DNA of 64,000 bases, from the NCBI RefSeq assembly GCF_004366815.1, contig NZ_SORI01000002.1:1-64000 (forward strand). Direction: 5' to 3'. Shown here one piece after another: positions 1-64,000 of this stretch; position 1 is the first letter of the stretch, and each line of letters starts with the position of its first letter. This stretch comes from Aminivibrio pyruvatiphilus (GTDB lineage Bacteria; Synergistota; Synergistia; Synergistales; Aminobacteriaceae). The position numbers and the translations under genes were made by a program. The notes under the pieces are model-generated. The model saw only the letters and a list, made by a program, of their open reading frames with translations, did no database searches and was not told the origin of the DNA.

Positions 1-68
1 GCGAAGGATGTTATGCCGCTTTCACCGCTCTTCAGTTCGATATGGATTTTCTTCGCCTTTTCCGTCAT
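1..68 (-). CDS. N-terminus of an unidentified protein, cut by the window edge
   Basis: Only the first 22 codons are visible, reading leftward off the window. The ATG at 66-68 is preceded by an AGAGAGGTG Shine-Dalgarno at a normal distance, so this looks like a real start. The visible residues begin MTEKAKKIHIELKSGESG and are basic then amphipathic, with no signal peptide. The family cannot be recognised from so little sequence. Its ribosome binding site lies in one arm of a 10-bp inverted repeat (see 78-160). Confidence 0.5.
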   Translation of the reverse strand, partial: MTEKAKKIHIELKSGESGITSF

Positions 69-77
69 AATGAACGC

Positions 78-160
78 ACCTCTCTGGTGAAGGGTTGTGT
101 CGTCGTAAACACTACCTTAACACTGTTCTCCGAACAGTCCAGAGAGGTTTTTTATTTTTC
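78..160 (-). promoter_or_regulatory. Inverted-repeat leader that could mask a ribosome binding site
   Basis: The sequence at 78-87 is the exact reverse complement of 139-148 (10 bp). Between them is a second perfect repeat, ACTGTTC-TCC-GAACAGT at 122-138. Read leftward, the 78-87 arm contains the Shine-Dalgarno of the partial gene at 1-68, so pairing would hide it. Read rightward, the same stem is followed by a T-rich tract (148-159) and could act as a terminator. Which strand uses it cannot be settled from the sequence. Confidence 0.4.
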
Positions 161-191
161 AGGGTGCGGATTTAGGTCCGCCATCTTTATT

Positions 192-219
192 TTGACATCC
201 CGGGAAAGTACTATAGAAT
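192..219 (+). promoter_or_regulatory. Sigma-70-type promoter for the UPF0182 gene
   Basis: TTGACA at 192-197 and TAGAAT at 214-219 are separated by 16 bases. The predicted transcription start falls within a base or two of the ATG at 228, so the message may have essentially no leader. Confidence 0.6.
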
Positions 220-227
220 GAAGTATT

Positions 228-3026
228 ATGACAAAAAACGACTGGTTTCCCAACAACGAATGGTTTCCCGGGGAGGACTCCTCCCCGAAGCGCCCGTTCC
301 CTCCCTTTCCGTTCCGCATCAACAAGGGGCTTCTGCTGGCGGGAGGAGCCGCTCTCCTGTTCTTTGTGCTTCTGCCTGTCCTTGCGGAATTCTATACGGA
401 TTATCTCTGGTACGACACCGAAGGATACAGCTCCGTCTTCTGGACCCGTCTCCTTGCCCGCCTTCCCCTCTTCGGGGCCGGGTTCCTGCTCTACGCCGCC
501 TTCCTCTGGCTGAATCTCTCCGCAGCCAGGAGAAACCTGCGGGCCCTCTATCCCGAACAGGAGGGGCTTCTGGGAGCCAGGGCGGCAGGATTCGCCGTCG
601 CTGCGGCCGCGCTGTTCCTGGGCTTCAGCAACGGTGCGGCCATGACCGGGGAGTGGACCATGGTCCTCCGGTATTTTCACGGCACACCCTTCGGCGAGGC
701 CGACCCCATTTTCGGTCAGGACATCGGCTTCTATGTCTTCGGCCTTCCATTCTGGAGATTTCTCCACGCGAAAGCGCTGAACATCGTCTTCCTGTGCCTT
801 GTGACGGCAGGCGGCGCCTATGCGGCCTTCCTTCTGCCGAGGAACAGGGACCTGGCCTCCCTTGTGGTGCCGGCAAAAATGCGGAACCACCTTGCCCTCA
901 TCGCCTCCGCGGGAGCGTTCCTCTGGTCCGCCGGCTATCTTCTGGACAGATACGACCTGCTGTTCTCCCCCACGGGAGTGGTTTTCGGCGCAGGCTATAC
1001 GGACGTCCATGCAGAACTCCTCGCCCTGAACGTTCTCGCGGTTCTCTCGGCGCTTCTCGGACTCTCCCTTCTCGTGAGCCTTCTCCGGAAAACCTGGAAA
1101 TTCTCCCTGGGCCTGGCAGGGCTCGTCCTGGTCACCGGAGTCCTGCTCCGGGGCGTCTACCCTGCCGTGGTGCAGAAGTACTTCGTGGAACCCAACGAGT
1201 TCGACCGGGAGAAGCGGTTCATCGAGTACAACATCGAAGCGACCCTCAAGGCCTACGGCCTCTCGGACATCACCCTGAGAACGGTCACCCCGGACGATTC
1301 CATCACCTGGGAAAACGTGGAACAGAACAGGGACACTATCGACAACATCCGCCTCTGGGACCACGCCCCCCTTCTCAGGAGCTACAAGCAGCTCCAGGAG
1401 ATCAGGACATACTATGACTTCTCCAACGTGGACATCGACCGATACACCTTCGACGGGAAGTACCGGCAGGTCATGCTCTCCCCGAGGGAGCTGGACCTCA
1501 AGGGCATGCAGAACCCCACCTGGATCAACACCCGCCTCGAGTTCACCCACGGTTACGGCATCGTCATGAACCCCGTCAACGAAGTCGCCGGCTCGGGACT
1601 GCCCAGGCTCTGGGTCCGGGATCTTCCCCCGAGGACGGAGGTACCCCTCTCCATCACCAGGCCGGAAATCTACTACGGAGAGAAGCCGAGTTCCTACATT
1701 TTCGTGGGCACCACCGTGAGGGAGTTCGATTATCCCATGGGAGACTCCAACGTGCGCACCACTTATGAAGGCAAGGGCGGCGTCCCCATGGGCACCCTGT
1801 TCCGGAGGATTCTCTACGCGATCAGGTTCGCCGACTTCAAGATCCTCTTTTCCGATGTCTTCACCGAAAACAGCCGGGTGAAATACCATCAGAACATCCG
1901 TGAGAGACTCACACGGGTGGCGCCTTTTCTCTATTTCGACAGGGATCCCTACCTCGTGGTCTCCGAAGGACGCCTGGTTTGGATGCAGGACGCCTACACG
2001 GCCGCCGACAGGTACCCTTACTCCCAGCCCGTCTCCCTGGGCCGGGGACAGGGGATCAACTATATCCGGAACAGCGTGAAAGCTACGGTGGACGCCTATG
2101 ACGGCACCATGAAGTTTTTCGTATCCGACCCCGACGACCCGGTGCTGAAGGCATGGAGCGGCGTTTTTCCGGGCCTCTTCCGCCCCCTGTCGGAGATGCC
2201 TTCGGGGCTGAAGGCCCACCTCCGGTACCCCCAGGATCTTTTCAGCATCCAGAGCGAGATCTACAGGATCTACCACATGTCCGACGCCAACACCTTCTAC
2301 AACAAGGAGGACGTGTGGGACCGCAGCAGCAGCGGCGATAAAAAAGGCATCCTCGAGGCCTACTACGTGAACATGCGCCTCGTCGGGGAGGAGAAATCCG
2401 AGTTCGTCCTCATCACCCCCTTCATGCCCGTGAACCGGGACAACATGATCGCGTGGATGGCGGGACGGTCCGACGGAGACAATTACGGTCAGCTGCTTGT
2501 CTACCAGTTCCCGAAGCAGAAGCTCATCTACGGCCCGTCCCAGGTGGAGGCCCTTACGAACCAGAATTCCGAGATTTCCGCCCAGCTCTCCCTGTGGAGC
2601 CAGAGAGGATCCGCCGTCATACGGGGCAACATGACCGTCGTGCCGGTGGGCAACGGCATCCTCTACGTCCAGCCCCTGTACCTCAGGGCCGAGAACAGCG
2701 AGCTTCCCGAACTGCGCCGGGTCATCACGTCCACCGGAGGCAGGGTCGTCTGGGGAGAAACGCTGGAAGAATCTCTGCTCCGCCTTATCGGCTCATCTGA
2801 CGGCCGGCCTTCGCTGCCCCAGCCCCCGGCGGGCATGGCAACGCCCCGTCCCGCCCGCCCCGAAGGAGAATCCCCCGCCCTCTCCCTTCTTGCCAGGGAG
2901 GCTTCTGATGCCTGGGATGCGGCAAGGAAGGCCCTCCGGGAGGACGACTGGGAGAAATACGGACGGGAAATGAAAAAGCTGGAGTCGGTTCTGAAGGAAA
3001 TGCTGGAGATTTCGGCACAGAACTGA
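228..3026 (+). CDS. UPF0182 family large membrane protein
   Basis: This 932-residue protein has seven hydrophobic segments in its first third (roughly residues 29-55, 66-95, 110-130, 170-200, 220-240, 265-290 and 296-320), followed by a long soluble region of about 550 residues and a charged, proline-rich tail. That layout and length match the UPF0182 (COG1615) family, whose biochemical role is unknown. The large domain probably sits outside the cytoplasmic membrane. The ATG at 228 has no Shine-Dalgarno and lies directly after a good promoter, so translation may be leaderless. The gene stands alone, and a GC-rich hairpin follows the stop. The family call is firm; the function is unknown. Confidence 0.85.
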   Translation: MTKNDWFPNNEWFPGEDSSPKRPFPPFPFRINKGLLLAGGAALLFFVLLPVLAEFYTDYLWYDTEGYSSVFWTRLLARLPLFGAGFLLYAAFLWLNLSAARRNLRALYPEQEGLLGARAAGFAVAAAALFLGFSNGAAMTGEWTMVLRYFHGTPFGEADPIFGQDIGFYVFGLPFWRFLHAKALNIVFLCLVTAGGAYAAFLLPRNRDLASLVVPAKMRNHLALIASAGAFLWSAGYLLDRYDLLFSPTGVVFGAGYTDVHAELLALNVLAVLSALLGLSLLVSLLRKTWKFSLGLAGLVLVTGVLLRGVYPAVVQKYFVEPNEFDREKRFIEYNIEATLKAYGLSDITLRTVTPDDSITWENVEQNRDTIDNIRLWDHAPLLRSYKQLQEIRTYYDFSNVDIDRYTFDGKYRQVMLSPRELDLKGMQNPTWINTRLEFTHGYGIVMNPVNEVAGSGLPRLWVRDLPPRTEVPLSITRPEIYYGEKPSSYIFVGTTVREFDYPMGDSNVRTTYEGKGGVPMGTLFRRILYAIRFADFKILFSDVFTENSRVKYHQNIRERLTRVAPFLYFDRDPYLVVSEGRLVWMQDAYTAADRYPYSQPVSLGRGQGINYIRNSVKATVDAYDGTMKFFVSDPDDPVLKAWSGVFPGLFRPLSEMPSGLKAHLRYPQDLFSIQSEIYRIYHMSDANTFYNKEDVWDRSSSGDKKGILEAYYVNMRLVGEEKSEFVLITPFMPVNRDNMIAWMAGRSDGDNYGQLLVYQFPKQKLIYGPSQVEALTNQNSEISAQLSLWSQRGSAVIRGNMTVVPVGNGILYVQPLYLRAENSELPELRRVITSTGGRVVWGETLEESLLRLIGSSDGRPSLPQPPAGMATPRPARPEGESPALSLLAREASDAWDAARKALREDDWEKYGREMKKLESVLKEMLEISAQN

Positions 3027-3054
3027 GGAAGCAAAAAAGAGAAGGTGAGTTATG

Positions 3055-3103
3055 CCGGGCCGGTGCTGTCGGGGACAATCCTCCCGAAAAAGCGCCGGCC
3101 CGG
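3055..3103 (+). terminator. GC-rich stem-loop after the UPF0182 gene
   Basis: The 13-base arms 3055-3067 and 3091-3103 pair with one G-U wobble on the plus strand, around a 23-base loop. There is no clear T-tract, so this may be a weak or Rho-assisted terminator. It lies between convergent genes. Confidence 0.4.
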
Positions 3104-3190
3104 ATTCTATCTCAAGGCCGAAAAAACAGGAGGAGAAAGACCTCTGTCCCTCTCCCCCCTGACGAACCGAATTCCAAAAATCCCCCGGAA

Positions 3191-3655
3191 TCAGTGGACC
3201 TTCATCTCCACAATGGTACCACCGGTGTAGGGCTGGGGGGTTGCAGGAGGTTTTGAGGTGTTTTCCTGAAGCAGACCTGACGAATCGGCCATGAGGGCCA
3301 GCTTTTTCTTTACGCCGGCCGACTTGCCTTTGTTTTTCGTCAGGTCGTAAAGGACATAAGCGTATGCGTCTCCGCTGGAGACGAGGTCGAAACCTTCCAG
3401 GGAGGCGCCCCCGAAGAGTTTTTTGATCTCCGTTTCATCGGATGCCAGATCCGGCCACCGCCCCTTTTCCAGCTTGAAAATGACCATGGCGGATTTCATG
3501 GACCGCATGTCGCTGAGTATGGCGGTCGCCTCCGCCTTGTCCTCGGCCGAGCCCATGAGAAGGAGCATGGCTGAGGTGAGAATCCCGACGATGATAATGA
3601 CAATAAGAAGCTCCACCAGGGTAAATCCTTTTCTCTTCCTTGCGTATTCTGCCAC
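3191..3655 (-). CDS. Type IV pilin-like / pseudopilin protein
   Basis: The 154-residue protein starts MAEYARKRKGFTLVELLIVI, a class III signal: a short basic leader, a G-F cleavage site, glutamate at +5 and a long hydrophobic helix. A prepilin peptidase would cut before the phenylalanine and methylate it. The remaining 120 residues form a small soluble domain with no recognised signature. The start is GTG at 3655, chosen because GGAGGGG lies six bases upstream. A good promoter lies just beyond it. No other pilus or type II secretion genes are adjacent, so this is an orphan minor pilin or pseudopilin. Confidence 0.8.
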   Translation of the reverse strand: MAEYARKRKGFTLVELLIVIIIVGILTSAMLLLMGSAEDKAEATAILSDMRSMKSAMVIFKLEKGRWPDLASDETEIKKLFGGASLEGFDLVSSGDAYAYVLYDLTKNKGKSAGVKKKLALMADSSGLLQENTSKPPATPQPYTGGTIVEMKVH

Positions 3656-3700
3656 GAAGACCCCTCCAGAGAAATGGGATAAAAAGCTGTCCGGTTTCCT

Positions 3701-3729
3701 ATTCTAAAGATTCGCATCTAATTTGACAA
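3701..3729 (-). promoter_or_regulatory. Promoter for the pilin-like gene
   Basis: Read leftward, TTGTCA (3724-3729) is followed after 17 bases by TAGAAT (3701-3706). This leaves a leader of about 40 bases before the GTG at 3655. Confidence 0.6.
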
Positions 3730-3926
3730 CACAAAAAGGGGCTAATCCTCTTTGTTGTTTTTTTATTTAATTGCATTCAATGCTAACGCGAGTTCAGGAA
3801 GATCTTCAGAAATGATAAATCAGGGGGGATTTTCCACTTTTCGTACACAATTTTGCTGTTATTTTTCAGATACCCTTTTCCAGTATGAACTTTTCCGAGG
3901 TGATGGTTAACTTTTTCGGACAATAA

Positions 3927-3954
3927 TTGCCAGAAAACACCTTTGAGTTATAAT
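3927..3954 (+). promoter_or_regulatory. Promoter for the lytic transglycosylase gene
   Basis: TTGCCA (3927-3932) and a perfect TATAAT (3949-3954) are separated by 16 bases. Transcription would start near 3961, which excludes the in-frame ATG at 3943 as the start of the following gene. Confidence 0.6.
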
Positions 3955-3961
3955 CAAAAAC

Positions 3962-3991
3962 CCTTCCGGCAGGTTCTTTTCCTGCGGAAGG
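3962..3991 (+). promoter_or_regulatory. Leader hairpin of the lytic transglycosylase mRNA
   Basis: CCTTCCGGCAGG (3962-3973) pairs with CCTGCGGAAGG (3981-3991), with one bulged G, across a 7-base loop. It sits at the very 5' end of the predicted transcript. A short weak T-stretch follows. It could stabilise the mRNA or act as a weak attenuator. Confidence 0.4.
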
Positions 3992-4023
3992 AACTCTTTT
4001 CTCCTGAAAAGGGAGGGAGCTCC

Positions 4024-4734
4024 GTGAAACACATGATACGAAAAAGCATGGCCGCCCTTCTGATCCTTTCCGCGGCAGGCTTTCTAGTGACAGTCGCCAG
4101 GGGACAGCACGGCACCCCTCTCTTCACTGCACGGCACCGGCACGTGTCGGGGAATTGGAGCGATGATCCTGAAACAGCGGCTCTCGTGCGGGGAACGGTA
4201 TCCGCCGCGGCTTCTTCAGCCCTGACGGCAGCCGGAGCCGCTCTGGATGCCCACGGGGCGGCATGCACAACCTTTGCGACAGCCACGGAAAGCATTGGTT
4301 CCCTGTCCCGGTTCATCCAGTCCCAGAACGGCGACGTGAGCCGCGAATCCGCACTTCTGCAGGCCAACGCCTTCTGGAAGTACTCCCTGAAGTACAATGT
4401 TCCCCTGGACCTGATTGTGGCAGTGGCCAACACGGAAAGCCATTTCCGGCCCGAGGCCCGGAGCCCCGCCGGGGCGGCGGGTGTGATGCAGGTCATGTGG
4501 AAGGTCCATGCGGGACTCCTCCAGGCAAACGGCATCATGACGGAAGAGGACCTCCACGACCCGGAGATGGGCATCGCGGCGGGAAGCCTTCTCCTCTCGC
4601 GCTATCTCAAGGCCTACGGCGACACGAAAGCGGCATTGGGACGCTACTACGGCGGGTCGGCGACAGTGTACTGGAACCGGATCTCAAGGAACCTGGCGAA
4701 GGTGAAGAACGCAAAGGTGGTTGCCGCTTTTTGA
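4024..4734 (+). CDS. Secreted lytic transglycosylase, SLT/GH23 type
   Basis: This 236-residue exported protein cuts peptidoglycan glycan strands. A signal peptide covers about residues 1-27. A serine/alanine-rich linker follows, and the catalytic SLT domain fills the C-terminal half. The expected catalytic glutamate is in the motif NTESHF, followed by the family's SPAGAAGVMQVM block and a C-terminal GRYYGG motif. The start is taken as GTG at 4024 because GGAGGGA lies seven bases upstream; an upstream in-frame ATG at 3943 overlaps the -10 box. The gene is monocistronic with its own promoter and leader hairpin. It likely acts in wall remodelling. Confidence 0.85.
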   Translation: MKHMIRKSMAALLILSAAGFLVTVARGQHGTPLFTARHRHVSGNWSDDPETAALVRGTVSAAASSALTAAGAALDAHGAACTTFATATESIGSLSRFIQSQNGDVSRESALLQANAFWKYSLKYNVPLDLIVAVANTESHFRPEARSPAGAAGVMQVMWKVHAGLLQANGIMTEEDLHDPEMGIAAGSLLLSRYLKAYGDTKAALGRYYGGSATVYWNRISRNLAKVKNAKVVAAF

Positions 4735-4788
4735 CCGGTGAATGGACTGAGTATGACCGGTTTTTAATTTTTTTATGCCCCTGCTGTG

Positions 4789-4826
4789 ATAGAATCCCTC
4801 CAGGATAGCTTCCGGAGGGATTCTAT
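4789..4826. repeat. 13-bp perfect inverted repeat overlapping a -10 box
   Basis: The arms 4789-4801 and 4814-4826 are perfect complements around a 12-base spacer. The right arm runs into TATAAT (4824-4829), so the dyad could be an operator for the following gene. It could also act as a terminator-like hairpin for the transglycosylase gene, though no T-tract follows. Confidence 0.45.
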
Positions 4827-4845
4827 AATTTAAGGGGGAACGGAA

Positions 4846-5295
4846 ATGAGAGGTCGGAAGGCCATTGTTGTGGGGGCGCTGTTTGCGCTGCTCTGCTGCC
4901 TGGCATCCGCGGCGGCGGCCGCGGAAACCGGGGGTACGGCGCCTCTTCCCGAAAACGCGCACGTGGTTGACGGTCACATGACATCCGCGATGAAGGACGG
5001 GAAACCTCTTGACAGGCTCATTGCCTACACGCAGGAGTCACCGGCGTTCTATGCCGTGGGAACGCTGCTCTCGGCACCGCCCCACACAAAAATCCGTTTT
5101 TCGTGGTTTTTCGTCACGCAGAACCAGCATATCACCGATGTGGATCTGAACACTGAAGACCACGGTTCGGACATCTTCGTCTACAGCACCCTCAACAACG
5201 GCGGGGATCCCTGGCCGAAAGGCGCTTTCAGGGTGGAGATTTTCGTTGATGACAGAACCGACCCCGACCAGATCATAGACTTCGAGGTCGAATAG
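4846..5295 (+). CDS. Small secreted protein of unknown function
   Basis: The 149-residue protein opens with a clear signal peptide (basic start, a long run of Leu/Ala, then an AAAAAE cleavage region near residue 26). The mature part of about 120 residues alternates hydrophobic and polar residues in a beta-rich pattern, with a WFFVTQNQ stretch and an acidic C-terminus. I do not recognise the family. AGGGGGAACGGAA directly before the ATG supports the start. It stands alone between a dyad-containing promoter region and a strong terminator, which suggests its own regulation. It probably works in the periplasm. Confidence 0.7.
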   Translation: MRGRKAIVVGALFALLCCLASAAAAAETGGTAPLPENAHVVDGHMTSAMKDGKPLDRLIAYTQESPAFYAVGTLLSAPPHTKIRFSWFFVTQNQHITDVDLNTEDHGSDIFVYSTLNNGGDPWPKGAFRVEIFVDDRTDPDQIIDFEVE

Positions 5296-5308
5296 GACTG
5301 CAGCCTTC

Positions 5309-5352
5309 ACACCGTGGCACCAGGGGAATTCCCCTGGTGCCACGGTGTTTTC
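5309..5352 (+). terminator. Strong Rho-independent terminator
   Basis: An 18-bp perfect stem (5309-5326 with 5331-5348) closes on the 4-base loop AATT and is followed by a short T-run. It ends the secreted-protein gene and separates it from the convergent amidohydrolase gene. Confidence 0.8.
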
Positions 5353-5359
5353 GTCGCCG

Positions 5360-6556
5360 CTAGACGGAACGTTCGTTCATCCGGAAGGCGAAGGCCGCAA
5401 GGATGGCTGCACCGGAGGGAAGGACGTCGTCGTTCACGTTGAATCTGGGATTGTGGTGCTGGTTGCCCGTTCCCTTCGTCTCGTCCGCTATGCCCAGGAA
5501 GACGTAGGCGGCGGGGACCTTTTCGCCGTAGTAGCTGAAATCCTCGGACCCCATGGCCACGGGGACTTCCTCGATGTTTTCCTCTCCGAGCATCTCGACG
5601 GCGGCGGAGCGCATCACCGCCGTCACTTCCGGGTCGTTCACCGTGACAGGGTAGATAGGCGTATAGGTCAGTTCCGCGGTGCATCTCATGGCGGCGCAGA
5701 TGCCGTCTGCTACCCGTTTCATGATGCCCTCCATCTGGGCCCGCACTTCCCGGCTGGTGGTCCGCACGTTTCCGGCCACTCTCGCCGTATCGGGGATGAT
5801 GTTGACCGCCGTACCCGCTTCCATTTTGCCCACGCTGAGAACCACCGTCTCCTGGGGATCCATCTCCCTGCTCACCACCGTCTGGAGGGTCGAGATCACC
5901 GTGGCGGCCGTCACTGTGGGGTCAACGGCCTTGTGGGGCATGGCCCCGTGGCCGCCCTTCCCCTGGATCTTGAGGTCCCAGATGTCGGCGGAGGCCATGA
6001 CGGGCCCCACCCGGCAGCCCAGCGTCCCCGCCGGGAGCAGGGACCAGACATGGAGCCCTCCCACTGCGTCGACGCCATCCAGGGCGCCTTCCTCGATCAT
6101 TTTCGGGGCGCCCGAGTTGTACCCCGCCTCCTCGGCGGGCTGGAAGAGAAAGCGGACCGTGCCGGAGAGCTCGTCCTTCATGGAGGCGAGAATCTCCGCC
6201 GCGCCCAGGAGGATGGCGGTATGGGCGTCGTGGCCGCAGGCGTGCATGACGCCAGGACGGGTGGAGCGGTAGGGAAGGTCGTTTTCTTCCTCGAGGGGAA
6301 GGGCGTCCATGTCGCCCCTCAGGGCAACGCACGGCCCCGGCTTCGCACCCCGGAGGTCCGCAGCTACGCCGCATTCCGTGCCGCCGAAGCCTCTCCGGAT
6401 GTTCTCAAGGCCAAGGTCCCGGAGGTATTTCTCCACGAAGAGAGATGTCTCCTTTTCCTGCCAGGGGAGTTCGGGGTTGGCGTGGAATTTCCGCCTCAAT
6501 TCCGTGAGCTTCCCGGAAAGGGAAGCAGCTTTTTCCATGATCGGTGAAACAGTCAT
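5360..6556 (-). CDS. M20-family amidohydrolase (aminoacylase / N-acyl amino acid hydrolase type)
   Basis: The 398-residue cytosolic metallohydrolase probably cleaves N-acylated amino acids or short amides. It has the M20D pattern: GDMDALP, then ACGHDAHTA (metal His and Asp), then PAEEAG (general base Glu with metal Glu) and a late GSEDFSYY. The central lid/dimerisation domain spans about residues 190-305. The length is typical for the family. The ATG at 6556 is chosen; upstream in-frame ATGs would add a basic tail, and AAAGGAGAG lies 12 bases before the chosen codon. It fits an amino-acid-fermenting lifestyle. The substrate cannot be decided from sequence. Confidence 0.85.
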   Translation of the reverse strand: MTVSPIMEKAASLSGKLTELRRKFHANPELPWQEKETSLFVEKYLRDLGLENIRRGFGGTECGVAADLRGAKPGPCVALRGDMDALPLEEENDLPYRSTRPGVMHACGHDAHTAILLGAAEILASMKDELSGTVRFLFQPAEEAGYNSGAPKMIEEGALDGVDAVGGLHVWSLLPAGTLGCRVGPVMASADIWDLKIQGKGGHGAMPHKAVDPTVTAATVISTLQTVVSREMDPQETVVLSVGKMEAGTAVNIIPDTARVAGNVRTTSREVRAQMEGIMKRVADGICAAMRCTAELTYTPIYPVTVNDPEVTAVMRSAAVEMLGEENIEEVPVAMGSEDFSYYGEKVPAAYVFLGIADETKGTGNQHHNPRFNVNDDVLPSGAAILAAFAFRMNERSV

Positions 6557-6650
6557 AATGACGGTTCTCTCCTTTCTCATTGTACCGTTCGCTGTTTTCA
6601 TCCCTTCGTTCAGGCGGAGAGGCTCCTCCGCCGAATTTCTCCCTTGCTGT

Positions 6651-7022
6651 TCAGCCCTTCACCGAAATGAGCCAGATTCCCGCCAGGATAGCCGCCATGC
6701 CCGCAAGGCGCCAGAGGGTAACCTGTTCCGAAAAGAAGATCACGGACACGCCCAGGACCAGCAGGAACACCAGCCCGGCCATAAAGGGATAGGCCAGGGA
6801 AAGGTCGGTCCTCGTCAGCGCCGCGCTGAGAAAGATGAAGGATATGCCGAAACATCCCACCCCCGCCACAGCCCAGGGATTGAAGACGATGCGGAGCACC
6901 GCGTTCACCGCCCCGCCGTCGAGAAGGTCCTTCTGGTGGCCGAAAGCCAGCTTCATGAGGGTATTCGCCGAGGCGTTGAAGACCGCCGATCCGGCAAGGA
7001 GCAAAAACGTCAGCCTGTCCAT
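6651..7022 (-). CDS. Small DMT-family membrane protein, ArnE-like flippase subunit
   Basis: The 123-residue protein has four hydrophobic segments, the size and layout of SMR/EamA-half proteins such as ArnE and ArnF. In enterobacteria ArnE-ArnF move undecaprenyl-phosphate-L-Ara4N across the inner membrane. Here the gene is divergent from arnT and next to the rest of an arn operon, which supports that role, although sequence alone would also fit a small multidrug exporter. Only one such subunit is present, so it may act as a homodimer. The second of two close ATGs (7022) is preferred because AGAGAGG then sits seven bases upstream. Confidence 0.6.
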   Translation of the reverse strand: MDRLTFLLLAGSAVFNASANTLMKLAFGHQKDLLDGGAVNAVLRIVFNPWAVAGVGCFGISFIFLSAALTRTDLSLAYPFMAGLVFLLVLGVSVIFFSEQVTLWRLAGMAAILAGIWLISVKG

Positions 7023-7053
7023 GGACATACCTCTCTTTCCGGTGCATTGAAGG

Positions 7054-7133
7054 ATTATACTCCATGATGCTTCCAAAAACGGAGGGACTTCGTGTAGAAT
7101 TCTTCCACATCGGGAAGAGTATCATGTAGAATT
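7054..7133. promoter_or_regulatory. Divergent promoter region between arnE-like and arnT
   Basis: Leftward, TATAAT lies at 7054-7059. Rightward, the 9-mer TGTAGAATT occurs twice (7093-7101 and 7125-7133), 32 bases apart, flanking a small CTTCC/GGAAG hairpin. The second copy is a plausible -10 for arnT. The repeats could bind a regulator. No PmrA-type direct repeat is evident. Confidence 0.4.
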
Positions 7134-7176
7134 GAAAAATTCCCAGCTTCAACTTATTCTCCGGAAGGATGGTTCG

Positions 7177-8829
7177 ATGAATTTCTCTCGCCCCGGCGCC
7201 GCCGCAAAGCTCCTGCTTCTCGTTCTCCTGTCTGTTTCTCTCTATTTCTGGGGGCTCGGCAATCACGGCCTCCTCGAGCCCGACGAGGGACGGTACTCTG
7301 AAATCCCCCGGGAGATGCGGGAGACAGGGGACTTCATCACCCCAAGGCTTAACTATATCAAATACTTCGAAAAACCGGTGCTTCACTACTGGCTCACCGC
7401 TTCCGCCCAGGCCGTTTTCGGAGAAAACGAGTTTTCAGGCCGCTTCTGGCCCGCTCTGCTCGCCCTCGGGGGCGTTATGTTCACCTACCTGCTGGCACGG
7501 TCCATGTTCGGCCGCGAAACGGCCCTCTACTCGTCGGCCATTCTGACCACGAGCCTGGTCTATTTCGCCATCTCCCGGATCAACATCACCGACATGCCTC
7601 TCTCCTTCTTCCTCACCGCGGCCATGGCGGGATTCTGGTTCGGCCTGGAAAAGGACAGGCGCTTTTACCTGCTTTTCTATGCGGGAGCGGCCCTCGCCCT
7701 TCTCACCAAGGGCCTGATCGGCATCGTCCTGCCCGGCGGGATTATCTTCTGGTACATGATCCTCACCAGGCGGTGGGACATCGTCCGGTCCGCCCTCTAC
7801 CTTCCGGGCATCATCCTCTTCTCAGCCCTCTCCCTGCCGTGGTTCATCGCAGTCTGCGCGGTCAACGGCGATTTCTTCTACTTCTTCTTCATCCAGGAGC
7901 ATTTCCTGCGGTACGCGACCACCATGCACGGCCGGTACGAGCCGGCGTGGTTCTTCATTCCCATTCTGCTCGCCGGACTTTTCCCGTGGACGGGCCTGCT
8001 GCCCGGAGCGGTCAGGTCAGCCCTGCCCTCCCGTATCCGCGCCCTCGGAAATGAAAAGAGGGAGGAACTCTTCCTCTTTCTCTGGTTTGCCGTGATCTTT
8101 CTCTTTTTCTCCCTTTCGAGCTCCAAGCTCATCCCCTACATCATTCCCGTCTTCCCTCCCCTCGCCGTTCTCATGGGACGGGTCTTCCAGAAGATCGTCT
8201 CCGAAAGCGACGGCCGGGGGATGAAACGGTTCCTCCTCTGGAACAGCGCTTTTCTGGTCCCCTTCATCCTGGCTCTCCTGGTGTATCCCTTCTTCAACAG
8301 CCGGATTTCCGCAGGAAGGCTGCTGCCCTACGCCCTTCCGGTAGCCCTCGCCCTCTCGGCCTTCGTCGCCGCGGGGTGGTACTTCTACAGGAAGAGCCGG
8401 TTCCGTCTTCTGGCCCTCTCCCTGTGCCTTCTCGCCTTCCTCTCCATGTTCTCCTTCAGGCGGGTGTTCACCCTCTATGACGGCCTCATTTCCGCCAGGG
8501 ACCTGGCCGGGATCGTGGCCGAACTCCGCCGCCCCGGGGACGTGATCGCCCAGTACGGAAACTACGACCAGGGACTCCCCTTCTACCTGAAGCAGCGCAT
8601 CGTCCTCGTCAACTATCTCGGCGAGCTCGAGTTCGGGGCGAAGCAGGAAGAGGATCCCTTCTGGTTCATAGGTACGGAGCAGCTCCTGGAACTCTGGAAG
8701 AGCGACCGGAGGGTGATCCTGGTGATCAACACGGGCCACGAGGAGACCATTTTCTCCCTGCTCGATCCCAACGTCTCATCCGTCGCGGCGAAGACGGAAC
8801 GGCGGATCATCCTGGTGAACCGCCCGTAG
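7177..8829 (+). CDS. arnT: ArnT-like undecaprenyl-phosphate-sugar transferase (GT39/GT83 fold)
   Basis: The 550-residue polytopic protein has about twelve hydrophobic segments and a first periplasmic loop with the family's acidic motif (EPDEGRY, then REM). Such enzymes transfer a sugar from undecaprenyl phosphate to an envelope acceptor; ArnT puts L-Ara4N on lipid A phosphates in the periplasm, raising resistance to cationic peptides. The call rests on the fold plus the downstream arnC, arnA, arnD and ugd genes. The start at 7177 has GGAAGGA just upstream; an upstream in-frame TTG is less likely. It heads the rightward operon. Confidence 0.8.
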   Translation: MNFSRPGAAAKLLLLVLLSVSLYFWGLGNHGLLEPDEGRYSEIPREMRETGDFITPRLNYIKYFEKPVLHYWLTASAQAVFGENEFSGRFWPALLALGGVMFTYLLARSMFGRETALYSSAILTTSLVYFAISRINITDMPLSFFLTAAMAGFWFGLEKDRRFYLLFYAGAALALLTKGLIGIVLPGGIIFWYMILTRRWDIVRSALYLPGIILFSALSLPWFIAVCAVNGDFFYFFFIQEHFLRYATTMHGRYEPAWFFIPILLAGLFPWTGLLPGAVRSALPSRIRALGNEKREELFLFLWFAVIFLFFSLSSSKLIPYIIPVFPPLAVLMGRVFQKIVSESDGRGMKRFLLWNSAFLVPFILALLVYPFFNSRISAGRLLPYALPVALALSAFVAAGWYFYRKSRFRLLALSLCLLAFLSMFSFRRVFTLYDGLISARDLAGIVAELRRPGDVIAQYGNYDQGLPFYLKQRIVLVNYLGELEFGAKQEEDPFWFIGTEQLLELWKSDRRVILVINTGHEETIFSLLDPNVSSVAAKTERRIILVNRP

Positions 8830-8926
8830 GAACCGCCAATTTTTTCGAATGCGCCGGCGGCCGGTCCGCCTGACACAAATTTAACTGCGTTCCGGGGAAG
8901 CGCCCCGGAAAAAGGAGATGTCCGTC

Positions 8927-9865
8927 ATGCCTGAACCAGGCCTCGTTTCAGTGGTCATTCCTGTGTACAACGAGGAAGAATGCCTGCCCCACCTATTTCC
9001 CCGCCTCCGTTCCGCCCTGGAGGGGATGAACCGGCCCTATGAAATCATCTTCGTGAACGACGGAAGCAGGGACAGGTCCCTCCAGCTTCTGTACGAATTC
9101 TACAAAGCGAACCCGAAAAGAGTCCGCATCATCGACTTCAACGGCAATTTCGGCCAGCACATGGCCATCATGGCCGGTTTCGACCACTCCAGGGGGGATA
9201 TCATCATCACCCTCGACGCCGACCTCCAGAACCCGCCGGAGGAAATCCCCCGGATCGTTTTGAAGATCGACGAGGGGCACGACGTGGTGGGAACGGTCAG
9301 GCAGAACAGGCAGGACCCGAAATTCCGCAAGATGGCCTCCAGGATCGTCAACTCCATCACCAACAGGATCACCGGCCTGCGCCTGAACGATTACGGCTGC
9401 ATGCTCCGGGGCTACAGGCGGGACATCGTCAACATCATCAACCAGAGCTGCGAGAGCACCACCTTCATACCCGCCCTGGCCCAGAAATTCGCCGTGAATC
9501 CCGTGGAGATCCCCGTGGGGCACAACGAGCGGGAGCACGGCACGTCAAAGTACAGTTTTTTCCGGCTCATCCGCCTCAATTTCGATCTCATGACGGGATT
9601 CTCCCTCTTTCCCCTCCAGGCCGTCACCATGATCGGCATGGCCGTGTCGGCCCTGAGCTTCCTTTTCGTCCTCTTCCTTCTCCTCCGCCGCCTCATCGTC
9701 GGCCCCGAGGCGGAAGGAGTCTTTACCCTGCTGAACATCAACTTCTTCCTCATGGGGATCACCATGTCCTGCGTGGGCATCATCGGTGAATACATCGGCC
9801 GGATCTACTCCGAGGTGCGCAAGCGTCCACGGTACGTCATCCGGCGGGAATGGGACCATGACTGA
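8927..9865 (+). CDS. arnC: ArnC-like undecaprenyl-phosphate glycosyltransferase (GT2)
   Basis: The 312-residue protein has an N-terminal GT-A domain (VVIPVYNEEE at the start, DADLQNP as the metal-binding motif near residue 100) and two C-terminal transmembrane helices. ArnC attaches 4-formamido-arabinose to undecaprenyl phosphate on the cytoplasmic face. Related GtrB-type transferases share this layout, so the assignment leans on operon position between arnT and arnA. Two in-frame ATGs follow the Shine-Dalgarno; the second (8927) has the better spacing. Its stop overlaps the next start by eight bases, indicating translational coupling. Confidence 0.85.
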   Translation: MPEPGLVSVVIPVYNEEECLPHLFPRLRSALEGMNRPYEIIFVNDGSRDRSLQLLYEFYKANPKRVRIIDFNGNFGQHMAIMAGFDHSRGDIIITLDADLQNPPEEIPRIVLKIDEGHDVVGTVRQNRQDPKFRKMASRIVNSITNRITGLRLNDYGCMLRGYRRDIVNIINQSCESTTFIPALAQKFAVNPVEIPVGHNEREHGTSKYSFFRLIRLNFDLMTGFSLFPLQAVTMIGMAVSALSFLFVLFLLLRRLIVGPEAEGVFTLLNINFFLMGITMSCVGIIGEYIGRIYSEVRKRPRYVIRREWDHD

Positions 9866-10778
9866 TCTCCGGACGGCGGTCTTCGCCTACAGCGAAGTGG
9901 GGTACGTCTGCCTGGAGGAGCTGCTCCGCCGGGGCGTGACGGTGGTTGCCCTTTTCACCTGCGAGGACGACCCCGGCGAGGAGATCTGGTTCCCCTCCGT
10001 GGCGAAGCTGGGCCGCGAGGCAGGAATTCCGGTCCATACCCCCGCTTCCCTGGGGGACGCCGAATACGAGCTTCTTCTCTCTCTCCGCCCCGACGTGATC
10101 TTCTCCTTTTACTACAGGTCCATGATTCCGGAACGGTTCCTGCAGATCCCGCCCCTGGGGGCCTTCAACATGCACGGCTCCCTGCTGCCGAAATACAGGG
10201 GCAGGGCCTGCATCAACTGGGCCGTCCTCAGGGGAGAGCGGGAGACGGGAGCAACCCTGCACCGGATGGTCAGGCGCGCCGACGCCGGGGACATGGTGGA
10301 CCGGGAGCGGGTGCCCATTCTCTTCGAGGACACCGCCTTTGACGTGGGAAAGAAGGTTGCCGGGGCCGCCAGGCTCCTGATCGCCAGAAATCTTGACGCC
10401 ATCGCCGCCGGAACGGCGCCCCGCATCCCCCAGAACGAGGCGGAGGCCACCCTCTTCGGACGGCGGACCCCAGCCGACGGAAAAATCGACTGGAGCGGGA
10501 GCGCTCCGGAGATTTACAACCTTGTGCGGGCCGTGACCCACCCCTTTCCCGGGGCCTTCGCCTTCCGGGAAGGGAGAAAGCTCTTCATCTGGGAAGCCCT
10601 GCCGGAGGAGTGCCTTGATGACGGGACACCCCCGGGCACGGTCCTCTCACGGTCACCCCTGAGGGTGAAAGCCGGAACAGGCTGTCTCCGTATCCTCCGC
10701 GCCCAGTTCGACGGAGAACCGGAGCAGGACGGCGGATCTCTCGGAGAAACTTTCGGCGAAGGTTCCCTGCTGGAATAG
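9858..10778 (+). CDS. Stand-alone UDP-L-Ara4N formyltransferase (ArnA N-terminal domain)
   Basis: The 306-residue protein corresponds to the formyltransferase half of ArnA. It carries the catalytic Asn and His of the FNMHGSLLPKYRG motif and the Asp of ADAGDM, followed by a C-terminal OB-like region. It would formylate UDP-4-amino-arabinose using 10-formyl-tetrahydrofolate. In Escherichia coli this domain is fused to the decarboxylating dehydrogenase; here the two are separate genes. The ATG overlaps the arnC stop. A GC-rich hairpin lies between this gene and the dehydrogenase gene. Confidence 0.85.
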   Translation: MTDLRTAVFAYSEVGYVCLEELLRRGVTVVALFTCEDDPGEEIWFPSVAKLGREAGIPVHTPASLGDAEYELLLSLRPDVIFSFYYRSMIPERFLQIPPLGAFNMHGSLLPKYRGRACINWAVLRGERETGATLHRMVRRADAGDMVDRERVPILFEDTAFDVGKKVAGAARLLIARNLDAIAAGTAPRIPQNEAEATLFGRRTPADGKIDWSGSAPEIYNLVRAVTHPFPGAFAFREGRKLFIWEALPEECLDDGTPPGTVLSRSPLRVKAGTGCLRILRAQFDGEPEQDGGSLGETFGEGSLLE

Positions 10779-10807
10779 CCGGAGGAAGCCGCCAGGCGGG
10801 GTAAGAT

Positions 10808-10834
10808 TTCCCCCGGCCCCAAGGGGCGGGGGAA
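10808..10834 (+). promoter_or_regulatory. Intercistronic hairpin between the two ArnA halves
   Basis: TTCCCCCGGCCCC (10808-10820) pairs with GGGGCGGGGGAA (10823-10834), with one bulge and a very tight loop. There is no T-tract. It may tune expression between genes 130 bases apart. Confidence 0.35.
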
Positions 10835-10907
10835 CGTGATATACTGCACGGGGCGAAGTCTGCCCTTCGTTCACGGAACGAAAGAACAGCGTTGGGAGGT
10901 TTCAATA

Positions 10908-11918
10908 GTGAACATACTGATTCTCGGGGCCAACGGCTTCATCGGATCCCACCTCATCGAAGGCATTCTGTACAGCACGGACTGGAAGGTGAACGCCTTC
11001 GACCTTTCAGGAATGAACCTCGAAAAATATGAAGGACACCCGAACTTCTCCTTCACCCAGGGGGACATCTTCACCGCCGACGACTGGATGAGAAAGGCCA
11101 TCGCGGAAAGCGGCGCGGTCCTCCCCCTCGCGGGAATCGCCAAGCCGGCCTACTACCTCAGCAAGCCCCTCTGGACTTTCGAGCTCGACTTCGAACAGAA
11201 CCTGAAGATCGTCCGCATGTGCGCCGACGCGAAAAAGCGGGTCATCTTTCCCTCCACCTCCGAAGTCTACGGCATGAGCACCGACACCGTCCTCAAGGAA
11301 GACGAAAGCCCCCTCATCGTGGGACCCATCTGCAAGATGCGCTGGATCTACAGCTGCGGCAAGCAGATGATGGACAGGGTCATCGCCGCCTACGGCCAGG
11401 AAAGGGGTCTCCGGTACACCCTCTTCCGCCCCTTCAACTGGATCGGCCCCAGGCTCGACACCTTCAGGGACGCCGAGGAGCGGACCGCCAGGTCCATCAC
11501 CCAGATGGTCTTCGACGTTCTGTCCGGCCGCCCCATCACCCTCGTCAACGGCGGCGAGCAGCACCGGAGCTTCACCTACGTCTCCGACGGCATCGACGCC
11601 CTCCTGGCCATTCTCGCGGACGAAAAGGCCAGCGACGGAAAAATCTTCAATATCGGCAACCCGGGCAACAACGCATCCATAAAGGAACTGGCCCACCTGG
11701 TCATCGACATCATGAAGGAGATACCCTCCTTCCGGGAAGCCGCCGAAAACGCGCAGGTCACCGTCATGCCGGCGGAACAGTACTACGGCAACGGCTACGA
11801 CGACATGCAGAACAGGGTTCCCTCTATCGAGGCCATCGGGAGAGCCCTGGGCTGGGCTCCGAAAATTCCCCTCCGGGAGGCCGTGGAGCAGACCATTCTC
11901 AGCTACGTCGAAGGATAG
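10908..11918 (+). CDS. Stand-alone ArnA C-terminal domain: UDP-glucuronate 4-dehydrogenase/decarboxylase
   Basis: The 336-residue short-chain dehydrogenase oxidises and decarboxylates UDP-glucuronate to UDP-4-keto-pentose. It begins with the NAD motif GANGFIG, has the catalytic YxxxK in YSCGK, and the ArnA-like block FRPFNWIGPRLD. Its length matches the ArnA dehydrogenase domain. The start is GTG at 10908, with GGGAGG seven bases before it. It follows the formyltransferase gene and precedes arnD. Together these two genes replace bifunctional ArnA. Confidence 0.85.
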   Translation: MNILILGANGFIGSHLIEGILYSTDWKVNAFDLSGMNLEKYEGHPNFSFTQGDIFTADDWMRKAIAESGAVLPLAGIAKPAYYLSKPLWTFELDFEQNLKIVRMCADAKKRVIFPSTSEVYGMSTDTVLKEDESPLIVGPICKMRWIYSCGKQMMDRVIAAYGQERGLRYTLFRPFNWIGPRLDTFRDAEERTARSITQMVFDVLSGRPITLVNGGEQHRSFTYVSDGIDALLAILADEKASDGKIFNIGNPGNNASIKELAHLVIDIMKEIPSFREAAENAQVTVMPAEQYYGNGYDDMQNRVPSIEAIGRALGWAPKIPLREAVEQTILSYVEG

Positions 11919-11931
11919 GAGGGATTATTCC

Positions 11932-12858
11932 GTGGCGGAAACCATTCTCGTTCTCAAGACGGACGTGGACACCCTCAAAGGGTACCGGGAGGGTGTCCCC
12001 AGGCTGCTCGAAATCTTCCGGGCCAGGAAGATCAAAGCATCCTTTTTCTTTTCCTTCGGCCCTGACAACTCAGGCAGGGCCATCCGGCGCATCTTCCGGA
12101 AAGGCTTCCTGAAGAAGATGCTCCGGACCAAGGCGCCGTCCACCTACGGATTCCGCACCCTTCTCTACGGCACCCTGCTTCCGGCCCCCCTCATCGTCCA
12201 GCCCGAACCCGGCGTCTTCATCCGGGCGGTGGAGGAAGGTCACGACTGCGGCATCCACTGCTGGGACCACGTGAAGTGGCAGGACCGGCTTCCCCGTCTC
12301 ACCCCTGAGCAGATCCGGGAGGATTTCCGGAAGTCCATGGAGCTCTTTGAACTCTACGCCGCCAATAAGGCCAAAAGCTGCGCCGCCCCGGGGTGGCAGG
12401 TCACCCCTGAAAGCCTGGCGGTCCAGGACGAACTGGGCTTCGACTACTGCAGCGACATCCGGGGATCGGGCTACGCCTTCCGCCCCCGCATGGGAGGAAG
12501 GACCTTCAAAACGCTCCAGATTCCCACCACCCTGCCGACCCTGGACGAAGTCTACGGCAGAGAGGACATTCCCGGGGACGGGATCGTGGACTACTATCTC
12601 GACCAGCTGCAGCCAGGCCTCAACGTCCACACCATCCACGCCGAAATGGAGGGGCGGGCCCAGAGTCCCATCCTCGAGCAGCTCCTCGACCGGTGCGCGG
12701 AACGGGGAGTGACCTTCCGCACCCTCAACGACGTCGCCTTCGAGATCTCCGTCCGGAATCCCCTCATCCACGTGTGCGATGTGGTCCCCGGCGAGCTCCC
12801 CGGCAGGTCGGGAACGGTGGCCGTCCAGAAATGCGCCCGTGAGGAGGAGAAAGAATGA
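11932..12858 (+). CDS. arnD: ArnD-like polysaccharide deacetylase (undecaprenyl-phosphate-Ara4FN deformylase)
   Basis: The 308-residue protein has a NodB-type deacetylase core: an N-terminal KTDVDT (metal Asp), a histidine pair in GIHCWDHVKW, and C-terminal barrel strands with HTIHAE. ArnD removes the formyl group from undecaprenyl-phosphate-4-formamido-arabinose. The start is GTG at 11932, behind AGGAGGG. The last codons overlap the ugd start (ATGA), a sign of coupled translation. The position inside the arn operon supports ArnD over a general chitin deacetylase. Confidence 0.85.
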   Translation: MAETILVLKTDVDTLKGYREGVPRLLEIFRARKIKASFFFSFGPDNSGRAIRRIFRKGFLKKMLRTKAPSTYGFRTLLYGTLLPAPLIVQPEPGVFIRAVEEGHDCGIHCWDHVKWQDRLPRLTPEQIREDFRKSMELFELYAANKAKSCAAPGWQVTPESLAVQDELGFDYCSDIRGSGYAFRPRMGGRTFKTLQIPTTLPTLDEVYGREDIPGDGIVDYYLDQLQPGLNVHTIHAEMEGRAQSPILEQLLDRCAERGVTFRTLNDVAFEISVRNPLIHVCDVVPGELPGRSGTVAVQKCAREEEKE

Positions 12859-14174
12859 AGCTCGCCGTGGTGGGCACGGGATATGTCGGCCTGGTGACCG
12901 GCGTCTGCCTCGCAAAATTCGGGAACGACGTGGTCTGCGTGGATACAAACACCCAAAAAATCGAGGCTCTCTCCAGGGGGACCGTCCCCTTTTACGAGCC
13001 GGGGCTCGAAGAGATCATCCGGAACAACCTGGAAGCGGGACGGCTTTCCTTTTCCACCGATCTTCCCTCCGCCCTCGACGACGCCCTCATGTGCTTCATC
13101 ACCGTAGGGACCCCTTCCCTCGAGGACGGGAGCGCCGACCTCTCCGCCGTCAGGTCGGTGGCTGAGACCATCGGCCGCTCCATGAAGGAATACAAGCTCG
13201 TGGTGGTCAAGTCCACCGTGCCGGTGAGCACCTGCGACTTCGTCCGGCAGGCCGTGGCCGCGGAGCTCGCGAAGCGGCGGGAGGACATCCCCTTCGACGT
13301 GGCGTCGAACCCGGAATTCCTCCGGGAGGGCGCCGCCGTGCGGGACTTCCTGGAACCCGACAGGGTAGTGGTGGGCGTGGACTGCGACCGGTCCGCCGAC
13401 ATCATGAAGGAGCTTTACAGCTTCCTCCCCCCTGAAAAGGTCATTTTCATGGACATCCGCTCGTCGGAAATGACCAAGTACGCCGCCAATGCCATGCTCG
13501 CCACCAGAATTTCCTTCATGAACGAGATCGCCGCCGTGTGCGAGCGGCTGGGTGCCGACGTGGAGAAGGTCAGGATGGGCATGGGCTCCGATTCCCGCAT
13601 CGGCTACGCCTTTCTCAGCGCCGGGTGCGGCTTCGGAGGATCGTGCTTCCCCAAGGACGTCCGGGCCCTGAAGGAGTTCGCCCGGAAGGAAGGTCTGGAA
13701 ATGCAGATCCTCCAGGCAGTGGAGGAAGTCAACGAACGGCAGAAGCACGTCCTCTTCGGCAAGCTCCTCCGCCACTTCGGCTGCATGAAGGGCAAGACCA
13801 TCGGCATCTGGGGCCTCTCCTTCAAGCCGAAGACATCGGACGTCCGGGAGGCCCCCGCCCAGGCCCTCATCGCCGACCTCGCCGCCGCCGGGGCAAAGGT
13901 TCAGGCCCATGACCCGAAGGCCATGGATGAAACGAGGGAGGCCCTGGGTGACCTTCAGGGCGTTCTTTACGTCAACAATCAGTACGACGCCGTCAACGGC
14001 GCCGACGCCCTGGTCCTGGTGACCGAATGGGACATCTACAAGCAGCCCGACTTCAAAAAGATACGGTCCCTTCTCGCCTCTCCAGTGATCTTCGACGGGC
14101 GGAACCAGTACTCCCCGGCGGAGATGAAACGGCAGGGCTTCGTCTATTATTCCATAGGCCGCGGAACGGCCTGA
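12855..14174 (+). CDS. ugd: UDP-glucose 6-dehydrogenase
   Basis: The 439-residue enzyme oxidises UDP-glucose to UDP-glucuronate with two NAD, feeding the ArnA dehydrogenase. It has the N-terminal NAD motif GTGYVG, the catalytic cysteine in GGSCFPKD, and the family's conserved ATEWxxF-like region near the C-terminus (here TEWDIYKQPDF). The length is normal. The start overlaps the arnD stop by four bases. It is the last gene of the operon; an extended -10 promoter follows for the next gene. Confidence 0.93.
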   Translation: MKLAVVGTGYVGLVTGVCLAKFGNDVVCVDTNTQKIEALSRGTVPFYEPGLEEIIRNNLEAGRLSFSTDLPSALDDALMCFITVGTPSLEDGSADLSAVRSVAETIGRSMKEYKLVVVKSTVPVSTCDFVRQAVAAELAKRREDIPFDVASNPEFLREGAAVRDFLEPDRVVVGVDCDRSADIMKELYSFLPPEKVIFMDIRSSEMTKYAANAMLATRISFMNEIAAVCERLGADVEKVRMGMGSDSRIGYAFLSAGCGFGGSCFPKDVRALKEFARKEGLEMQILQAVEEVNERQKHVLFGKLLRHFGCMKGKTIGIWGLSFKPKTSDVREAPAQALIADLAAAGAKVQAHDPKAMDETREALGDLQGVLYVNNQYDAVNGADALVLVTEWDIYKQPDFKKIRSLLASPVIFDGRNQYSPAEMKRQGFVYYSIGRGTA

Positions 14175-14195
14175 TCCCCGCCCTTCCGCTGGCGA

Positions 14196-14204
14196 TGCTA
14201 TAAT
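14196..14204 (+). promoter_or_regulatory. Extended -10 promoter
   Basis: TGCTATAAT at 14196-14204 is a perfect extended -10 with no good -35. It lies about 30 bases before the GTG at 14236. Confidence 0.5.
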
Positions 14205-14235
14205 TTTCACACCACAACCAACAGGAGGGACTATC

Positions 14236-15000
14236 GTGCGTAAACTACTGCCTGCGCTGCTATGCGTCCTGCTTCTGTGCACCTCTTCCGCCGCCGCGAA
14301 AAAAGAATTCAGGGGCGGCTTCACCCCGGAGACCAACGGCGAGCGGCTGCTCTCCCTTCTCGTCTCCCTCACGAACCCCGAGGTGCTCGAACTCCGCATG
14401 GACGAAGAACCCGACGACCAGGGGAATGTCCGCAACATCCATTTCCTCGTGACAGGGGCCACCATCGGAGGCTTCCGGGTGGAAAAGCTGGCCCTGGAGG
14501 CATCCTTCGTGGAGCTGAACGCTCCGTCGAAGTGGGACCCGAAGGCGAAGGACCCCATTGAGGTCAAAAATGCCCTCCGGAGCAATCTCGAGGCGGTCAT
14601 CCTGGAAAAGGACATCAACGCCGCCCTCAGCGGGTATGCCGGCAGCGACTGGAACAAAATTTCCGTGGACCTCAGGCCGGGAATCATCGGCGCCAGGGGG
14701 TACTACCACGTGAAAAACCCCGGCCTCACTCTCCTGGCGGAGGTGAAGACGGGGCTCGAAATACGGCAGGGCAAGGAACTCTGGCTGAAGGACGTGGAGC
14801 TGAAGATCAACCACGACGAGCAGACCGATGCCGTCAGGCAGGCCATACGGGACATCCAGCCCGTGGTGGACATCCGGGATTTTCCCTTCCCGGTGACGCT
14901 CGCGGTGCTTTCGGTGGACGACCAGAAACTCAGGATCTCCACCCGGACCCCGCCGAAACCCTTCGAGGGAATCCTCCTCCGCTACGTCCGGGGTTCCTGA
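14236..15000 (+). CDS. Secreted DUF2993 (LmeA-like) protein
   Basis: The 254-residue protein has a signal peptide (residues 1-22, ending SSAAA) and a mature region that resembles DUF2993/LmeA lipid-binding proteins, which form an elongated beta structure. The resemblance is by pattern only: repeated amphipathic strands and a long central IEVKNALRSNLEAVI helix. It would sit in the periplasm. The start is GTG at 14236, with AGGAGGG upstream and an extended -10 promoter. Its last 19 bases overlap the convergent truD gene. A role in outer-membrane lipid handling next to the arn operon is possible but inferred. Confidence 0.6.
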   Translation: MRKLLPALLCVLLLCTSSAAAKKEFRGGFTPETNGERLLSLLVSLTNPEVLELRMDEEPDDQGNVRNIHFLVTGATIGGFRVEKLALEASFVELNAPSKWDPKAKDPIEVKNALRSNLEAVILEKDINAALSGYAGSDWNKISVDLRPGIIGARGYYHVKNPGLTLLAEVKTGLEIRQGKELWLKDVELKINHDEQTDAVRQAIRDIQPVVDIRDFPFPVTLAVLSVDDQKLRISTRTPPKPFEGILLRYVRGS

Positions 15001-16160
15001 ACCCTCCCCGCCGACTTCAGCAGCATGGTTGCATAGCTCCCCCTCGGCAGGAAAAACCGGAGCCGAAGAGCGACTTTCCCGGGGAAGAGGCCGTCCTCTT
15101 CCCTTTTCCATTCCATATCCTCAGGCAATACGGCGCACTGCCTGGGGAAAGAAGCGAAATAGGCCTGGGAGATCTCTTTCATGCGGAACTTGGAGAGCCG
15201 CACGCCCCGCTCGCCCAGGAGGCGGGAAAAAACCCCGTCCAGATCGGGGGGAAGAGGAGGCATGTCCGGCCCCACAGTGTGAAGGGGTTCCGACAGGAGC
15301 CTCCGCTGCAGGTCCTCCGGAAGACCGGCATACTGGTACACCTGACCTGTCCTGAGCTCAACCGGGAAAAGCTCCCCGTCCTCTCCCTGAAGGAACCGTG
15401 AGAGGGTTTCATTCCAGAGAAAGCTCGAATAGGCTGAGAAATACATGCCCATCTCCTCGGCCGGTATGAGCCTGAGACAGGCAAGAACCCCTTCCCGCCC
15501 CTTCTTCTTCAGGAGGGACAGCATCTTCTTCAGCAGGGGCTCCGTGCAGAGGGGTTCCATCTCCTCCCATTTTCCCCATTTCTCGGCGAGAAGAGCTTTC
15601 CGTTTTTTCAGGTAGGCCGGAGCCTCGGGGTGGCAGAAGGAGAAATACTTCCTGAGGGCGGCGTCGAACCGTCTCTTCACCACCATCTCCCCGAAAAACT
15701 CGCCCTTGCTCCCCACGTTGCCGAAACGCTGGTCGTCGAAATAATTGGCGAATCCCCTGCTGGAGATCTGCTCCAGCCGGATCTCCGTTCTTTCCGCTTC
15801 ACGGTCGTCCATGCCCCGAAGGACGAGAGAAAAGCGGTTGCCCTTCAGCACGGCAGGCTCGAGCTGTTTCAGGCTGTACCCGGCACTCCGGACTGAAAAG
15901 CCCTCCCCCTCGCAGGCGAGGTCGTACTCCGCCGGAACAGAAAGAAACTGGACCGTCCTGGCGTGGCGGTCCTTCCTGCCGAGAGACCTGATTTCGCCGA
16001 GGGGCACCTTTTTCCGGACTGCCGCCTCGCGGACGGCGTCGGATGTGTTCCACCCCTCCTTTTCCAGCAGGAAAAGCCGGAAGGGCATTTCCTTTTTCGC
16101 CGGGGCAAAGTGGAGCACTTCTTCAACACAAAAATCGTCTGCCTTTGTTTTTATGCGCAT
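14982..16160 (-). CDS. truD: tRNA pseudouridine(13) synthase TruD
   Basis: The 392-residue enzyme makes pseudouridine at tRNA position 13. The catalytic aspartate is in GRKDRHA, preceded by the DDFCVEEV start typical of TruD and followed by the NYFDDQRFG motif. The ATG at 16160 is used because it starts two bases after the stop of the upstream gene; an upstream extension would add a basic tail overlapping that gene. It is the last gene of a long minus-strand operon. The 3' end overlaps the convergent DUF2993 gene by 19 bases. Confidence 0.92.
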   Translation of the reverse strand: MRIKTKADDFCVEEVLHFAPAKKEMPFRLFLLEKEGWNTSDAVREAAVRKKVPLGEIRSLGRKDRHARTVQFLSVPAEYDLACEGEGFSVRSAGYSLKQLEPAVLKGNRFSLVLRGMDDREAERTEIRLEQISSRGFANYFDDQRFGNVGSKGEFFGEMVVKRRFDAALRKYFSFCHPEAPAYLKKRKALLAEKWGKWEEMEPLCTEPLLKKMLSLLKKKGREGVLACLRLIPAEEMGMYFSAYSSFLWNETLSRFLQGEDGELFPVELRTGQVYQYAGLPEDLQRRLLSEPLHTVGPDMPPLPPDLDGVFSRLLGERGVRLSKFRMKEISQAYFASFPRQCAVLPEDMEWKREEDGLFPGKVALRLRFFLPRGSYATMLLKSAGRVQEPRT

Positions 16161-16162
16161 AT

Positions 16163-16663
16163 TTACCGTACCAATCCGGCGAACCCCTTCAGGTTCACCT
16201 TTCCGAGGAGCTTTTCGATTTCTGCCCCCGTCATTCCGTCTCCCCCGAGAAGAAGCCATCCCTTCCCGTCCAGGTCGACCCAGATTGTGGCGCCGCTTTC
16301 GTCCTTCAGTTCCACCTTCACGGCGGAAAATCCCCCCAGGCTCAGGAAGGAAAACACCGCCTCCTCCGTTTCGGCCCTACCCGCCGCCCTGTCCTGTTCA
16401 AGCTCTTCCGGCAGGGGCCCCGCAGAAGGGGCCTCCGGGCCGGCGATCACCATGAACTGAAAAAAACGGTCTCCCTGGTAATAATCGGCACCCACGGTGA
16501 CGAAACCGTCCTCGGGCATGGAAAAGGGTGTCTCCATCTTCCATCCATCGAACCGGGGAAGGGCCTTTGTGAGACTCTCCACCGTCGGGGCGCCCGAAAG
16601 CCGGCCCGCTCCCGCAAACAGCAGCGCCAAGAACAGTGCCGCCGCACACAGACCTTTCTTCAT
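16163..16663 (-). CDS. Secreted protein of unknown function
   Basis: The 166-residue protein has a signal peptide (MKKGLCAAALFLALL, cleavage near residue 24) and a small mature domain with a hydrophobic core but no recognised motif. The segment WKMETPFSMPEDGF and a GGDGMTGAEIEKLLGKV stretch suggest an alpha/beta fold. It is tightly placed: 20 bases after the FAD oxidoreductase and two bases before truD. No function can be given. Confidence 0.65.
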   Translation of the reverse strand: MKKGLCAAALFLALLFAGAGRLSGAPTVESLTKALPRFDGWKMETPFSMPEDGFVTVGADYYQGDRFFQFMVIAGPEAPSAGPLPEELEQDRAAGRAETEEAVFSFLSLGGFSAVKVELKDESGATIWVDLDGKGWLLLGGDGMTGAEIEKLLGKVNLKGFAGLVR

Positions 16664-16683
16664 TTTCCGTCATCTCCGCCCCG

Positions 16684-18060
16684 TCAGCCGAGAATCGCCC
16701 GGGCGGCCACCACGCCGCTGGCCGCGGCCTGGATGATACCCCGGCTTACCCCGGCACCGTCTCCCGCCATGAACAGCCTTTCGATGACGGGAACCTGAAG
16801 GTTTTTCCGCAGTTCCAGCCTCAGGGAATAGAGCTTGATCTCCACACCGTAGAGCAGCGTGTCGTTCTGGTTGACCCCCGGCATGATCGTGTTCAGGGCA
16901 TCCAGAAACTCCACGATGTCCGTGAGATACCGGTGAGGGAGGACAAGACTCAGGTCGCCCGGCTGGGCGTTCGCCGTGGGGGTGATCATTCCCCTGTCGA
17001 TCCTCGACTGGGTGGAGCGCCTGCCGTCCCGCAGGTCCCCAAGCCGCTGGAGGAGGATGCCTCCGCCGGCGAGCATGTTCGCCAGCTTCGCCACGTGAGT
17101 GGCGTAGCCTATGGGGTCGTTGAAGGGCTGGGTGAAGTTCTTCGTCACGAGGATGGCGAAGTTGGTGTTCCTGGATTTCACGTTTTTCAGGCTGTGGCCG
17201 TTCACCGTCACCAGGTCGTGGGACTTGTTGTACTCATACACCACGAATCCCGACGGGTTCATGCAGAACGTGCGGCACCGGTCGTCGAAGGTGGGGGTGT
17301 TGTAAAGACATTTCACTTCGTAGAAATGCTGGGTCAGGTCTTCGCAGACGCTGTCGGGCACTTCCACCCGGACGCCGATATCCACGGGCATGGAGGCAAT
17401 GGGAATGTTCAGTTTCTCCACCACGCCGGCAAGCCATGACGCTCCTTCCCTTCCCGGGGCGGCGATGACGTACTCACCCCGGCGCTCGGTCCCGTCGGCG
17501 AGGCGGATGCCCACTGCCCGGCCGCTCTCGACAATGATGTCCTCCACGAAGGTGTTCATGAGGATGTCGCACTTCTGCAGCAGATCCTCGTACATATTGT
17601 TGAGCACTTCCCGGGAAGCGTCCGTCCCGATATGCCGTATACGGGCGGGGAGGATCTTGAGCCCCACGCTGGAGGCCTTCCGGATGGTGTCCTTCACCAC
17701 GGCTCCCGAGGGCTCGTAGGAGTTGTTGTCGGCACCGTACTCGACAAAAGCTTTGTCCACGTAGGCGATCATGTCGTGGAGCGCTTCCTCGCCGATGTTT
17801 TCTTCGAGGTTGCCGCCGAATCCCGTGGTGAGGGTCAGCTTCCCGTCCGAGGCTGACCCGGCGCCGCCCCAGCCCGACACGATGCTGCAGGACTCGCAGT
17901 TGAGGCAGGTCTTGCTTTTCCCCTCAACGATGGGGCACTTCCGCTCCCGGATCACCCGCCCCTTGTCCACTATCAGGACTTTCTTTCCGTGCCGCACGAG
18001 CTCCATGGCGGCGAAAATTCCGGCAGGACCGGATCCGACGATTATGGCATCATATATCAT
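16684..18060 (-). CDS. FAD-dependent dehydrogenase of the COG2509 type
   Basis: The 458-residue flavoprotein has an N-terminal FAD-binding motif GSGPAG at residues 9-14 and a cysteine-rich block (CPIVEGKSKTCLNCESC) followed by GWGGAGSASDGKL, both typical of COG2509 uncharacterised oxidoreductases. A second dinucleotide-type motif (GDGAGVSRG) occurs near the C-terminus. The substrate is unknown. The start codon has an unusual context: GGGAGGG is separated from the ATG by an 18-bp perfect palindrome (18069-18086). It lies mid-operon. Confidence 0.8.
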   Translation of the reverse strand: MIYDAIIVGSGPAGIFAAMELVRHGKKVLIVDKGRVIRERKCPIVEGKSKTCLNCESCSIVSGWGGAGSASDGKLTLTTGFGGNLEENIGEEALHDMIAYVDKAFVEYGADNNSYEPSGAVVKDTIRKASSVGLKILPARIRHIGTDASREVLNNMYEDLLQKCDILMNTFVEDIIVESGRAVGIRLADGTERRGEYVIAAPGREGASWLAGVVEKLNIPIASMPVDIGVRVEVPDSVCEDLTQHFYEVKCLYNTPTFDDRCRTFCMNPSGFVVYEYNKSHDLVTVNGHSLKNVKSRNTNFAILVTKNFTQPFNDPIGYATHVAKLANMLAGGGILLQRLGDLRDGRRSTQSRIDRGMITPTANAQPGDLSLVLPHRYLTDIVEFLDALNTIMPGVNQNDTLLYGVEIKLYSLRLELRKNLQVPVIERLFMAGDGAGVSRGIIQAAASGVVAARAILG

Positions 18061-18068
18061 GAGTATTC

Positions 18069-18098
18069 CGCGCCCCGCGGGGCGCGCTGTTCCCTCCC
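18069..18098 (-). promoter_or_regulatory. Hairpin between Shine-Dalgarno and start codon
   Basis: Read leftward, GGGAGGG (18092-18098) is followed by five bases, a perfect 18-bp palindrome CGCGCCCCGCGGGGCGCG (18069-18086), eight bases and the ATG at 18060. Folding the palindrome would bring the Shine-Dalgarno close to the start codon. Confidence 0.45.
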
Positions 18099-18124
18099 GT
18101 CTGTCGTGTGCGGAGAGAGGGCCG

Positions 18125-18478
18125 CTACCGGCGTCCTCTCCGCTCCCTGCCGCCGCCCGGCAATCCCCGCCTCAGCGCCTTCAGCGTCTCCAGGTCCTTC
18201 CCGGAGGCTTTTTTTGACGCCGAGGCGGATGTCTGGATGCGGTCCATCTTTACAAGCACTTCGATGCTTTTCACGTCCACGCCGAGTTCCTCTGCCAGCC
18301 GGGCAGAGGTTACCCTCCTGAGCCTGCCGTCGGCGGAAGAATGGTCCCGAAGCCAGGTCCATGCCTGCCGGTAGAGAGCTTCCAGGTACTCGGCGCAATC
18401 GGGGCACAGGGGAGTCTTTTCTTCCTCCCCGCCGTCAAGATAGGCCCTGGAGCAATGATCGCATATTTTCAGTGCCAC
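18125..18478 (-). CDS. Zinc-ribbon plus helix-turn-helix protein, YvyF/TIGR03826-like
   Basis: The 117-residue protein begins with two CxxC pairs (CDHC at residues 6-9, CPDC about residues 25-28) that would bind zinc, then a helix-rich region, a segment (VTSARLAEELGVDVKSIEVLV) that looks like a DNA-binding helix-turn-helix, and a very basic tail. It resembles the small flagellar-operon protein family TIGR03826. The start is GTG at 18478 behind GAGGAG. No flagellar genes are nearby, so the role is open. Confidence 0.65.
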   Translation of the reverse strand: MALKICDHCSRAYLDGGEEEKTPLCPDCAEYLEALYRQAWTWLRDHSSADGRLRRVTSARLAEELGVDVKSIEVLVKMDRIQTSASASKKASGKDLETLKALRRGLPGGGRERRGRR

Positions 18479-18502
18479 GGACGCTCCTCACTCCTCTGCA
18501 TT

Positions 18503-19156
18503 TCATTTCTCTCCCGGCGGCGGTTCTTCCAGTCCCAGCCGTTCTTTCACTTCTTCGACAAAACGCTCGACTCTCGAGGGCGTGGTGATGAACGCCGGGT
18601 CGGAGAGATCCAGGGTCATGAGCCCGCCGTTGGAAAGCCCCGTCTCGGAGCGGACAAACTCCCGGAAGGAGGAATAGGCATCGTAGAGGGACTTCCAGTA
18701 GGATTCCCCTGCGGCCAGTTCATCCTCCCGGCCCCTGGCCCGTATACGGCGCATGATCTCTTCGAAGGGGCAGGACAGCACGATCATCAGCCTGGGCATG
18801 GCAAGGTGCTTCAGCAGCGAATCATAGAGCATGAGGTACGTGCCGAACTGGCTGTCCCGGAAATAGCCCAGCCGGTAGTACAGCGTCGCGTATATTTTGT
18901 CGCCGAAGACACTCCGGTCAAGAATGTAGTTCTCCGATTCGGAGGCGCAGAGATACTGGGCAAACCTGGTTACAAGGAAGTTCAGCTGCATGGGAAACGC
19001 CCACCGCCGCTCGTGGTGGAATCTCCGGAGAAGATCGTACTGGTCCCTGAATTCCTCGGGCATAACCTGCAGGCCGAGACGCTCCGAAAGCAGGTTCACC
19101 ACGGTAGACTTCCCGCTTGCCGTCATCCCTTCGACAATGACCTGAACCCTTCCCAT
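18503..19156 (-). CDS. Deoxynucleoside kinase
   Basis: The 217-residue protein phosphorylates deoxynucleosides for salvage. It has the P-loop GMTASGKST at residues 10-18, the DRS motif that replaces ERS in the dNK family (ILDRSVFGD), and a LID arginine cluster RRIRARGREDE. Size and order match bacterial deoxyadenosine/deoxyguanosine kinases. The ATG at 19156 is preferred over one nine bases earlier because GAGGTG then lies five bases upstream. It follows the PAS-GGDEF gene by ten bases. Confidence 0.85.
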   Translation of the reverse strand: MGRVQVIVEGMTASGKSTVVNLLSERLGLQVMPEEFRDQYDLLRRFHHERRWAFPMQLNFLVTRFAQYLCASESENYILDRSVFGDKIYATLYYRLGYFRDSQFGTYLMLYDSLLKHLAMPRLMIVLSCPFEEIMRRIRARGREDELAAGESYWKSLYDAYSSFREFVRSETGLSNGGLMTLDLSDPAFITTPSRVERFVEEVKERLGLEEPPPGEK

Positions 19157-19166
19157 GGGATGCACC

Positions 19167-20936
19167 TCAGGGAATGGGCGGTGCGAGAACAGCCCGGTTC
19201 CCCCCGGCCCTCTTCGCTTCCCGCAGGGCGATCCCCGCCCGTTTCAAAAATTCTTCATTGGACATTTCCCTGCGGTATTCGCACACGCCGAAGCTGCAGA
19301 AAACCCCGCGCCCCGTAAAGAAATGGGAATGGCAGACCATGTCCCGTATCTTGTCCGCCATCTGGTGGGCCATGTAGCCGCTCATGGGCGTCAGGACGGC
19401 GAATTCGCCCCCTCCGAGACGGGCGAGGAAATCAGTGGGGCGGATGCGGCCTTTTACCGCGGTGCAGAAGTCCCGGAGGAATTTTTTCCCCCCATCTTCT
19501 CCCGCCTCCTCCATCAATTCCCGAAATCCGTCGATATCCATCAGGATGACGGAAAGGCTTCCGCGGTACCTGGCGGCTCTCTCCGTCTCGGTGGACAATA
19601 ACCTCCCGAACCCCTCCCTGTCGGCTATCCCGAGGAGTTTGTCAGTGCCTCCGCTCCTCGCCTGAGAAGTCTTCTCACCGCCGGACGGGGCAGGCGCTTC
19701 AGGCAGGGGTGCCTCCGCAGCCGGTGCGGTCATTTCCCGAAGGGACAGCAGAAGGACCTGCCTGCCGCCCCGTTCGAGGGGAATGGCGGAAAGGAGAACG
19801 GGAACGGTCTCGCCGGAGGGGAGCGTGACGCTCTGTTCCATCTCCCGGACGGAGCCTTTTTCGCCGATTCCCGAGAAAAGGGCGTTTTTCAGAGATCCGA
19901 AGGGAAGGAACCCCAGATCGCCCAGGGTCTTCCCCTCGGGCCTTTCTCCCGAAAGGCCCGTTCGTTCCAGGAACGCCCTGTTGCATTCCATGATCCGCCC
20001 GTCGTCCCTGCCGACGATTACTCCAAGGTCGGACACCAGGGAAAACAGCCTGCGGAATTTCTCCTCCTCGGCACGGATTTTTCTCTCGGCAGCCCGCTGT
20101 CCAGTCTTCTCGCACAGCACCAGCGAAATGCCCGATATCTGCCCCTCCGGGGAAAAGACCGGGGCGAAGGAGATGGAAAAAAACTTTTCTCCGGCCTCCT
20201 GGCCTATCTCGGCCCCTTCTCCGGCAAGGGCCTTTTCTACGGCCAACCGGAAGGGAAGCCCCCTGTCCCCTTCGGGAAGCAGTTCCAGCATGGAGCGTCC
20301 CGCTTCAGGGGGATCTTTCCACATGGAGACGGCTTCTCTCCGGAAGCCTTCGGTCATGAACTGCAGAACGCAGTCCCTGTCGGTAACCGCCGCCAGGAGG
20401 TTTTCCGCGGACCAGGGAATTCCGGCTGGAGCATCCGCTTCCTCCGCGGGGTCATTCCGCCCCGGTGCCGGAATCTCGCACCCCACGGCGAGCATTGACG
20501 GTTCACCCCTGTATTCCATCGGGGTGACGGCCATATCGAGCCACCTCTCAACTCCCCCTTCGGAAACCACAGGGAAGGACCCGCGCCTTTCCCAGAGTTC
20601 GGCTCCGCCGCCCTGTTCCAGAAATTTTTCCACCTCGACGCAGTATCCCGGCGCCACGTAGTCCGTCAGGAGGAACCTCGGGCGTTCCCTGAGGGGAAAA
20701 CCGAAGAAGGCTTCTCCCCTCCCGTTGAGATAGGTCACCCTTCCTCCCGAGAGGATCATCATGAGGAAGACCGGGTTTTCCGAAAGGGCGAGGTACCGGC
20801 GCTCCATATCCCGGAGAGCCGCCTCCTCGCGCTTCCACCGGGCGGAGTCTTTCTCCAGCCGGATGGTCTTCTGGATCAGGAAGTTGATTTTATCGGTTCC
20901 TTCATTGCCGAGGGGCTTTTCAAAACTCTCGTTCAT
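19167..20936 (-). CDS. PAS-repeat protein with degenerate GGDEF domain that keeps the c-di-GMP inhibitory site
   Basis: The 589-residue cytosolic protein has a short coiled-coil start, two or three PAS-like domains (about residues 40-160, 160-270 and 285-400), a proline/alanine-rich linker, and a GGDEF-type domain from about 430. The signature at 508-512 reads GGGEF: the metal-binding third residue (Asp/Glu) is glycine. The substrate-binding block is also changed (DIDGFRELMEEAGED instead of DxDxFKxxND..GH). The inhibitory site RPTD (499-502) is intact and correctly spaced. It is therefore more likely a c-di-GMP receptor than a cyclase. It follows UPF0316 by 42 bases, in operon. Confidence 0.85.
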   Translation of the reverse strand: MNESFEKPLGNEGTDKINFLIQKTIRLEKDSARWKREEAALRDMERRYLALSENPVFLMMILSGGRVTYLNGRGEAFFGFPLRERPRFLLTDYVAPGYCVEVEKFLEQGGGAELWERRGSFPVVSEGGVERWLDMAVTPMEYRGEPSMLAVGCEIPAPGRNDPAEEADAPAGIPWSAENLLAAVTDRDCVLQFMTEGFRREAVSMWKDPPEAGRSMLELLPEGDRGLPFRLAVEKALAGEGAEIGQEAGEKFFSISFAPVFSPEGQISGISLVLCEKTGQRAAERKIRAEEEKFRRLFSLVSDLGVIVGRDDGRIMECNRAFLERTGLSGERPEGKTLGDLGFLPFGSLKNALFSGIGEKGSVREMEQSVTLPSGETVPVLLSAIPLERGGRQVLLLSLREMTAPAAEAPLPEAPAPSGGEKTSQARSGGTDKLLGIADREGFGRLLSTETERAARYRGSLSVILMDIDGFRELMEEAGEDGGKKFLRDFCTAVKGRIRPTDFLARLGGGEFAVLTPMSGYMAHQMADKIRDMVCHSHFFTGRGVFCSFGVCEYRREMSNEEFLKRAGIALREAKRAGGNRAVLAPPIP

Positions 20937-20978
20937 CGGGTTTTACCCCTTCCTTCCAAAGAAAGATGCTCCATGAAA

Positions 20979-21497
20979 TCACTTCCGCTGCAGGCGGAAA
21001 TATCCGCCCGTGCAGCCCTTGACATCGGTGATGCAGATGAATCCCCTGTTTTTCGTGTGGGCAGTGATGACAGGGATGTCGCTTCGCCTGCAGATTATCT
21101 TGATGATCGTCCTCACGCCGTTGCGGCCCCGGCCGTAGAGCACCGTGGCGCCATAGCCGTCCTGCCGGATGTTTTCGATCATTTCCTTCGTTTCCGGGGT
21201 TCTGTCCATGATGAGCTCAAGAAGTACATAGGCGTTCAGCAGCCTCTCCTCAAGCATGGAGCCGATGAAGTTCCCGGACGAAAAGCCGGCGCAGTAGACC
21301 ACCATCTGAAGCAGGCTCATTTCTCTTCCGCCGCCGAGGATGTGTCCCAGGGCCGTCAGGTACACCATCACTTCCACAAAGCCGATGGCGGCCGCAAGAG
21401 CTCTCTTTCCCCTCACGAGAAACAGGATGCGGACCGTGCCGCAGCTCACATCCACGATCCTGGCGCAGAAAATGAGAAGAAGCCCTACAAGGTCCAT
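20979..21497 (-). CDS. UPF0316 membrane protein (DUF5698-DUF2179)
   Basis: The 172-residue protein has three hydrophobic segments (residues 3-25, 34-52 and 62-80) followed by a soluble DUF2179-like domain with GATVLYGRG and a late GFICITDVKG motif. This is the UPF0316 layout; the function of the family is unknown. The ATG at 21497 lacks a good Shine-Dalgarno. A strong one (AAGGAGG) instead serves a 14-codon reading frame that overlaps this start, so translation is probably coupled to it. It heads the minus-strand operon that ends with truD. Confidence 0.8.
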   Translation of the reverse strand: MDLVGLLLIFCARIVDVSCGTVRILFLVRGKRALAAAIGFVEVMVYLTALGHILGGGREMSLLQMVVYCAGFSSGNFIGSMLEERLLNAYVLLELIMDRTPETKEMIENIRQDGYGATVLYGRGRNGVRTIIKIICRRSDIPVITAHTKNRGFICITDVKGCTGGYFRLQRK

Positions 21498-21529
21498 TGT
21501 GTCCGTCCGGGATGATGTGTTTTCTTCAT
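21485..21529 (-). CDS. Possible 14-residue leader peptide overlapping UPF0316
   Basis: AAGGAGG followed by six bases and an ATG at 21527-21529 opens a frame encoding MKKTHHPGRTQWTL, ending in TAG at 21485-21487. The stop lies 12 bases inside the UPF0316 gene, which is in a different frame and has no good Shine-Dalgarno of its own. Termination here could deliver ribosomes to the UPF0316 start. It is short, so chance is possible. Confidence 0.4.
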   Translation of the reverse strand: MKKTHHPGRTQWTL

Positions 21530-21679
21530 TGAAAAACCTCCTTGCAAAACATCCATATTATCCTACCATAGAGCGAAAAAAGAAAAAGGGTCCCGATACG
21601 GAAAGGGTTATACCATCGTATAATGGACAAGTCCCTGCAGGGGCGTCGAAGCCATCATCCCGGAGAGGGGTGGAGCGAA

Positions 21680-22906
21680 ATGGATATGGAAAGAACCATA
21701 ATGCTTCTGGAAGAACGGGTTTCCTTTCTTTCCCTGGAAAGAAAGGCGGCCCTTCATGCCTTTGAAACGGCCCTCGACCTGAACGCCTTCACGGTGTCGC
21801 TCACGGGGCTCGACTCCCTCCAGGAAGTCCTCCGGGAGACGGCATCGAAACTGCGGTCCATGGAGCGGTTCGGTTCCCTGGCTTTTTTTCTTGCCGGCGA
21901 AGAGGACGGAACCCTCTACCCTGCCTTCGCAGACCCTCAGGGTGAGGAACAGACCCTCGAACGGGAACTCCTCCCCCTTATCGAAGACAGGACCGTGGCC
22001 TGGACCCTCAGAAGGAAAAAACCCATTCTTGTTTCCCGGCCCGGCGGACAGGGGAAACTTTTCCTCCATTCCCTCTCATCACCGTCGAAAGTGCTCGGGC
22101 TGTTTCTCGCCGTCATCGAAAAGAAAAACGAAGACGAAGACTACGAACCGTCTTTTCCCGATTTTCTCTCCATCGTCCTCGCCACCGCGGCGGGACTGGC
22201 GGACAACCTTCTCCTCAGGGCGAGGATCGACGAGCTGAACATGAGCCTCCAGGAGAAAGTCTACCACCTCGAAAAATCCAGGGAAGAGCTCTCCATCTAC
22301 CGGGACAACCTGGAACGTGAGGTGGATATCCGGACCAGGGAGCTGGAAACAGCGAACGAGGATCTCAGGAAGGAAATCGAGGAACGGCGGCGCATGGAGG
22401 CCGAGGTGCGGTACAGGGCCTACCACGACGCCCTGACCGGGCTCGCCAACAGGGATCTTTTCTCCGCCCGCCTCCAGGAGGCCCTCGACAGGGATGAGCC
22501 CGTGGCCGTGCTTTTCATGGACCTGGACGGATTCAAGGGCGTCAACGACACCCTCGGCCATGACATGGGCGACAGACTGCTGCAGAAAATCGCCCGGAGG
22601 CTGAAACTGGAAGTGAGCGACAGGGATACGGTGGCCCGTATGGGGGGCGACGAATTCACCATCGTCGTGCCGTCGCCCCCGTCACGGAAAACCGTGGAGG
22701 ATCTGGCGGCCCGCATCCTCCGCCGAGTGTCGAAAAAAGCGCTCCTTGCGGGAAAGGAGATCTCCGTAACCGCCAGCATCGGCATCAGCCTCTCCCCGGA
22801 CAACGGCTCCACGGTCCAGGACCTCATGAAACACGCCGACGTGGCCATGTACACCGCCAAGGACATGGGCAAGAACAGGTTCGCTTTCCGGGACAGCCTC
22901 GCCTGA
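21680..22906 (+). CDS. Diguanylate cyclase with N-terminal GAF-like sensor
   Basis: The 408-residue protein has an N-terminal GAF-like region (about 30-200), a coiled coil (about 205-255) and a C-terminal GGDEF domain. Unlike its neighbour across UPF0316, the catalytic elements are intact: DLDGFKGVNDTLGHDMGD and GGDEF at 322-326. No inhibitory RxxD site is present (SDRD in its place), so product inhibition by that site is not expected. TATAAT at 21619-21624 is a possible -10. ATG at 21680 follows GGAG; another in-frame ATG lies two codons later. It should make c-di-GMP. Confidence 0.85.
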   Translation: MDMERTIMLLEERVSFLSLERKAALHAFETALDLNAFTVSLTGLDSLQEVLRETASKLRSMERFGSLAFFLAGEEDGTLYPAFADPQGEEQTLERELLPLIEDRTVAWTLRRKKPILVSRPGGQGKLFLHSLSSPSKVLGLFLAVIEKKNEDEDYEPSFPDFLSIVLATAAGLADNLLLRARIDELNMSLQEKVYHLEKSREELSIYRDNLEREVDIRTRELETANEDLRKEIEERRRMEAEVRYRAYHDALTGLANRDLFSARLQEALDRDEPVAVLFMDLDGFKGVNDTLGHDMGDRLLQKIARRLKLEVSDRDTVARMGGDEFTIVVPSPPSRKTVEDLAARILRRVSKKALLAGKEISVTASIGISLSPDNGSTVQDLMKHADVAMYTAKDMGKNRFAFRDSLA

Positions 22907-22912
22907 CCCAAG

Positions 22913-22945
22913 AAAAAAGGGGAAGGCCCGTTCAGGACCTTCCCC
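22913..22945 (-). terminator. Rho-independent terminator
   Basis: Read leftward, GGGGAAGG and CCTTCCCC (arms 22938-22945 and 22919-22926) form a stem followed by six T. It ends the PPIase gene and also sits just past the stop of the convergent GGDEF gene. Confidence 0.7.
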
Positions 22946-22973
22946 GCAGAGTTCTTTCCTCAGCCCCGAAAAC

Positions 22974-23921
22974 CTACTTGCCTGCCTCCCGGGCCTTTTC
23001 TTCCTTCACTTCTTCCTTTGTTTCTTCTTTCTTTTCCCCGACGATCTCAACCTTGTACTTTTCTCTCAGCCTGGCAAGCTCGTCCTGGTAGATCTTTCCC
23101 TTCTTGTCGTTTTCAAGGGCTTCTACGAGTTCGGCCTTTACCTCTTCCAGGGGGCGGACCGAGGCGTCCTTCTTCTCGACGAGCTTGATCAGGTGAAGGC
23201 CGAACTGGGTTTTCACGGGCTCGGCGGAAACGTCGCCCACCTTCATGGCGAAAGCGGCATCCTCGAACTCCTTGACCATCTGTCCTTTGGAGAAATAGCC
23301 CAGATCTCCGCCCTGCTCCTTCGACGGGCAGACGGAATGCTTCTTTGCCGCATCCTCGAAGGACATGCCCGCTTTCAGGTCTTCCCTGACCTTCTCCATT
23401 TCCTGGTCTCCGCTCACGAGAATATGGGAGGCCCTCACGCTTTCAGGAACGGTAAAATTCTCCGTGTTCTTTTCATAAAACTCGGCGATCTCTTCAGGAG
23501 TGACCTTCACGTCCTTCATCACCCTGTCGATGGCAAACCTGCGGATGATATCCTTTTTCACGCTTTCCAGCATCTCGACAAAACCGGGGTCTTTCTCCAC
23601 TTCGAGCTCCCTGCCGAGAAGAAGAAAAAGCTCCATGTTGACCATTTCCTCGAGAATGGCCCGGTGCCCCATCTCGTTGTCGTACATGGCGGCCCTCTGG
23701 GGATCAAGCCTGCCCAGGATTTCCCTCACGTCCTTCAGCCGGATTTCCGTCTCCCCCACCCGGGCCATAACGGTCAGGGGATCTGCGGGAGCCTTCGCCT
23801 CGGAAGGGGCGGCCTTGACTTCGGGAGCAGGATCGCCGGTCTTCGCCGTTTCGGCGCCGGCGGCAAAGACGAGAAGAAGCAGGACGAGCAGTGCGGAACT
23901 CAGAGTACGAAACACTTTCAT
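22974..23921 (-). CDS. Exported parvulin-type peptidyl-prolyl isomerase (PpiC/SurA/PrsA-like)
   Basis: The 315-residue protein helps fold exported proteins. A signal peptide covers residues 1-22, an Ala/Pro-rich linker follows, a SurA-N-like helical region spans about 55-160, and the parvulin domain covers about 175-270 (RASHILV, GGDLGYFSKGQMVKEFEDAAF and FGLHLIKL). The tail is a highly charged Lys/Glu segment. Start at 23921 is set by GGAGG eight bases upstream and the adjacent signal peptide. No lipobox cysteine is visible, so it is probably soluble in the periplasm. Confidence 0.88.
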   Translation of the reverse strand: MKVFRTLSSALLVLLLLVFAAGAETAKTGDPAPEVKAAPSEAKAPADPLTVMARVGETEIRLKDVREILGRLDPQRAAMYDNEMGHRAILEEMVNMELFLLLGRELEVEKDPGFVEMLESVKKDIIRRFAIDRVMKDVKVTPEEIAEFYEKNTENFTVPESVRASHILVSGDQEMEKVREDLKAGMSFEDAAKKHSVCPSKEQGGDLGYFSKGQMVKEFEDAAFAMKVGDVSAEPVKTQFGLHLIKLVEKKDASVRPLEEVKAELVEALENDKKGKIYQDELARLREKYKVEIVGEKKEETKEEVKEEKAREAGK

Positions 23922-24066
23922 AGAAATTCCTCCCTGGATGGTGCGCATAGTAAACAGCGTCAAAACTGGAAAAGTGTACCACAAACGGAGGGGAAAAAAA
24001 CGGCAGAAATGCTGAACCTCCCGCCACTCACGGGACTTTCGGGGGCAAGGGAAAAGAAAAACGGAA

Positions 24067-24234
24067 TCAGGGATTTCCCAAAGACCACCCCATGATGGCA
24101 ATGGCCCCTGCGCCCACGATATCAATGACACCCTTGAGAGTACTTCCCAGGCGGATTCTTCTGAACCCCAGCAGAACCAGAACGGCAGAGCAGCCGTACA
24201 AAATCAGGGGAGCTACTGAACGGGCAAAAAACAT
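24067..24234 (-). CDS. 55-residue two-helix membrane protein
   Basis: An ATG at 24232-24234 behind GGAGG opens a 55-codon frame ending in TGA at 24067. The protein has two hydrophobic stretches (about residues 7-24 and 35-52) joined by a basic loop FRRIRLGS, which predicts a hairpin in the inner membrane with the loop in the cytoplasm. A perfect TTGACA lies upstream. I do not recognise it. It is isolated between the PPIase gene and the response-regulator pair. Confidence 0.6.
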   Translation of the reverse strand: MFFARSVAPLILYGCSAVLVLLGFRRIRLGSTLKGVIDIVGAGAIAIMGWSLGNP

Positions 24235-24263
24235 TCTCTATCGTCCTCCTTCGTTTGGCCTTC

Positions 24264-24292
24264 ATATTGCCTCCGGCCCGAAGGATTGTCAA
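24264..24292 (-). promoter_or_regulatory. Possible promoter for the 55-residue protein
   Basis: Read leftward, a perfect TTGACA (24287-24292) is followed after 17 bases by the weak -10 CAATAT (24264-24269). The rest of the interval 24235-24549 shows only this and the rightward promoter at 24498. Confidence 0.4.
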
Positions 24293-24497
24293 TACCGGAA
24301 AAAGGAGGAAAAAGGAGGGGTAGAAAAAAGGAGGCCCCGCAGAAACGAAGGTCTGGGGCGGACCGTTCGCCTTGCGGGACCCGTGCGTGGGGAAGTTCAT
24401 CAACCGAACGAAGTGATCGTATTTTGTAGTTGTATTTTCGGTCCTGACATAAGAAAAGCCAAGACTATTGGGCATTCAGGTCATTTTGTTCATATTG

Positions 24498-24526
24498 TTT
24501 ACGGTTTCGTGACCAGGGCCTATAAT
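24498..24526 (+). promoter_or_regulatory. Promoter for the response-regulator pair
   Basis: TTTACG (24498-24503) is followed after 17 bases by a perfect TATAAT (24521-24526). A CCCC-GAAA-GGGG mini-hairpin follows at 24529-24540, just before the GGAGG of the next gene. Confidence 0.55.
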
Positions 24527-24549
24527 AACCCCGAAAGGGGAGGATACGT

Positions 24550-25257
24550 ATGGATTTACAACTTCCCGTGCGGGTGCTCATCGCAGAGGATGATCCCATG
24601 GTCTGCAGCCTCCACGTACAGGCCGTCCGCCAGCTGTCAGGTTTCGCAGTCGCGGGAACCGTCAGCGACGGATTCGAGCTTCTCGAATTCTTCAAAAGAA
24701 ACACCGCCGACCTTATCGTCATGGACATCTTCATGCCCCGCCTCTCCGGCCTCGAAGCCCTCAAAAGACTCAGGTCCAGGGGAAATACATCCGACGTAAT
24801 CCTCGTCTCCGCAGGAAAAAAAGCCGATCTTGTCTCCAGGGCACGGACTCTCGGAGCCTTCGATTATATGATCAAGCCGTACTCCCTCCAGAGATTCAGG
24901 GCATCCCTGGAAAACTACATGGAACACAGGATGCGGCTCCGTGCCGTCAGGGATGAAACGACCCAGGAAGAAGTTGACGCCTTCTTCGAGATCGGGCATC
25001 GGTCTTCCGGCCCTGCCGGGGAAGAAGAAGTCCTTCCCAAGGGGTTCCAGAAGGAGACCCTCGCCCTGGTCGCGGGAACCCTGGGCGAATCCGGCAGCCC
25101 CACCGCCCTGGAACTGGGCGACAGGCTCTCCATCTCCCGTTCCACGGCACGGCGATACCTCGAATACCTCGCAGAAAAAGGGCTGGCGGAGATCAGTTTC
25201 GAATACCGCACCAGCGGCCGTCCTCTGAAACGCTACACTACCCCGGGCAAGAAATGA
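24550..25257 (+). CDS. CitB/DcuR-family response regulator
   Basis: The 235-residue protein has an N-terminal receiver domain (residues 5-125; acidic pocket EDD at 13-15, phospho-acceptor Asp59 in VMDIFMP, Ser in ILVSAGK, Lys in MIKPYS) and a C-terminal winged-helix region (about 165-225) like CitB/DcuR regulators of organic-acid use. Start follows GGAGG. The next gene begins inside its stop (ATGA), so the two are co-translated. The partner is not a normal CitA-type sensor, and no complete sensor kinase is visible in the window. Confidence 0.85.
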   Translation: MDLQLPVRVLIAEDDPMVCSLHVQAVRQLSGFAVAGTVSDGFELLEFFKRNTADLIVMDIFMPRLSGLEALKRLRSRGNTSDVILVSAGKKADLVSRARTLGAFDYMIKPYSLQRFRASLENYMEHRMRLRAVRDETTQEEVDAFFEIGHRSSGPAGEEEVLPKGFQKETLALVAGTLGESGSPTALELGDRLSISRSTARRYLEYLAEKGLAEISFEYRTSGRPLKRYTTPGKK

Positions 25258-26552
25258 CAGGACGCCGCCCTTCAGCACCGGCATCAGCGGGAATACCGGG
25301 CGCCTCCGGGCGGGAGCGCCGCGAAATCCGACGGTGCCTGGAGGAAATTCTTCTTCTCACCGGAGATGCAGAAACAAAAACCATGCCGCCCCACAGCGCC
25401 GCCGATCGCTCCGCTTCAATCAGGCGCCTGGCTGAAGAGGCCCTTTCCCTTCTCGGCGGTCCTTCCTTCCTTCCGGACGAGAAAAAAGCACCGGAGAAAG
25501 CGGCACTCTTCTCCATAACCTCGGTCTGCTTCGCAGCTGCAGGATCGGCTGCAGCGAAAGGAGCGCCTTCTGCCGCCAGGGTGGAAATCGACCCGTCGGT
25601 TCCCTCCCTCGTGGAAGGAGACCCGCTCATGCTGGAGCACATGCTGGATGAAATCATCGGGAAAGCAGCCGGGGCAGGAAACGGGAAGATCATACTTTCC
25701 GCCGTCGCCAGGCGAAACCTTCCGGAAGGTATTGAAATACTCTTCTCCGCGGGAGAGGCAAAAAACAGCCCGTCCTTTGCCATGACCTTCATCGACTCCT
25801 CTCCGGAAGAGGACGGAGGAACACCGTCCCTCGCCCTTCTGGCCGAGGACAACCCCCTGAGCGCCAGGATCATGGAATCAAACCTGGAAGCCCTGGATTT
25901 CAGGGTCATGACGGCCTCCAACGGGAAAGAGGCCCTTGCCCTCGCTGAAGAGCACAGGTTCGACATCATTCTCATGGACATCCAGATGCCCGAAATGGAC
26001 GGAATGGAGGCAACCCGGGCACTTCGGCGGATGGAAAGGAAAAAGGGCCGGAGGGTTCCCGTTCTGGCCGTTTCCGCCTCCCTGGAAGAAGAGGACAGGA
26101 AGAGATGCCTCGAAGCAGGCATGGACGGTTTTTTGCCAAAATCCTCCTCACCTGAGGCCATGGCGCGGACCATCTCATCCCTTCTGCCCGGAAGAGAATT
26201 CCTGACGGCCCGGGAAAGAGAGGAAGAATCCCCGCTGCTCTCCGCAACCGGAGGAAACCGGGAAGCGGCGGCGGAAGCCGCTGCAATTTTCCTGAAGACG
26301 ACCCCCCCGCTCATGGCGGAAATGAAGCGGGCGGTCGCTCATGGCGACCGCCTTCTGCTGGTATCCCATGCCCACAGGTTAAAGGGCAACCTCGCATTTT
26401 TCGGGGCGGAAAAGGCAGCCGGACTTGCGAAAGCCATGGAGGACACGGCAAAAAGCAGGGCTCTTGAAGGACTCCCTTCCCTGCTCTACTCCCTCATATC
26501 GGAGGTCAACCGCCTGCTGGCCGAATTACGAAAGGAATGGGGCCCCCGCTGA
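25254..26552 (+). CDS. REC-HPt phosphorelay protein with a vestigial kinase region
   Basis: The 432-residue protein ends in a receiver domain (about 197-315, acceptor Asp242 in MDIQMPEMDG) and a histidine phosphotransfer domain (about 340-430, phospho-His374 in HRLKG). This is the C-terminal half of a hybrid sensor kinase. The first 190 residues hold a segment like a kinase N-box (GDPLMLEHMLDEIIGKAAG) but with the key Asn lost, no histidine box and no ATP-lid glycines, so it should not autophosphorylate. It is fused to the response-regulator gene by an ATGA overlap. It likely shuttles phosphate between an unlinked kinase and the upstream regulator. Confidence 0.8.
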   Translation: MTGRRPSAPASAGIPGASGRERREIRRCLEEILLLTGDAETKTMPPHSAADRSASIRRLAEEALSLLGGPSFLPDEKKAPEKAALFSITSVCFAAAGSAAAKGAPSAARVEIDPSVPSLVEGDPLMLEHMLDEIIGKAAGAGNGKIILSAVARRNLPEGIEILFSAGEAKNSPSFAMTFIDSSPEEDGGTPSLALLAEDNPLSARIMESNLEALDFRVMTASNGKEALALAEEHRFDIILMDIQMPEMDGMEATRALRRMERKKGRRVPVLAVSASLEEEDRKRCLEAGMDGFLPKSSSPEAMARTISSLLPGREFLTAREREEESPLLSATGGNREAAAEAAAIFLKTTPPLMAEMKRAVAHGDRLLLVSHAHRLKGNLAFFGAEKAAGLAKAMEDTAKSRALEGLPSLLYSLISEVNRLLAELRKEWGPR

Positions 26553-26562
26553 GTTTCCTCCC

Positions 26563-27390
26563 CTAGCGGAGCCTCAGGCGGGTGAACTCGTCATCGGCGA
26601 GGTCGATCCACAGGAGCTGTTCCGCGAGAACCGTTCCCTTCCCCGTAAGAAGCTTCACTGCCTGGGCACATTCCAGGGCTGCCACAAGGGCGGGGGTGAA
26701 GGGCGGATTGCCTGTTTCCGTCTCGACTCCCGTATCCGACTCGCCGGCGAGGTACCCTGTAAGCGTCTCGTCTCCCGGAAGTACGACACCCACCTGCCCC
26801 CAGAACCCGGCGATGGCTCCCGAAACGAGAGGAATCCCCCTGGAAGCGCACTCCGCAAACAGTACTCTCCGGGATGTGAGGCTGTCGAGACAGTCCACCG
26901 CCAGATCCACGCCCTCGAGAATTCCCTCCGCCGTGAAGGAGTCGAATCGGCACTGCCTTCCCTCGGCCTCCACGGCACCGTTGATCTCCATGGCCCTTGC
27001 TGCCGCCGTCCTTGCCTTTGATTTACCGAGCAGCTCCTCCGTTGCAAGGAGCTGCCGGTTCAGGTTCGTTTCGTCGAAAACATCACCGTCAACAAATACG
27101 AGGCGCCCCACCCCCGCCCGGGCCAGCAGGTCTCCCACGAGCCCCCCCAGGCCGCCGCAGCCTATAACGGCCGCGCAGGACGAGAGCAGGCGAAGCTGAC
27201 CGTCGGGTCCGAGAGTCCCCATGCTCCGGATATATCTCGACGGAACGTAGCCGTTTTCGAGACAATAAATCTCCGCTTCGGCGGGAGAAAGTCCCTCCAT
27301 GGCAGCAGCCTTCCTGAGTTCCAGAAAGGATACCATTTTCCAGGGGCCCACCGCCTCAGCGGAATACACCACAGTATCAAACCAGCTCAC
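26563..27390 (-). CDS. ThiF/MoeB/HesA-family adenylyltransferase
   Basis: The 275-residue E1-like enzyme activates the C-terminus of a ubiquitin-like sulfur carrier. It has the nucleotide motif GCGGLGG (about residue 78), the acidic DGDVFDETNLNRQ segment, and DCLDSLTSR. It has no paired CxxC motifs, so the zinc site of classical MoeB is absent. An N-terminal extension of about 70 residues precedes the fold. The likely partner is the MoaD-like protein at 29573, across the tungsten-type AOR gene, implying a role in the pterin cofactor. Start GTG at 27390 has nine-base spacing from GGAGG; GTG at 27396 is an alternative. Confidence 0.82.
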   Translation of the reverse strand: MSWFDTVVYSAEAVGPWKMVSFLELRKAAAMEGLSPAEAEIYCLENGYVPSRYIRSMGTLGPDGQLRLLSSCAAVIGCGGLGGLVGDLLARAGVGRLVFVDGDVFDETNLNRQLLATEELLGKSKARTAAARAMEINGAVEAEGRQCRFDSFTAEGILEGVDLAVDCLDSLTSRRVLFAECASRGIPLVSGAIAGFWGQVGVVLPGDETLTGYLAGESDTGVETETGNPPFTPALVAALECAQAVKLLTGKGTVLAEQLLWIDLADDEFTRLRLR

Positions 27391-27441
27391 CGACACTCAC
27401 CTCCGTTTCCGGAATTATACAGGAAAGATTACCCCAAAGAA

Positions 27442-27468
27442 TTGACAGACTTCACAAATTGGTATAAA
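27442..27468 (+). promoter_or_regulatory. Promoter for the first AOR gene
   Basis: Perfect TTGACA (27442-27447) and TATAAA (27463-27468) are 15 bases apart. Transcription would start near 27475, about 210 bases ahead of the AOR start codon. Confidence 0.55.
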
Positions 27469-27474
27469 AAGTAA

Positions 27475-27589
27475 CAGGGGTGAGCAGAATCATTCCCCGA
27501 AAATGAATATGCCTTCGACCTGCAAAATCTCCAGAAGATTCTGCAGGCACTGGGTCTGGAAAGCGATTTCCATTCCTGCCGCATTTGCA
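27475..27589 (+). ncRNA. Structured leader of the AOR mRNA, candidate riboswitch or attenuator
   Basis: Between the predicted transcription start and a strong terminator lie two clear hairpins. The first is a 12-base stem (27519-27530 with 27536-27547, one mismatch). The second is GGAAA-GCGA-TTTCC (27558-27571) with a GNRA loop. The right arm of the first (TGCAGG) can instead pair with CCTGC at 27575-27579, enclosing the second, so two exclusive folds exist. This layout suggests a conditional leader. I could not match it to a known class. Confidence 0.45.
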
Positions 27590-27630
27590 AAGGAGGATCA
27601 GCCGGCTTCAGCCGGTGGTCCTCCTTTTTT
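27590..27630 (+). terminator. Terminator inside the AOR leader
   Basis: AAGGAGGA at 27590-27597 pairs with TCCTCCTT at 27619-27626. Inner pairing CCGGC/GCCGG extends the stem to about 16 pairs, followed by six T. It stands 54 bases before the AOR start, downstream of the only visible promoter, so it must be read through or controlled. Confidence 0.75.
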
Positions 27631-27683
27631 CATTTCACCCCTTTCAAAATACAGGATGCACAAAATCAAGGAGGCGAAGAGAT

Positions 27684-29483
27684 ATGGACAAGTTCGGCAA
27701 AGTACTGCGCGTCAATCTCTCCAACGGAACCGTCGCAAGCGAGAGTCTCTGTGAAAAAACCCTGAAGGACTACATAGGCGGCCGCGGATATGCCACGAAG
27801 GTGCTTTACGACGAGGTACCCAAAGGCACCGATCCCCTCTCCCCCGAGAACAAGCTCATTTTCGCCAACGGCCCCCTCACCGGCAAGGGAGCTCCCTCCG
27901 CCGGACGGTACATGGTCATCACCAAGAGTCCCCTCACTGGATGCATCGCCAGCAGCAACTCGGGCGGATTCTGGGGAGCCGAGCTCGCCAGGGCGGGCTG
28001 GTTCATGATCATTCTCGAGGGCAAGGCGGCTAAACCCGTCTATCTCTGGATCAACGACGACAAGGTGGAGATCCGCGACGCCGCCGCCGTCTGGGGCAAG
28101 GACAGCCATGCGGCCACCGACGCCCTTCTCGAAGCCGTGGGCGATTCCAAGGCGAAGGTCACCTGCATCGGCCCCGCCGGTGAAAGGCTTTCGAAGATCG
28201 CGGCGATAATGAACGACAAGAACCGGGCTGCAGGACGGAGCGGTGTCGGCGCCGTCATGGGCTCCAAAAACCTCAAGGCGGTCGTGGTCAAGGGCAGCGC
28301 CCGCCCGTACGTGGAAAACCAGGATGAGATGAAGGCCGTCCTCGCCGGGGCCATGGAAAAACTGAAGACCAACCCCGTCACCAGCCAGGGCCTCCCCACC
28401 TACGGAACCGCGGTCCTCGTGAACATCATCAACCAGCTCGGCGGCTACCCCAAGAACAACTGGCAGGGAGCCTACTTCCCCGAGGCTGACACCCAGTCCG
28501 GCGAAACCCTCGCCAAGGACTTCCTCACCAAGAGATACTCCTGCTTCGGCTGCCCCATCGGCTGCGGCCGGGTCACGAAGGTCGGCGACCGCGAGGGCGA
28601 AGGCCCTGAATACGAGACCATCTTCGCCTTCGGCGTCTGCTGCGGTGTCGAACGTCTCGAGCCCATCATCGAGGCCAACTATCTCTGCAACGAATACGGC
28701 CTCGACACCATAAGCGCCGGTGTCACCATCGCGGCGGCCATGGAGCTCTACGAAAAGGGACTGATCAAAAAGGAAGAACTGGAAGGCGGCCCCGAGCTCC
28801 GCTTCGGCAGCGATGACGCCGTCACCTACTGGACGAAAAAGATGGGGCTCGTGGAAGGCCTCGGCAAGAAGCTCGCAGAGGGCTCCTACAGGCTGTGCGA
28901 AATGTACGGCCACCCCGAGTTCTCCATGACCGTCAAGAAGCAGGAGATGCCCGCCTATGACGGACGGGCCATCCAGGGAATCGGCCTGAACTACGCCACG
29001 TCGAACCGGGGAGGATGCCACGTGAGAGGCTACACCATCTCCCCCGAAGTCCTCGGACTTCCCGAGAAGCTCGACCCCGTGGATATCAGCACAAAGCCCA
29101 CATGGGTCATGATTTTCCAGAATCTCACCGCGGCCATCGACGCCTCCGGCATGTGCCTCTTCACCTCCTTCGCCCTCGGAGCCGACGACTATGCAGCGTT
29201 CCTCAAGGCAGCCACGGGCTTCGACTATGACGGCGCCGCAGCCCTGCAGGCGGGAGACCGCATCTGGAACATCGAGCGTATGTTCAACCTCCGCGAAGGC
29301 CTCGATCCTGCGAAGGAAGACACCCTTCCCGACAGGCTGCTCAAGGAGCCCATTCCCGACGGTCCTTCCAAGGGAATGCTCAGCCGCCTTCCCGAAATGC
29401 TGCCCGAGTACTATAAAGCCCGCGGATGGGATGAAAAGGGCGTTCCCACCGATGCGAAACTCCAGGAACTGGGACTGAAGTAA
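27684..29483 (+). CDS. Aldehyde:ferredoxin oxidoreductase, tungsten-type (AOR family)
   Basis: The 599-residue cytosolic enzyme oxidises aldehydes (or reduces acids) with ferredoxin, using a bis-pterin tungsten cofactor and one [4Fe-4S] cluster. Cluster ligands are Cys287, Cys290, Cys294 (CFGCPIGC) and Cys491 (SGMCLF), close to the positions in Pyrococcus AOR. The N-terminal pterin domain has IGGRGYATKVLYDE. Start at 27684 follows AAGGAGG. The gene is flanked by ThiF-like and MoaD-like genes, which could build or sulfurate its cofactor, and it is preceded by an attenuator-like leader. It would help dispose of aldehydes from amino-acid fermentation. Confidence 0.93.
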   Translation: MDKFGKVLRVNLSNGTVASESLCEKTLKDYIGGRGYATKVLYDEVPKGTDPLSPENKLIFANGPLTGKGAPSAGRYMVITKSPLTGCIASSNSGGFWGAELARAGWFMIILEGKAAKPVYLWINDDKVEIRDAAAVWGKDSHAATDALLEAVGDSKAKVTCIGPAGERLSKIAAIMNDKNRAAGRSGVGAVMGSKNLKAVVVKGSARPYVENQDEMKAVLAGAMEKLKTNPVTSQGLPTYGTAVLVNIINQLGGYPKNNWQGAYFPEADTQSGETLAKDFLTKRYSCFGCPIGCGRVTKVGDREGEGPEYETIFAFGVCCGVERLEPIIEANYLCNEYGLDTISAGVTIAAAMELYEKGLIKKEELEGGPELRFGSDDAVTYWTKKMGLVEGLGKKLAEGSYRLCEMYGHPEFSMTVKKQEMPAYDGRAIQGIGLNYATSNRGGCHVRGYTISPEVLGLPEKLDPVDISTKPTWVMIFQNLTAAIDASGMCLFTSFALGADDYAAFLKAATGFDYDGAAALQAGDRIWNIERMFNLREGLDPAKEDTLPDRLLKEPIPDGPSKGMLSRLPEMLPEYYKARGWDEKGVPTDAKLQELGLK

Positions 29484-29495
29484 GACCTGCTGCCG

Positions 29496-29531
29496 AAAGC
29501 CCCTCCCCTGAACCCGGGGAGGGGCTTTTTT
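29496..29531 (+). terminator. Rho-independent terminator of the AOR gene
   Basis: A 13-bp stem (29496-29508 with 29516-29528) is followed by a run of T. It separates AOR from the MoaD-like gene, which therefore needs its own promoter. Confidence 0.8.
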
Positions 29532-29537
29532 GCGCTC

Positions 29538-29566
29538 TGGAAAAAGAGCCGGTTTTCGGATATGAT
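29538..29566 (+). promoter_or_regulatory. Possible promoter for the MoaD-like gene
   Basis: TGGAAA (29538-29543) and TATGAT (29561-29566) are 17 bases apart. The predicted start coincides with the ATG at 29573, and no Shine-Dalgarno is present, so the transcript would be leaderless. Confidence 0.4.
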
Positions 29567-29572
29567 GTTTCC

Positions 29573-29845
29573 ATGATAAAAGTTTTGTTTTTCGCCACCA
29601 TCCGGGATCTCACCCGGGAAAAAGAAACCGCGGCAGAAGGCGCCGATACCGTCATGGAACTCCTTCTTCAGCTCTCGGACCGCTACGGTCCGGATTTCCG
29701 GGAGGAAGCCCTCGATGGAGACAATATCTCCGACAGGCTCATCGTTCTTGTCAACGGACGGCACATCGCCCATACCGGAGGAGGAGAAACGCACCTCTCC
29801 GAGGGTGACACCGTGGCTGTTTTTCCCATCATCGGGGGAGGCTAG
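29573..29845 (+). CDS. MoaD/ThiS-like ubiquitin-fold sulfur carrier
   Basis: The 90-residue protein has the beta-grasp pattern of MoaD: an N-terminal IKVLFFATIRDLT strand, a central helix and a C-terminal DTVAVFPIIGGG tail. The terminal diglycine is thiocarboxylated after adenylation by an E1-like enzyme and donates sulfur to molybdopterin. The ThiF-like protein at 26563 is the probable activating enzyme. Its location next to a tungsten-type AOR suggests a dedicated cofactor role. No Shine-Dalgarno precedes the ATG; a -10-like TATGAT lies seven bases upstream. Confidence 0.85.
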   Translation: MIKVLFFATIRDLTREKETAAEGADTVMELLLQLSDRYGPDFREEALDGDNISDRLIVLVNGRHIAHTGGGETHLSEGDTVAVFPIIGGG

Positions 29846-29904
29846 TCCGCCCTGTCCCCCGGCATGATGCCTCGCCCACAATTCCCTGAAAAGGAGTAAA
29901 CCAC

Positions 29905-31854
29905 TTGAAAAGACCAGTCGAGCTTACCGATCTCCTGCGGTACCGCTTTCTCTCCGCGCCTGAATTCTCCCCTGACGGCAGCGCCGTCTGCTTTTTTGTC
30001 CACCAGGCCGACTACGACAACAACAGCTATACATCCAACCTCTGGCTGTACGACCTGCCTTCGGACTCGCTCCGGCAGCTGACGTCCTCGGGCAGGGAGA
30101 AGGCCTTTGCGTGGATGCCCGACGGCCGTTCCGTCCTTTTCTCCAGCGGCCGGAACGACGCGAAAAAGACGGAAACGGCCCTCTACGTCATCGACATCTC
30201 CGGCGGCGAAGCCACGCATCTCCGTACCCTCCCGAGGGCGCTTTCCTCCCTTTCCCCCATGGCCGACGGTTCCCTGATCGCCCTTGGCGTGGACGAACCT
30301 TCCTTCGACAACCCCTACGACGCGGACATGATGTTCTTTGACCAGGTCCCCTTCTGCTCCAACGGCAAGGGCTACACGGGCCAGAAGAGGAAGCGGCTGT
30401 ACCGCTACGCCCCCGACGGAACGGAACAGCAGCTTACCCCCGATCTTCTGGACGCTGAGAATTACACCCTGTCCGAAGACGGCAAGAAGGCCCTGGTCTG
30501 GGGTCCGGTCTTTACGGACGTCAGGGGGCAGTACAGCGCCCTGGTGGAAATTGAAACGGCCGGCGGCGGAGTGGTGCGGGAAATCCTCCCCGGAACGGGC
30601 TTCTCCTGCAGGTGGGCTGGCTGGCTGGACGGGCAGATCCTGGTCACAGGAAGCAACTACGCCGCCCACGGAGTCAACGAGAACGTGAAATTCCACCTGG
30701 TCGGCGACGGAAAAACCCTCTGCATCACCCCCGGGCTCGACAGGGGACTCAGGAACTCCGTCGGCTCCGACTGCCGCTACGGCTCCACCGACCTGAACCT
30801 TGCCTTCTCCGCTGAAGGCGGCAGGGCCTGGTTCGTCTCCACTGACAACTTCCGCTCCCACCTCCACACCGTGGACGCATCAGGAAAGGTGGAACAGTTC
30901 ACCTCGGAGCTTTTCTCCGTGGACGACTGGAGAATCCGGGGAGGCAGGGCCGCCGTGGTGGGCATGAAGGGACTGCAGCTCCAGGAGCTCTATCTAGCAG
31001 ACGGCCGGGAAGAGCGGCAGCTCACCCATTTCAACGACTGGGTCGCCGAAGAGTGCCTTCTGTCCGTCCCCGAGCATGTGACGGTGGACAACGGCACGGA
31101 AGAACCCCTCGACGGCTGGTATATGAAGCCGGTGAACTTCGAGGAAGGGAAACGGTATCCCTCCATCCTCAATATCCACGGGGGCCCGAAGTTTGTCTAC
31201 GGCGACGTGTTCTTCCATGAAATGCAGTATTGGACCTCAAAGGGCTACGCGGTCTTCTTCTGCAACCCCAGGGGCAGCGACGGCAAGGGCAACGGCTTCG
31301 ACGACATCAGGGGAAAATACGGCACCGTGGACTACGACGACCTCATGACCTTCACCGACTGGATCGTGGACAACGTACCCTTCGTGGACGGAGACAAACT
31401 GGCCGTAACGGGCGGATCCTACGGCGGCTACATGACCAACTGGATCATCGGCCACACGGACCGCTTCAGGGCCGCCGCCTCCCAGAGGAGCATCAGCAAC
31501 TGGATCTCCAAGATGGGCATCTCCGACATCGGCTACTACTTCGTTCCCGACCAGCAGGGGGCCGACATCTGGAGCGACCATGAAAAACTCTGGCAGCACT
31601 CTCCCCTGAAATACGCCGACAGGGCGAAGACCCCCACTCTCTTCATCCATTCCGAGGAGGACCACCGGTGCGAGCTCACCCAGGGACTCCAGATGTTCAC
31701 CGCCCTCAAGCTCCACGGCGTGGAGACGCAAATCTGCGTCTTCCGGGGCGAAAACCACGAGCTCAGCAGGAGCGGACGTCCGCGGCCCAGGCTCACCCGC
31801 CTGCGGAAAATGACCGAGTGGTTCGACCGGTTCCTCACCGCCGGGGAAGAATAG
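29905..31854 (+). CDS. S9-family serine peptidase (acylaminoacyl-peptidase / prolyl oligopeptidase type)
   Basis: The 649-residue cytosolic peptidase has an N-terminal beta-propeller (about 1-380, with repeats such as SPDGSAVCFF) and a C-terminal alpha/beta hydrolase. The nucleophile is the serine of GGSYGGYM (about residue 505), with Asp in EEDHRC and His in GENHELS. Such enzymes trim short or N-blocked peptides, in keeping with a peptide-fermenting lifestyle. Start is TTG at 29905 behind AAGGAG. A strong terminator follows the stop. Confidence 0.9.
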   Translation: MKRPVELTDLLRYRFLSAPEFSPDGSAVCFFVHQADYDNNSYTSNLWLYDLPSDSLRQLTSSGREKAFAWMPDGRSVLFSSGRNDAKKTETALYVIDISGGEATHLRTLPRALSSLSPMADGSLIALGVDEPSFDNPYDADMMFFDQVPFCSNGKGYTGQKRKRLYRYAPDGTEQQLTPDLLDAENYTLSEDGKKALVWGPVFTDVRGQYSALVEIETAGGGVVREILPGTGFSCRWAGWLDGQILVTGSNYAAHGVNENVKFHLVGDGKTLCITPGLDRGLRNSVGSDCRYGSTDLNLAFSAEGGRAWFVSTDNFRSHLHTVDASGKVEQFTSELFSVDDWRIRGGRAAVVGMKGLQLQELYLADGREERQLTHFNDWVAEECLLSVPEHVTVDNGTEEPLDGWYMKPVNFEEGKRYPSILNIHGGPKFVYGDVFFHEMQYWTSKGYAVFFCNPRGSDGKGNGFDDIRGKYGTVDYDDLMTFTDWIVDNVPFVDGDKLAVTGGSYGGYMTNWIIGHTDRFRAAASQRSISNWISKMGISDIGYYFVPDQQGADIWSDHEKLWQHSPLKYADRAKTPTLFIHSEEDHRCELTQGLQMFTALKLHGVETQICVFRGENHELSRSGRPRPRLTRLRKMTEWFDRFLTAGEE

Positions 31855-31857
31855 CGA

Positions 31858-31890
31858 AAGGGGCAGGCCAGAAAAGGCCTGCCCCTTTTT
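31858..31890 (+). terminator. Rho-independent terminator
   Basis: GGGGCAGGCC (31860-31869) pairs with GGCCTGCCCC (31876-31885), followed by five T. It ends the peptidase gene, and leftward it is followed by TTTC, so it may also serve the convergent transporter operon. Confidence 0.85.
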
Positions 31891-31910
31891 CATGTGTGCG
31901 GCAGCTCTGC

Positions 31911-32435
31911 CTACAGCCCGAGCAGCGCTCCAGCCACGGCCCCGGCCACCACGAACAGGGCGGGGTGGATCTTCGTAAAAATCATCAGGAGCAGGGTCAC
32001 CCCTCCGATGATCCAGGTCAGAACCCCCGTCAGTGAGCCGAAGGACATGTCGTAGGCGGCATAGGCCAGCAGGGCCACCACCACGGGGCGGAGCCCCTTC
32101 AGCATGCTCGTGACCCTGGGGTTGCCGCTGATCATGGCCACAAACCTCAGGAGCAGGATCAGGACGATGACGCTCGGGAGCACCGTTCCCGCCAGGGCGG
32201 CAAGGGCGCCGGGAGCCCCGCCGACGTCATACCCTATCACCACCGACATCTTTGTCGCTATGGGGCCCGGAAGGGCATTCCCTATGGCGAGAATATCCAC
32301 AAAGTCGGTGACGGACATCCACTGCTGGATGTTCACCACTTCCTCCTTGATGAGGGGAACCATGGACGGTCCGCCGCCGTACCCCACGCACCCTATTTTC
32401 AGAAAAGACCAGAACAACGCCAGAACCGCGCTCAT
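31911..32435 (-). CDS. Short chromate-transporter (ChrA-half) protein, second of a pair
   Basis: The 174-residue membrane protein has about five to six hydrophobic segments and the CHR motifs GYGGGPSMVPL near residue 17 and AIGNALPGPIATKM near 50. It is one half of the long ChrA protein; short CHR proteins work as pairs encoded side by side. Its partner lies immediately upstream and is clearly homologous along its length. Substrate is assumed to be chromate or a similar oxyanion such as sulfate or tungstate; the sequence does not decide. The ATG at 32435 is 60 bases after the partner. Confidence 0.85.
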   Translation of the reverse strand: MSAVLALFWSFLKIGCVGYGGGPSMVPLIKEEVVNIQQWMSVTDFVDILAIGNALPGPIATKMSVVIGYDVGGAPGALAALAGTVLPSVIVLILLLRFVAMISGNPRVTSMLKGLRPVVVALLAYAAYDMSFGSLTGVLTWIIGGVTLLLMIFTKIHPALFVVAGAVAGALLGL

Positions 32436-32495
32436 CTCACACTCTCCCCTTCCGGGCAGGCATTTCCCTGCTGATAACCATCATGGCCCGCCCTC

Positions 32496-33023
32496 CTACA
32501 GTTTCAGCGCAATACCCGCCACGGCACCGGCAACGATGATCAGGGCGGGGTGAAGGGGCGAAAAAATCATCAGGGCCAGGGAAACGGAGCCGATGACCCA
32601 GGTGGTCCGGTTTTTCAGCGCATTCGGCCCCATGTCCCAGGCCGCGTAGGCAAGCATGGCCACCACCACGGGACGGAGCCCCCGCAGCATGCTCGTCACG
32701 AGGGGATTGTCCTTCACAAGGGAGACAAACCCCATCAGGACCAGCAGGGCAAGGGCACTCGGCAGAATGATCCCCGCAAGGGCCACCAGTGCTCCCGGCC
32801 ACCCGGCCTTCCGGTATCCGATGGCGGCTGCCATCTTGGTGATAATGGGCCCGGGGAGGGCATTGCCTATGGCCAGTGCATCCATGAAATCCTCCGTGCC
32901 GATCCATTTCCGGCGCTCGATCACCTCGGCCTTCAGCAGGGGCACCATGGACGGCCCTCCGCCATAGGCTACGGACCCGGTCTTCGCAAAGGACACGAAC
33001 AGGGCCAGAAGATCTTTTCCCAA
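32496..33023 (-). CDS. Short chromate-transporter (ChrA-half) protein, first of a pair
   Basis: The 175-residue membrane protein carries the same CHR motifs as its neighbour (AYGGGPSMVPL, AIGNALPGPIITKM, SMLRGLRPVVVAML), and the pair probably forms a heterodimer with opposite membrane orientation. Start is TTG at 33023, seven bases after GGAGG; this makes the two proteins nearly equal in length. An upstream in-frame ATG would place the Shine-Dalgarno inside the gene. The operon is preceded by a promoter (33135-33163) with a terminator-like hairpin (33061-33095) in its leader. Confidence 0.85.
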   Translation of the reverse strand: MGKDLLALFVSFAKTGSVAYGGGPSMVPLLKAEVIERRKWIGTEDFMDALAIGNALPGPIITKMAAAIGYRKAGWPGALVALAGIILPSALALLVLMGFVSLVKDNPLVTSMLRGLRPVVVAMLAYAAWDMGPNALKNRTTWVIGSVSLALMIFSPLHPALIIVAGAVAGIALKL

Positions 33024-33060
33024 AACAACTCCTCCTTCATTCCGTTTCCTGATGTACGGC

Positions 33061-33095
33061 AAAAACGTTCCTGCGAAGGGATCTTCGCAGGAACG
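33061..33095 (-). terminator. Terminator-like hairpin in the chromate-transporter leader
   Basis: A perfect 12-bp stem (33066-33077 with 33084-33095, loop of six) is followed leftward by TTTTTG. It lies between the promoter at 33135-33163 and the first transporter start, so it could attenuate the operon. Confidence 0.7.
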
Positions 33096-33134
33096 CCGAA
33101 TCTCGAACCATCTTCCGTGTACGGTGCATTTTCG

Positions 33135-33163
33135 ATTTTAGATGATTCTCCGGTTTTTTTCAA
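33135..33163 (-). promoter_or_regulatory. Promoter for the chromate-transporter pair
   Basis: Read leftward, TTGAAA (33158-33163) is followed after 17 bases by TAAAAT (33135-33140). Transcription would begin near 33128. Confidence 0.6.
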
Positions 33164-33173
33164 TCGCACCGGC

Positions 33174-33350
33174 CTTCAGCCTAAATCCGCAGGCAGCGGG
33201 GAGCGTCACCGGTGCTCGCTTGGGCCGCCGGTGCAGATTGTCGTCCTTGACAACTGCACCTGAAACCGACATCCTTGTCGGTTTCTCGGCCCGGGCGCTG
33301 TGCCCGGCGACACTCCCTCTGCCAGGAGAAGCTGCGGATTTAGGTTCAGG
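33174..33350 (+). ncRNA. Multi-armed inverted-repeat element: structured RNA or small mobile element
   Basis: The ends CCTAAATCCGCAG (33180-33192) and CTGCGGATTTAGG (33332-33344) are perfect complements and the pairing extends outward with wobbles. A second stem follows inside (33193-33203 with 33313-33322, one bulge). The interior folds into hairpins at 33207-33233, 33232-33258, 33262-33285 (perfect 10 bp) and 33289-33308. Three pairs are G-T on the plus strand, favouring a plus-strand RNA. The 13-mer TGCGGATTTAGGT of the right end also occurs at 165-177. It occupies most of the gap 33164-33397; no coding frame is supported there. Confidence 0.5.
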
Positions 33351-33397
33351 ACGACACGAGGGGGAACGTTATCCCGGGAGAGGGATTCCCCGGTACT

Positions 33398-34312
33398 TCA
33401 CCGTCCGGCAAGAGCGGCCTTCGCTTTTTCCCAGGGCAGGACGGACAGGGGCATGGCCGCCCTGACGGTCTTCTTCGGGTCCACTACCTGGCTGATCCTC
33501 AGGTCCATGGAAAGGGAGCACAGAATGAGGGCATCTTCGAAGGAAAGGCCCAGAGCTTTCCGCACCAGGTCGGTCATGGCCTCGCTCGCTGAAGTGACGG
33601 CCCGCTCGATGGATTCTTCCGAAGCGATGATGACGATCTCTTTCTCCGTCACGGCAATGGGCCACGGAGCGGATAACCCCTTCAGCAGGTCCAGGACGAC
33701 GGTGACCCTGGCGGGTACTTCCGCTCCCGAACAGCCGATTTCACCGTCCCCCATCACCGCGTGGCAGTCGCCGAGGGCAAGCATGGCACCGCTCCGGCGC
33801 ACGGGAAACCAGACTGTCGTTCCCTTGCGGATATCGGTGGTGTCCATGTTTCCTCCGTGGGCTGCCGGGGTACCGGTGGGGAAGATCCCTTCCTCAGGAG
33901 CCACCCCGATGACACCGATCATGGGCTTCAGGGGCAGGGTAATGCCTGCAAAGGTGCAGGTGCCTTTTTCCCGGTCAATCATGACCACTCTGGTAACAGG
34001 CTTTTCCACTTTTCCCGGAAGGGCGCCTTCTCCGGGAATGACCACTGAAACGGCCTGCTCTTCCACCCGGATATCCTCTATGAACACGCCGAGGAGGTCT
34101 CCTTTTTCCGCCCCCCTGACGGCCACAGGTCCGGTGGCCGGGTTGATGTAATCGAAGTTGATTTCAGTGCACAGGTCGTTTTCCGACCCGATCTGCCCGG
34201 CAAAACAATCATTCGTCTCGAAGAGGATCCTCTCCCCGGGAGAAACCTCAAGGACGGGCTTCATCTCTGCGCTGAAGGCGTAGATGTTGTTATCTGACGT
34301 GACGATATTCAT
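33398..34312 (-). CDS. Acetamidase/formamidase family protein, short form
   Basis: The 304-residue protein belongs to the FmdA/AmdA family, which hydrolyses short amides to ammonia and an acid. Recognisable blocks are NPATGPVAVRGAEKGD near residue 60, GTPAAHGGNMDTTD, and LGDCHAVMGDGEI. Size matches the roughly 300-residue bacterial form. Of two in-frame ATGs the second (34312) has better spacing from GGAGGG. It stands alone, with the structured element downstream. The window holds a second, longer family member at 49479. Confidence 0.88.
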   Translation of the reverse strand: MNIVTSDNNIYAFSAEMKPVLEVSPGERILFETNDCFAGQIGSENDLCTEINFDYINPATGPVAVRGAEKGDLLGVFIEDIRVEEQAVSVVIPGEGALPGKVEKPVTRVVMIDREKGTCTFAGITLPLKPMIGVIGVAPEEGIFPTGTPAAHGGNMDTTDIRKGTTVWFPVRRSGAMLALGDCHAVMGDGEIGCSGAEVPARVTVVLDLLKGLSAPWPIAVTEKEIVIIASEESIERAVTSASEAMTDLVRKALGLSFEDALILCSLSMDLRISQVVDPKKTVRAAMPLSVLPWEKAKAALAGR

Positions 34313-34403
34313 GGACATTCCCTCCAATTCTCCGTTTGCTCCGTGAATTTCCACTTAACCGAACCAAGAGTACCATATTTTAAACAGGGGGCAATCGCGG
34401 GAG

Positions 34404-34435
34404 AAAAAAAGAGCCTCCGTTCACCGGAGGCTCTT
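34404..34435 (-). terminator. Rho-independent terminator
   Basis: Read leftward, a 9-bp stem (34411-34419 with 34425-34433) is followed by seven T. It is the second of two tandem terminators after the secreted-protein gene at 34501. Confidence 0.75.
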
Positions 34436-34465
34436 GGGGCATCATTGACTGCGCTGCCGTTTTCT

Positions 34466-34489
34466 CTCAAAAACCCCGCACGGGGGTTT
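34466..34489 (-). terminator. Rho-independent terminator
   Basis: Read leftward, AAACCCC and GGGGTTT (34471-34489) form a compact hairpin running into TTTTT, right after the stop codon at 34501. Confidence 0.7.
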
Positions 34490-34500
34490 GCTCAGCTCCC

Positions 34501-35076
34501 TCAGCTGCCGCCCGGCTGGGGTGCAGGCCGGGGCTGCGGACGGGGCTTGGTCTTACCGGAAGATGAACCGGTGCCGTCCTCTTCCATGGCAAAGGAATTG
34601 ATCAGGTCCATCATGGCGGATTCATACTTGTTCATGGCGCTTTCTTCGCCGATGGAGAACATGAAGGCGATGCTCTCGCCTTTTCCCGCCATAAGTACGA
34701 CGCTGACGAACACGTCCGTTCCGTCGGATGTCCCCGAACCGCCGAATTCTATGGCCCGTATGCCGTTCAGGTCAAGTTCGGTGCCGTCGTCGAGTTCGAG
34801 ATCAGGCACCACCTCTTCAGCCACGTCACCCACCATTTCCATGGCCAGCTCGAAGGCTTCCTCTCCCTCGGTTTCGCCGAAAATGAGCATCACATCCCCA
34901 TCCGGAGGGGTGAACATAGTTCCCATTTTCGAATCCTTCGCTTCCCATGAAGCCGGAAGAGAAAAGGAAATCCCCGATGATTTGAGGACATAGGATTCCG
35001 CGAAGGAGGGAGCCGAAAGCGAAAAGGCCAGAAGTACCGCGATTGCTGCAATGACAAGTTTTTTCACGAGTTTCAT
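34501..35076 (-). CDS. Exported protein of unknown function, PsbP/DcrB-like pattern
   Basis: The 191-residue protein has a signal peptide (residues 1-26, ending PSFAE), then a 130-residue domain whose SSGISFSLPASWEAK opening resembles the PsbP/DcrB class of small exported alpha/beta domains, and a proline/arginine-rich tail (KPRPQPRPAPQPGG). The resemblance is by pattern only. It is monocistronic, ended by two tandem terminators. A TATAGT/TATAAC-like -10 lies about 70 bases upstream. No function can be given. Confidence 0.65.
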   Translation of the reverse strand: MKLVKKLVIAAIAVLLAFSLSAPSFAESYVLKSSGISFSLPASWEAKDSKMGTMFTPPDGDVMLIFGETEGEEAFELAMEMVGDVAEEVVPDLELDDGTELDLNGIRAIEFGGSGTSDGTDVFVSVVLMAGKGESIAFMFSIGEESAMNKYESAMMDLINSFAMEEDGTGSSSGKTKPRPQPRPAPQPGGS

Positions 35077-35243
35077 CCTCTCTGGAAAGGGTGTGGAAAA
35101 GCGGGGGCCTGCAAGCCCGGAATGAGTGACACTGCTTCTTGCTTTGTGTTATAGACTATACTGCTTATCACTAAAAAAATAAATAGCCTTTACTATAACT
35201 TTACATTTCTCGCTTTCATTCAGCATCTTCGGAACGATCACCG

Positions 35244-35270
35244 AAAAAAAGCCGCCCCCGAAGGGGCGGC
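35244..35270 (-). terminator. Rho-independent terminator of the deaminase gene
   Basis: Read leftward, GCCGCCCC and GGGGCGGC (within 35251-35270) form a stem followed by seven T. Confidence 0.8.
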
Positions 35271-35286
35271 GCTCGAACAGGATCTC

Positions 35287-35856
35287 CTACTTCAGCACCA
35301 TTTTCTTCTCTCCGGCCTGGTAGACCGCGGAGAGTCCGGCATAGATCTCCCGGATCTTCGCTATGCGCGCATCGGCCTTTTCCGGTTCCTGGAGCCCCTG
35401 GGCGATGTCCAGCAGCGACCGGCTGGTGTAGTAGATGTTTTCCTTCGTGGGGGAGACACAGCCGAAGACCTCCCGAAGCATTCTCAGGTCGTGGGGGATG
35501 TTGAAAACGTCCTGGGTCTGCTCATAACCGAAGAAATAGTAGATTTCCCGAAAACCCGCCCATGCGAGAGCGGAGATGCACATGGAGCAGGGTTCATGGG
35601 TGGAGAGGAAAATGCACTCCGACGGGTCCGGGTGCCCCTGGAGCTCGTAGAACAGCTTGATGGTATACACCTCTCCGTGCCAGAGGGGCGAAAAGGCTTC
35701 GTGATTCGTCCCCGCCACCACCAGGGAGAGGTCGTCCTTCCGGAGCACCGCCGCGCCGAAGACCTTGCAGCCGATAGCCACTCCGCGGGCGGTCAGGGGC
35801 ACGATATCCCCTTCGATCACATCAAGCATGCGGTAAAACAGCTTTTCCTTCTCCAC
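35287..35856 (-). CDS. Zinc-dependent cytidine/deoxycytidylate deaminase-fold protein
   Basis: The 189-residue protein has the CMP/dCMP deaminase zinc site: HGE (zinc His and catalytic Glu) followed by PCSMC, within STHEPCSMCISALAW. It has an N-terminal strand GCKVFGAAVLRKDD and a C-terminal extension of about 60 residues. The fold covers cytosine, guanine and tRNA deaminases, so the substrate is open. Start GTG at 35856 follows AAGGGG by a suitable distance; the upstream in-frame extension overlaps other sequence and looks non-coding. Confidence 0.8.
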   Translation of the reverse strand: MEKEKLFYRMLDVIEGDIVPLTARGVAIGCKVFGAAVLRKDDLSLVVAGTNHEAFSPLWHGEVYTIKLFYELQGHPDPSECIFLSTHEPCSMCISALAWAGFREIYYFFGYEQTQDVFNIPHDLRMLREVFGCVSPTKENIYYTSRSLLDIAQGLQEPEKADARIAKIREIYAGLSAVYQAGEKKMVLK

Positions 35857-35980
35857 ACCATCATCCCCTTTCGGCGTATTATTTCTTTTCCGGCAGAATG
35901 CTGAACACCACGGCGATGATCTTTTCCTGGACGGATCCTTTCTCAACGGGCCTCCACGAGGCCCACTCAGGAAAGATCGT

Positions 35981-36307
35981 TCACTGGTCCACCAGTCCCT
36001 TCGTGTCAAGGGCATAGTCAAAGGAATCCTGGACACGGTACTCGCTTCCGTCGAGGCGAATGTTCCACTGCAGTATCTCGATCAGGTTCTGCCCCGGGAT
36101 CACCAGGTGAACATAGGTTTCCGCCACCTGCTCCGCCCCGGGGACGCAGTCGTCCACCAGCCTCGTGCGGTCGGCGTAGAGTGAATACACTACGCCGTCA
36201 ACCTCGGCAATTTTCCGCAGGTCCCCCTTCCATGCCGGATGCCCCCAGGCGGCTGCACTGCCGAGGAACACCAGCAGAAAGGCGGTAAAAAACAGCCTTC
36301 TTCTCAT
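35981..36307 (-). CDS. Small secreted protein of unknown function
   Basis: The 108-residue protein has a signal peptide (residues 1-21) and an 85-residue mature domain. The sequence is beta-rich and contains a single cysteine. The second of two close ATGs (36307) has nine-base spacing from GGAG. It lies 124 bases upstream of the deaminase gene on the same strand. I do not recognise a family. Confidence 0.6.
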   Translation of the reverse strand: MRRRLFFTAFLLVFLGSAAAWGHPAWKGDLRKIAEVDGVVYSLYADRTRLVDDCVPGAEQVAETYVHLVIPGQNLIEILQWNIRLDGSEYRVQDSFDYALDTKGLVDQ

Positions 36308-36371
36308 AACCATTCACTCCTTCTCTTCCGGATATACCGGTTCTCGTGCGCTCCGGCTGTTATTTTACCAG

Positions 36372-36400
36372 TTGACAGGGATAAAACTACAGGGGATTAT
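36372..36400 (+). promoter_or_regulatory. Promoter for the ferredoxin-AOR operon
   Basis: Perfect TTGACA (36372-36377) and GATTAT (36395-36400) are 17 bases apart, 33 bases before the start codon. Confidence 0.5.
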
Positions 36401-36433
36401 GGCGGAGAGTGAAAAAACGGAGAGGTGACATGT

Positions 36434-36862
36434 ATGGCAATTCAATACCTGAGAGTTGTGAACCGGGACCAGTGCATCGGCTGCTTCAGCTGCATGTACG
36501 CCTGCTCCCGGATGGTCCGGAATGCGGGCGGCAGCGGCAAGGCGGCCCTCAGGGTCAAGGGGTACGCCGGAGTGGAGGGGGCCTTCTCCATCCGGGTCTG
36601 CGCCCGGTGCGAAGATCCCGACTGCGCAAAAGCATGCCCGACAGGAGCGCTGACCGCAGCCCCCAACGGCGGGGTGCGGCTGAAAAAAGACCTCTGCATC
36701 TCCTGCGGCGCCTGCGTGAAGGCCTGCGCCATCAGCGCCCTTCAGTGGGACGAGGAGGAACGGCATCCCATTCCGTGCATCTTCTGCGGCCAGTGCGTAA
36801 AGTACTGCCCCAACAACGTACTCGCCATGACCGAAAAAACGGAAGGAGGCGACCGGAGATGA
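36434..36862 (+). CDS. Four-cluster [4Fe-4S] ferredoxin-like electron carrier
   Basis: The 142-residue protein carries 16 clustered cysteines in four groups: CIGCFSCMYAC, CARCEDPDCAKACP, CISCGACVKACA and CIFCGQCVKYCP. That predicts four [4Fe-4S] clusters, as in HycB/DmsB-type electron-transfer subunits. The stop overlaps the start of the following AOR gene, so it is almost certainly that enzyme's electron-transfer subunit. ATG at 36434 is preferred over GTG at 36425 by spacing to AGAGG. It likely links the AOR to ferredoxin or another redox partner. Confidence 0.9.
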   Translation: MAIQYLRVVNRDQCIGCFSCMYACSRMVRNAGGSGKAALRVKGYAGVEGAFSIRVCARCEDPDCAKACPTGALTAAPNGGVRLKKDLCISCGACVKACAISALQWDEEERHPIPCIFCGQCVKYCPNNVLAMTEKTEGGDRR

Positions 36863-38595
36863 AGGGAAGAACCCTGCACGTGGACCTGGCCTCCGGGACA
36901 GACCGGCTGCTCGACGACAACCGGCTTTTCTCCGAATGGCTCGGCGGATCGGCTGCCGCCACGGAACTCCTTTTCCGGTACGGAGCCCCGAAGGGCGACC
37001 CCCTGGCCCCGGAAAGCCCTGTGATCTTCGCCATCGGTCCCTTCAGCGCCCTGTACCCTGTGGCCACGAAGACCGCGGCCCTCTTCAAGTCTCCTCTCTC
37101 CGGAGAGCTGGGAGAATCCCACGCCGGGGGGCGGCTGGCCATGTCTTTCCGGGAGGCGGGCATCGCCGCCCTTGTCATCACCGGCAGGGCGGAGCGCCCC
37201 TCTTACCTGGCCATCGAAAACGACACCGTCGCAGTCAAATCGGCCTCGACTTTCTGGGGTCAGTCGGCCACGGCCACCGACCGGATTCTCCGGGAAGCGG
37301 AGAGCAAAACGGGACGAAAAATTTCAGTTGTCCGCATCGGTCCCGCCGGGGAACGGCTCTCTCCCATGGCCTGCGCCACCGTGGACGGCTCCCGCCATTT
37401 CGGCCGCCTCGGCCTCGGCGCCGTCCTGGGGAGCAAGAACCTCAAGGCCATAGTCGTCAGCGGGACGAAAACCCTGCCCCTGGCGAAACCGAAGGAGTTC
37501 AAAGCCGTTTATGACATACTGTACGACCGGGTCGTCAGGTCGAAGGAAATGAAAAAATACCACGACCTGGGCACCGCCGCCAACGTCCGTCCCCTCTCCA
37601 TGATACGGGGGCTCCCCACACGGAACTTCTCCCAGGGCAACTTTGAAGGGGCCGATGACATCTCCGGGGAACGGTTTGCCGGGGAATTCCTGGTGCAGCA
37701 CACGGCCTGCGCCCACTGCCAGTGCGGCTGCATCCACCTCGCCGAACTGCGGGAGGAGTTCGCCCCGTACCACTACAGCACGAACAGGGTCTCCTACGAC
37801 TACGAGCTGATCTACGCCATGGGAAGCATGCTCAGCCTTTCCTCCCCCGAGGACGTTCTGAAGCTCCTCCTGGTTACGGAAAAGCAGGGGTGGGACGTCA
37901 TTTCCCTGGGCTGCACCCTTGCCTGGGCCACGGAATCCTTCCTCCGGGGAACCCTTTCCCTCGCCGAAACGGGAGATCTGCCCCTCTCCTTCGGAGACGG
38001 TGCGGCGTATCTCGAAATGCTGGAACGCATGGCAAAAGGACAGGGAGAATTCTACCGGGACCTGGAGAAGGGGTGCGCCTTCTGCGCCAGGAAATACGGC
38101 GGGGAGGAATGGGCCGTCCAGTACGGCGGCGTGGAGCCGGGGGGATACATGACCGGTGAGAACTTTGCCGTCACCTGCATGATGGGGGTGCGCCACTCCC
38201 ACCTGGACGACACAGGATACTCCATCGACCAGAAGCTCCTGAACGCCGCCCAGCCGCTGGAAGACCAGGTCCGGGCCCAGGTGAAGGAAGCCCGGTGGCG
38301 CATGGTACTCAATTCCCTCATGATCTGCCTCTTCGCCCGGGGCGTCTACGATGAAGAGATAATCCTCAGCGGACTGGACGCCCTCGGCCTGGAGTGGGAC
38401 GCAGAAAAACTGCAGGCCATGTCGGAAAAGGCCCTGCTCCGAAAATACGAATGGAAGGCTCTCTGCGGCTTCGATCACAGTTTGGTGAAGATTCCGAAAA
38501 AAATGTACTCCGTCCAGACGGCCACGGGGCTTATCGGACGAGAATCCCTGGAGGAAAGGCTCCGGCTGTACCGGAAGTACGCCGGGCTGCTGTAA
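36859..38595 (+). CDS. Second AOR-family tungsten oxidoreductase
   Basis: The 578-residue protein is homologous to the AOR at 27684 but diverged. Cluster cysteines are Cys284, Cys287 and Cys291 (CAHCQCGC, with an extra cysteine at 289) plus Cys490 (LMICLF). The N-terminal pterin domain has WLGGSAAATELLF, and GPAGERLSP is conserved. It is translationally coupled to a four-cluster ferredoxin (ATGA overlap), a pairing seen in AOR-family enzymes outside the classical aldehyde oxidisers. Substrate could be an aldehyde or aromatic acid; it cannot be told. A terminator follows. Confidence 0.9.
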   Translation: MKGRTLHVDLASGTDRLLDDNRLFSEWLGGSAAATELLFRYGAPKGDPLAPESPVIFAIGPFSALYPVATKTAALFKSPLSGELGESHAGGRLAMSFREAGIAALVITGRAERPSYLAIENDTVAVKSASTFWGQSATATDRILREAESKTGRKISVVRIGPAGERLSPMACATVDGSRHFGRLGLGAVLGSKNLKAIVVSGTKTLPLAKPKEFKAVYDILYDRVVRSKEMKKYHDLGTAANVRPLSMIRGLPTRNFSQGNFEGADDISGERFAGEFLVQHTACAHCQCGCIHLAELREEFAPYHYSTNRVSYDYELIYAMGSMLSLSSPEDVLKLLLVTEKQGWDVISLGCTLAWATESFLRGTLSLAETGDLPLSFGDGAAYLEMLERMAKGQGEFYRDLEKGCAFCARKYGGEEWAVQYGGVEPGGYMTGENFAVTCMMGVRHSHLDDTGYSIDQKLLNAAQPLEDQVRAQVKEARWRMVLNSLMICLFARGVYDEEIILSGLDALGLEWDAEKLQAMSEKALLRKYEWKALCGFDHSLVKIPKKMYSVQTATGLIGRESLEERLRLYRKYAGLL

Positions 38596-38639
38596 ACCCA
38601 GGGAAAGCGGGAGTTGTGCCGGAGGAGCGGATGAAAACA

Positions 38640-38675
38640 GGGGAGCCCTTTCGGGCTCCCCTTCGCTGTTCTTTT
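38640..38675 (+). terminator. Rho-independent terminator of the second AOR operon
   Basis: GGGGAGCCC-TTTC-GGGCTCCCC (38640-38661) is followed by a T-rich tract ending at 38675. It separates the operon from the convergent sugar-acid operon. Confidence 0.8.
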
Positions 38676-38692
38676 TGGTCGGTGCCGTTCCC

Positions 38693-39460
38693 TCAGAATC
38701 CTGTCACCGCACCGCCGTCCACCGGGAGAATCACTCCCGTGACGAAAGAGGCCGCAGGGCTGCTGAGGTAGACCGCCGCGTCGCCGATGTCCTCCGGGTC
38801 GCCGAAACGGCCCATGGGGGTCCGCCCGAGGATCTTCGCCTTCCGCTCCGGGTCGCTGTTCACAGCCCTGTGCATCATCTCCGAGTTGATCCACCCCGGG
38901 GCGATGGCGTTCACCCTCACTCCCAGAGGGGCCAGTTCCGCCGTCAGTGCCCGGACCATGCCTCCCACGGCGCTCTTCGCGGCCGTGTAGCCGATGACCT
39001 GGGGCATGCCGATGAAGGTGGTCATGGAGGCGATGAAGAGGATATGTCCATGCTTCCGGGCAGCCATGGACGGCGCGAAGGCTTTGGACATGACGAAGCT
39101 TCCGCTCACATGGGTCCGCAGGACCTTGTCGAAGTCCTCGTAGGCCGTCTCCAGAAAGGGCTGCTTGTGGTGGATTCCGGCGTTGTTCACCAGTATGGAC
39201 ACGGGGCCGAACTTTTCTTCCACTGTCCGGGCGAACTCTTCCGCCCCCCGGGTATCCGTCACGTCCCCGACGATATATCCGGCCCTGTCTCCCAGCTTAT
39301 CCGCAGCCGTGCGCAGCAGTTCTTCCCGGCGCCCGGCAAGCACCACACGGGCGCCTGCCCGGATCATGGACTCAGCTATCCCGAAGCCGATCCCCGTACC
39401 TCCACCGGTGATGAGGGCCCGTTCTCCTTCCAGGGAGAACCGGCTGTACTTTCCCGTCAT
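38693..39460 (-). CDS. Short-chain dehydrogenase, gluconate 5-dehydrogenase-like
   Basis: The 255-residue NAD(P)-dependent enzyme has GGGTGIG (about 20-26), NNAG, and the catalytic S...YxxxK (the YTAAK motif). It ends with the [12 protein letters not shown] block typical of classical SDRs. Sequence pattern resembles 2-keto/5-keto-gluconate reductases, which suits its place as the last gene of a sugar-acid operon. The second of two close ATGs is preferred. The exact substrate is uncertain. Confidence 0.85.
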
Positions 39461-39500
39461 TGTCATCCCTTCTCTCTTCTCAATGCCCTGCCGTCGATCC

Positions 39501-40163
39501 TCAGAGGATCCCGTAGGTCTCGAAGGCCTTCGTGGTGCTCATTCCGGCCTCGATGGCCTTCCGGACCGTCTTTTCTCCCGCCGCCTTCTCCAGGGCCTTC
39601 TCCACCGCTTCGTCGGCGACCTTCGAGGGGATAATAAGCACACCGTCCACGTCGCCGAAGACGATGTCCCCGGGAAGAACGGTCACGTTCCCCACTTCGA
39701 GCCTGCACCGGTAGTCCGCCACCTGGGTCCGCACCGAAGAATCCTGGGCGTAGCAGCCCATGCTGAACACCGGCCAGTTCTGCTCCAGGACCTGGGGCGT
39801 GTCCCTGTGCCATCCGTCCACCACGGCACCCACGGCGCCCCGCGTCCTGGATGCCGCCGTGAGCAGCTCGCCCCAGTAGGCGCATCGCCTGCCGCCTCCC
39901 GAGGCAAGGTAGACTTCCCCTTCCTCGAGCTGGTCCAGGGCCTCGGTGAGAAGGCCGAAGGGCTTTTTCTGCACGCCGAAAACATCGATCATGAGCACCG
40001 TCATGGCCCGCCCGGCAAGTTTCATGTCATCCCTCAGGGGGCGGATCGCCTGGGGCAGGAACTGGTGGTAGTATCCCATGGCGTCCAGGATGTCCCCCAC
40101 CACAGGCGTATACAATTTTTCCTTCATCAGGGCGAAAAGTTCCCTGTCGCTGTTCCACTGCAT
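39501..40163 (-). CDS. RraA-like / HMG-aldolase family protein
   Basis: The 220-residue protein has the RraA fold signature: [12 protein letters not shown] at the start, then [16 protein letters not shown] and [17 protein letters not shown]. Members with the aldolase residues cleave 4-hydroxy-4-methyl-2-oxoglutarate or related oxo-acids; others inhibit RNase E. Within this catabolic operon an oxo-acid aldolase or decarboxylase role is more likely. Start ATG at 40163. It lies 42 bases downstream of an enolase-superfamily gene. Confidence 0.85.
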
Positions 40164-40205
40164 GGCACGACCTCCCGCTTTCGTTGTTCCGGCCCGCTTC
40201 CGGGC

Positions 40206-41330
40206 TCAGCCTGAAAAGACGGTCTCCCTGCGGGAGACGCACATCCTGTCTATTCCGTCCCAGTCCACTTCCACGCCGAGGCCCGGCCCCTCCGGCACCT
40301 CGATGAAGCCGTCCTCCGAAATCGTCAGGGGTTCCTTCATGGGGAAGCGGAAGTTCTCCTCCGGCACGAAATACTCGAAGAACTCGCAGTTCCGGACGGC
40401 GCAGGAAACATGAAGATTGGCCACGTCCATGAGGGCCATGGTGGTGGTGTGGATCTCGCAGTTGATGCCGAAGGCCTCCGCCAGGTGGGCGATCTTCAGG
40501 GTACCCGTCACGCCGTTCTTCCAGGAGACATCCGCCCGGACAATATCCACCCCGCCGAGGGCGATGGCCTGGGCCACTCCCCAGTGGGCCCCCCTCGTGG
40601 TCTCCGTGGCCGCCACGGGAATGTCCAGGGTCTCGCAGAGCCTCCTGTACTTCGACAGCTCGAAGTCCCGGAAGGGCTCCTCCAGCCAGCGGTAGTCCAG
40701 TTTTTCCAGGTGGCGTCCCACTCTCACGGCCTCATCGAGGGTATACTCCGCCACGGGGTCGGAGAACAGGGTCACGTCCTTCCCCAGGGCGTCCCGGAGG
40801 GCCTGGTGGATCTCCATGTCCTTCTGCCACGGACCGCCGGGATGGGCCTTGTAGGCCCGGATTCCCCGGTCCCGGTAGAATGTCCCCTCCCTGACGTAGT
40901 CCTCCGCCGCATCGTGGAACAGGCCGCTGGCGTACACAGGCAGGCGCTTCCTGTATCCTCCCAGGTACTTGTAGAGAGGCAGCCCCGCCCGGAGAGCCGC
41001 AAGCTCCCAGAGGGCCACGTCCACCGGGCCCGGCAGGTAGACAGGGAAAAACGTCAGGTGACGGTCCACCGTCCAGTACTCGTGCCAGACGGCTTCCCGG
41101 TCGTGCACGTCCCGTCCGAGCACCACGGGAAGGATGGTCTCGTGGAGATAGTCCTCCACCACCTTCCCCGACCGGGCGGCAAGGCACCCCACCGTGCTCG
41201 AAAACCCCTCGTCCGTGGTCAGGCGGAGCACCACCACGTCCCACGGCATGGGGGCCCCCACCGTTCTTTTCCTGTCGAAATACGAGGCCTCGCGCCTGCA
41301 CAGCCATGTCTCGGCCCTGACGACCTTCAT
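40206..41330 (-). CDS. Enolase-superfamily (mandelate racemase/muconate-lactonising) enzyme 1
   Basis: The 374-residue enzyme likely dehydrates a sugar acid. Metal ligands are the Asp of FSDPVAEY, Glu of WLEEPF and Glu of ATETT. The second-strand base region reads AYKAHPGG, i.e. K-x-H rather than the common K-x-K. It differs strongly from the second family member in the operon, implying another substrate or step. Start ATG at 41330, eight bases after GGAG. It lies downstream of the LacI regulator in the same operon. Confidence 0.87.
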   Translation of the reverse strand: MKVVRAETWLCRREASYFDRKRTVGAPMPWDVVVLRLTTDEGFSSTVGCLAARSGKVVEDYLHETILPVVLGRDVHDREAVWHEYWTVDRHLTFFPVYLPGPVDVALWELAALRAGLPLYKYLGGYRKRLPVYASGLFHDAAEDYVREGTFYRDRGIRAYKAHPGGPWQKDMEIHQALRDALGKDVTLFSDPVAEYTLDEAVRVGRHLEKLDYRWLEEPFRDFELSKYRRLCETLDIPVAATETTRGAHWGVAQAIALGGVDIVRADVSWKNGVTGTLKIAHLAEAFGINCEIHTTTMALMDVANLHVSCAVRNCEFFEYFVPEENFRFPMKEPLTISEDGFIEVPEGPGLGVEVDWDGIDRMCVSRRETVFSG

Positions 41331-41403
41331 TTCCACCACTCCCGATCCCGTTATTTTTCGGAAAAAATCGGCGCCGGCCGCCTTTTCTGAACTGCCGCCG
41401 AAC

Positions 41404-42450
41404 CTACAGGTAATCCTCCAGGTTGTTCCGGAGCACCACCCCGATGCCGATGGGTTCCCATTCTGCCTGCCGCCCCGTCAGGTACCGGTAGAGCGCGAGG
41501 ACGGCCCGCTCCGCCTGGGCCTGCTGGTTCTTCCACACCGTCGCCCGGAGGATGCCCTGCTCAAAAAAGGGAACGAGCTCCCGGAATACGTCGCTGCCCA
41601 CAAGGCGCACCCTGTCATCAATGCCCCTTTCCTGTATTTCCCTGCATGCGAGAAGGGTGTCCCGGGAAGAGATGGCGTACACGCCGCCTCCGTCTTCTAT
41701 CCCGTCAAGGGCCCGGCTGAAGTCGTTCCTCACCCGCCCCGGGTCGCCGTCGCCGTCCACTTCCGCTATGGGAAAAGAGTATCCGGTCTCTTCCATGAAG
41801 GCCCGGAATCCCCGTCTGTGGGCGTTGTGAATCTCCACGCCGGGCCGGCCTCCCACCATGACGATCTTCCCCCCGCCGGGAAGAAAAGCTCTCAGAAGCT
41901 CGGCGGCAAGCCTCCCGATCCTTTCGTTGGGGCCCGATACGCAGGCGATGCGTTTTGATCCCACGGCGTCGGAATTTGCCGTCACCACCGGGATGCCCTG
42001 GTCGTACAGGCGGTCGATGACCCCATTGAGCCGGGTTTCATCCCAGCACTGGATCACCACGCCGTCGATGTCCTTCCGTTCGGCAATCGAGGCGAGAATT
42101 TTCTCCTGGCTCACCCAGTCGTCGCCGCACTCGAAGCGGGTAATCCTCACCCTGTAGTCGAGAAGGTCCCGCTCAACCTTGTCTATTCCGGCCCACATGC
42201 TGCGGAAGAAATAATTCACCGGGTTGGAGACGCTCTGCAGAACCACCGCAATGTGCAGAGCCCCCCGCTTGAGGGACGACGCGGCGGCGTTCACCGAATA
42301 GTCCATGGCCTCGGCGAGCCTCAGGATTTTCTCCCTCGTCTCGCTGCTCACGCCCTTTTTCGAGTAAATCGCCTTGTGGACCGTCACGGAAGAAACCCCC
42401 GCCGCCCTGGCGATGTCCTTCATGGTCGTCCGCGCCTTCATGCCGCTCAT
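41404..42450 (-). CDS. LacI-family transcriptional regulator
   Basis: The 348-residue protein has an N-terminal LacI helix-turn-helix (TMKDIARAAGVSSVTVHKAI, residues 9-28) and a periplasmic-binding-protein-like sensor domain. It is encoded inside the sugar-acid operon between the two enolase-superfamily genes, so it probably represses the operon until its sugar-acid inducer is present. A CG-centred dyad at the operon promoter (49333-49344) is a candidate site. The ATG at 42450 is used; in-frame ATGs follow at codons 4 and 10. Confidence 0.9.
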   Translation of the reverse strand: MSGMKARTTMKDIARAAGVSSVTVHKAIYSKKGVSSETREKILRLAEAMDYSVNAAASSLKRGALHIAVVLQSVSNPVNYFFRSMWAGIDKVERDLLDYRVRITRFECGDDWVSQEKILASIAERKDIDGVVIQCWDETRLNGVIDRLYDQGIPVVTANSDAVGSKRIACVSGPNERIGRLAAELLRAFLPGGGKIVMVGGRPGVEIHNAHRRGFRAFMEETGYSFPIAEVDGDGDPGRVRNDFSRALDGIEDGGGVYAISSRDTLLACREIQERGIDDRVRLVGSDVFRELVPFFEQGILRATVWKNQQAQAERAVLALYRYLTGRQAEWEPIGIGVVLRNNLEDYL

Positions 42451-42493
42451 TCAGCCACACTCCTCCGAATTCCGAATGTCCGTCCGAAGCCCT

Positions 42494-43567
42494 CTACTCC
42501 ACGGGCGTCAGGCTCTCCCGCCTGAAGGTGAATCCCCAGCCAGGACCGGTACGGGGATAGGCGAACCCGTCCTCGATCCTCATGGTGTTGTCGATGATGC
42601 CGTCGATCCAGTCGAAGGACTCCGCACCCACGCCGTTGGGGATGGTGCACAGCAGGGGGACGTCGTAATCCTTGTAGTAATGGGGCAGCACGGGGACGGA
42701 ATAAGCCCCTGCGAGGGCGGCCGAATTCCGCCATTCCTCCACGCCGCCGATGCGGATCAGGTCAGGCTGCCAGAGGTCGATCCCCCGCCGCCCGATGAGC
42801 GCCTTCAAAGCCTGGGTATCGTACTCCCGCTCGCCCATGGCCAGCGATATGGAGGTCCTGCTCCGGAGGACGGCATATCCCTCGTAATCCCGGTGGTCGA
42901 TGGGTTCCTCGAACCAGAAGATGTCCAGATCCTCCGCCTTTCTCGACAATGCGAGGGCATCCTGGAGGCTCATTCCCTGGTTGGCGTCCATCATGATCTT
43001 CAGTCCCGGTCCCACGGCCTCCCGGACCTTCCGGAGCCGTTCCAGGTCCCGCTCCAGGCCGCCGCCCACCTTGATTTTCACCGCGTTGAACCCGCGCCGC
43101 CGGTACTCCGTGACCTCGCCCAGAAGTTCCTCGATCGTGTAGGAGAGCCATCCTCCGCTGCCGTAGACGGGAACCCGGGACACGGTGCTCCCCAGCAGCT
43201 TCCACACCGGCGCCCCGAGCATCTTTCCCCGGCAGTCCCACATGGCCACATTCGCCGCCGCAAGGGCCCATTTCTGGAGTCCCTCGCAGCCGAAATACTC
43301 ATGCTCCGCCGCCGCCCGATGTGCTAGCACTCCCGTCTCGTGGGGCTCGAGGCCGAGCACCAGGGGACGGATGTCCTTCAGGGCGCCGGAGATGGCATGG
43401 GGCGAATAATGGAAGGACAGCAGGTATCCCTGCCCCGTTCCGCCGCTCTCCGTCTCAACCTCCACCACGTAAAACGAAATTTCCGTCAGGGAGTGGGTGG
43501 CATCGGCTATGGGGCGGCTCAGCGGAGACACTGCCCGGAATATGCGCACATCTGTAATGGCCGGCAT
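42494..43567 (-). CDS. Enolase-superfamily (mandelate racemase/muconate-lactonising) enzyme 2
   Basis: The 357-residue enzyme has the K-x-K base motif (VKIKVGG), metal ligands Asp (MMDANQG), Glu (WFEEP) and a GERE segment, and the distal base region LPHYYKDY. This is the mandelate-racemase-like subgroup acting on acid sugars or aromatic hydroxy acids. It lies between the alcohol dehydrogenase and the LacI regulator. The combination of an enolase-superfamily enzyme with a zinc dehydrogenase recalls rspA-rspB. The substrate is unknown. Confidence 0.87.
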   Translation of the reverse strand: MPAITDVRIFRAVSPLSRPIADATHSLTEISFYVVEVETESGGTGQGYLLSFHYSPHAISGALKDIRPLVLGLEPHETGVLAHRAAAEHEYFGCEGLQKWALAAANVAMWDCRGKMLGAPVWKLLGSTVSRVPVYGSGGWLSYTIEELLGEVTEYRRRGFNAVKIKVGGGLERDLERLRKVREAVGPGLKIMMDANQGMSLQDALALSRKAEDLDIFWFEEPIDHRDYEGYAVLRSRTSISLAMGEREYDTQALKALIGRRGIDLWQPDLIRIGGVEEWRNSAALAGAYSVPVLPHYYKDYDVPLLCTIPNGVGAESFDWIDGIIDNTMRIEDGFAYPRTGPGWGFTFRRESLTPVE

Positions 43568-43641
43568 TCTCTTCTTCCTTTCCTTCTTTCAGCGGGGAAG
43601 GCCCGCTTCTTTCCCTTCCCGCAGGCTGTCCCGGAAATCCC

Positions 43642-44661
43642 CTAGTCGAGGGAGATCATCATCCGGGAGACCGCTCCCGGATTGGCGTTCCACTGCTCCA
43701 TGGCCTCTCCGGCCTTTTCGAAGGGAAACTCCGCCGAAATGAGCCTGTCCACGGGAAAGGCTCCGGACTCGAGCAGCGCCACGGCCTGCTCGAAGTCGGG
43801 ACGGCCCGACCCCCTGGACCCCCGGATGGAGATCTCCTTCAGGATGAAATACTTGGTGTCGAAGGTCACGGGGGCTTTCGCGTATCCCACGAAGACCACC
43901 CGCCCCGAGTAGGCGGCGAGGTCCACCGCCTGGACGAAGGTCTCCGGCAGACCGATGGCCTCGAGAACCACCGCCGGTCCGTGGCCGCCGGTGATCTCCA
44001 GAACCCGCTCCTGCAGGTTTTCCTTCTTCGAATTCACCGTGAAGGCTGCGCCGATGGAACGCATCATTTCAAGCTTTGAATCGTCCACGTCCACGGCGAT
44101 GACCTTCGCCCCTGCCCTGATTCCCTCGGCGACGGCGCCTATGCCGATCATGCCGCAGCCGAAGACGAGCATATGGTCCCCCTCCTTGGGGTCGCACTGC
44201 TTGCCGGCATGGATGCCGATGGCCAGAGGTTCCACGATGGCCAGTTCCCGGAGACCCAGCCTGCCCCCGTGGACGATCTTTTCCCAGGGAAGGACGATGA
44301 ACTCCGTCAGAGCCCCCTCCCGCTGAACCCCAAGAGTCTCGTTGTTTTTGCATGCGTTGGGCCGCCCGCTCAGGCACGACCAGCATTTCCCGCAGCTCGT
44401 GTAGGGCATGGCGGTGACGATGTCCCCCACCTTCACGCCGGCGGGAACGCCCCGTGTCACCTGCTCCACCACACCGCTGATCTCGTGGCCCGGAATGCGG
44501 GGATACTTCACCAGGGGGTTCAGGCCCCGCCAGGTGTTCAGGTCGCTGCCGCAGTACCCCACTTTCTTTATGCGGAGAAGCACTTCTCCGTCCCTGGGCA
44601 CGGGGACGGGAATGTCCCTGAAGGAATACTTGCCCGGTTCGTCGATGCAGAACGCTCTCAT
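43642..44661 (-). CDS. Zinc-dependent medium-chain alcohol dehydrogenase, RspB/threonine-dehydrogenase-like
   Basis: The 339-residue enzyme has catalytic zinc ligands (YCGSD, GHE), the structural-zinc cysteine cluster (CGKCWSCLSGRPNAC) and the NAD motif GCGMIGIG. It would oxidise a hydroxyl of a sugar acid. Three in-frame ATGs lie close together; 44661 has nine-base spacing from GAGGAG. It follows the TRAP transporter genes by about 50 bases, in operon with the enolase-superfamily enzymes. Confidence 0.88.
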   Translation of the reverse strand: MRAFCIDEPGKYSFRDIPVPVPRDGEVLLRIKKVGYCGSDLNTWRGLNPLVKYPRIPGHEISGVVEQVTRGVPAGVKVGDIVTAMPYTSCGKCWSCLSGRPNACKNNETLGVQREGALTEFIVLPWEKIVHGGRLGLRELAIVEPLAIGIHAGKQCDPKEGDHMLVFGCGMIGIGAVAEGIRAGAKVIAVDVDDSKLEMMRSIGAAFTVNSKKENLQERVLEITGGHGPAVVLEAIGLPETFVQAVDLAAYSGRVVFVGYAKAPVTFDTKYFILKEISIRGSRGSGRPDFEQAVALLESGAFPVDRLISAEFPFEKAGEAMEQWNANPGAVSRMMISLD

Positions 44662-44710
44662 TGTCTTCATCTCCTCGATGGTTGTCACAGCCGGAACGCA
44701 GGTCCGGAAA

Positions 44711-45997
44711 TCAGTTGAACAGCAGATTAGGGAGGAACAGGGAAATCTGGGGGATGTAGGTGATCAGCAGAAGACAGAACAGCAGCACCAGGTAGAAGGG
44801 CACCGACTCCCTGATGTAATCGCCGATCTTTGCCCCCGTGATGGAGCAGGTGGTGAACATCACCGTTCCCATGGGCGGCGTGAGGGATCCCACCGCCATG
44901 TTGAAGATGAACACCATGCCGAAGTGGACATCGTTTATCCCCAGGGCCTGCACCATGGGCATGAATATGGGTATGAGCACCAGCATGGCGGCGTTTCCCT
45001 CGATGAACATGCCCACGATCAGCAGGAAAATATTGATGAGCAAAAGGAACATCCCGGGGCTTGAGACTATGGACAGCACCCAGTTCGCCGTGATCTGGGG
45101 CACCCTTTCCCAGGTAAGGATCCACGCGAAGGATGATGCCGCCGCGATGATGAGCATGATGGAGGCAGTAGTCGTCACCGTCTCTATAAGACCCGTTTTC
45201 AGGTCTTTCAGGGTCATCTCCCGGTAGACGATGGTCCCCAGCACCAGGGCATAGAGAATGGCAATGGAGCCCGCCTCGGTGGGGGTGAACACGCCGAACC
45301 GGATGCCCCCCACGATCACCACTGGAAGGAAGAGGGCCCACGACGCCTCCCGGAACGCCCGGAAGACCTCCCGTATTCCCGCGCGTCTTTCGTAGATGGG
45401 CAGATAGCCCCGTCTCTTCGAGATAAAGTGAACGACCACCATCATGAAAAGGCAGGTCATCACTCCGGGCACCACTCCGGCGAGGAACAGCCGCCCGATG
45501 GACACGTTGCCCACAAAGCCGTAGATGATCAGGGCGATGCCCGGCGGGATGATGGGAGTGATGAGGGCCGAGGCCCCCGTCACCGCAGAGGAGAACGCCT
45601 TGCCGTAGCCCCGCTTCTCCATCTCGGGCACAAGGATCTTGGACTGCATGGCCGCGTCGGCCAGGGACGACCCCGAAAGGCCGCCCATGAGGGTGCTCAG
45701 CACCACGTTGGTCTGGGCCAGGCCGCCGGGCATGTGACCGGTCAGCACCTCGGCAAATCGGATCATCCTGCTGGTGATGCCCGTGTAGTTCATGAACACC
45801 CCCGCCATGACGAAGAAGGGAACGGCCAGGAGCGGAATGGACTCAAGTCCGCTGATGGTCCGCTGGACCACCATCATCCACGAGAGCGAATTGTTGGCCA
45901 CGAAATAGAAAATGGAACTTCCCAGGATGGCCACGAACACCGGCGCGTTGATGAAAAGCAGCACCAGGAGCAGCACGAAGGTCAGGCCGACGATCAT
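44711..45997 (-). CDS. dctM: TRAP transporter large permease, DctM
   Basis: The 428-residue inner-membrane protein has about twelve hydrophobic segments and the DctM features GGLSGSSLADAAMQ and TPIIPPGIALIIYG. With DctQ it forms the sodium-driven transporter that takes substrate from DctP. The start overlaps the dctQ stop by four bases. The C-terminus and length are normal. Confidence 0.93.
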   Translation of the reverse strand: MIVGLTFVLLLVLLFINAPVFVAILGSSIFYFVANNSLSWMMVVQRTISGLESIPLLAVPFFVMAGVFMNYTGITSRMIRFAEVLTGHMPGGLAQTNVVLSTLMGGLSGSSLADAAMQSKILVPEMEKRGYGKAFSSAVTGASALITPIIPPGIALIIYGFVGNVSIGRLFLAGVVPGVMTCLFMMVVVHFISKRRGYLPIYERRAGIREVFRAFREASWALFLPVVIVGGIRFGVFTPTEAGSIAILYALVLGTIVYREMTLKDLKTGLIETVTTTASIMLIIAAASSFAWILTWERVPQITANWVLSIVSSPGMFLLLINIFLLIVGMFIEGNAAMLVLIPIFMPMVQALGINDVHFGMVFIFNMAVGSLTPPMGTVMFTTCSITGAKIGDYIRESVPFYLVLLFCLLLITYIPQISLFLPNLLFN

Positions 45998-46479
45998 GAT
46001 GCCGCCTCCTTCTCCCGGGAGAAGAGGGCCTTCCAGTTCCGCCTGGTTCCCAGGGCCAGGTGGATCATCATGAGAATGCACCCCACGGGAACGGCCAGGT
46101 CGATATAGGTGTAGGGAATGCGGAGCATGTTGGTCACCTTGAGCTGTGCCTGCAGGCCAAGCAGCCATCCCCACCAGGCCATGAAGGAAAGGACGGCGTA
46201 GCACATGGCCTGCACGAAAACGAAGGCCGCCTTCTGAACGAAAGCGGGAAAGAGGGCGATGACGAAATCGATGCCCACATGGCCGTTTCTCTTGGTGGCA
46301 GAACTGCCGCCGATGAACACGAACCACACCACGCAGAGGAGGCTGACCTCCTCCACCCAGTCCAGGGGGTCGCTCAGGGCGTACCGGTAAAATACCCCGA
46401 GGATGGTGCTGCCGACCAGTATTATGAGCGCCGCGGAGGCAACGATGTCATCCGCGTGGTAGAGCAGTTTTTTTATCAT
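45994..46479 (-). CDS. dctQ: TRAP transporter small permease, DctQ
   Basis: The 161-residue protein has four hydrophobic helices and the DctQ-type motif FRYALSDPLDWVEEVS near residue 35. ATG at 46479 follows AAGGTG; the in-frame upstream stretch is not needed for the family length. It overlaps dctM. A GC-rich imperfect hairpin at about 46584-46620 lies between it and dctP, as is common where the binding protein is made in excess. Confidence 0.9.
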   Translation of the reverse strand: MIKKLLYHADDIVASAALIILVGSTILGVFYRYALSDPLDWVEEVSLLCVVWFVFIGGSSATKRNGHVGIDFVIALFPAFVQKAAFVFVQAMCYAVLSFMAWWGWLLGLQAQLKVTNMLRIPYTYIDLAVPVGCILMMIHLALGTRRNWKALFSREKEAAS

Positions 46480-46629
46480 TTTCACCTTGGCCCGAACCTC
46501 CAGGTCGAAAAGAATGAAAATCTTCACAGGCCGCGAAAGCACACTTCCGGGGGAATAGTCCGCCGCTGCGGCCGAAAAGGGACCCGGCCGGGGGGAGAGA
46601 ATCCCCTCCCGCCCGGCGGGTTCTCTTTT

Positions 46630-47613
46630 CTACTTCGTCATGTTCTTCTTGACTTCTTCGTACAGCTCCTTGCCCCAAAGCTCTTCGTAAATGGGGAACA
46701 CGGCCTTCCTGAAGGCTTCCATATCGGGCTCCACGATCTCCACGCCGGCGTTCCGGAAGTTCTCGATGGCCTTGATGTCGTCCTTCTTCACGTTCTCGTT
46801 CACGAAGAGGCAGGCCTTCTCGGCGGCTTCCCTGATGTATCCGGCAATCTCCGGGGGAAGGGAAGCAAAGTACTTGTGGCTGCCCAGCCACATGGACACG
46901 TTCTTCACGTGTGCCGTGGGGGTCAGGAACTTGGCCTTCTCGTACAGCTTGGCGCCCCACAGAACGGGATAGGGGTTCTCGGCGCCGTCGATCACGCCCT
47001 GGGCGATGGCGGGGTACACTTCGCCGAGGGGCATGGGAGTGGGGATGCCGCCCATGTATTCGATGGTCTTGGAGAGGATCTTCATGTTGGGGGTGCGGAT
47101 CTTCAGCCCGGAAAGGTCCTTGGGTGTCTTGACGGCCTTGTTGGCCAGAAGGTGCCGGTCGCCGTAAATCCACTTGGCGGTGACGATCTCGAACCCGTGG
47201 CCCGCCACTGCGTCCATCTGCTTCTTGAACCAGGGCGAATCCACGAGGGTGAAATACTCGTCGTAGGTGTCGGTGAGGTAGGGGGCATACATGATGCCGA
47301 TATCGGGCACGTAGTCCATGAGGAACCCGGCGTCAGCGATGGTGATCACGTTGCTTCCCATAAGGATCATCTCGAGGACGTCCTTCTTCGCGCCGAGCTG
47401 GGAGCTGGGGTACAGAACCGCCTCGACCTTGCCGCCGCTGATCTCCTTGAGGATCCGGGCCCATTCCTGGACGCCCACGTCGGTGGGTTCGCCGGGGTTG
47501 TTCTCATAGGCGATCTTGATCTCGTACTCTGCCGCCAAAACCTGCTGTGCGCCCGCGAAAAGGGTGAAAACCAGGGCGAGGCACAGAGCGATTCGTGTCA
47601 TTTTTCCGAACAT
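46630..47613 (-). CDS. dctP: TRAP transporter substrate-binding protein, DctP
   Basis: The 327-residue periplasmic protein has a signal peptide (residues 1-27, ending VLAAE) and the DctP fold; the carboxylate-binding arginine is expected in LKIRTPNM. The PAIAQGVIDGAENPY block is typical. It should bind the sugar acid or other carboxylate used by the operon. The ATG at 47613 follows AGGAGGG. It lies upstream of dctQ-dctM and 135 bases downstream of the dehydratase gene. Confidence 0.93.
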   Translation of the reverse strand: MFGKMTRIALCLALVFTLFAGAQQVLAAEYEIKIAYENNPGEPTDVGVQEWARILKEISGGKVEAVLYPSSQLGAKKDVLEMILMGSNVITIADAGFLMDYVPDIGIMYAPYLTDTYDEYFTLVDSPWFKKQMDAVAGHGFEIVTAKWIYGDRHLLANKAVKTPKDLSGLKIRTPNMKILSKTIEYMGGIPTPMPLGEVYPAIAQGVIDGAENPYPVLWGAKLYEKAKFLTPTAHVKNVSMWLGSHKYFASLPPEIAGYIREAAEKACLFVNENVKKDDIKAIENFRNAGVEIVEPDMEAFRKAVFPIYEELWGKELYEEVKKNMTK

Positions 47614-47748
47614 GGCATTCCCTCCTGAAGTAAGTGATTAACATTTCGTCTCTCGTTCCCCGGAAGTGTGCATGCGCCTTGAAACCTTGGCTGTGGATCC
47701 TCTTTTTTTCCGTCATCACATCCCTTCCCCGGAATTCCCGGCGCTCTT

Positions 47749-48939
47749 TCAGCAGCGCCGGGGACGGCCGGTATCCTGGAATTTGCAGTCTATGGCATAT
47801 TCCCTGTGGCCCAGGATCTCGCTCTTCGAGCGCTCTCCCCGGCAGATTCTTTCCACAAGGCTCTCCAGTTCAAGGACCGCTTCATCGAAGCCCGTTTCTC
47901 CCGAAAGAATGCGCCCCGCATCGAAATCCATGTCCTCCTCCATCTTCCGGAAGGTGCCGCTGTTCCCCGTGATCTTCACCACAGGCGCCAGGGGCGCCCC
48001 CACGGGGCTTCCCCGCCCAGTCACGAAAAAAAGCACCTGGCATCCCGCCGAAAGAAGGTCCATCAGCCCCTCGGTGTCGTGGGGGTTACTGTACCCGAAC
48101 TGCATGTGATGGGGATCGGGCAGGCTGTCCATCAGCCAGAGCCCTTTTCCGGGAGGCCGCTCTGAAGCCCGGATCACGCCCCGGATGGGGCGGGTTCCGG
48201 ACTTGGCGTAGGCGCCGCAGCTCTTCTCCTCTATGGTGGAAAGCCCCCCGGCGAAGTTTCCCGGGGAGATGGAATACTGACGGACGGACGTGCAGTAGCG
48301 CACCATGTTCTCGTAGGCGGCCCTGATCTCCTCCGCCGCTTCCGGGGTCTCCGCTCTCCGCAGAAGCTCCGGAAGGAGTCCCACGAGTTCGGCCATTTCC
48401 TCGAAAACGGCCGTTCCTCCCCGGTCCACGAGCCTGTCGAAAAAACGCCCCGCCAGCGGGTTGCCCGCAAGGCCGCTCGTGGCGTCCGAACCGCCGCACT
48501 CGCACCCCACCGCCAGGTCCTGCCATCCCATGGGCACGGGTTTCCTGTTCCTCTCCACCCGCCTCCTCAGGGCCGCCAGCCTCCGTTTTCCCTCGGCGAC
48601 CGCCGTGGCCGTGCCTCCCGTGTCCTGGATGAAAAACCAGTCCGCAGGCCGTCCCGAGGCCGCAGTGACCTCCGCGAGCCGTCCCGGCTGGGTATACTCG
48701 CACCCAAGCCCCACGAACAGGGCGCCCCCGGCGTTAGGGTGGCGTGACAGCGCAAGCAGAAGGCGGATGGCGTAATCGTTGTCGTTGCAGGGCTCGTAGC
48801 CGATGCAGCAGACATCATCCTCTCCGGAGGCAATTCGTTCCGCCACGAACCGGGAGCATTCCACCGTATGGACGACGAGAATCCAGTCCCGTATCCCCTT
48901 CGATCCGTCGGACCGCAGAAACCCTGTCCAGAAGGTCAT
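47749..48939 (-). CDS. UxaA/GarD-type dehydratase, large (C-terminal) subunit
   Basis: The 396-residue protein matches the C-terminal part of altronate/galactarate dehydratases, iron-dependent enzymes that convert sugar acids to 2-keto-3-deoxy acids. Features are [26 protein letters not shown] and [16 protein letters not shown]. The N-terminal SAF domain is a separate gene immediately upstream, overlapping by four bases. The two subunits should form one enzyme. The true substrate is unknown. Confidence 0.88.
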
Positions 48940-49307
48940 TCGTACTGCCTCCCCGTATCCACCCCCGTATGAAGGTCCAGGGAAGACGATTTTTCGTCGA
49001 GAAAGCTTTCGAGGTTGTGCAGGTGGACCCAGGCGCCGGCGGGAATGTCCTGCCTGGCGCGGCCGATGGCCACGCCGTACTTCAGGACGGTCTCACCCCG
49101 GGAAACGGACCGGAGGGCAATTTTGTGATACAGGGGAATGGCATCAGCAGCCCGAAGAACCCGGCCGCCGGACATGATGCAGACAAGGGCGCCCTTTTCA
49201 GCCGAAGAAAGAAGGGTCGCCACGTCGTCAGTTTCCGAAAGAAGAAGGGCGGGAATGTGGTCTTTATCCTTGCCCGTACCGCTGGTGGTTTCCAGTATAT
49301 CTTTCAT
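48936..49307 (-). CDS. UxaA/GarD-type dehydratase, small (SAF-domain) subunit
   Basis: The 123-residue protein is a SAF domain as found at the N-terminus of altronate/galactarate dehydratases, with [24 protein letters not shown] and [10 protein letters not shown]. It is translationally coupled to the large subunit (ATGA). It is the first gene of the sugar-acid operon, with a promoter and a LacI-like dyad directly upstream. GGAGG lies about ten bases before the ATG. Confidence 0.88.
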
Positions 49308-49332
49308 GACAGCCGGACCTCCGCAGGAGAGG

Positions 49333-49374
49333 GTAATCGTTTTCTATTATCCGTCATGCGGGACTTTTTTGCAA
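49333..49374 (-). promoter_or_regulatory. Promoter and LacI-like operator of the sugar-acid operon
   Basis: Read leftward, TTGCAA (49369-49374) is followed after 17 bases by GATAAT (49346-49351). Directly at the predicted start lies GAAAACGATTAC (49333-49344), an imperfect CG-centred dyad of the LacI type. The regulator is probably the one encoded at 41404 in the same operon. Confidence 0.5.
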
Positions 49375-49417
49375 GAAAGGAAGGATTGCAGGCTCTGACA
49401 GCACTGCCTACCGCCGC

Positions 49418-49447
49418 AAAAAAAGCGCCGGAACCTCCCGGCGCTTT
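49418..49447 (-). terminator. Rho-independent terminator
   Basis: Read leftward, a 10-bp stem (49438-49447 with 49422-49431, loop of six) runs into seven T. It ends the acetamidase gene at 49479. Confidence 0.8.
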
Positions 49448-49478
49448 CCGCTCCCGTTCCTCGTGAACGGTGAACTCC

Positions 49479-50786
49479 TCAAAGGCTGTACTGCTGCTTC
49501 ACGAAGGGCATGAGGCCGATGCGCTCCAGCCTGTCCACCGGACAGCGGAAGGTCACCATCACTACTCCCGGTGCCCGGCCGATCTCGATGGCCCCGGCCA
49601 CGGTGGCCCTGTTCTTCACCTCCGGCAGGGGCATGTCCAGTACGGAGGACGCTCTTTCCAAACCGTTGTCGATGGCCTCGTTCATGGACGCCCCGGTGCC
49701 GATGAAGCAGACGGGGGCATCCTCCTCCATCTTCGCCACGCCCCACTTCTCCGCCAGCGATTTCAGGGCATGCTTCTCCGCGCAGGTCAGGGGCTTCGCC
49801 AGATGGGGGAGGTCCTCCTCCACGGGCAGCAGGACAGGACCGTCGATCTTCAGCCCCTTGATCACGGAAACCTGCAGGGTCACCACTCCCGCCACGTCGG
49901 CGGTGTGCCCGGCGATCTCGCCGTTTCCCTGGAAGGCGTGCATGTCACCCACATAGACGCCCCCGCCCGGCACCTTCACGGGGCAGATGAGCACCGCCCC
50001 GGCCCGGACGGTGTTCACGTCCATGTGACCGTCGGTGCGGCAGGCGAGCTCCTCCTTTTCCCTGGCAAACTCATGGGGAGCTCCCACGAGGAAGGCGCCG
50101 AAGTCTCCCGCGTTGTGGGAATCGGGGAACGGCAGGGACGGAGTGGTCCCAAGCTGGCCAAGGAAGGGGCGCATCCGGGTCGCCACCCCCACGAGGTCCG
50201 CCGGGGCGAAGGCGAGGATGGGATTCTGGATGGAATGATCCGGCTTGGCGGAGTAATGCTGCGAGTCCCTCGCCACCTTCTCGGCTCCCTGCTTGTCCAG
50301 GGTCACGGCCAGCTTCCGCTCGTGGTCGAAGACGATGGTGTAGCCGCTGGTGAAGGCGAAGGGGGAAATCTCGGCGCCGCAGGAGGCGCACCGGACGGCG
50401 CCCTGGCCGATTCCCTCCAGCACCGTCTTCGGATGATAGGCTCCGCAGGAGGGGCACTGCTTGGCCACGTAGGGGTCGCCTTTGAACCGGCTCGCGTCCG
50501 GCGTGGTGTCGTTCCCTGACGCCGTGGCGATGGACGTCACCAGCACGTCCTTGATCCTTATGGCGATGGCGTCGCCGGGTTCAGCCCCCGCCACCGCCAC
50601 CGGCACCGTCACTTCGTGGCCGCCTTTCAGCTCCGGCGTGATCATGGGCCCCCAGCACCCGGGCGCCGTGTTCGCCACGATGAAACCTCCGTCCTTCACC
50701 GGCCCGAGCATGGGCTTTGAAGGATCGAGCACCCCGTCGGTGAACCTGTCCACAAACACCGTTCCTGAGCCTTTTTCGAGACTCAT
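49479..50786 (-). CDS. Acetamidase/formamidase family protein with zinc-ribbon insertion
   Basis: The 435-residue protein belongs to the FmdA/AmdA family (GCWGPMITPEL near residue 45, PGGGVYVGDMHAFQGNGEI, and APVCFIGTGASMNEAI). It carries an insertion with two CxxC pairs (CPSC about residue 110, CASC about residue 132) that should bind zinc and is absent from the shorter paralogue at 33398. It would hydrolyse a short amide to ammonia and acid. It is monocistronic with its own terminator. Confidence 0.87.
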   Translation of the reverse strand: MSLEKGSGTVFVDRFTDGVLDPSKPMLGPVKDGGFIVANTAPGCWGPMITPELKGGHEVTVPVAVAGAEPGDAIAIRIKDVLVTSIATASGNDTTPDASRFKGDPYVAKQCPSCGAYHPKTVLEGIGQGAVRCASCGAEISPFAFTSGYTIVFDHERKLAVTLDKQGAEKVARDSQHYSAKPDHSIQNPILAFAPADLVGVATRMRPFLGQLGTTPSLPFPDSHNAGDFGAFLVGAPHEFAREKEELACRTDGHMDVNTVRAGAVLICPVKVPGGGVYVGDMHAFQGNGEIAGHTADVAGVVTLQVSVIKGLKIDGPVLLPVEEDLPHLAKPLTCAEKHALKSLAEKWGVAKMEEDAPVCFIGTGASMNEAIDNGLERASSVLDMPLPEVKNRATVAGAIEIGRAPGVVMVTFRCPVDRLERIGLMPFVKQQYSL

Positions 50787-50908
50787 GGATCAACACTCCT
50801 TTCCCGGGCATGAAAGCCGCCGGCTCCCGTTTCGCCATTTTTTCCGAAAAAGCAGACTATTTATAAGTGTAGCAGATATTCTCCGGCATGGGTCAGCGGG
50901 GGAATCAG

Positions 50909-50917
50909 TGATACAAT
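50909..50917 (+). promoter_or_regulatory. Extended -10 promoter for the nitroreductase gene
   Basis: TGATACAAT (50909-50917) is an extended -10 without a good -35, about 50 bases before the start codon. Confidence 0.4.
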
Positions 50918-50969
50918 CCGAAAAACGCCATGAAAGTCCCCGGGTTTTTTTGAGAAGGAGGAATCAGGA

Positions 50970-51527
50970 ATGAACGACGTACTGCGTGCAATCATGGAGC
51001 GGCGGAGCATACGAAAGTACAGCGACCGTCCCGTGAAGCGGGAGGATATCGAAACGGTCCTGCAGGCCGGGCTGTACGCCCCCACCGGCGGCGACGCCGA
51101 GCCGTGGCATTTCGGCGTGCTCAGCGACAGAGAAATGATCGACGCCCTTGACGAAAAGGCCCGGGCCGCCATGAGGGCATCAGGCATCGATCGGATCGTG
51201 GCCATGGGGGAAAACCCGAAATACAGGATCTTCTTCGGCGCCCCGGTGGTAATCATGATTTACGGTGAGAAAGTCCTCAGGAAGACGGGAACCCACCTCT
51301 CCGCCCTGGCCGACTGCAGCGCCGCCATACAGAACATGCAGCTCGCGGCCTTTTCGCTGGGACTGGGCACCTGCTGGATCGGCCTGATCCGCTACCTCTT
51401 CCCCGCCGACCGGTGCATGGCGCCGGAAGGGTACGATCCCCTCTATGCCATGACCCTGGGCTACTCCGCAGGCCCTGAGGCTATACGGCCCCGTTCGAGG
51501 CGGGAAGGGACGGTGACCTGGTTCTGA
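50970..51527 (+). CDS. Nitroreductase-family flavoprotein
   Basis: The 185-residue FMN enzyme has the family opening (MERRSIRKYSDRPV), APTGGDAEPWHF for FMN binding, and a C-terminal LGTCWIGL motif. Such small nitroreductases reduce nitro groups, quinones or flavins with NAD(P)H. AGAAGGAGG precedes the ATG. It stands alone between the acetamidase (divergent) and the MntA/HepT pair. The physiological substrate is unknown. Confidence 0.88.
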   Translation: MNDVLRAIMERRSIRKYSDRPVKREDIETVLQAGLYAPTGGDAEPWHFGVLSDREMIDALDEKARAAMRASGIDRIVAMGENPKYRIFFGAPVVIMIYGEKVLRKTGTHLSALADCSAAIQNMQLAAFSLGLGTCWIGLIRYLFPADRCMAPEGYDPLYAMTLGYSAGPEAIRPRSRREGTVTWF

Positions 51528-51685
51528 CCACCCCGTGCCGGAGGGTCCCGGGCACGCTGTTTTGATTGGTGAAGTCCCGCACCGCTGTTCCGGAGGCAAT
51601 TCTGACGTATTCGTTCCGTTTTTTGTGCTCCGTCGCTGATGTGGTATCCTTACGAAAGAGGCGGATATGCCCGGGAGGGGGAGGA

Positions 51686-52087
51686 ATGGGGATGCAGGAA
51701 AGCAGAGTGCAGAAGCTCCAGATGTTCTTTGCGGGCGAAGAGAACGTCCGGCTCGCGTTCCTCATAGGCTCCTTCGCTGCGGGAACGGCCCGTCCCGACA
51801 GCGACGTGGATGTTGCCGTCCTCTTCGGCCGCGTTCCGGATTACATGGATGTTCTCGACCTCCGGGACAGGCTGTCCGACCTTATGAAGCGGGAGGCCGA
51901 CCTGGTAGTGCTGAACGATGCCGGCCCCGTCATCCGCATGCAGGTACTGAAGACCGGCATCCGGCTCCGGGCGGAACAAGGAGCCTACGAAGAATTTTTC
52001 GTCCGCACAGTCAACGAGTATGACGACCTGAAGCAGATCCGCGCCCCTATCGAAGAGGCCGTGCTGAGGAAGAAAATCTATGCATGA
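51686..52087 (+). CDS. mntA: MntA-type minimal nucleotidyltransferase antitoxin
   Basis: The 133-residue protein has the minimal nucleotidyltransferase signature GSFAAGTARPDSDVDVAV (GSx..DxD) and a third catalytic aspartate in EADLVVLND, so it looks active. MntA proteins neutralise HepT toxins by adding AMP units to a tyrosine next to the toxin's active site. The next gene overlaps it by eight bases and encodes such a toxin. Start 51686 and a second ATG two codons later are both plausible behind GGGAGG. Confidence 0.88.
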   Translation: MGMQESRVQKLQMFFAGEENVRLAFLIGSFAAGTARPDSDVDVAVLFGRVPDYMDVLDLRDRLSDLMKREADLVVLNDAGPVIRMQVLKTGIRLRAEQGAYEEFFVRTVNEYDDLKQIRAPIEEAVLRKKIYA

Positions 52088-52502
52088 CAAAGACATAATC
52101 CTGGCGAAAGTCGCCTCCATCCAGAGATGCCTGTCCAGGATAAAAGAAGTGACGTCTCTCGATCCGGGAAGCCTAGAAAATATCGACATCCAGGACATCT
52201 TTCTCCTCAACCTGCAGCGTGGAATCCAGGCCGCCCTTGACCTTGCGGCTCACGTGGTCGCATCGGAGGGGCTCGGCCTTCCGGAACGGGCGAGAGACAG
52301 CTTCTCCCTGCTGAAGGCGGCCGGAATTCTCGACGGGGAGACTGCCTCCAGGATGGAGAAGATGACCGGTTTCCGAAACATCGCCGTCCATGACTACCAG
52401 TCCCTGAATCCGGACATCCTCAAATCCATCCTGACGTACCGGCTGAAAGATCTCGAAGATTTCTATTCCGCCGTGCTCCGCCATTTCCCCTGCAAAAGAT
52501 AA
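52080..52502 (+). CDS. hepT: HepT-type HEPN ribonuclease toxin
   Basis: The 140-residue alpha-helical protein carries the HEPN catalytic motif R-x4-H in RNIAVHDY, including the tyrosine two residues after the histidine that MntA modifies. It belongs to the DUF86/HepT family. It starts inside the mntA gene (eight-base overlap), so the pair is co-translated with antitoxin first. The toxin would cleave RNA when freed. Target RNAs are unknown. Confidence 0.88.
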   Translation: MHDKDIILAKVASIQRCLSRIKEVTSLDPGSLENIDIQDIFLLNLQRGIQAALDLAAHVVASEGLGLPERARDSFSLLKAAGILDGETASRMEKMTGFRNIAVHDYQSLNPDILKSILTYRLKDLEDFYSAVLRHFPCKR

Positions 52503-52605
52503 AGGGCGCCCGGAAGTTCCGGCTCATCCTGAAGCGCTTCGCAGGATAATATCCGCTCCCATCGTAAAACCATTCACTGAAATACGGCTTTTCGCCGGAT
52601 AACCC

Positions 52606-52657
52606 ACAAAAGTGGCATGATAAAAAGTGCAAAAAGTGGCAGTTGTGCTCCTGCCAC
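52606..52657 (+). promoter_or_regulatory. Repeat array upstream of the MocR regulator
   Basis: ACAAAAGTGGCA (52606-52617) recurs almost exactly as GCAAAAAGTGGCA (52629-52641), with a partial copy AAAAAGTGC (52622-52630) between. The second repeat is also half of a 7-bp inverted repeat GTGGCAG/CTGCCAC (52636-52657). MocR/GntR regulators are known to bind such direct repeats near their own gene, so this is a likely operator. The stretch 52503-52704 holds nothing else clear except a TGTAAT -10 candidate at 52669. Confidence 0.5.
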
Positions 52658-52704
52658 CTGAGATGTAGTGTAATGGCCGGAATGTCCCCGAAAGGAGAAC
52701 GGCC

Positions 52705-54189
52705 ATGATCCTCTTTGAACTGGACGAAAACTGCGGGAAGCCCAAAAGCAGGCAGATCTCGGACCTCCTGGCGGACAGGATGAAAACCGGCCTCCTGAAA
52801 CCCGGCGACCGGCTGCCCTCCACGAGAAAGCTCGCGGACCTGCTCCGGGTCCACCGCTCCACCGTCGCCCTGGCCTACCAGACCCTCTGGTCCCTGGGTT
52901 TTGTGGACCTGCAAAGGGGCTCCGCTCCCGTGGTGCGCAGCCGGGCGCCACTGCCGGAGGCTTCGGAACGGGAACGGGAAAGCGCCCTCGACTGGGACCG
53001 GGTCTCCTCCCCCGCCACAGGTGACCTGTACCGCCATGCCCCTCTCCGGACCGTTCAACGCAGCCCCTCTCCCCCCCGGGGCTGGATCTCCTTCGAATAC
53101 TTGCGGATGGATCCCCGCCTTTTCCCGATGGAACACTTTCGGACCTGCCTCGGAAGAGCCTTCCGGGAAGAGGGAACCTCCCTGCTGGGGTACGGTGATC
53201 CCCGTGGCCATGAAGGCCTTCGGGAGGCAATCGCCGCCCGCATGGGAACCCACGGCATCTCCGTGACGGCGGACGAGATCCTCATCACCAACGGCGCCCA
53301 ACACGCCCTCGACCTGGTGCTCCGCATGATGGCCGAACCCGGAAAAACAGTGGCCGTCGAATCCCCCACCTACGGCGACATCCTCCCGCTTCTCCGCCAC
53401 TACGGCCTGAACATTGCCGAAATCCCCCTGAAGGAGGACGGCATGGACCTGGACACCCTGGAAAACATCTGCCGGAAGGGTCCCCTCCACCTGGTCTACA
53501 CCATGCCGAACTTCCAGAACCCCACAGGGATCACCACGGACCAGCCCCACCGGGAGCGGCTGCTGGACATCTGTTCGCGCTTCGGGGTGCCCCTCCTGGA
53601 GGACGCCTTCGAGGAGGAAATGAAATACTCGGGCAGGGTGGTGCTTCCCGTCAAGTCCATGGACACCGGGCACCGGGTGATCTACTGCGGCACCTTTTCA
53701 AAGGTGCTCTTCCCCGGGGCCCGCGTCGGATGGCTGGCGGCCCACCCGGAATGCATCCGGCGCCTGGCCGTGCTCCGCCGGTACGGAGAGCTGTCGCCCC
53801 CGGTGCTGCTCCAGGCCGCCCTGGCCCGCTTCTGCTCCGAGGGGCATTTCGAACGGCACATCTCAAGGATGCACCGGGTCTACAGGAAACGGATGCAGAC
53901 CGCCCTGGCCGCGCTGAAGCGCTCCATTTCCCCGGAATGGGCAGCCTGGACCCGGCCGGACGGAGGATACCTCATCTGGCTTTCCATGGCTCCCTCCCCG
54001 CCGGCGGACTGGGAGGACATCCTGGCGTCGGAAAAGGTCAGCGCCGCCCCGGGGTACACTTTCTACTCCTCGGAACCGACAGGGGTCCATTTCCGCCTCT
54101 CCATCTCGTCCCTGGACGAGGAGGAGATCGAAGAAGGCATCCGCAGGCTCGGAAGGGCCTTCGGCAAAGTCTACGAAAGGAAGGGATGA
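52705..54189 (+). CDS. MocR-family regulator (GntR helix-turn-helix fused to aminotransferase-like domain)
   Basis: The 494-residue protein has an N-terminal GntR winged helix (residues 10-78; RLPSTRKLADLLRVHRSTV) and a fold-type I PLP domain with NFQNPTG and the PLP lysine in GTFSKVLFPGARVGW. MocR proteins sense PLP or amino compounds and usually control a neighbouring PLP-enzyme or transport gene. The class III aminotransferase gene follows after four bases, a likely target. Direct repeats upstream suggest autoregulation. AAGGAG precedes the ATG. Confidence 0.9.
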   Translation: MILFELDENCGKPKSRQISDLLADRMKTGLLKPGDRLPSTRKLADLLRVHRSTVALAYQTLWSLGFVDLQRGSAPVVRSRAPLPEASERERESALDWDRVSSPATGDLYRHAPLRTVQRSPSPPRGWISFEYLRMDPRLFPMEHFRTCLGRAFREEGTSLLGYGDPRGHEGLREAIAARMGTHGISVTADEILITNGAQHALDLVLRMMAEPGKTVAVESPTYGDILPLLRHYGLNIAEIPLKEDGMDLDTLENICRKGPLHLVYTMPNFQNPTGITTDQPHRERLLDICSRFGVPLLEDAFEEEMKYSGRVVLPVKSMDTGHRVIYCGTFSKVLFPGARVGWLAAHPECIRRLAVLRRYGELSPPVLLQAALARFCSEGHFERHISRMHRVYRKRMQTALAALKRSISPEWAAWTRPDGGYLIWLSMAPSPPADWEDILASEKVSAAPGYTFYSSEPTGVHFRLSISSLDEEEIEEGIRRLGRAFGKVYERKG

Positions 54190-54193
54190 GGAG

Positions 54194-55411
54194 ATGAAAC
54201 TCTGGAACACGAACCCCCTGCACGGCATCCGCCTGACGGGAGGCAGGGGAAGCACGGTCTTCGACGATCGGGGCACAAGCTACACCGACATGTGGTCGGG
54301 CACATGGTGCAACGTCCTCGGGTACGGCCATCCACGGCTGGCCCGGGCCCTCGGGGACCAGGCAGGGGGGCTTCTGCAGGCGGGGGCATCCTTCGGGACT
54401 CCCGAGATCGACGACGCCCTCCGGCAGCTCGCCGACATTCTACCGCCGGAACTCGACCGGGCCGTTTTCCTCAACTCCGGCAGCGAGGCGGTGGAGCTGG
54501 CCCTCAAAATGGCCATGGCCGCCACGGGGAGGCAGAAAATCATCGCCGCGGAAAAGGGATACTACGGGGGCACGATCTTCGCCCTCTCCATCTCCGAACC
54601 GGGCCGGACGGCGACCTGGCTTCCGAAACCCGGCCAGGTCGTTCGCCTGCCTGCGCCCCACTGCGCCCGGTGCCCCTCTTCACCCGACTGCGGCGGAGGA
54701 AATTTTCCCTGCCTGGCCGCCCTTCAGGAAACGCCCCCGGAAGAAGGGGCGGCGGCGGTGATCTGGGAGCCCGTCCTCGGGGGAGGCATCCTCGTACCCC
54801 CTCCCGGCTACGGAGCCCGCCTCCGAGAACTGGCGGCCGCCCAGGGAGCCCTCTTCATCTCCGAGGAAATCACCACGGGCATGGGGCGGACAGGACTGTG
54901 GTTCGGCTTCTCCCATGAAAACCTGGTGCCGGACATCCTGGTCATCGGCAAGGCTCTCGGCGGCGGCCTGCCCGTCTCGGCGGTGGTCACCACGAAAGAG
55001 GTGGAAGAGCGGGCGGTTTCCGTTCTGGGGCGGCACGTCCAGTCCCACCAGAACACGCCCCTTTCAGGACGAATCGCCGCGGAGGTCATCGGTACCCTGC
55101 GGGACGAAGGCCTCGTGGAACGGTCGGAGAAAATGGGGGCAATGCTGCTCTCGGGGCTCAAAGAACTCCAGACCCGCTTCCCCTGCATCCGGGAGGTGCG
55201 GGGCAAGGGACTCATGGTCGGCGCGGAGCTCACCCCGGAAACCGCCGGAAGAGGGCCGGACATGTCCAAACGCCTGCTGGAAAAGGGCTATATCCAGGAT
55301 TTCCACCAGCTGACGTCCACCTTCCGCCTCTTTCCACCCTTCGTCATCACAAGGGACGAAATGCAGGGCTTCCTGGCGGCATTCGGGGACGTGCTCGGTG
55401 AAATGGAGTGA
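54194..55411 (+). CDS. Class III PLP aminotransferase
   Basis: The 405-residue enzyme moves an amino group from an omega-amino acid or amine to an oxo-acid. It has NSGSEAVELALKMA, GYYGGT, and the PLP lysine in IGKALGGGLPVSAV. The usual D-E-V motif that contacts the pyridine nitrogen is S-E-E-I (ISEEITTGMGRTG), an Asp-to-Glu change seen in some subfamilies. A cysteine-rich loop (CARCPSSPDC..C) is inserted near residue 160. It follows the MocR gene by four bases. Substrate unknown. Confidence 0.87.
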   Translation: MKLWNTNPLHGIRLTGGRGSTVFDDRGTSYTDMWSGTWCNVLGYGHPRLARALGDQAGGLLQAGASFGTPEIDDALRQLADILPPELDRAVFLNSGSEAVELALKMAMAATGRQKIIAAEKGYYGGTIFALSISEPGRTATWLPKPGQVVRLPAPHCARCPSSPDCGGGNFPCLAALQETPPEEGAAAVIWEPVLGGGILVPPPGYGARLRELAAAQGALFISEEITTGMGRTGLWFGFSHENLVPDILVIGKALGGGLPVSAVVTTKEVEERAVSVLGRHVQSHQNTPLSGRIAAEVIGTLRDEGLVERSEKMGAMLLSGLKELQTRFPCIREVRGKGLMVGAELTPETAGRGPDMSKRLLEKGYIQDFHQLTSTFRLFPPFVITRDEMQGFLAAFGDVLGEME

Positions 55412-55416
55412 AAGGA

Positions 55417-55448
55417 GAAAAAGCCTGCCGGAAAGATCCGGCAGGCTT
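55417..55448. terminator. Bidirectional terminator
   Basis: An 11-bp stem (55421-55431 with 55438-55448, loop of six) lies between convergent genes. Leftward it runs into five T, so it best serves the reductase gene at 55479. Confidence 0.75.
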
Positions 55449-55478
55449 CGCTTTGCATTTGCATTCGGTTTTCGGGCT

Positions 55479-56402
55479 TTAATCCTGCCGTGAGGCAAAC
55501 CGTTCGTAGGCAATCCTGTGGTACGGGGTGGGCACGCCGGTCTGCCGTCCCATCTCCACCATTCTTCCGATGATATGGTCGAGTTCGGTCTGGTTCACCG
55601 GTTTGCCGCTGCTGAGGTCCCGGTAGAGAGAGGACATGGCGTCCGGCTCCATCTTTGAAAAAAAAGCCGCCGCTTTGTCCGCCGTATCCGCCGGCAGCGT
55701 TACTCCCTTTGCGGCCGCCACCGCGACCAGTTCGCCCGTTACGGCCCGAAGCACGCTTTCATGATGCGGGTCCTCGCGCACCGTGCCTGCGGGGCCGTCG
55801 TAGTAGCAAAACATCACACTGTTGCCGCACATCAGGGCATACTTGGACCAGCTGTCCACAAGGATATTCTCTGATACTGCCGTCCTGATGCCTGCGGTGT
55901 TGAGCACAGAGGCGAGTTCATCCAGCCGTGCCGGTCTGCTGCCGTCCTTCATGCCGAAGGCGATACTGCACATTTCCATGCTTTGGATGATGTGCCCCGG
56001 TTTCTCCAGGCGGCTGAACACGCGGATCGTCCCGTCGGCAAGGATGCAGGGGGGCAGCAGCGGCTCCATGATGTCGGAGACGATGACTCCGTTGAGCAGC
56101 GGGATCACCGCCGTTTCGGGGCCCACCACGGGGGAGATCGCCCCGCAGGCCTCTTTCAGGCTGTATCCCTTGCAGCAAACAAAAACGGCGTCCATTATGC
56201 CGAACTCTTCAGCCCTGTCGGAAGCACGTTTCGGCCGGGCCACAAAATCACCAAGCACCGAGGATTCGACCCTCAGCCCCTTCGCACGGATTGCCTCCAG
56301 GTTTTCCCCCCGGGCGAAGAAGCAGGTTTCGGCATGGCTTTTCGCCAGCGCGCCCCCTACGAACCCCCCGACACCGCCGATTCCGAACACTGCGATTTTC
56401 AT
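55479..56402 (-). CDS. Ketopantoate reductase-family (ApbA/PanE-like) oxidoreductase
   Basis: The 307-residue NADPH-dependent enzyme has the N-terminal GIGGVGG motif, the lysine region CKGYSL, NGV, and the family's conserved W-x-K segment (DSWSKYALMCGNSV). PanE makes pantoate, but many relatives reduce other 2-oxo acids. It is the last gene of an operon with an old-yellow-enzyme homologue and a LIV transporter, so a catabolic 2-oxo-acid reduction is more likely here. Start ATG at 56402. Confidence 0.8.
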   Translation of the reverse strand: MKIAVFGIGGVGGFVGGALAKSHAETCFFARGENLEAIRAKGLRVESSVLGDFVARPKRASDRAEEFGIMDAVFVCCKGYSLKEACGAISPVVGPETAVIPLLNGVIVSDIMEPLLPPCILADGTIRVFSRLEKPGHIIQSMEMCSIAFGMKDGSRPARLDELASVLNTAGIRTAVSENILVDSWSKYALMCGNSVMFCYYDGPAGTVREDPHHESVLRAVTGELVAVAAAKGVTLPADTADKAAAFFSKMEPDAMSSLYRDLSSGKPVNQTELDHIIGRMVEMGRQTGVPTPYHRIAYERFASRQD

Positions 56403-56513
56403 TCCCCCACACCCCCGACTATTTCAGTACATCCCGGACGGACCGGAAAACCTTTTATTCTCATTTTTGCCCTTCTACCATTCCTCACCAGCACTCCCCG
56501 CAGAAGCCCCCCG

Positions 56514-57848
56514 TCAAAGCAGGGCGACATCCATACCCAGACGATCCTTCATGAACCGGGCCAGAGCGTCGCCGTGCCTGCCGAAGACGACCATGTGATG
56601 ACAGCCCAGCATGGCGTCGAAGCAGGCCTCCCAGCTCTTCAGTCCGAAGCGGAACTGGGTCCGGCAGGTGTCGAGCCGCGGGTTGGAGAGCAGCGGAGCC
56701 TCGAAGAGCACGGCCTTCCGGAACTCGCCGCCGACGCGGAATATGGTCGCATCCAGCGTCCCCTCCACTTCCACCCGCTGGGAGACGGAGAGTCCCGTCT
56801 CGTGGTGGGAGCGGATCTCGTAGGGCTGATTGTTCCCGGAAACGAGCTTCCGGGGGGAGGTGCAGTGGACGATATCCAGCGTATTGTCCAGGTTGTAGAC
56901 GGGGTTTCCCATGAATACAGGTATTCCCGTGACCGCTTTGCCGACGGCCATGGACACCGCTGCGTCAAGATCCCCCTCGCAGGCGGCCACGGTCTCCGGC
57001 TCGTCGTTGAGCATGGAGAGGGCGACGCAGGCCGTGACGCCCAGCGTCTTCGCAAGGGAGAAGCACGAGATGGCGAGGGCGTTGCAGCCGTAGCGGGCGA
57101 GCAGGTTCTTCAGGGCCCTGTACATCCGGAAAGCATGTTCGATCTGCTCTATGTTCGGCTCAAGGCAGGCACGGGCTCCCTGGGCGAACTCTCTGGCGAG
57201 GGAGGCCGGAGCGGAATCCTTCCTGCAGGCCTCAAATTCAGCAAAAAGTTCTTCCAGGCCGATATGGACCGACGAGATGCCCAGCATGCGTTCCATCTTT
57301 CTCGTGTCCACGCTCGCGGAAACGACCCATTCCTGGGTGTACCCCACCAGCAGAATCCGCGTGTTCCGTACCCTGTGGGCCGCCGCCAGGTCCTTCGCAG
57401 CTGCGAGCCAGGAGTCCCCGTGATAGACCTTCGTCACCCTTCCGCCGCGGCCGCGGATGGTGCCCCAGACGTCGGCAACCGCGGGGAGGGCGTTTCTGGA
57501 CACGATGCGGAGGACAGTCTCCCGCTCCTTCTCCCCGTAGATGCCATCGTTGGGAAAGAAGCTCCAGAGCAGGCTCTCGGAGGCGGCATCCGCAGCGGCC
57601 AGCATCCGTTTCTGTACGCCGCCCGAAAGGGGCACGAGCAGAGGAAGCGCTCCGCCGAGGGAAGAGAGCGCGTCGTCGAGGCCGGCGTCTCCGGCCACGA
57701 TGCGGGCGGGGCGCATGAGCGACGTTGGTGCGTCCATCGCCTCAAGCATCCCGGCCAGGGTTTTTCCTGCGGTGTCAAGTTCATTCCTGTCCGGCCAGTA
57801 GACCGGAGAGGCGAAAAGAAGAGGCTGTACGGCGAGTTTTCTGACCAT
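56514..57848 (-). CDS. L-fucose/L-arabinose isomerase-like protein
   Basis: The 444-residue protein resembles the fucose-isomerase fold family: an N-terminal Rossmann-like half (residues 1-170) and a C-terminal half with GNPVYNLDN, HCTSPRKL, HHETGLSVSQRVEVEG and GCHHMVVFG, likely metal or substrate contacts. Family members include sugar isomerases and proteins of unknown role. It lies between the reductase and the LIV transporter in one operon, which is unusual company for a sugar isomerase. The precise reaction is uncertain. Confidence 0.65.
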   Translation of the reverse strand: MVRKLAVQPLLFASPVYWPDRNELDTAGKTLAGMLEAMDAPTSLMRPARIVAGDAGLDDALSSLGGALPLLVPLSGGVQKRMLAAADAASESLLWSFFPNDGIYGEKERETVLRIVSRNALPAVADVWGTIRGRGGRVTKVYHGDSWLAAAKDLAAAHRVRNTRILLVGYTQEWVVSASVDTRKMERMLGISSVHIGLEELFAEFEACRKDSAPASLAREFAQGARACLEPNIEQIEHAFRMYRALKNLLARYGCNALAISCFSLAKTLGVTACVALSMLNDEPETVAACEGDLDAAVSMAVGKAVTGIPVFMGNPVYNLDNTLDIVHCTSPRKLVSGNNQPYEIRSHHETGLSVSQRVEVEGTLDATIFRVGGEFRKAVLFEAPLLSNPRLDTCRTQFRFGLKSWEACFDAMLGCHHMVVFGRHGDALARFMKDRLGMDVALL

Positions 57849-57888
57849 AATCCTTCCTCCTTCGAAGATTTATCTGATACTCCGTCCC

Positions 57889-58623
57889 TTACGCTTCCTG
57901 GGCCCCTCCCAGGTATGCGTCTTTCACGGCGGGGTCGCAGAGCAGCGAACGGCCCGCACCCTCGAGCACCACGCGGCCGTTCTCGAGAACGTAGGCATAG
58001 TCCGCGATGGCAAGGGCCTGGTTGGCGTTCTGTTCCACCAGCACAACCGTTATCCCCTCGTCGCGGATGCGCCGAACGGTATCGAAGACTCCCTTCACAA
58101 TGATCGGGGCGAGGCCGAGGGACGGTTCGTCGAGAAGGAGCACCTTCGGCTCCGCCATCAGGCCCCTGCAGATGGCGAGCATCTGCTGCTCCCCTCCCGA
58201 GAGGGTTCCTGCCTGCTGGCGTGCCCTCTCCTTCAGGATAGGGTACATTTCGAACATGCGGTCGAGGTTTCTCCGGACGCGCCCCGCATCGTTCACGGTG
58301 TACGCTCCCGCCATCAGGTTCTCCCGGACGGTGAGCCCGGCGAAGACCTGCCTTCCCTCGGGTACCTGCACCACGCCGAGCTTGACCACCCGGTAGGGCT
58401 CCCGGGGCAGCAGCTTCGCCGTGTCCGGGCCGGTTCCGTCCCACAGGAAGATCTTTCCCCGCTCCTGCTTCACCAGGCCCGATATGGTGTTGAGCAGGGT
58501 GCTCTTCCCTGCCCCGTTGGAGCCGATAATGCTCACGATGCTCCCCCGCTTCACTTCGAGGGAGACTCCGGAAAGGGCCTGCACGTGGCCGTAGGAGACC
58601 CACAGATCCTCTATACGGAGCAT
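57889..58623 (-). CDS. livF: Branched-chain-amino-acid-type ABC transporter ATPase, LivF
   Basis: The 244-residue ATPase has Walker A GSNGAGKST, the signature LSGGEQQ, Walker B LLLDEPSLGLAP and the H-loop region replaced by EQN as typical for LivF. It powers uptake with LivG, LivM and LivH. Start follows AAGGAGG and overlaps the livG stop by 13 bases. The terminal residues extend normally. Confidence 0.93.
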   Translation of the reverse strand: MLRIEDLWVSYGHVQALSGVSLEVKRGSIVSIIGSNGAGKSTLLNTISGLVKQERGKIFLWDGTGPDTAKLLPREPYRVVKLGVVQVPEGRQVFAGLTVRENLMAGAYTVNDAGRVRRNLDRMFEMYPILKERARQQAGTLSGGEQQMLAICRGLMAEPKVLLLDEPSLGLAPIIVKGVFDTVRRIRDEGITVVLVEQNANQALAIADYAYVLENGRVVLEGAGRSLLCDPAVKDAYLGGAQEA

Positions 58624-59390
58624 GATCCATCCTCCTTGCCGATGTAGGCTTCCGTCACTTCCTTGTTTGCCCGGATTTCGGCGGGTGTTCCCGATGCGAG
58701 CAGCTTCCCGAAGTTGAGCACGTAGATGCAGGAAGAGAGCGTCATGATAACCTCCATCCGGTGCTCGATCACCAGCACGGCGAATCCGAAGCGCTCCCGC
58801 AGATCCCCCACCAGCCCGATAAACTCCCGGACCTCGCTGGGGTTGAGCCCGGCGGCAGGCTCGTCCAGCAGCAGCACCTTCGGTCCCGTGGCCAGGGCCC
58901 GGGCGATTTCCAGCTTCCGCTGCAGGCCGTAGGGAAGGTTGGACGGCTTCTCGTCGGCATACCTGTCCAGCCCCACCAGGGAAAGATATTCCCGGGCCGT
59001 CGAGCGGACCTCCCGTTCCCGTCCCCGGAAGGCCGCCCCGAAGGTGAAGAGGGAGAGGAGGCCGTACTCCGAATAGGGGTCGGCGGCTGTCATCACGTTC
59101 TCCAGCACCGAGAGTCCCCGAAACAGCCGGATGTTCTGGAAGGTGCGCCCGATGCCGCTCCGGGTGATCTCGAACTGCTCCTTCCCCGCCAGTTCCGCTC
59201 CTTCGAGGAGAATGCTCCCTTTGTCAAGGGGATAGACCCCCGTGATCAGGTTGAACGCGGTGGTCTTCCCCGCGCCGTTGGGGCCGATGATCCCCACGAT
59301 CTCTCCCTTTTCCGCGCTGAAGGAAAAATCATCCACCGCACGGACGCCGCCAAAGGACTTGGTCAGGCCGCGCACTTCGAGGAGGCTCAC
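58611..59390 (-). CDS. livG: Branched-chain-amino-acid-type ABC transporter ATPase, LivG
   Basis: The 259-residue ATPase has Walker A GPNGAGKTT, the LivG-type signature LPYGLQRKLEIARAL, Walker B LLLDEPAAGLNP and H-loop EHRM. The start is GTG at 59390, overlapping the livM stop (GTGA). The gene order livH-livM-livG-livF is canonical. Confidence 0.93.
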   Translation of the reverse strand: MSLLEVRGLTKSFGGVRAVDDFSFSAEKGEIVGIIGPNGAGKTTAFNLITGVYPLDKGSILLEGAELAGKEQFEITRSGIGRTFQNIRLFRGLSVLENVMTAADPYSEYGLLSLFTFGAAFRGREREVRSTAREYLSLVGLDRYADEKPSNLPYGLQRKLEIARALATGPKVLLLDEPAAGLNPSEVREFIGLVGDLRERFGFAVLVIEHRMEVIMTLSSCIYVLNFGKLLASGTPAEIRANKEVTEAYIGKEDGSCSV

Positions 59391-60250
59391 GGCCGCACCC
59401 CCTTCATCCGGCTGAGAAGCCGGCGCACCGACTTCGGGGAAAGCTCGTGCTCGCCCATGATGCCCGCGGTGCGGTAGTTGACGATCAGGAGGACGATCAC
59501 GCAGTAGATGGCCACCCGCCACTCCGAGGCGAAGCGGAGAAATTCGGGAAGCCCGGTGAGCAGTATCGTGGCCAGCACCGTTCCGGTAAGGCTGTTCACG
59601 CCACCCACAAAGACGATGATGGTCCACTCCGCCGAGATGATCCAGTTGAAGGCGGCGGGTTCCAGGTAGGTGGTGTAGAAGCCGAAGAGCACTCCCGAAT
59701 AGCCCGTGAGCGCCCCGGCGAAAAGGAACGTGACCAGCTTCAAGCGGTAGACGTTGATCCCCATGGACTTGGCGGCCAGTTCGTCCGACCGGAGGGCGAG
59801 GCACTGCCGGCCGTACTTGGAGTTCTTGTAGAGAATGACGAGCGCAAGGCAGACCGCGACGCTCGCGAGAACCACCGGAAGCGTCGTGAGCTGCGGAATG
59901 CCGGAGATGCCCATGGCCCCTCCGGTGATGTTTGCCGAGTTGTTGAGCAGCGCCACGATGGCTTCGCCGAAACCGAGCGTCACGAGGGAGATGTAGTCCC
60001 TTCTGAGGCGTACCGTGGGCAGCCCCACGAGAAGGGCGGCCAGCATGGCAGCGGCGATGGCGAGGGCAACGGCGGGAACGACGGGCACGGAGTAATTGCG
60101 GATGAGAACCGCCGAGACGTAGCCCCCGATGGCCATGAAGGCGGCCTGGCCCAGGGAGAAAAGCCCCGTGAGACCCGTGATGAGGTAGACCCCGAGCACC
60201 CCTATGAGGGCGATACCGGTGAAGATGACGGTGGAGATGAAGTAATCCAT
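59387..60250 (-). CDS. livM: Branched-chain-amino-acid-type ABC transporter permease, LivM
   Basis: The 287-residue inner-membrane permease has eight to nine hydrophobic segments and the LivM features GLFSLGQAAFMAIGGY, SYRLKLV-like loop (NVYRLKLVTF) and EWTIIVFVGGVNSLTG. It pairs with LivH. Start ATG at 60250, ten bases after livH. Confidence 0.92.
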   Translation of the reverse strand: MDYFISTVIFTGIALIGVLGVYLITGLTGLFSLGQAAFMAIGGYVSAVLIRNYSVPVVPAVALAIAAAMLAALLVGLPTVRLRRDYISLVTLGFGEAIVALLNNSANITGGAMGISGIPQLTTLPVVLASVAVCLALVILYKNSKYGRQCLALRSDELAAKSMGINVYRLKLVTFLFAGALTGYSGVLFGFYTTYLEPAAFNWIISAEWTIIVFVGGVNSLTGTVLATILLTGLPEFLRFASEWRVAIYCVIVLLIVNYRTAGIMGEHELSPKSVRRLLSRMKGVRP

Positions 60251-60260
60251 CGTGTTCCTC

Positions 60261-61154
60261 CTACGCCTTTTCCTGCACGATGACCCCGGCGATTCCCCGG
60301 GGCCGCACCAGCAGGAAGGCCAGCATCACGACGAAGATGAAGACCGGGGCCCAGCCGGCCCCTACCCACGAAATGAAGAAAATTTCGAGAACACCCAGGA
60401 GCACCGCGCCGATCACGGCGCCATGGATGCTCCCCAGGCCGCCGAGAACCGAGGCGACGAATCCCTTCACCACCATCTGTCCGAGCTGGGGGTAAAGGGT
60501 GTAGTTCATGCCGAGAAAGACGCCGCTGACGCCCCCCAGCGTACCGGAGATCATCAGGGCCATGGTGACCAGGAAATCGGGGTTCATCCCCATGAGCTGC
60601 ACCGTGTTCACGTCGAAACAGGCGGCCCTGATGCCGAGGCCGATCTTCGTCCTGTACAGGATAAAAAGCAGGGCAAGCAGCGCGGTGATCGAGAGGGCGA
60701 ACATCATCATGTCCGTCACCGCCACGTTCACCCCGAACAGGGGAACGGCGGAAGTGGTGAAAAACCGGGGATAGGAGTAGAAATTGCTGCTGGCGTAGAT
60801 CGTGATCAGGTTCTCCAGCAGAATGCCCATGGTGATCGACGAGATGAAGTAGTAGACCGGCTCGCTCTTCGTCCGGCGAAGGCGCCGGAAGGCCAGCCGC
60901 TCGACTGCGGCGGCGATGAGCGCCCCCGAGAGTGCGGCGGCGGCGAGGACGGCTGAAAAAAGGACAAGGGAGGAATCAAGATGCTCTGAAAGATACCGGG
61001 AGGCTACGTATCCCGCATAGGCGGTGACGGTCATGACGCCGCCCTGGGAAAAGTTCGAGAACTTGAGGACATTGAAGATGAGCGCGAAGCCTACCGCGAT
61101 GAGCGCGTAGACCGATCCGAGGGAGATTCCGTTGAGGATGTTCTGCACCAGCAT
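60261..61154 (-). CDS. livH: Branched-chain-amino-acid-type ABC transporter permease, LivH
   Basis: The 297-residue permease has eight hydrophobic segments and the LivH opening NGISLGSVYALIAVG, with GGLGSIHGAVIGAVLLG near the C-terminus. AAAGGAG lies upstream. It is separated from the binding-protein gene by 154 bases containing an 11-bp-stem hairpin. Confidence 0.92.
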   Translation of the reverse strand: MLVQNILNGISLGSVYALIAVGFALIFNVLKFSNFSQGGVMTVTAYAGYVASRYLSEHLDSSLVLFSAVLAAAALSGALIAAAVERLAFRRLRRTKSEPVYYFISSITMGILLENLITIYASSNFYSYPRFFTTSAVPLFGVNVAVTDMMMFALSITALLALLFILYRTKIGLGIRAACFDVNTVQLMGMNPDFLVTMALMISGTLGGVSGVFLGMNYTLYPQLGQMVVKGFVASVLGGLGSIHGAVIGAVLLGVLEIFFISWVGAGWAPVFIFVVMLAFLLVRPRGIAGVIVQEKA

Positions 61155-61253
61155 GAGACCAGCTCCTTTGCCCTTCCGGACTGCGGCGCCTGCAGGGAGT
61201 GCTCCGGCCGGTACCGCGTATCCGCCGCGCCGGGGAAGGGAGGGAAGAAATGA

Positions 61254-61290
61254 GAGGTCGCCCTGTTCCCGGAAGAGAAAGGGCGACCTC
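61254..61290 (-). promoter_or_regulatory. Intercistronic hairpin after the binding-protein gene
   Basis: GAGGTCGCCCT (61254-61264) and AGGGCGACCTC (61280-61290) form a perfect 11-bp stem between livJ and livH. Such hairpins commonly keep the upstream binding-protein mRNA abundant while partly stopping transcription. No strong T-run follows. Confidence 0.6.
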
Positions 61291-61308
61291 GGGAGACACT
61301 TCAGAAGT

Positions 61309-62472
61309 CTATTTCTTGTGCTTCTCGGGCACGTAGCGTCCGAGTTCGGCGTACGCTCCCTTTTCGATCTTGTACATGACCATGGACAAACCCACCGGCT
61401 GATGCGTTTCGGGGGAGATTGTCAGGACACCCGTGGTTCCCTGGAGATCCTTCACCTGCGGCATGCCCGCCATGACCTGGGCCGCCGAGGTTCCGCCGCC
61501 GAGCTTCATGGCTTCCCGGATAAGAAGGATCTTGTCATAGCCGAGGAAAACCTTGTTCACGGGATTCTCGCCGTACTTGCCCTTGTAGATGTCCCAGACT
61601 TCCTTGAGCTGGGGCTCTTTTTCGGAGAAGTTGTTGGCCAGGTAGATGTTGTCCGCCGCCTCGGGGTCGTTCACGAGGGAGGCGAAGGGCGGGGCGAAGT
61701 CGAGGCCGCCGATGATGGGAATGTCGAGGCCGACCTGCTTGCGCTGGTTCGTCACCAGCACGGCTTCCTGGATGTAGTTGGGGAAGTACAGGCAGTCGGC
61801 GCCGGCTTCCCTGATCTTGGCGAGCTGGGTCTTGAAGTCCTTGTCGCCCTTGGTGTAGACCTGTTCGGAGGCGATCTCGCCGCCGGCCGCCTTGATGTAC
61901 TCCACGTAGGGCTTCATCAGGGAGACCGCGAAGGCGTTGGACTGGTCGTAGAGCACGCCGACCTTCCTGAGGCCCAGGACGTCGATGGTGTAGCTGGCCA
62001 TGATCTCGGAATACTGGACGCTGGAAGGCTGCATAAGGAACATGGCCGCCTGGGGCTTGCCGTCCTCTCCGACGGTGACCCGCGGGTCGATGAAGCTGCC
62101 GACCACCGGCACGCCCGCCTTGCCGGCGATGGGGGCGAGGGCAAGGCCGATGTTGCTGACGGGGGGTCCGACGACCGCCACGGCACCGGAACTCACGAGG
62201 CTGTTATATCCCTTGATGGCTTCCTGGACGTTGGCCTTCGTGTCCATGGTGACGAGCTTCAGCATGGCGCCGTCGATGCCGCCGGCCGCGTTGATCTTCT
62301 CGATGGCGATCTCGGCGCCCCTGGTCACCGCGTTCCCCCACACCGACGTGGGGCCGCTGATATCCTGCATATTGCCGATCAGAATCTCCTTCGCCGACGC
62401 CGCTCCGGCAAAACCGGCCAGCACTGCGACGAGCACCGCACAGAACAACCACTTTCCCATTCCGTTCTTCAT
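61309..62472 (-). CDS. livJ: Branched-chain-amino-acid-type ABC substrate-binding protein
   Basis: The 387-residue periplasmic protein has a signal peptide (residues 1-27, ending AASAKE) and the type I binding fold of LivJ/LivK: ILIGNMQDISGPTSVWG, AVVGPPVSNIGLALAPIAG and GVLYDQSNAF. The family also takes aromatic and other acids, so the ligand is not certain. ATG at 62472 follows GGAGGG. It lies 30 bases after the flavoprotein gene, in the same operon. Confidence 0.9.
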   Translation of the reverse strand: MKNGMGKWLFCAVLVAVLAGFAGAASAKEILIGNMQDISGPTSVWGNAVTRGAEIAIEKINAAGGIDGAMLKLVTMDTKANVQEAIKGYNSLVSSGAVAVVGPPVSNIGLALAPIAGKAGVPVVGSFIDPRVTVGEDGKPQAAMFLMQPSSVQYSEIMASYTIDVLGLRKVGVLYDQSNAFAVSLMKPYVEYIKAAGGEIASEQVYTKGDKDFKTQLAKIREAGADCLYFPNYIQEAVLVTNQRKQVGLDIPIIGGLDFAPPFASLVNDPEAADNIYLANNFSEKEPQLKEVWDIYKGKYGENPVNKVFLGYDKILLIREAMKLGGGTSAAQVMAGMPQVKDLQGTTGVLTISPETHQPVGLSMVMYKIEKGAYAELGRYVPEKHKK

Positions 62473-62502
62473 GCCATTGTTCCCTCCAATGTGAATATGT
62501 TT

Positions 62503-63858
62503 TCAGTGCGTTTTCCGGGAAGCCCTGTGCTCCTTCAGAATGGGGCCGTAGACATCCCGGTCTTTCGCGTAGCACCCGGTGGGACCTCCCTGGGACATGA
62601 CCTCGCTGCACAAACTGCACGAAACGCACACCTTCTTCGGATCGACCGCCCCCTTCTCCAGCACGTCTTTCGGCAGACCGGGGTACGCAAACCCCGTCCG
62701 CCCGAACCCCGCAAGCGTTACAGCCCTCCGCGCCACGTTGGCGGCGGCGGCAAAAACTCCGAACTGGCGAAGCCACGTATACCCCGGGCCGGTCACCGGA
62801 AGATCCCGGTATTCCCGCTGCACCTTCTCCGTCAGGGAGAAGAGGCGGGCGACGCCTTCTAGGGGGTGCTCCGGCGCTTCGATGTTCCCCGGAATGAGCC
62901 GGTCGAAGGGACGCACGAGCCAGGGATTATAGTAGGGGGTTCCGGTGGAAGTGGTCAGCAGGTTCAGGCCGAGTTCCCTCAGAATGCCGACAAGCTTCAG
63001 GGGTTCGGTCATATCGGGGGCAGGCGGATCGGACCGGTCGCAGCCCCAGCCGTAGGGGTACGGAAAACCGTCGAAGAGATTCATGCGGCTGGTTACGAGG
63101 AAAGAAGGGTTCTTCACGGCCGACCGAATGCGTTCCGTCATCTCCCGCAGGAAACGGGTCCTGCCCTCAAAGCCGCCGCCGAATTTTCCGGGGCGCAGGT
63201 GAGCCGCGAGAAGCTCTGAACCGAGATAGCGATGGCAGCTCTTGATGTCGATACCGTCGAAACCTATTTTTTCCGCCCGGACCGCCGCCTCGGTCATGCG
63301 GTCCTGCACCGCTTCGATGTCGGCATCGGAAAGGGGCGCCACATCCCCGGGGACCTTTGCACGCCGGTCGAGCAGCTCATAGGGGACGGTCAGGCCCGGA
63401 GTCGTTCCCGTGGCGTGGCGGTACCGGCCTGCGTCCTGAAGCTGGAGAAGGCACAGGGGAGAGTGGGAAGGACCGAGGGATTCGCGGGCGGCCGAGCGGG
63501 TCGCTTCAAGAAGAGAGGCGATCGCCTTCTCCGTGGATGCCTCGATGCACATCTGGCGGTCGCTGCTGCGGCCTCCCTGCCAGACGGCGCAGGCTTCGAA
63601 CTGGATCAGCCCCCACCCGCCGGCGCCGTAGCGCCGGTAGCGTCGGAACGTGAACTCACCGGGCGAGCCGTCGGGAAGGGAATCGCGCCCCTCCATGGGA
63701 AGAGTCGAAAAACGGTTGGGAATGGTCCGGTCTCCTGCCGCCGCAGGTGCGGCAAGGACGGAAAGATCTTCACTGAAGGAAATGTCGAGACCGAGCGTTT
63801 CGATTTTTTGACTGAGCTCGTCAAGCGTGGCGAAGCTGAAAGATTCGTACTGTGCCAT
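62503..63858 (-). CDS. Old-yellow-enzyme family Fe-S flavoprotein
   Basis: The 451-residue protein has an OYE-type FMN barrel (NRFSTLPMEG near residue 48, CLLQLQDAGRY, and a GFDGIDIKSCHRYLGSELLA block) and, at its C-terminus, a cysteine cluster C-x2-C-x2-C-x11-C (CVSCSLC..C). 2,4-Dienoyl-CoA reductases have a similar cluster, but then carry a further FAD/NAD domain of about 250 residues that is absent here. Electrons must come from another partner. It is the first gene of the LIV operon, behind a strong TATAAT and dyads. Confidence 0.85.
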   Translation of the reverse strand: MAQYESFSFATLDELSQKIETLGLDISFSEDLSVLAAPAAAGDRTIPNRFSTLPMEGRDSLPDGSPGEFTFRRYRRYGAGGWGLIQFEACAVWQGGRSSDRQMCIEASTEKAIASLLEATRSAARESLGPSHSPLCLLQLQDAGRYRHATGTTPGLTVPYELLDRRAKVPGDVAPLSDADIEAVQDRMTEAAVRAEKIGFDGIDIKSCHRYLGSELLAAHLRPGKFGGGFEGRTRFLREMTERIRSAVKNPSFLVTSRMNLFDGFPYPYGWGCDRSDPPAPDMTEPLKLVGILRELGLNLLTTSTGTPYYNPWLVRPFDRLIPGNIEAPEHPLEGVARLFSLTEKVQREYRDLPVTGPGYTWLRQFGVFAAAANVARRAVTLAGFGRTGFAYPGLPKDVLEKGAVDPKKVCVSCSLCSEVMSQGGPTGCYAKDRDVYGPILKEHRASRKTH

Positions 63859-63914
63859 GGGCCTCCCTCTCGCTTACGGCGCTTCCTATACGGAGACGCC
63901 GGGGTAAATTCATG

Positions 63915-63979
63915 GGTTGACCAAGGACAACCAAACAACTGACGAAATTATATCATTTGGGCTTCCGGCTGGGAAGCCC
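63915..63979 (-). promoter_or_regulatory. Promoter with two dyads for the flavoprotein-LIV operon
   Basis: Read leftward, TTCCCA (63970-63975) and TATAAT (63947-63952) are 17 bases apart. A perfect 8-bp dyad (63959-63966 with 63972-63979) overlaps the -35. A near-palindrome GGTTGTCC-TTGGTCAACC (63915-63932) lies just past the predicted start. Either could be an operator. Confidence 0.5.
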
Positions 63980-64000
63980 TGTCCCGGAACGTCAGTTTCC

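Follow-up and report, generated by a model that had tools for sequence, protein, structure and literature searches.

We describe an IS1380-type MITE in Aminivibrio pyruvatiphilus that is, at a probability of about 0.92, moved in trans by an IS1380-family transposase and inserted non-randomly upstream of promoters. The element lies at 33180-33344 of the analysed stretch, a window of 64,000 nucleotides. An initial annotation of this DNA had left the choice between a small non-autonomous mobile element with terminal repeats and a structured RNA; the mobile reading has strong support, since the element exists in multiple copies, carries perfect 5-bp target duplications, is missing from an orthologous site and has a putative autonomous partner in the same genomes with the same 12-13-bp ends.

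The element and its dispersed copies

The perfect 13-bp ends of the initial annotation are confirmed by our analysis. Its 177-nt span (33174-33350) contains a real element but includes the TTCAG duplications on either side, and the element proper is shorter. Its parts are as follows.

33175-33179: target-site duplication, left copy TTCAG, same letters as 33345-33349
33180-33344: MITE proper, 165 bp, delimited by 13-bp TIRs and the flanking 5-bp duplication
33180-33192 (+): left TIR CCTAAATCCGCAG, 100% complementary to 33332-33344
33192-33227: long-range stem of the body, 5' side, pairing with 33288-33323 (fold and pair counts)
33230-33260: apical hairpin 1 (GGTGCAG..CTGCACC; fold and pair counts)
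33262-33285: apical hairpin 2 (GAAACCGACA..TGTCGGTTTC; fold and pair counts)
33288-33323: long-range stem, 3' side; extra arms of other copies are inserted in the body
33332-33344 (-): right TIR, 100% complementary to the left TIR
33345-33349: target-site duplication, right copy TTCAG

The element has no coding capacity, and the ORFs that overlap the window copy all run out across its ends. Multiple copies with target duplications had been named beforehand as the mark of a mobile repeat, and this is what BLAST of the genome and its relatives returned: 49 matching pieces in the 62 contigs of the own genome and matches in two of the four other members of the genus, with none in 56 genomes of other genera and none in the plasmid collection. 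A pattern scan of the genome contigs gave 45 unrelated loci with one exact 16-mer match each. From the loci fetched we collected 62 distinct copies in three species of the genus, 50-446 bp long and thus below the limit of about 600 bp for MITEs; a perfect 5-bp duplication was the selection rule for this set, and in the unfiltered copy list such duplications are likewise found at most TIR-bearing copies.

The dispersed copies are polymorphic in presence and absence among relatives. In the sister species G001, the joined flanks of the window element align straight through the orthologous locus, which is an empty site. At the orthologous G002 locus a longer copy, of about 265 bp and flanked by a separate duplication (TCTTC), lies 2 bp off, most simply an independent insertion. 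Some MITEs stand directly beside an IS or the end of another MITE with an identical 5-bp spacer (L023, L024, L034, L039), as expected if successive elements use one target. The 2.9-Mb genome of G002 has 144 exact TIR matches, many of them single or in tandem arrays with a common 5-bp spacer, a heavy MITE load in comparison with its sister species.

Copies of 131 bp that lack TIRs were considered as a separate, older element, as their homology stops sharply at GGCAG/CTGCC. Decayed TIR remnants are present in several of them (L012/L048, L178, L015), and we read the TIR-less copies as old MITE copies.

Fold, strand and turnover of hairpin arms

Is the element a structured RNA? An undescribed riboswitch, sRNA or attenuator under selection on a plus-strand transcript would account for the very strong fold (-111.8 kcal/mol, z -9.6, with none of 200 shuffles equally stable). 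When the window was scanned in 40-nt steps, the lowest 165-nt energies fell at the two grid points that overlap the element. The initial annotation had described a second long-range stem and four internal hairpins; the predicted fold contains one long-range stem, and its apical hairpins number two, not four. Among the copies, pairing is retained in 93% of cells and seven pairs have changed on both sides, and in apical hairpin 1 older copies carry a U-A to C-G change of both partners. G-U pairs are also somewhat more frequent in plus-strand RNA, six against two on the minus strand by MFE, which is only a slight bias because both strands fold about equally well (165-bp energies of -107.9 and -106.5 kcal/mol; z -10.2 for the minus strand against -9.6 for the plus strand).

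The case for selection on plus-strand wobble pairs nevertheless fails on two counts. Both neighbouring genes lie on the minus strand, so that read-through RNA would be minus-strand RNA, in which the G-U pairs noted earlier become A-C; and in a set of 25 distinct 165-bp copies the changes from the common pair are not enriched in G-U, with 9 G-U against 17 A-C cells. An RNA gene is further contradicted by the dispersal of copies with target duplications over unrelated sites, by the orthologous G001 locus that lacks the element, and by an Rfam search of the window, which has no family at the element and a Moco riboswitch at 27501-27611 as its sole match over threshold. The retained pairing is evidence that mobile copies keep the fold-back and not of selection on an RNA, and transposition and conversion of a DNA fold-back would also produce the modest covariation at paired positions. 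We thus regard the structured RNA as highly improbable, and return to the element as a MITE.

Copies differ from each other by whole hairpin arms. The two hairpins of the window type occur in 30 of the 62 copies; 12 copies have an added CCCCAGGGG arm of 46-49 bp, at the equivalent of about 33300-33302, and 9 have a further branched arm between the two apical hairpins. The longest copy (446 bp, L026:1105-1550, own genome C1) lacks both apical hairpins and carries seven CCCCAGGGG arms in tandem. L011 has an orthologous copy, L178, from which it differs by a single arm, and at L019/L199, one insertion site in two species, the element is inverted in place and differs in arm number, the inversion presumably having arisen via recombination between inverted arms. 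These differences at orthologous sites indicate that arms are gained and lost after insertion. In our reading the fold-back body is passenger DNA in which arms are gained, lost and tandemly multiplied, most likely by slippage and/or recombination between copies.

A probable IS1380-type partner and the promoters beside the insertions

The first 12 bp of the left TIR of the window MITE equal the end of an IS1380-type IS, one copy of which breaks off at the start of the window.

1-176 (-): IS1380-family IS, left end, with TIR at 165-176 and the first transposase codons; the contig breaks inside it
192-197 (+): -35 box TTGACA, 15 bp outward from the IS end at 1-176, with a second hexamer TAGAAT at 214-219

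In the own genome, eight contigs terminate in CCTAAATCCGCAGGTTC.. sequence and eight in CCTAAATCCGCACCCTG.. followed by the first transposase codons; the two sequence types represent the opposite ends of one repeated IS, at which the assembly was interrupted. The own genome has several IS copies, every one cut at a contig end, and since so many contigs break inside the IS this assembly conceals how many copies there are (about eight or more). Full copies are found in G002:C76 (about 1.9 kb, transposase of 533 aa, duplication CGGTC) and in G004:C163 (transposase of 559 aa, duplication ATTTG), with IS ends CCTAAATCCGCA../..GCAG. Both transposases exceed the cut-off for PF13701 (DDE_Tnp_1_4); against the IS1380 model NF033539 they score 174.1 and 186.6 bits, the former just below the NCBIfam cut-off of 180. 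The TIRs starting with CC and the 5-bp duplications of both full copies agree with the 4-5-bp duplications and CC-starting TIRs of the IS1380 family, as in IS1247, which makes 5-bp duplications (PMC3281130). MITE and IS have the terminal 12-14 bp in common and nothing more, so the MITE is not a simple internal deletion of the IS. From the shared ends, the shared genomes, the duplication length and the target preference we infer that an IS1380-type transposase moves the MITE: it would recognise the 12-13-bp MITE ends in trans and duplicate 5 bp of the target.

The target preference is seen in the flanks. Counted outward, the motif TTG[AC] stands precisely at offset 14 beside 14 of 21 IS right ends (Poisson p 1e-20), in 15 of 62 MITE left flanks (p 3e-17) and in 10 of 62 MITE right flanks (p 2.5e-11), or 25 of 124 MITE flanks pooled, against about 0.2-0.5 per offset on average at other offsets; these statistics treat flanks as independent, a few being orthologous, and the IS and MITE end sets are defined by strict TIR patterns. 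IS left ends have no significant signal at offset 14 (1/11). In base composition the flanks differ from background at 14-15, with a second departure at 38 and 42, the expected place of a -10 box, and 24 of the 62 MITE copies (about 40%) are without a promoter of at least 8/12 matches at the expected distance. Five IS1380-type elements of other genera (G007, G016, G020, G068, G069; the IS ends at G016 and G020 assigned by eye) have TTGAC or TTGAA 13-14 beyond the right end, and at least one of the five belongs to another family of the order; in three of the eight IS1380-type elements inspected individually (G004, G021, G028) the motif is absent at that offset. MITE copies also avoid convergent gene pairs, with 2 of 66 between such genes by our own simple gene caller against about 18% for IS in general (PMC9208149).

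At the window locus the following neighbours are found.

32496-33062 (-): chromate transporter gene (PF02417, E 6e-49); its true start may lie slightly downstream of 33062
33135-33140 (-): -10 box TAAAAT, spacing 17; 10/12 matches, where shuffles average 0.1 sites
33158-33163 (-): TTGAAA, the -35 box of the targeted promoter, lying 16 bp outside the left TIR
33398-34354 (-): acetamidase/formamidase gene (PF03069, E 4e-31)

The promoter TTGAAA-N17-TAAAAT reads into the chromate-transporter gene on the minus strand. An equivalent promoter, TTGAAA-N17-TACAAT, is legible in the empty G001 site, and the promoter therefore predates the insertion. The window MITE parts the acetamidase gene from the chromate-transporter promoter.

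How might such spacing come about? In the mechanism that we propose, the transposase sets one end of the element at a distance of 14 bp on the upstream side of a -35 motif, TTGAC. Elements would thereby collect just upstream of promoters, and the insertion would displace upstream DNA and leave the promoter intact. The IS has two unlike ends, of which the right one is set next to the promoter; the MITE lands either way round because its two ends are near-identical and of the right type. The same spacing could in principle reflect the survival of harmless insertions, those within promoters being harmful and hence lost, or selected promoter capture. Selection of either kind predicts a broad upstream zone, though, and the observed peak is a single base, at offset 14; among the IS right-end flanks that have TTGACA at that offset, at least two look like coding DNA and contain a poor -10; and the promoter legible in the empty G001 site was there before the element. 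We consider survival or capture improbable, and targeting by the transposase the better account of the spacing.

Related systems and the fate of old copies

Promoter-directed insertion in bacteria has so far been described for one transposase superfamily. TnGBS, ISLre2 and ISKra4-group elements, whose transposases are prokaryotic Mutator-like, settle 15-17 bp upstream of sigmaA promoters, to which they turn their right end, and both orientations occur where the ends are symmetric (Guerillot and colleagues, PMC3942029). The system described here is like them in its fixed -35 distance, in the right end turned to the promoter (offset 14 at the 14 of 21 right ends against 1 of 11 left ends given above) and in the same rule of end symmetry. 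It differs in its IS1380-type transposase, the 14-bp distance, the 5-bp duplication and a MITE that shares the targeting; the partner transposases match only IS1380/PF13701 and DDE_Tnp_1, and no Mutator-like match was obtained. The system thus resembles TnGBS, ISLre2 and ISKra4 in its working and is not a member of that group. PMC3942029 contains no mention of IS1380, and we found no report of a fixed 14-bp distance to -35 boxes for IS1380 in the literature searched, outside which subscription journals largely fall, so that novelty is provisional.

With the IS1380 family (NF033539 / PF13701) the partner IS shares the transposase family, short TIRs starting with CC and the 5-bp duplication, whereas the MITE is gene-less and has only the ends in common. 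Short dispersed fold-back repeats between genes are also familiar as palindromic repeats of the REP, BIME and ERIC type, from which the present element is set apart by true TIRs, 5-bp target duplications and a matching full-length IS. The BrickBuilt MITE of Porphyromonas gingivalis is intergenic and holds a variable tandem array of 23-bp minisatellite units (PMC4596501). Our element is likewise a bacterial intergenic MITE with a variable tandem interior, but its interior is built of hairpin arms of 46-49 bp and a branched arm, its ends are IS1380-type, and it targets promoters.

If promoter targeting holds for the IS1380 family and its non-autonomous partner, the same geometry arose more than once, and the mechanism becomes testable as a choice between reading of the -35 sequence and contact of the transposase with RNA polymerase. 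A promoter-seeking transposase could serve as a natural promoter-finding tool, and at orthologous sites the arm-variable body records which hairpins have been gained and lost.

Some old, immobile copies may have been domesticated, with selection retaining the body upstream of promoters, where it would insulate or act as a regulatory spacer. The orthologous immobile pair L012/L048 has decayed ends (TIRs differing at 7 of 26 positions) and flanks that differ at 27 of 297, with a body that differs at 1 of 139 (Fisher p 0.0003 against flanks, 8e-6 against TIRs), and activators act about 50 bp upstream of transcription starts, where the copies sit. This is a single pair, however, picked after looking, and in the old pair L011/L178 the body is not conserved in this way (18/138, with 29/299 in the flanks); bodies would also stay similar under gene conversion by other copies, and no terminator-like site was found in 32950-33500. 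We therefore hold domestication to be possible but doubtful. Similarly tentative is a wider proposal, that a branch of IS1380 independently evolved promoter-guided transposition, in which the end is placed 14 bp upstream of the -35 box through recognition of TTGAC or through RNA polymerase contact, and that the multi-arm MITE uses it to deliver a large extrudable hairpin to about -50 of many promoters, with some immobilised copies kept as insulators or regulators.

Two further structures were observed in the window. The Rfam match at 27501-27611 (+), with 39.6 bits, is a molybdenum/tungsten cofactor riboswitch (RF01055); the next ORF downstream, 27585-29483, is by eye an aldehyde:ferredoxin oxidoreductase. 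Between the chromate-transporter promoter and the start codon lies a long hairpin (CGTTCCTGCGA..TCGCAGGAACG) at 33063-33097 (-), which may be a regulatory hairpin of the leader; the orthologous loci of G001 and G002 have it too, and the G001 hairpin has changed on both sides, from T-A to C-G.
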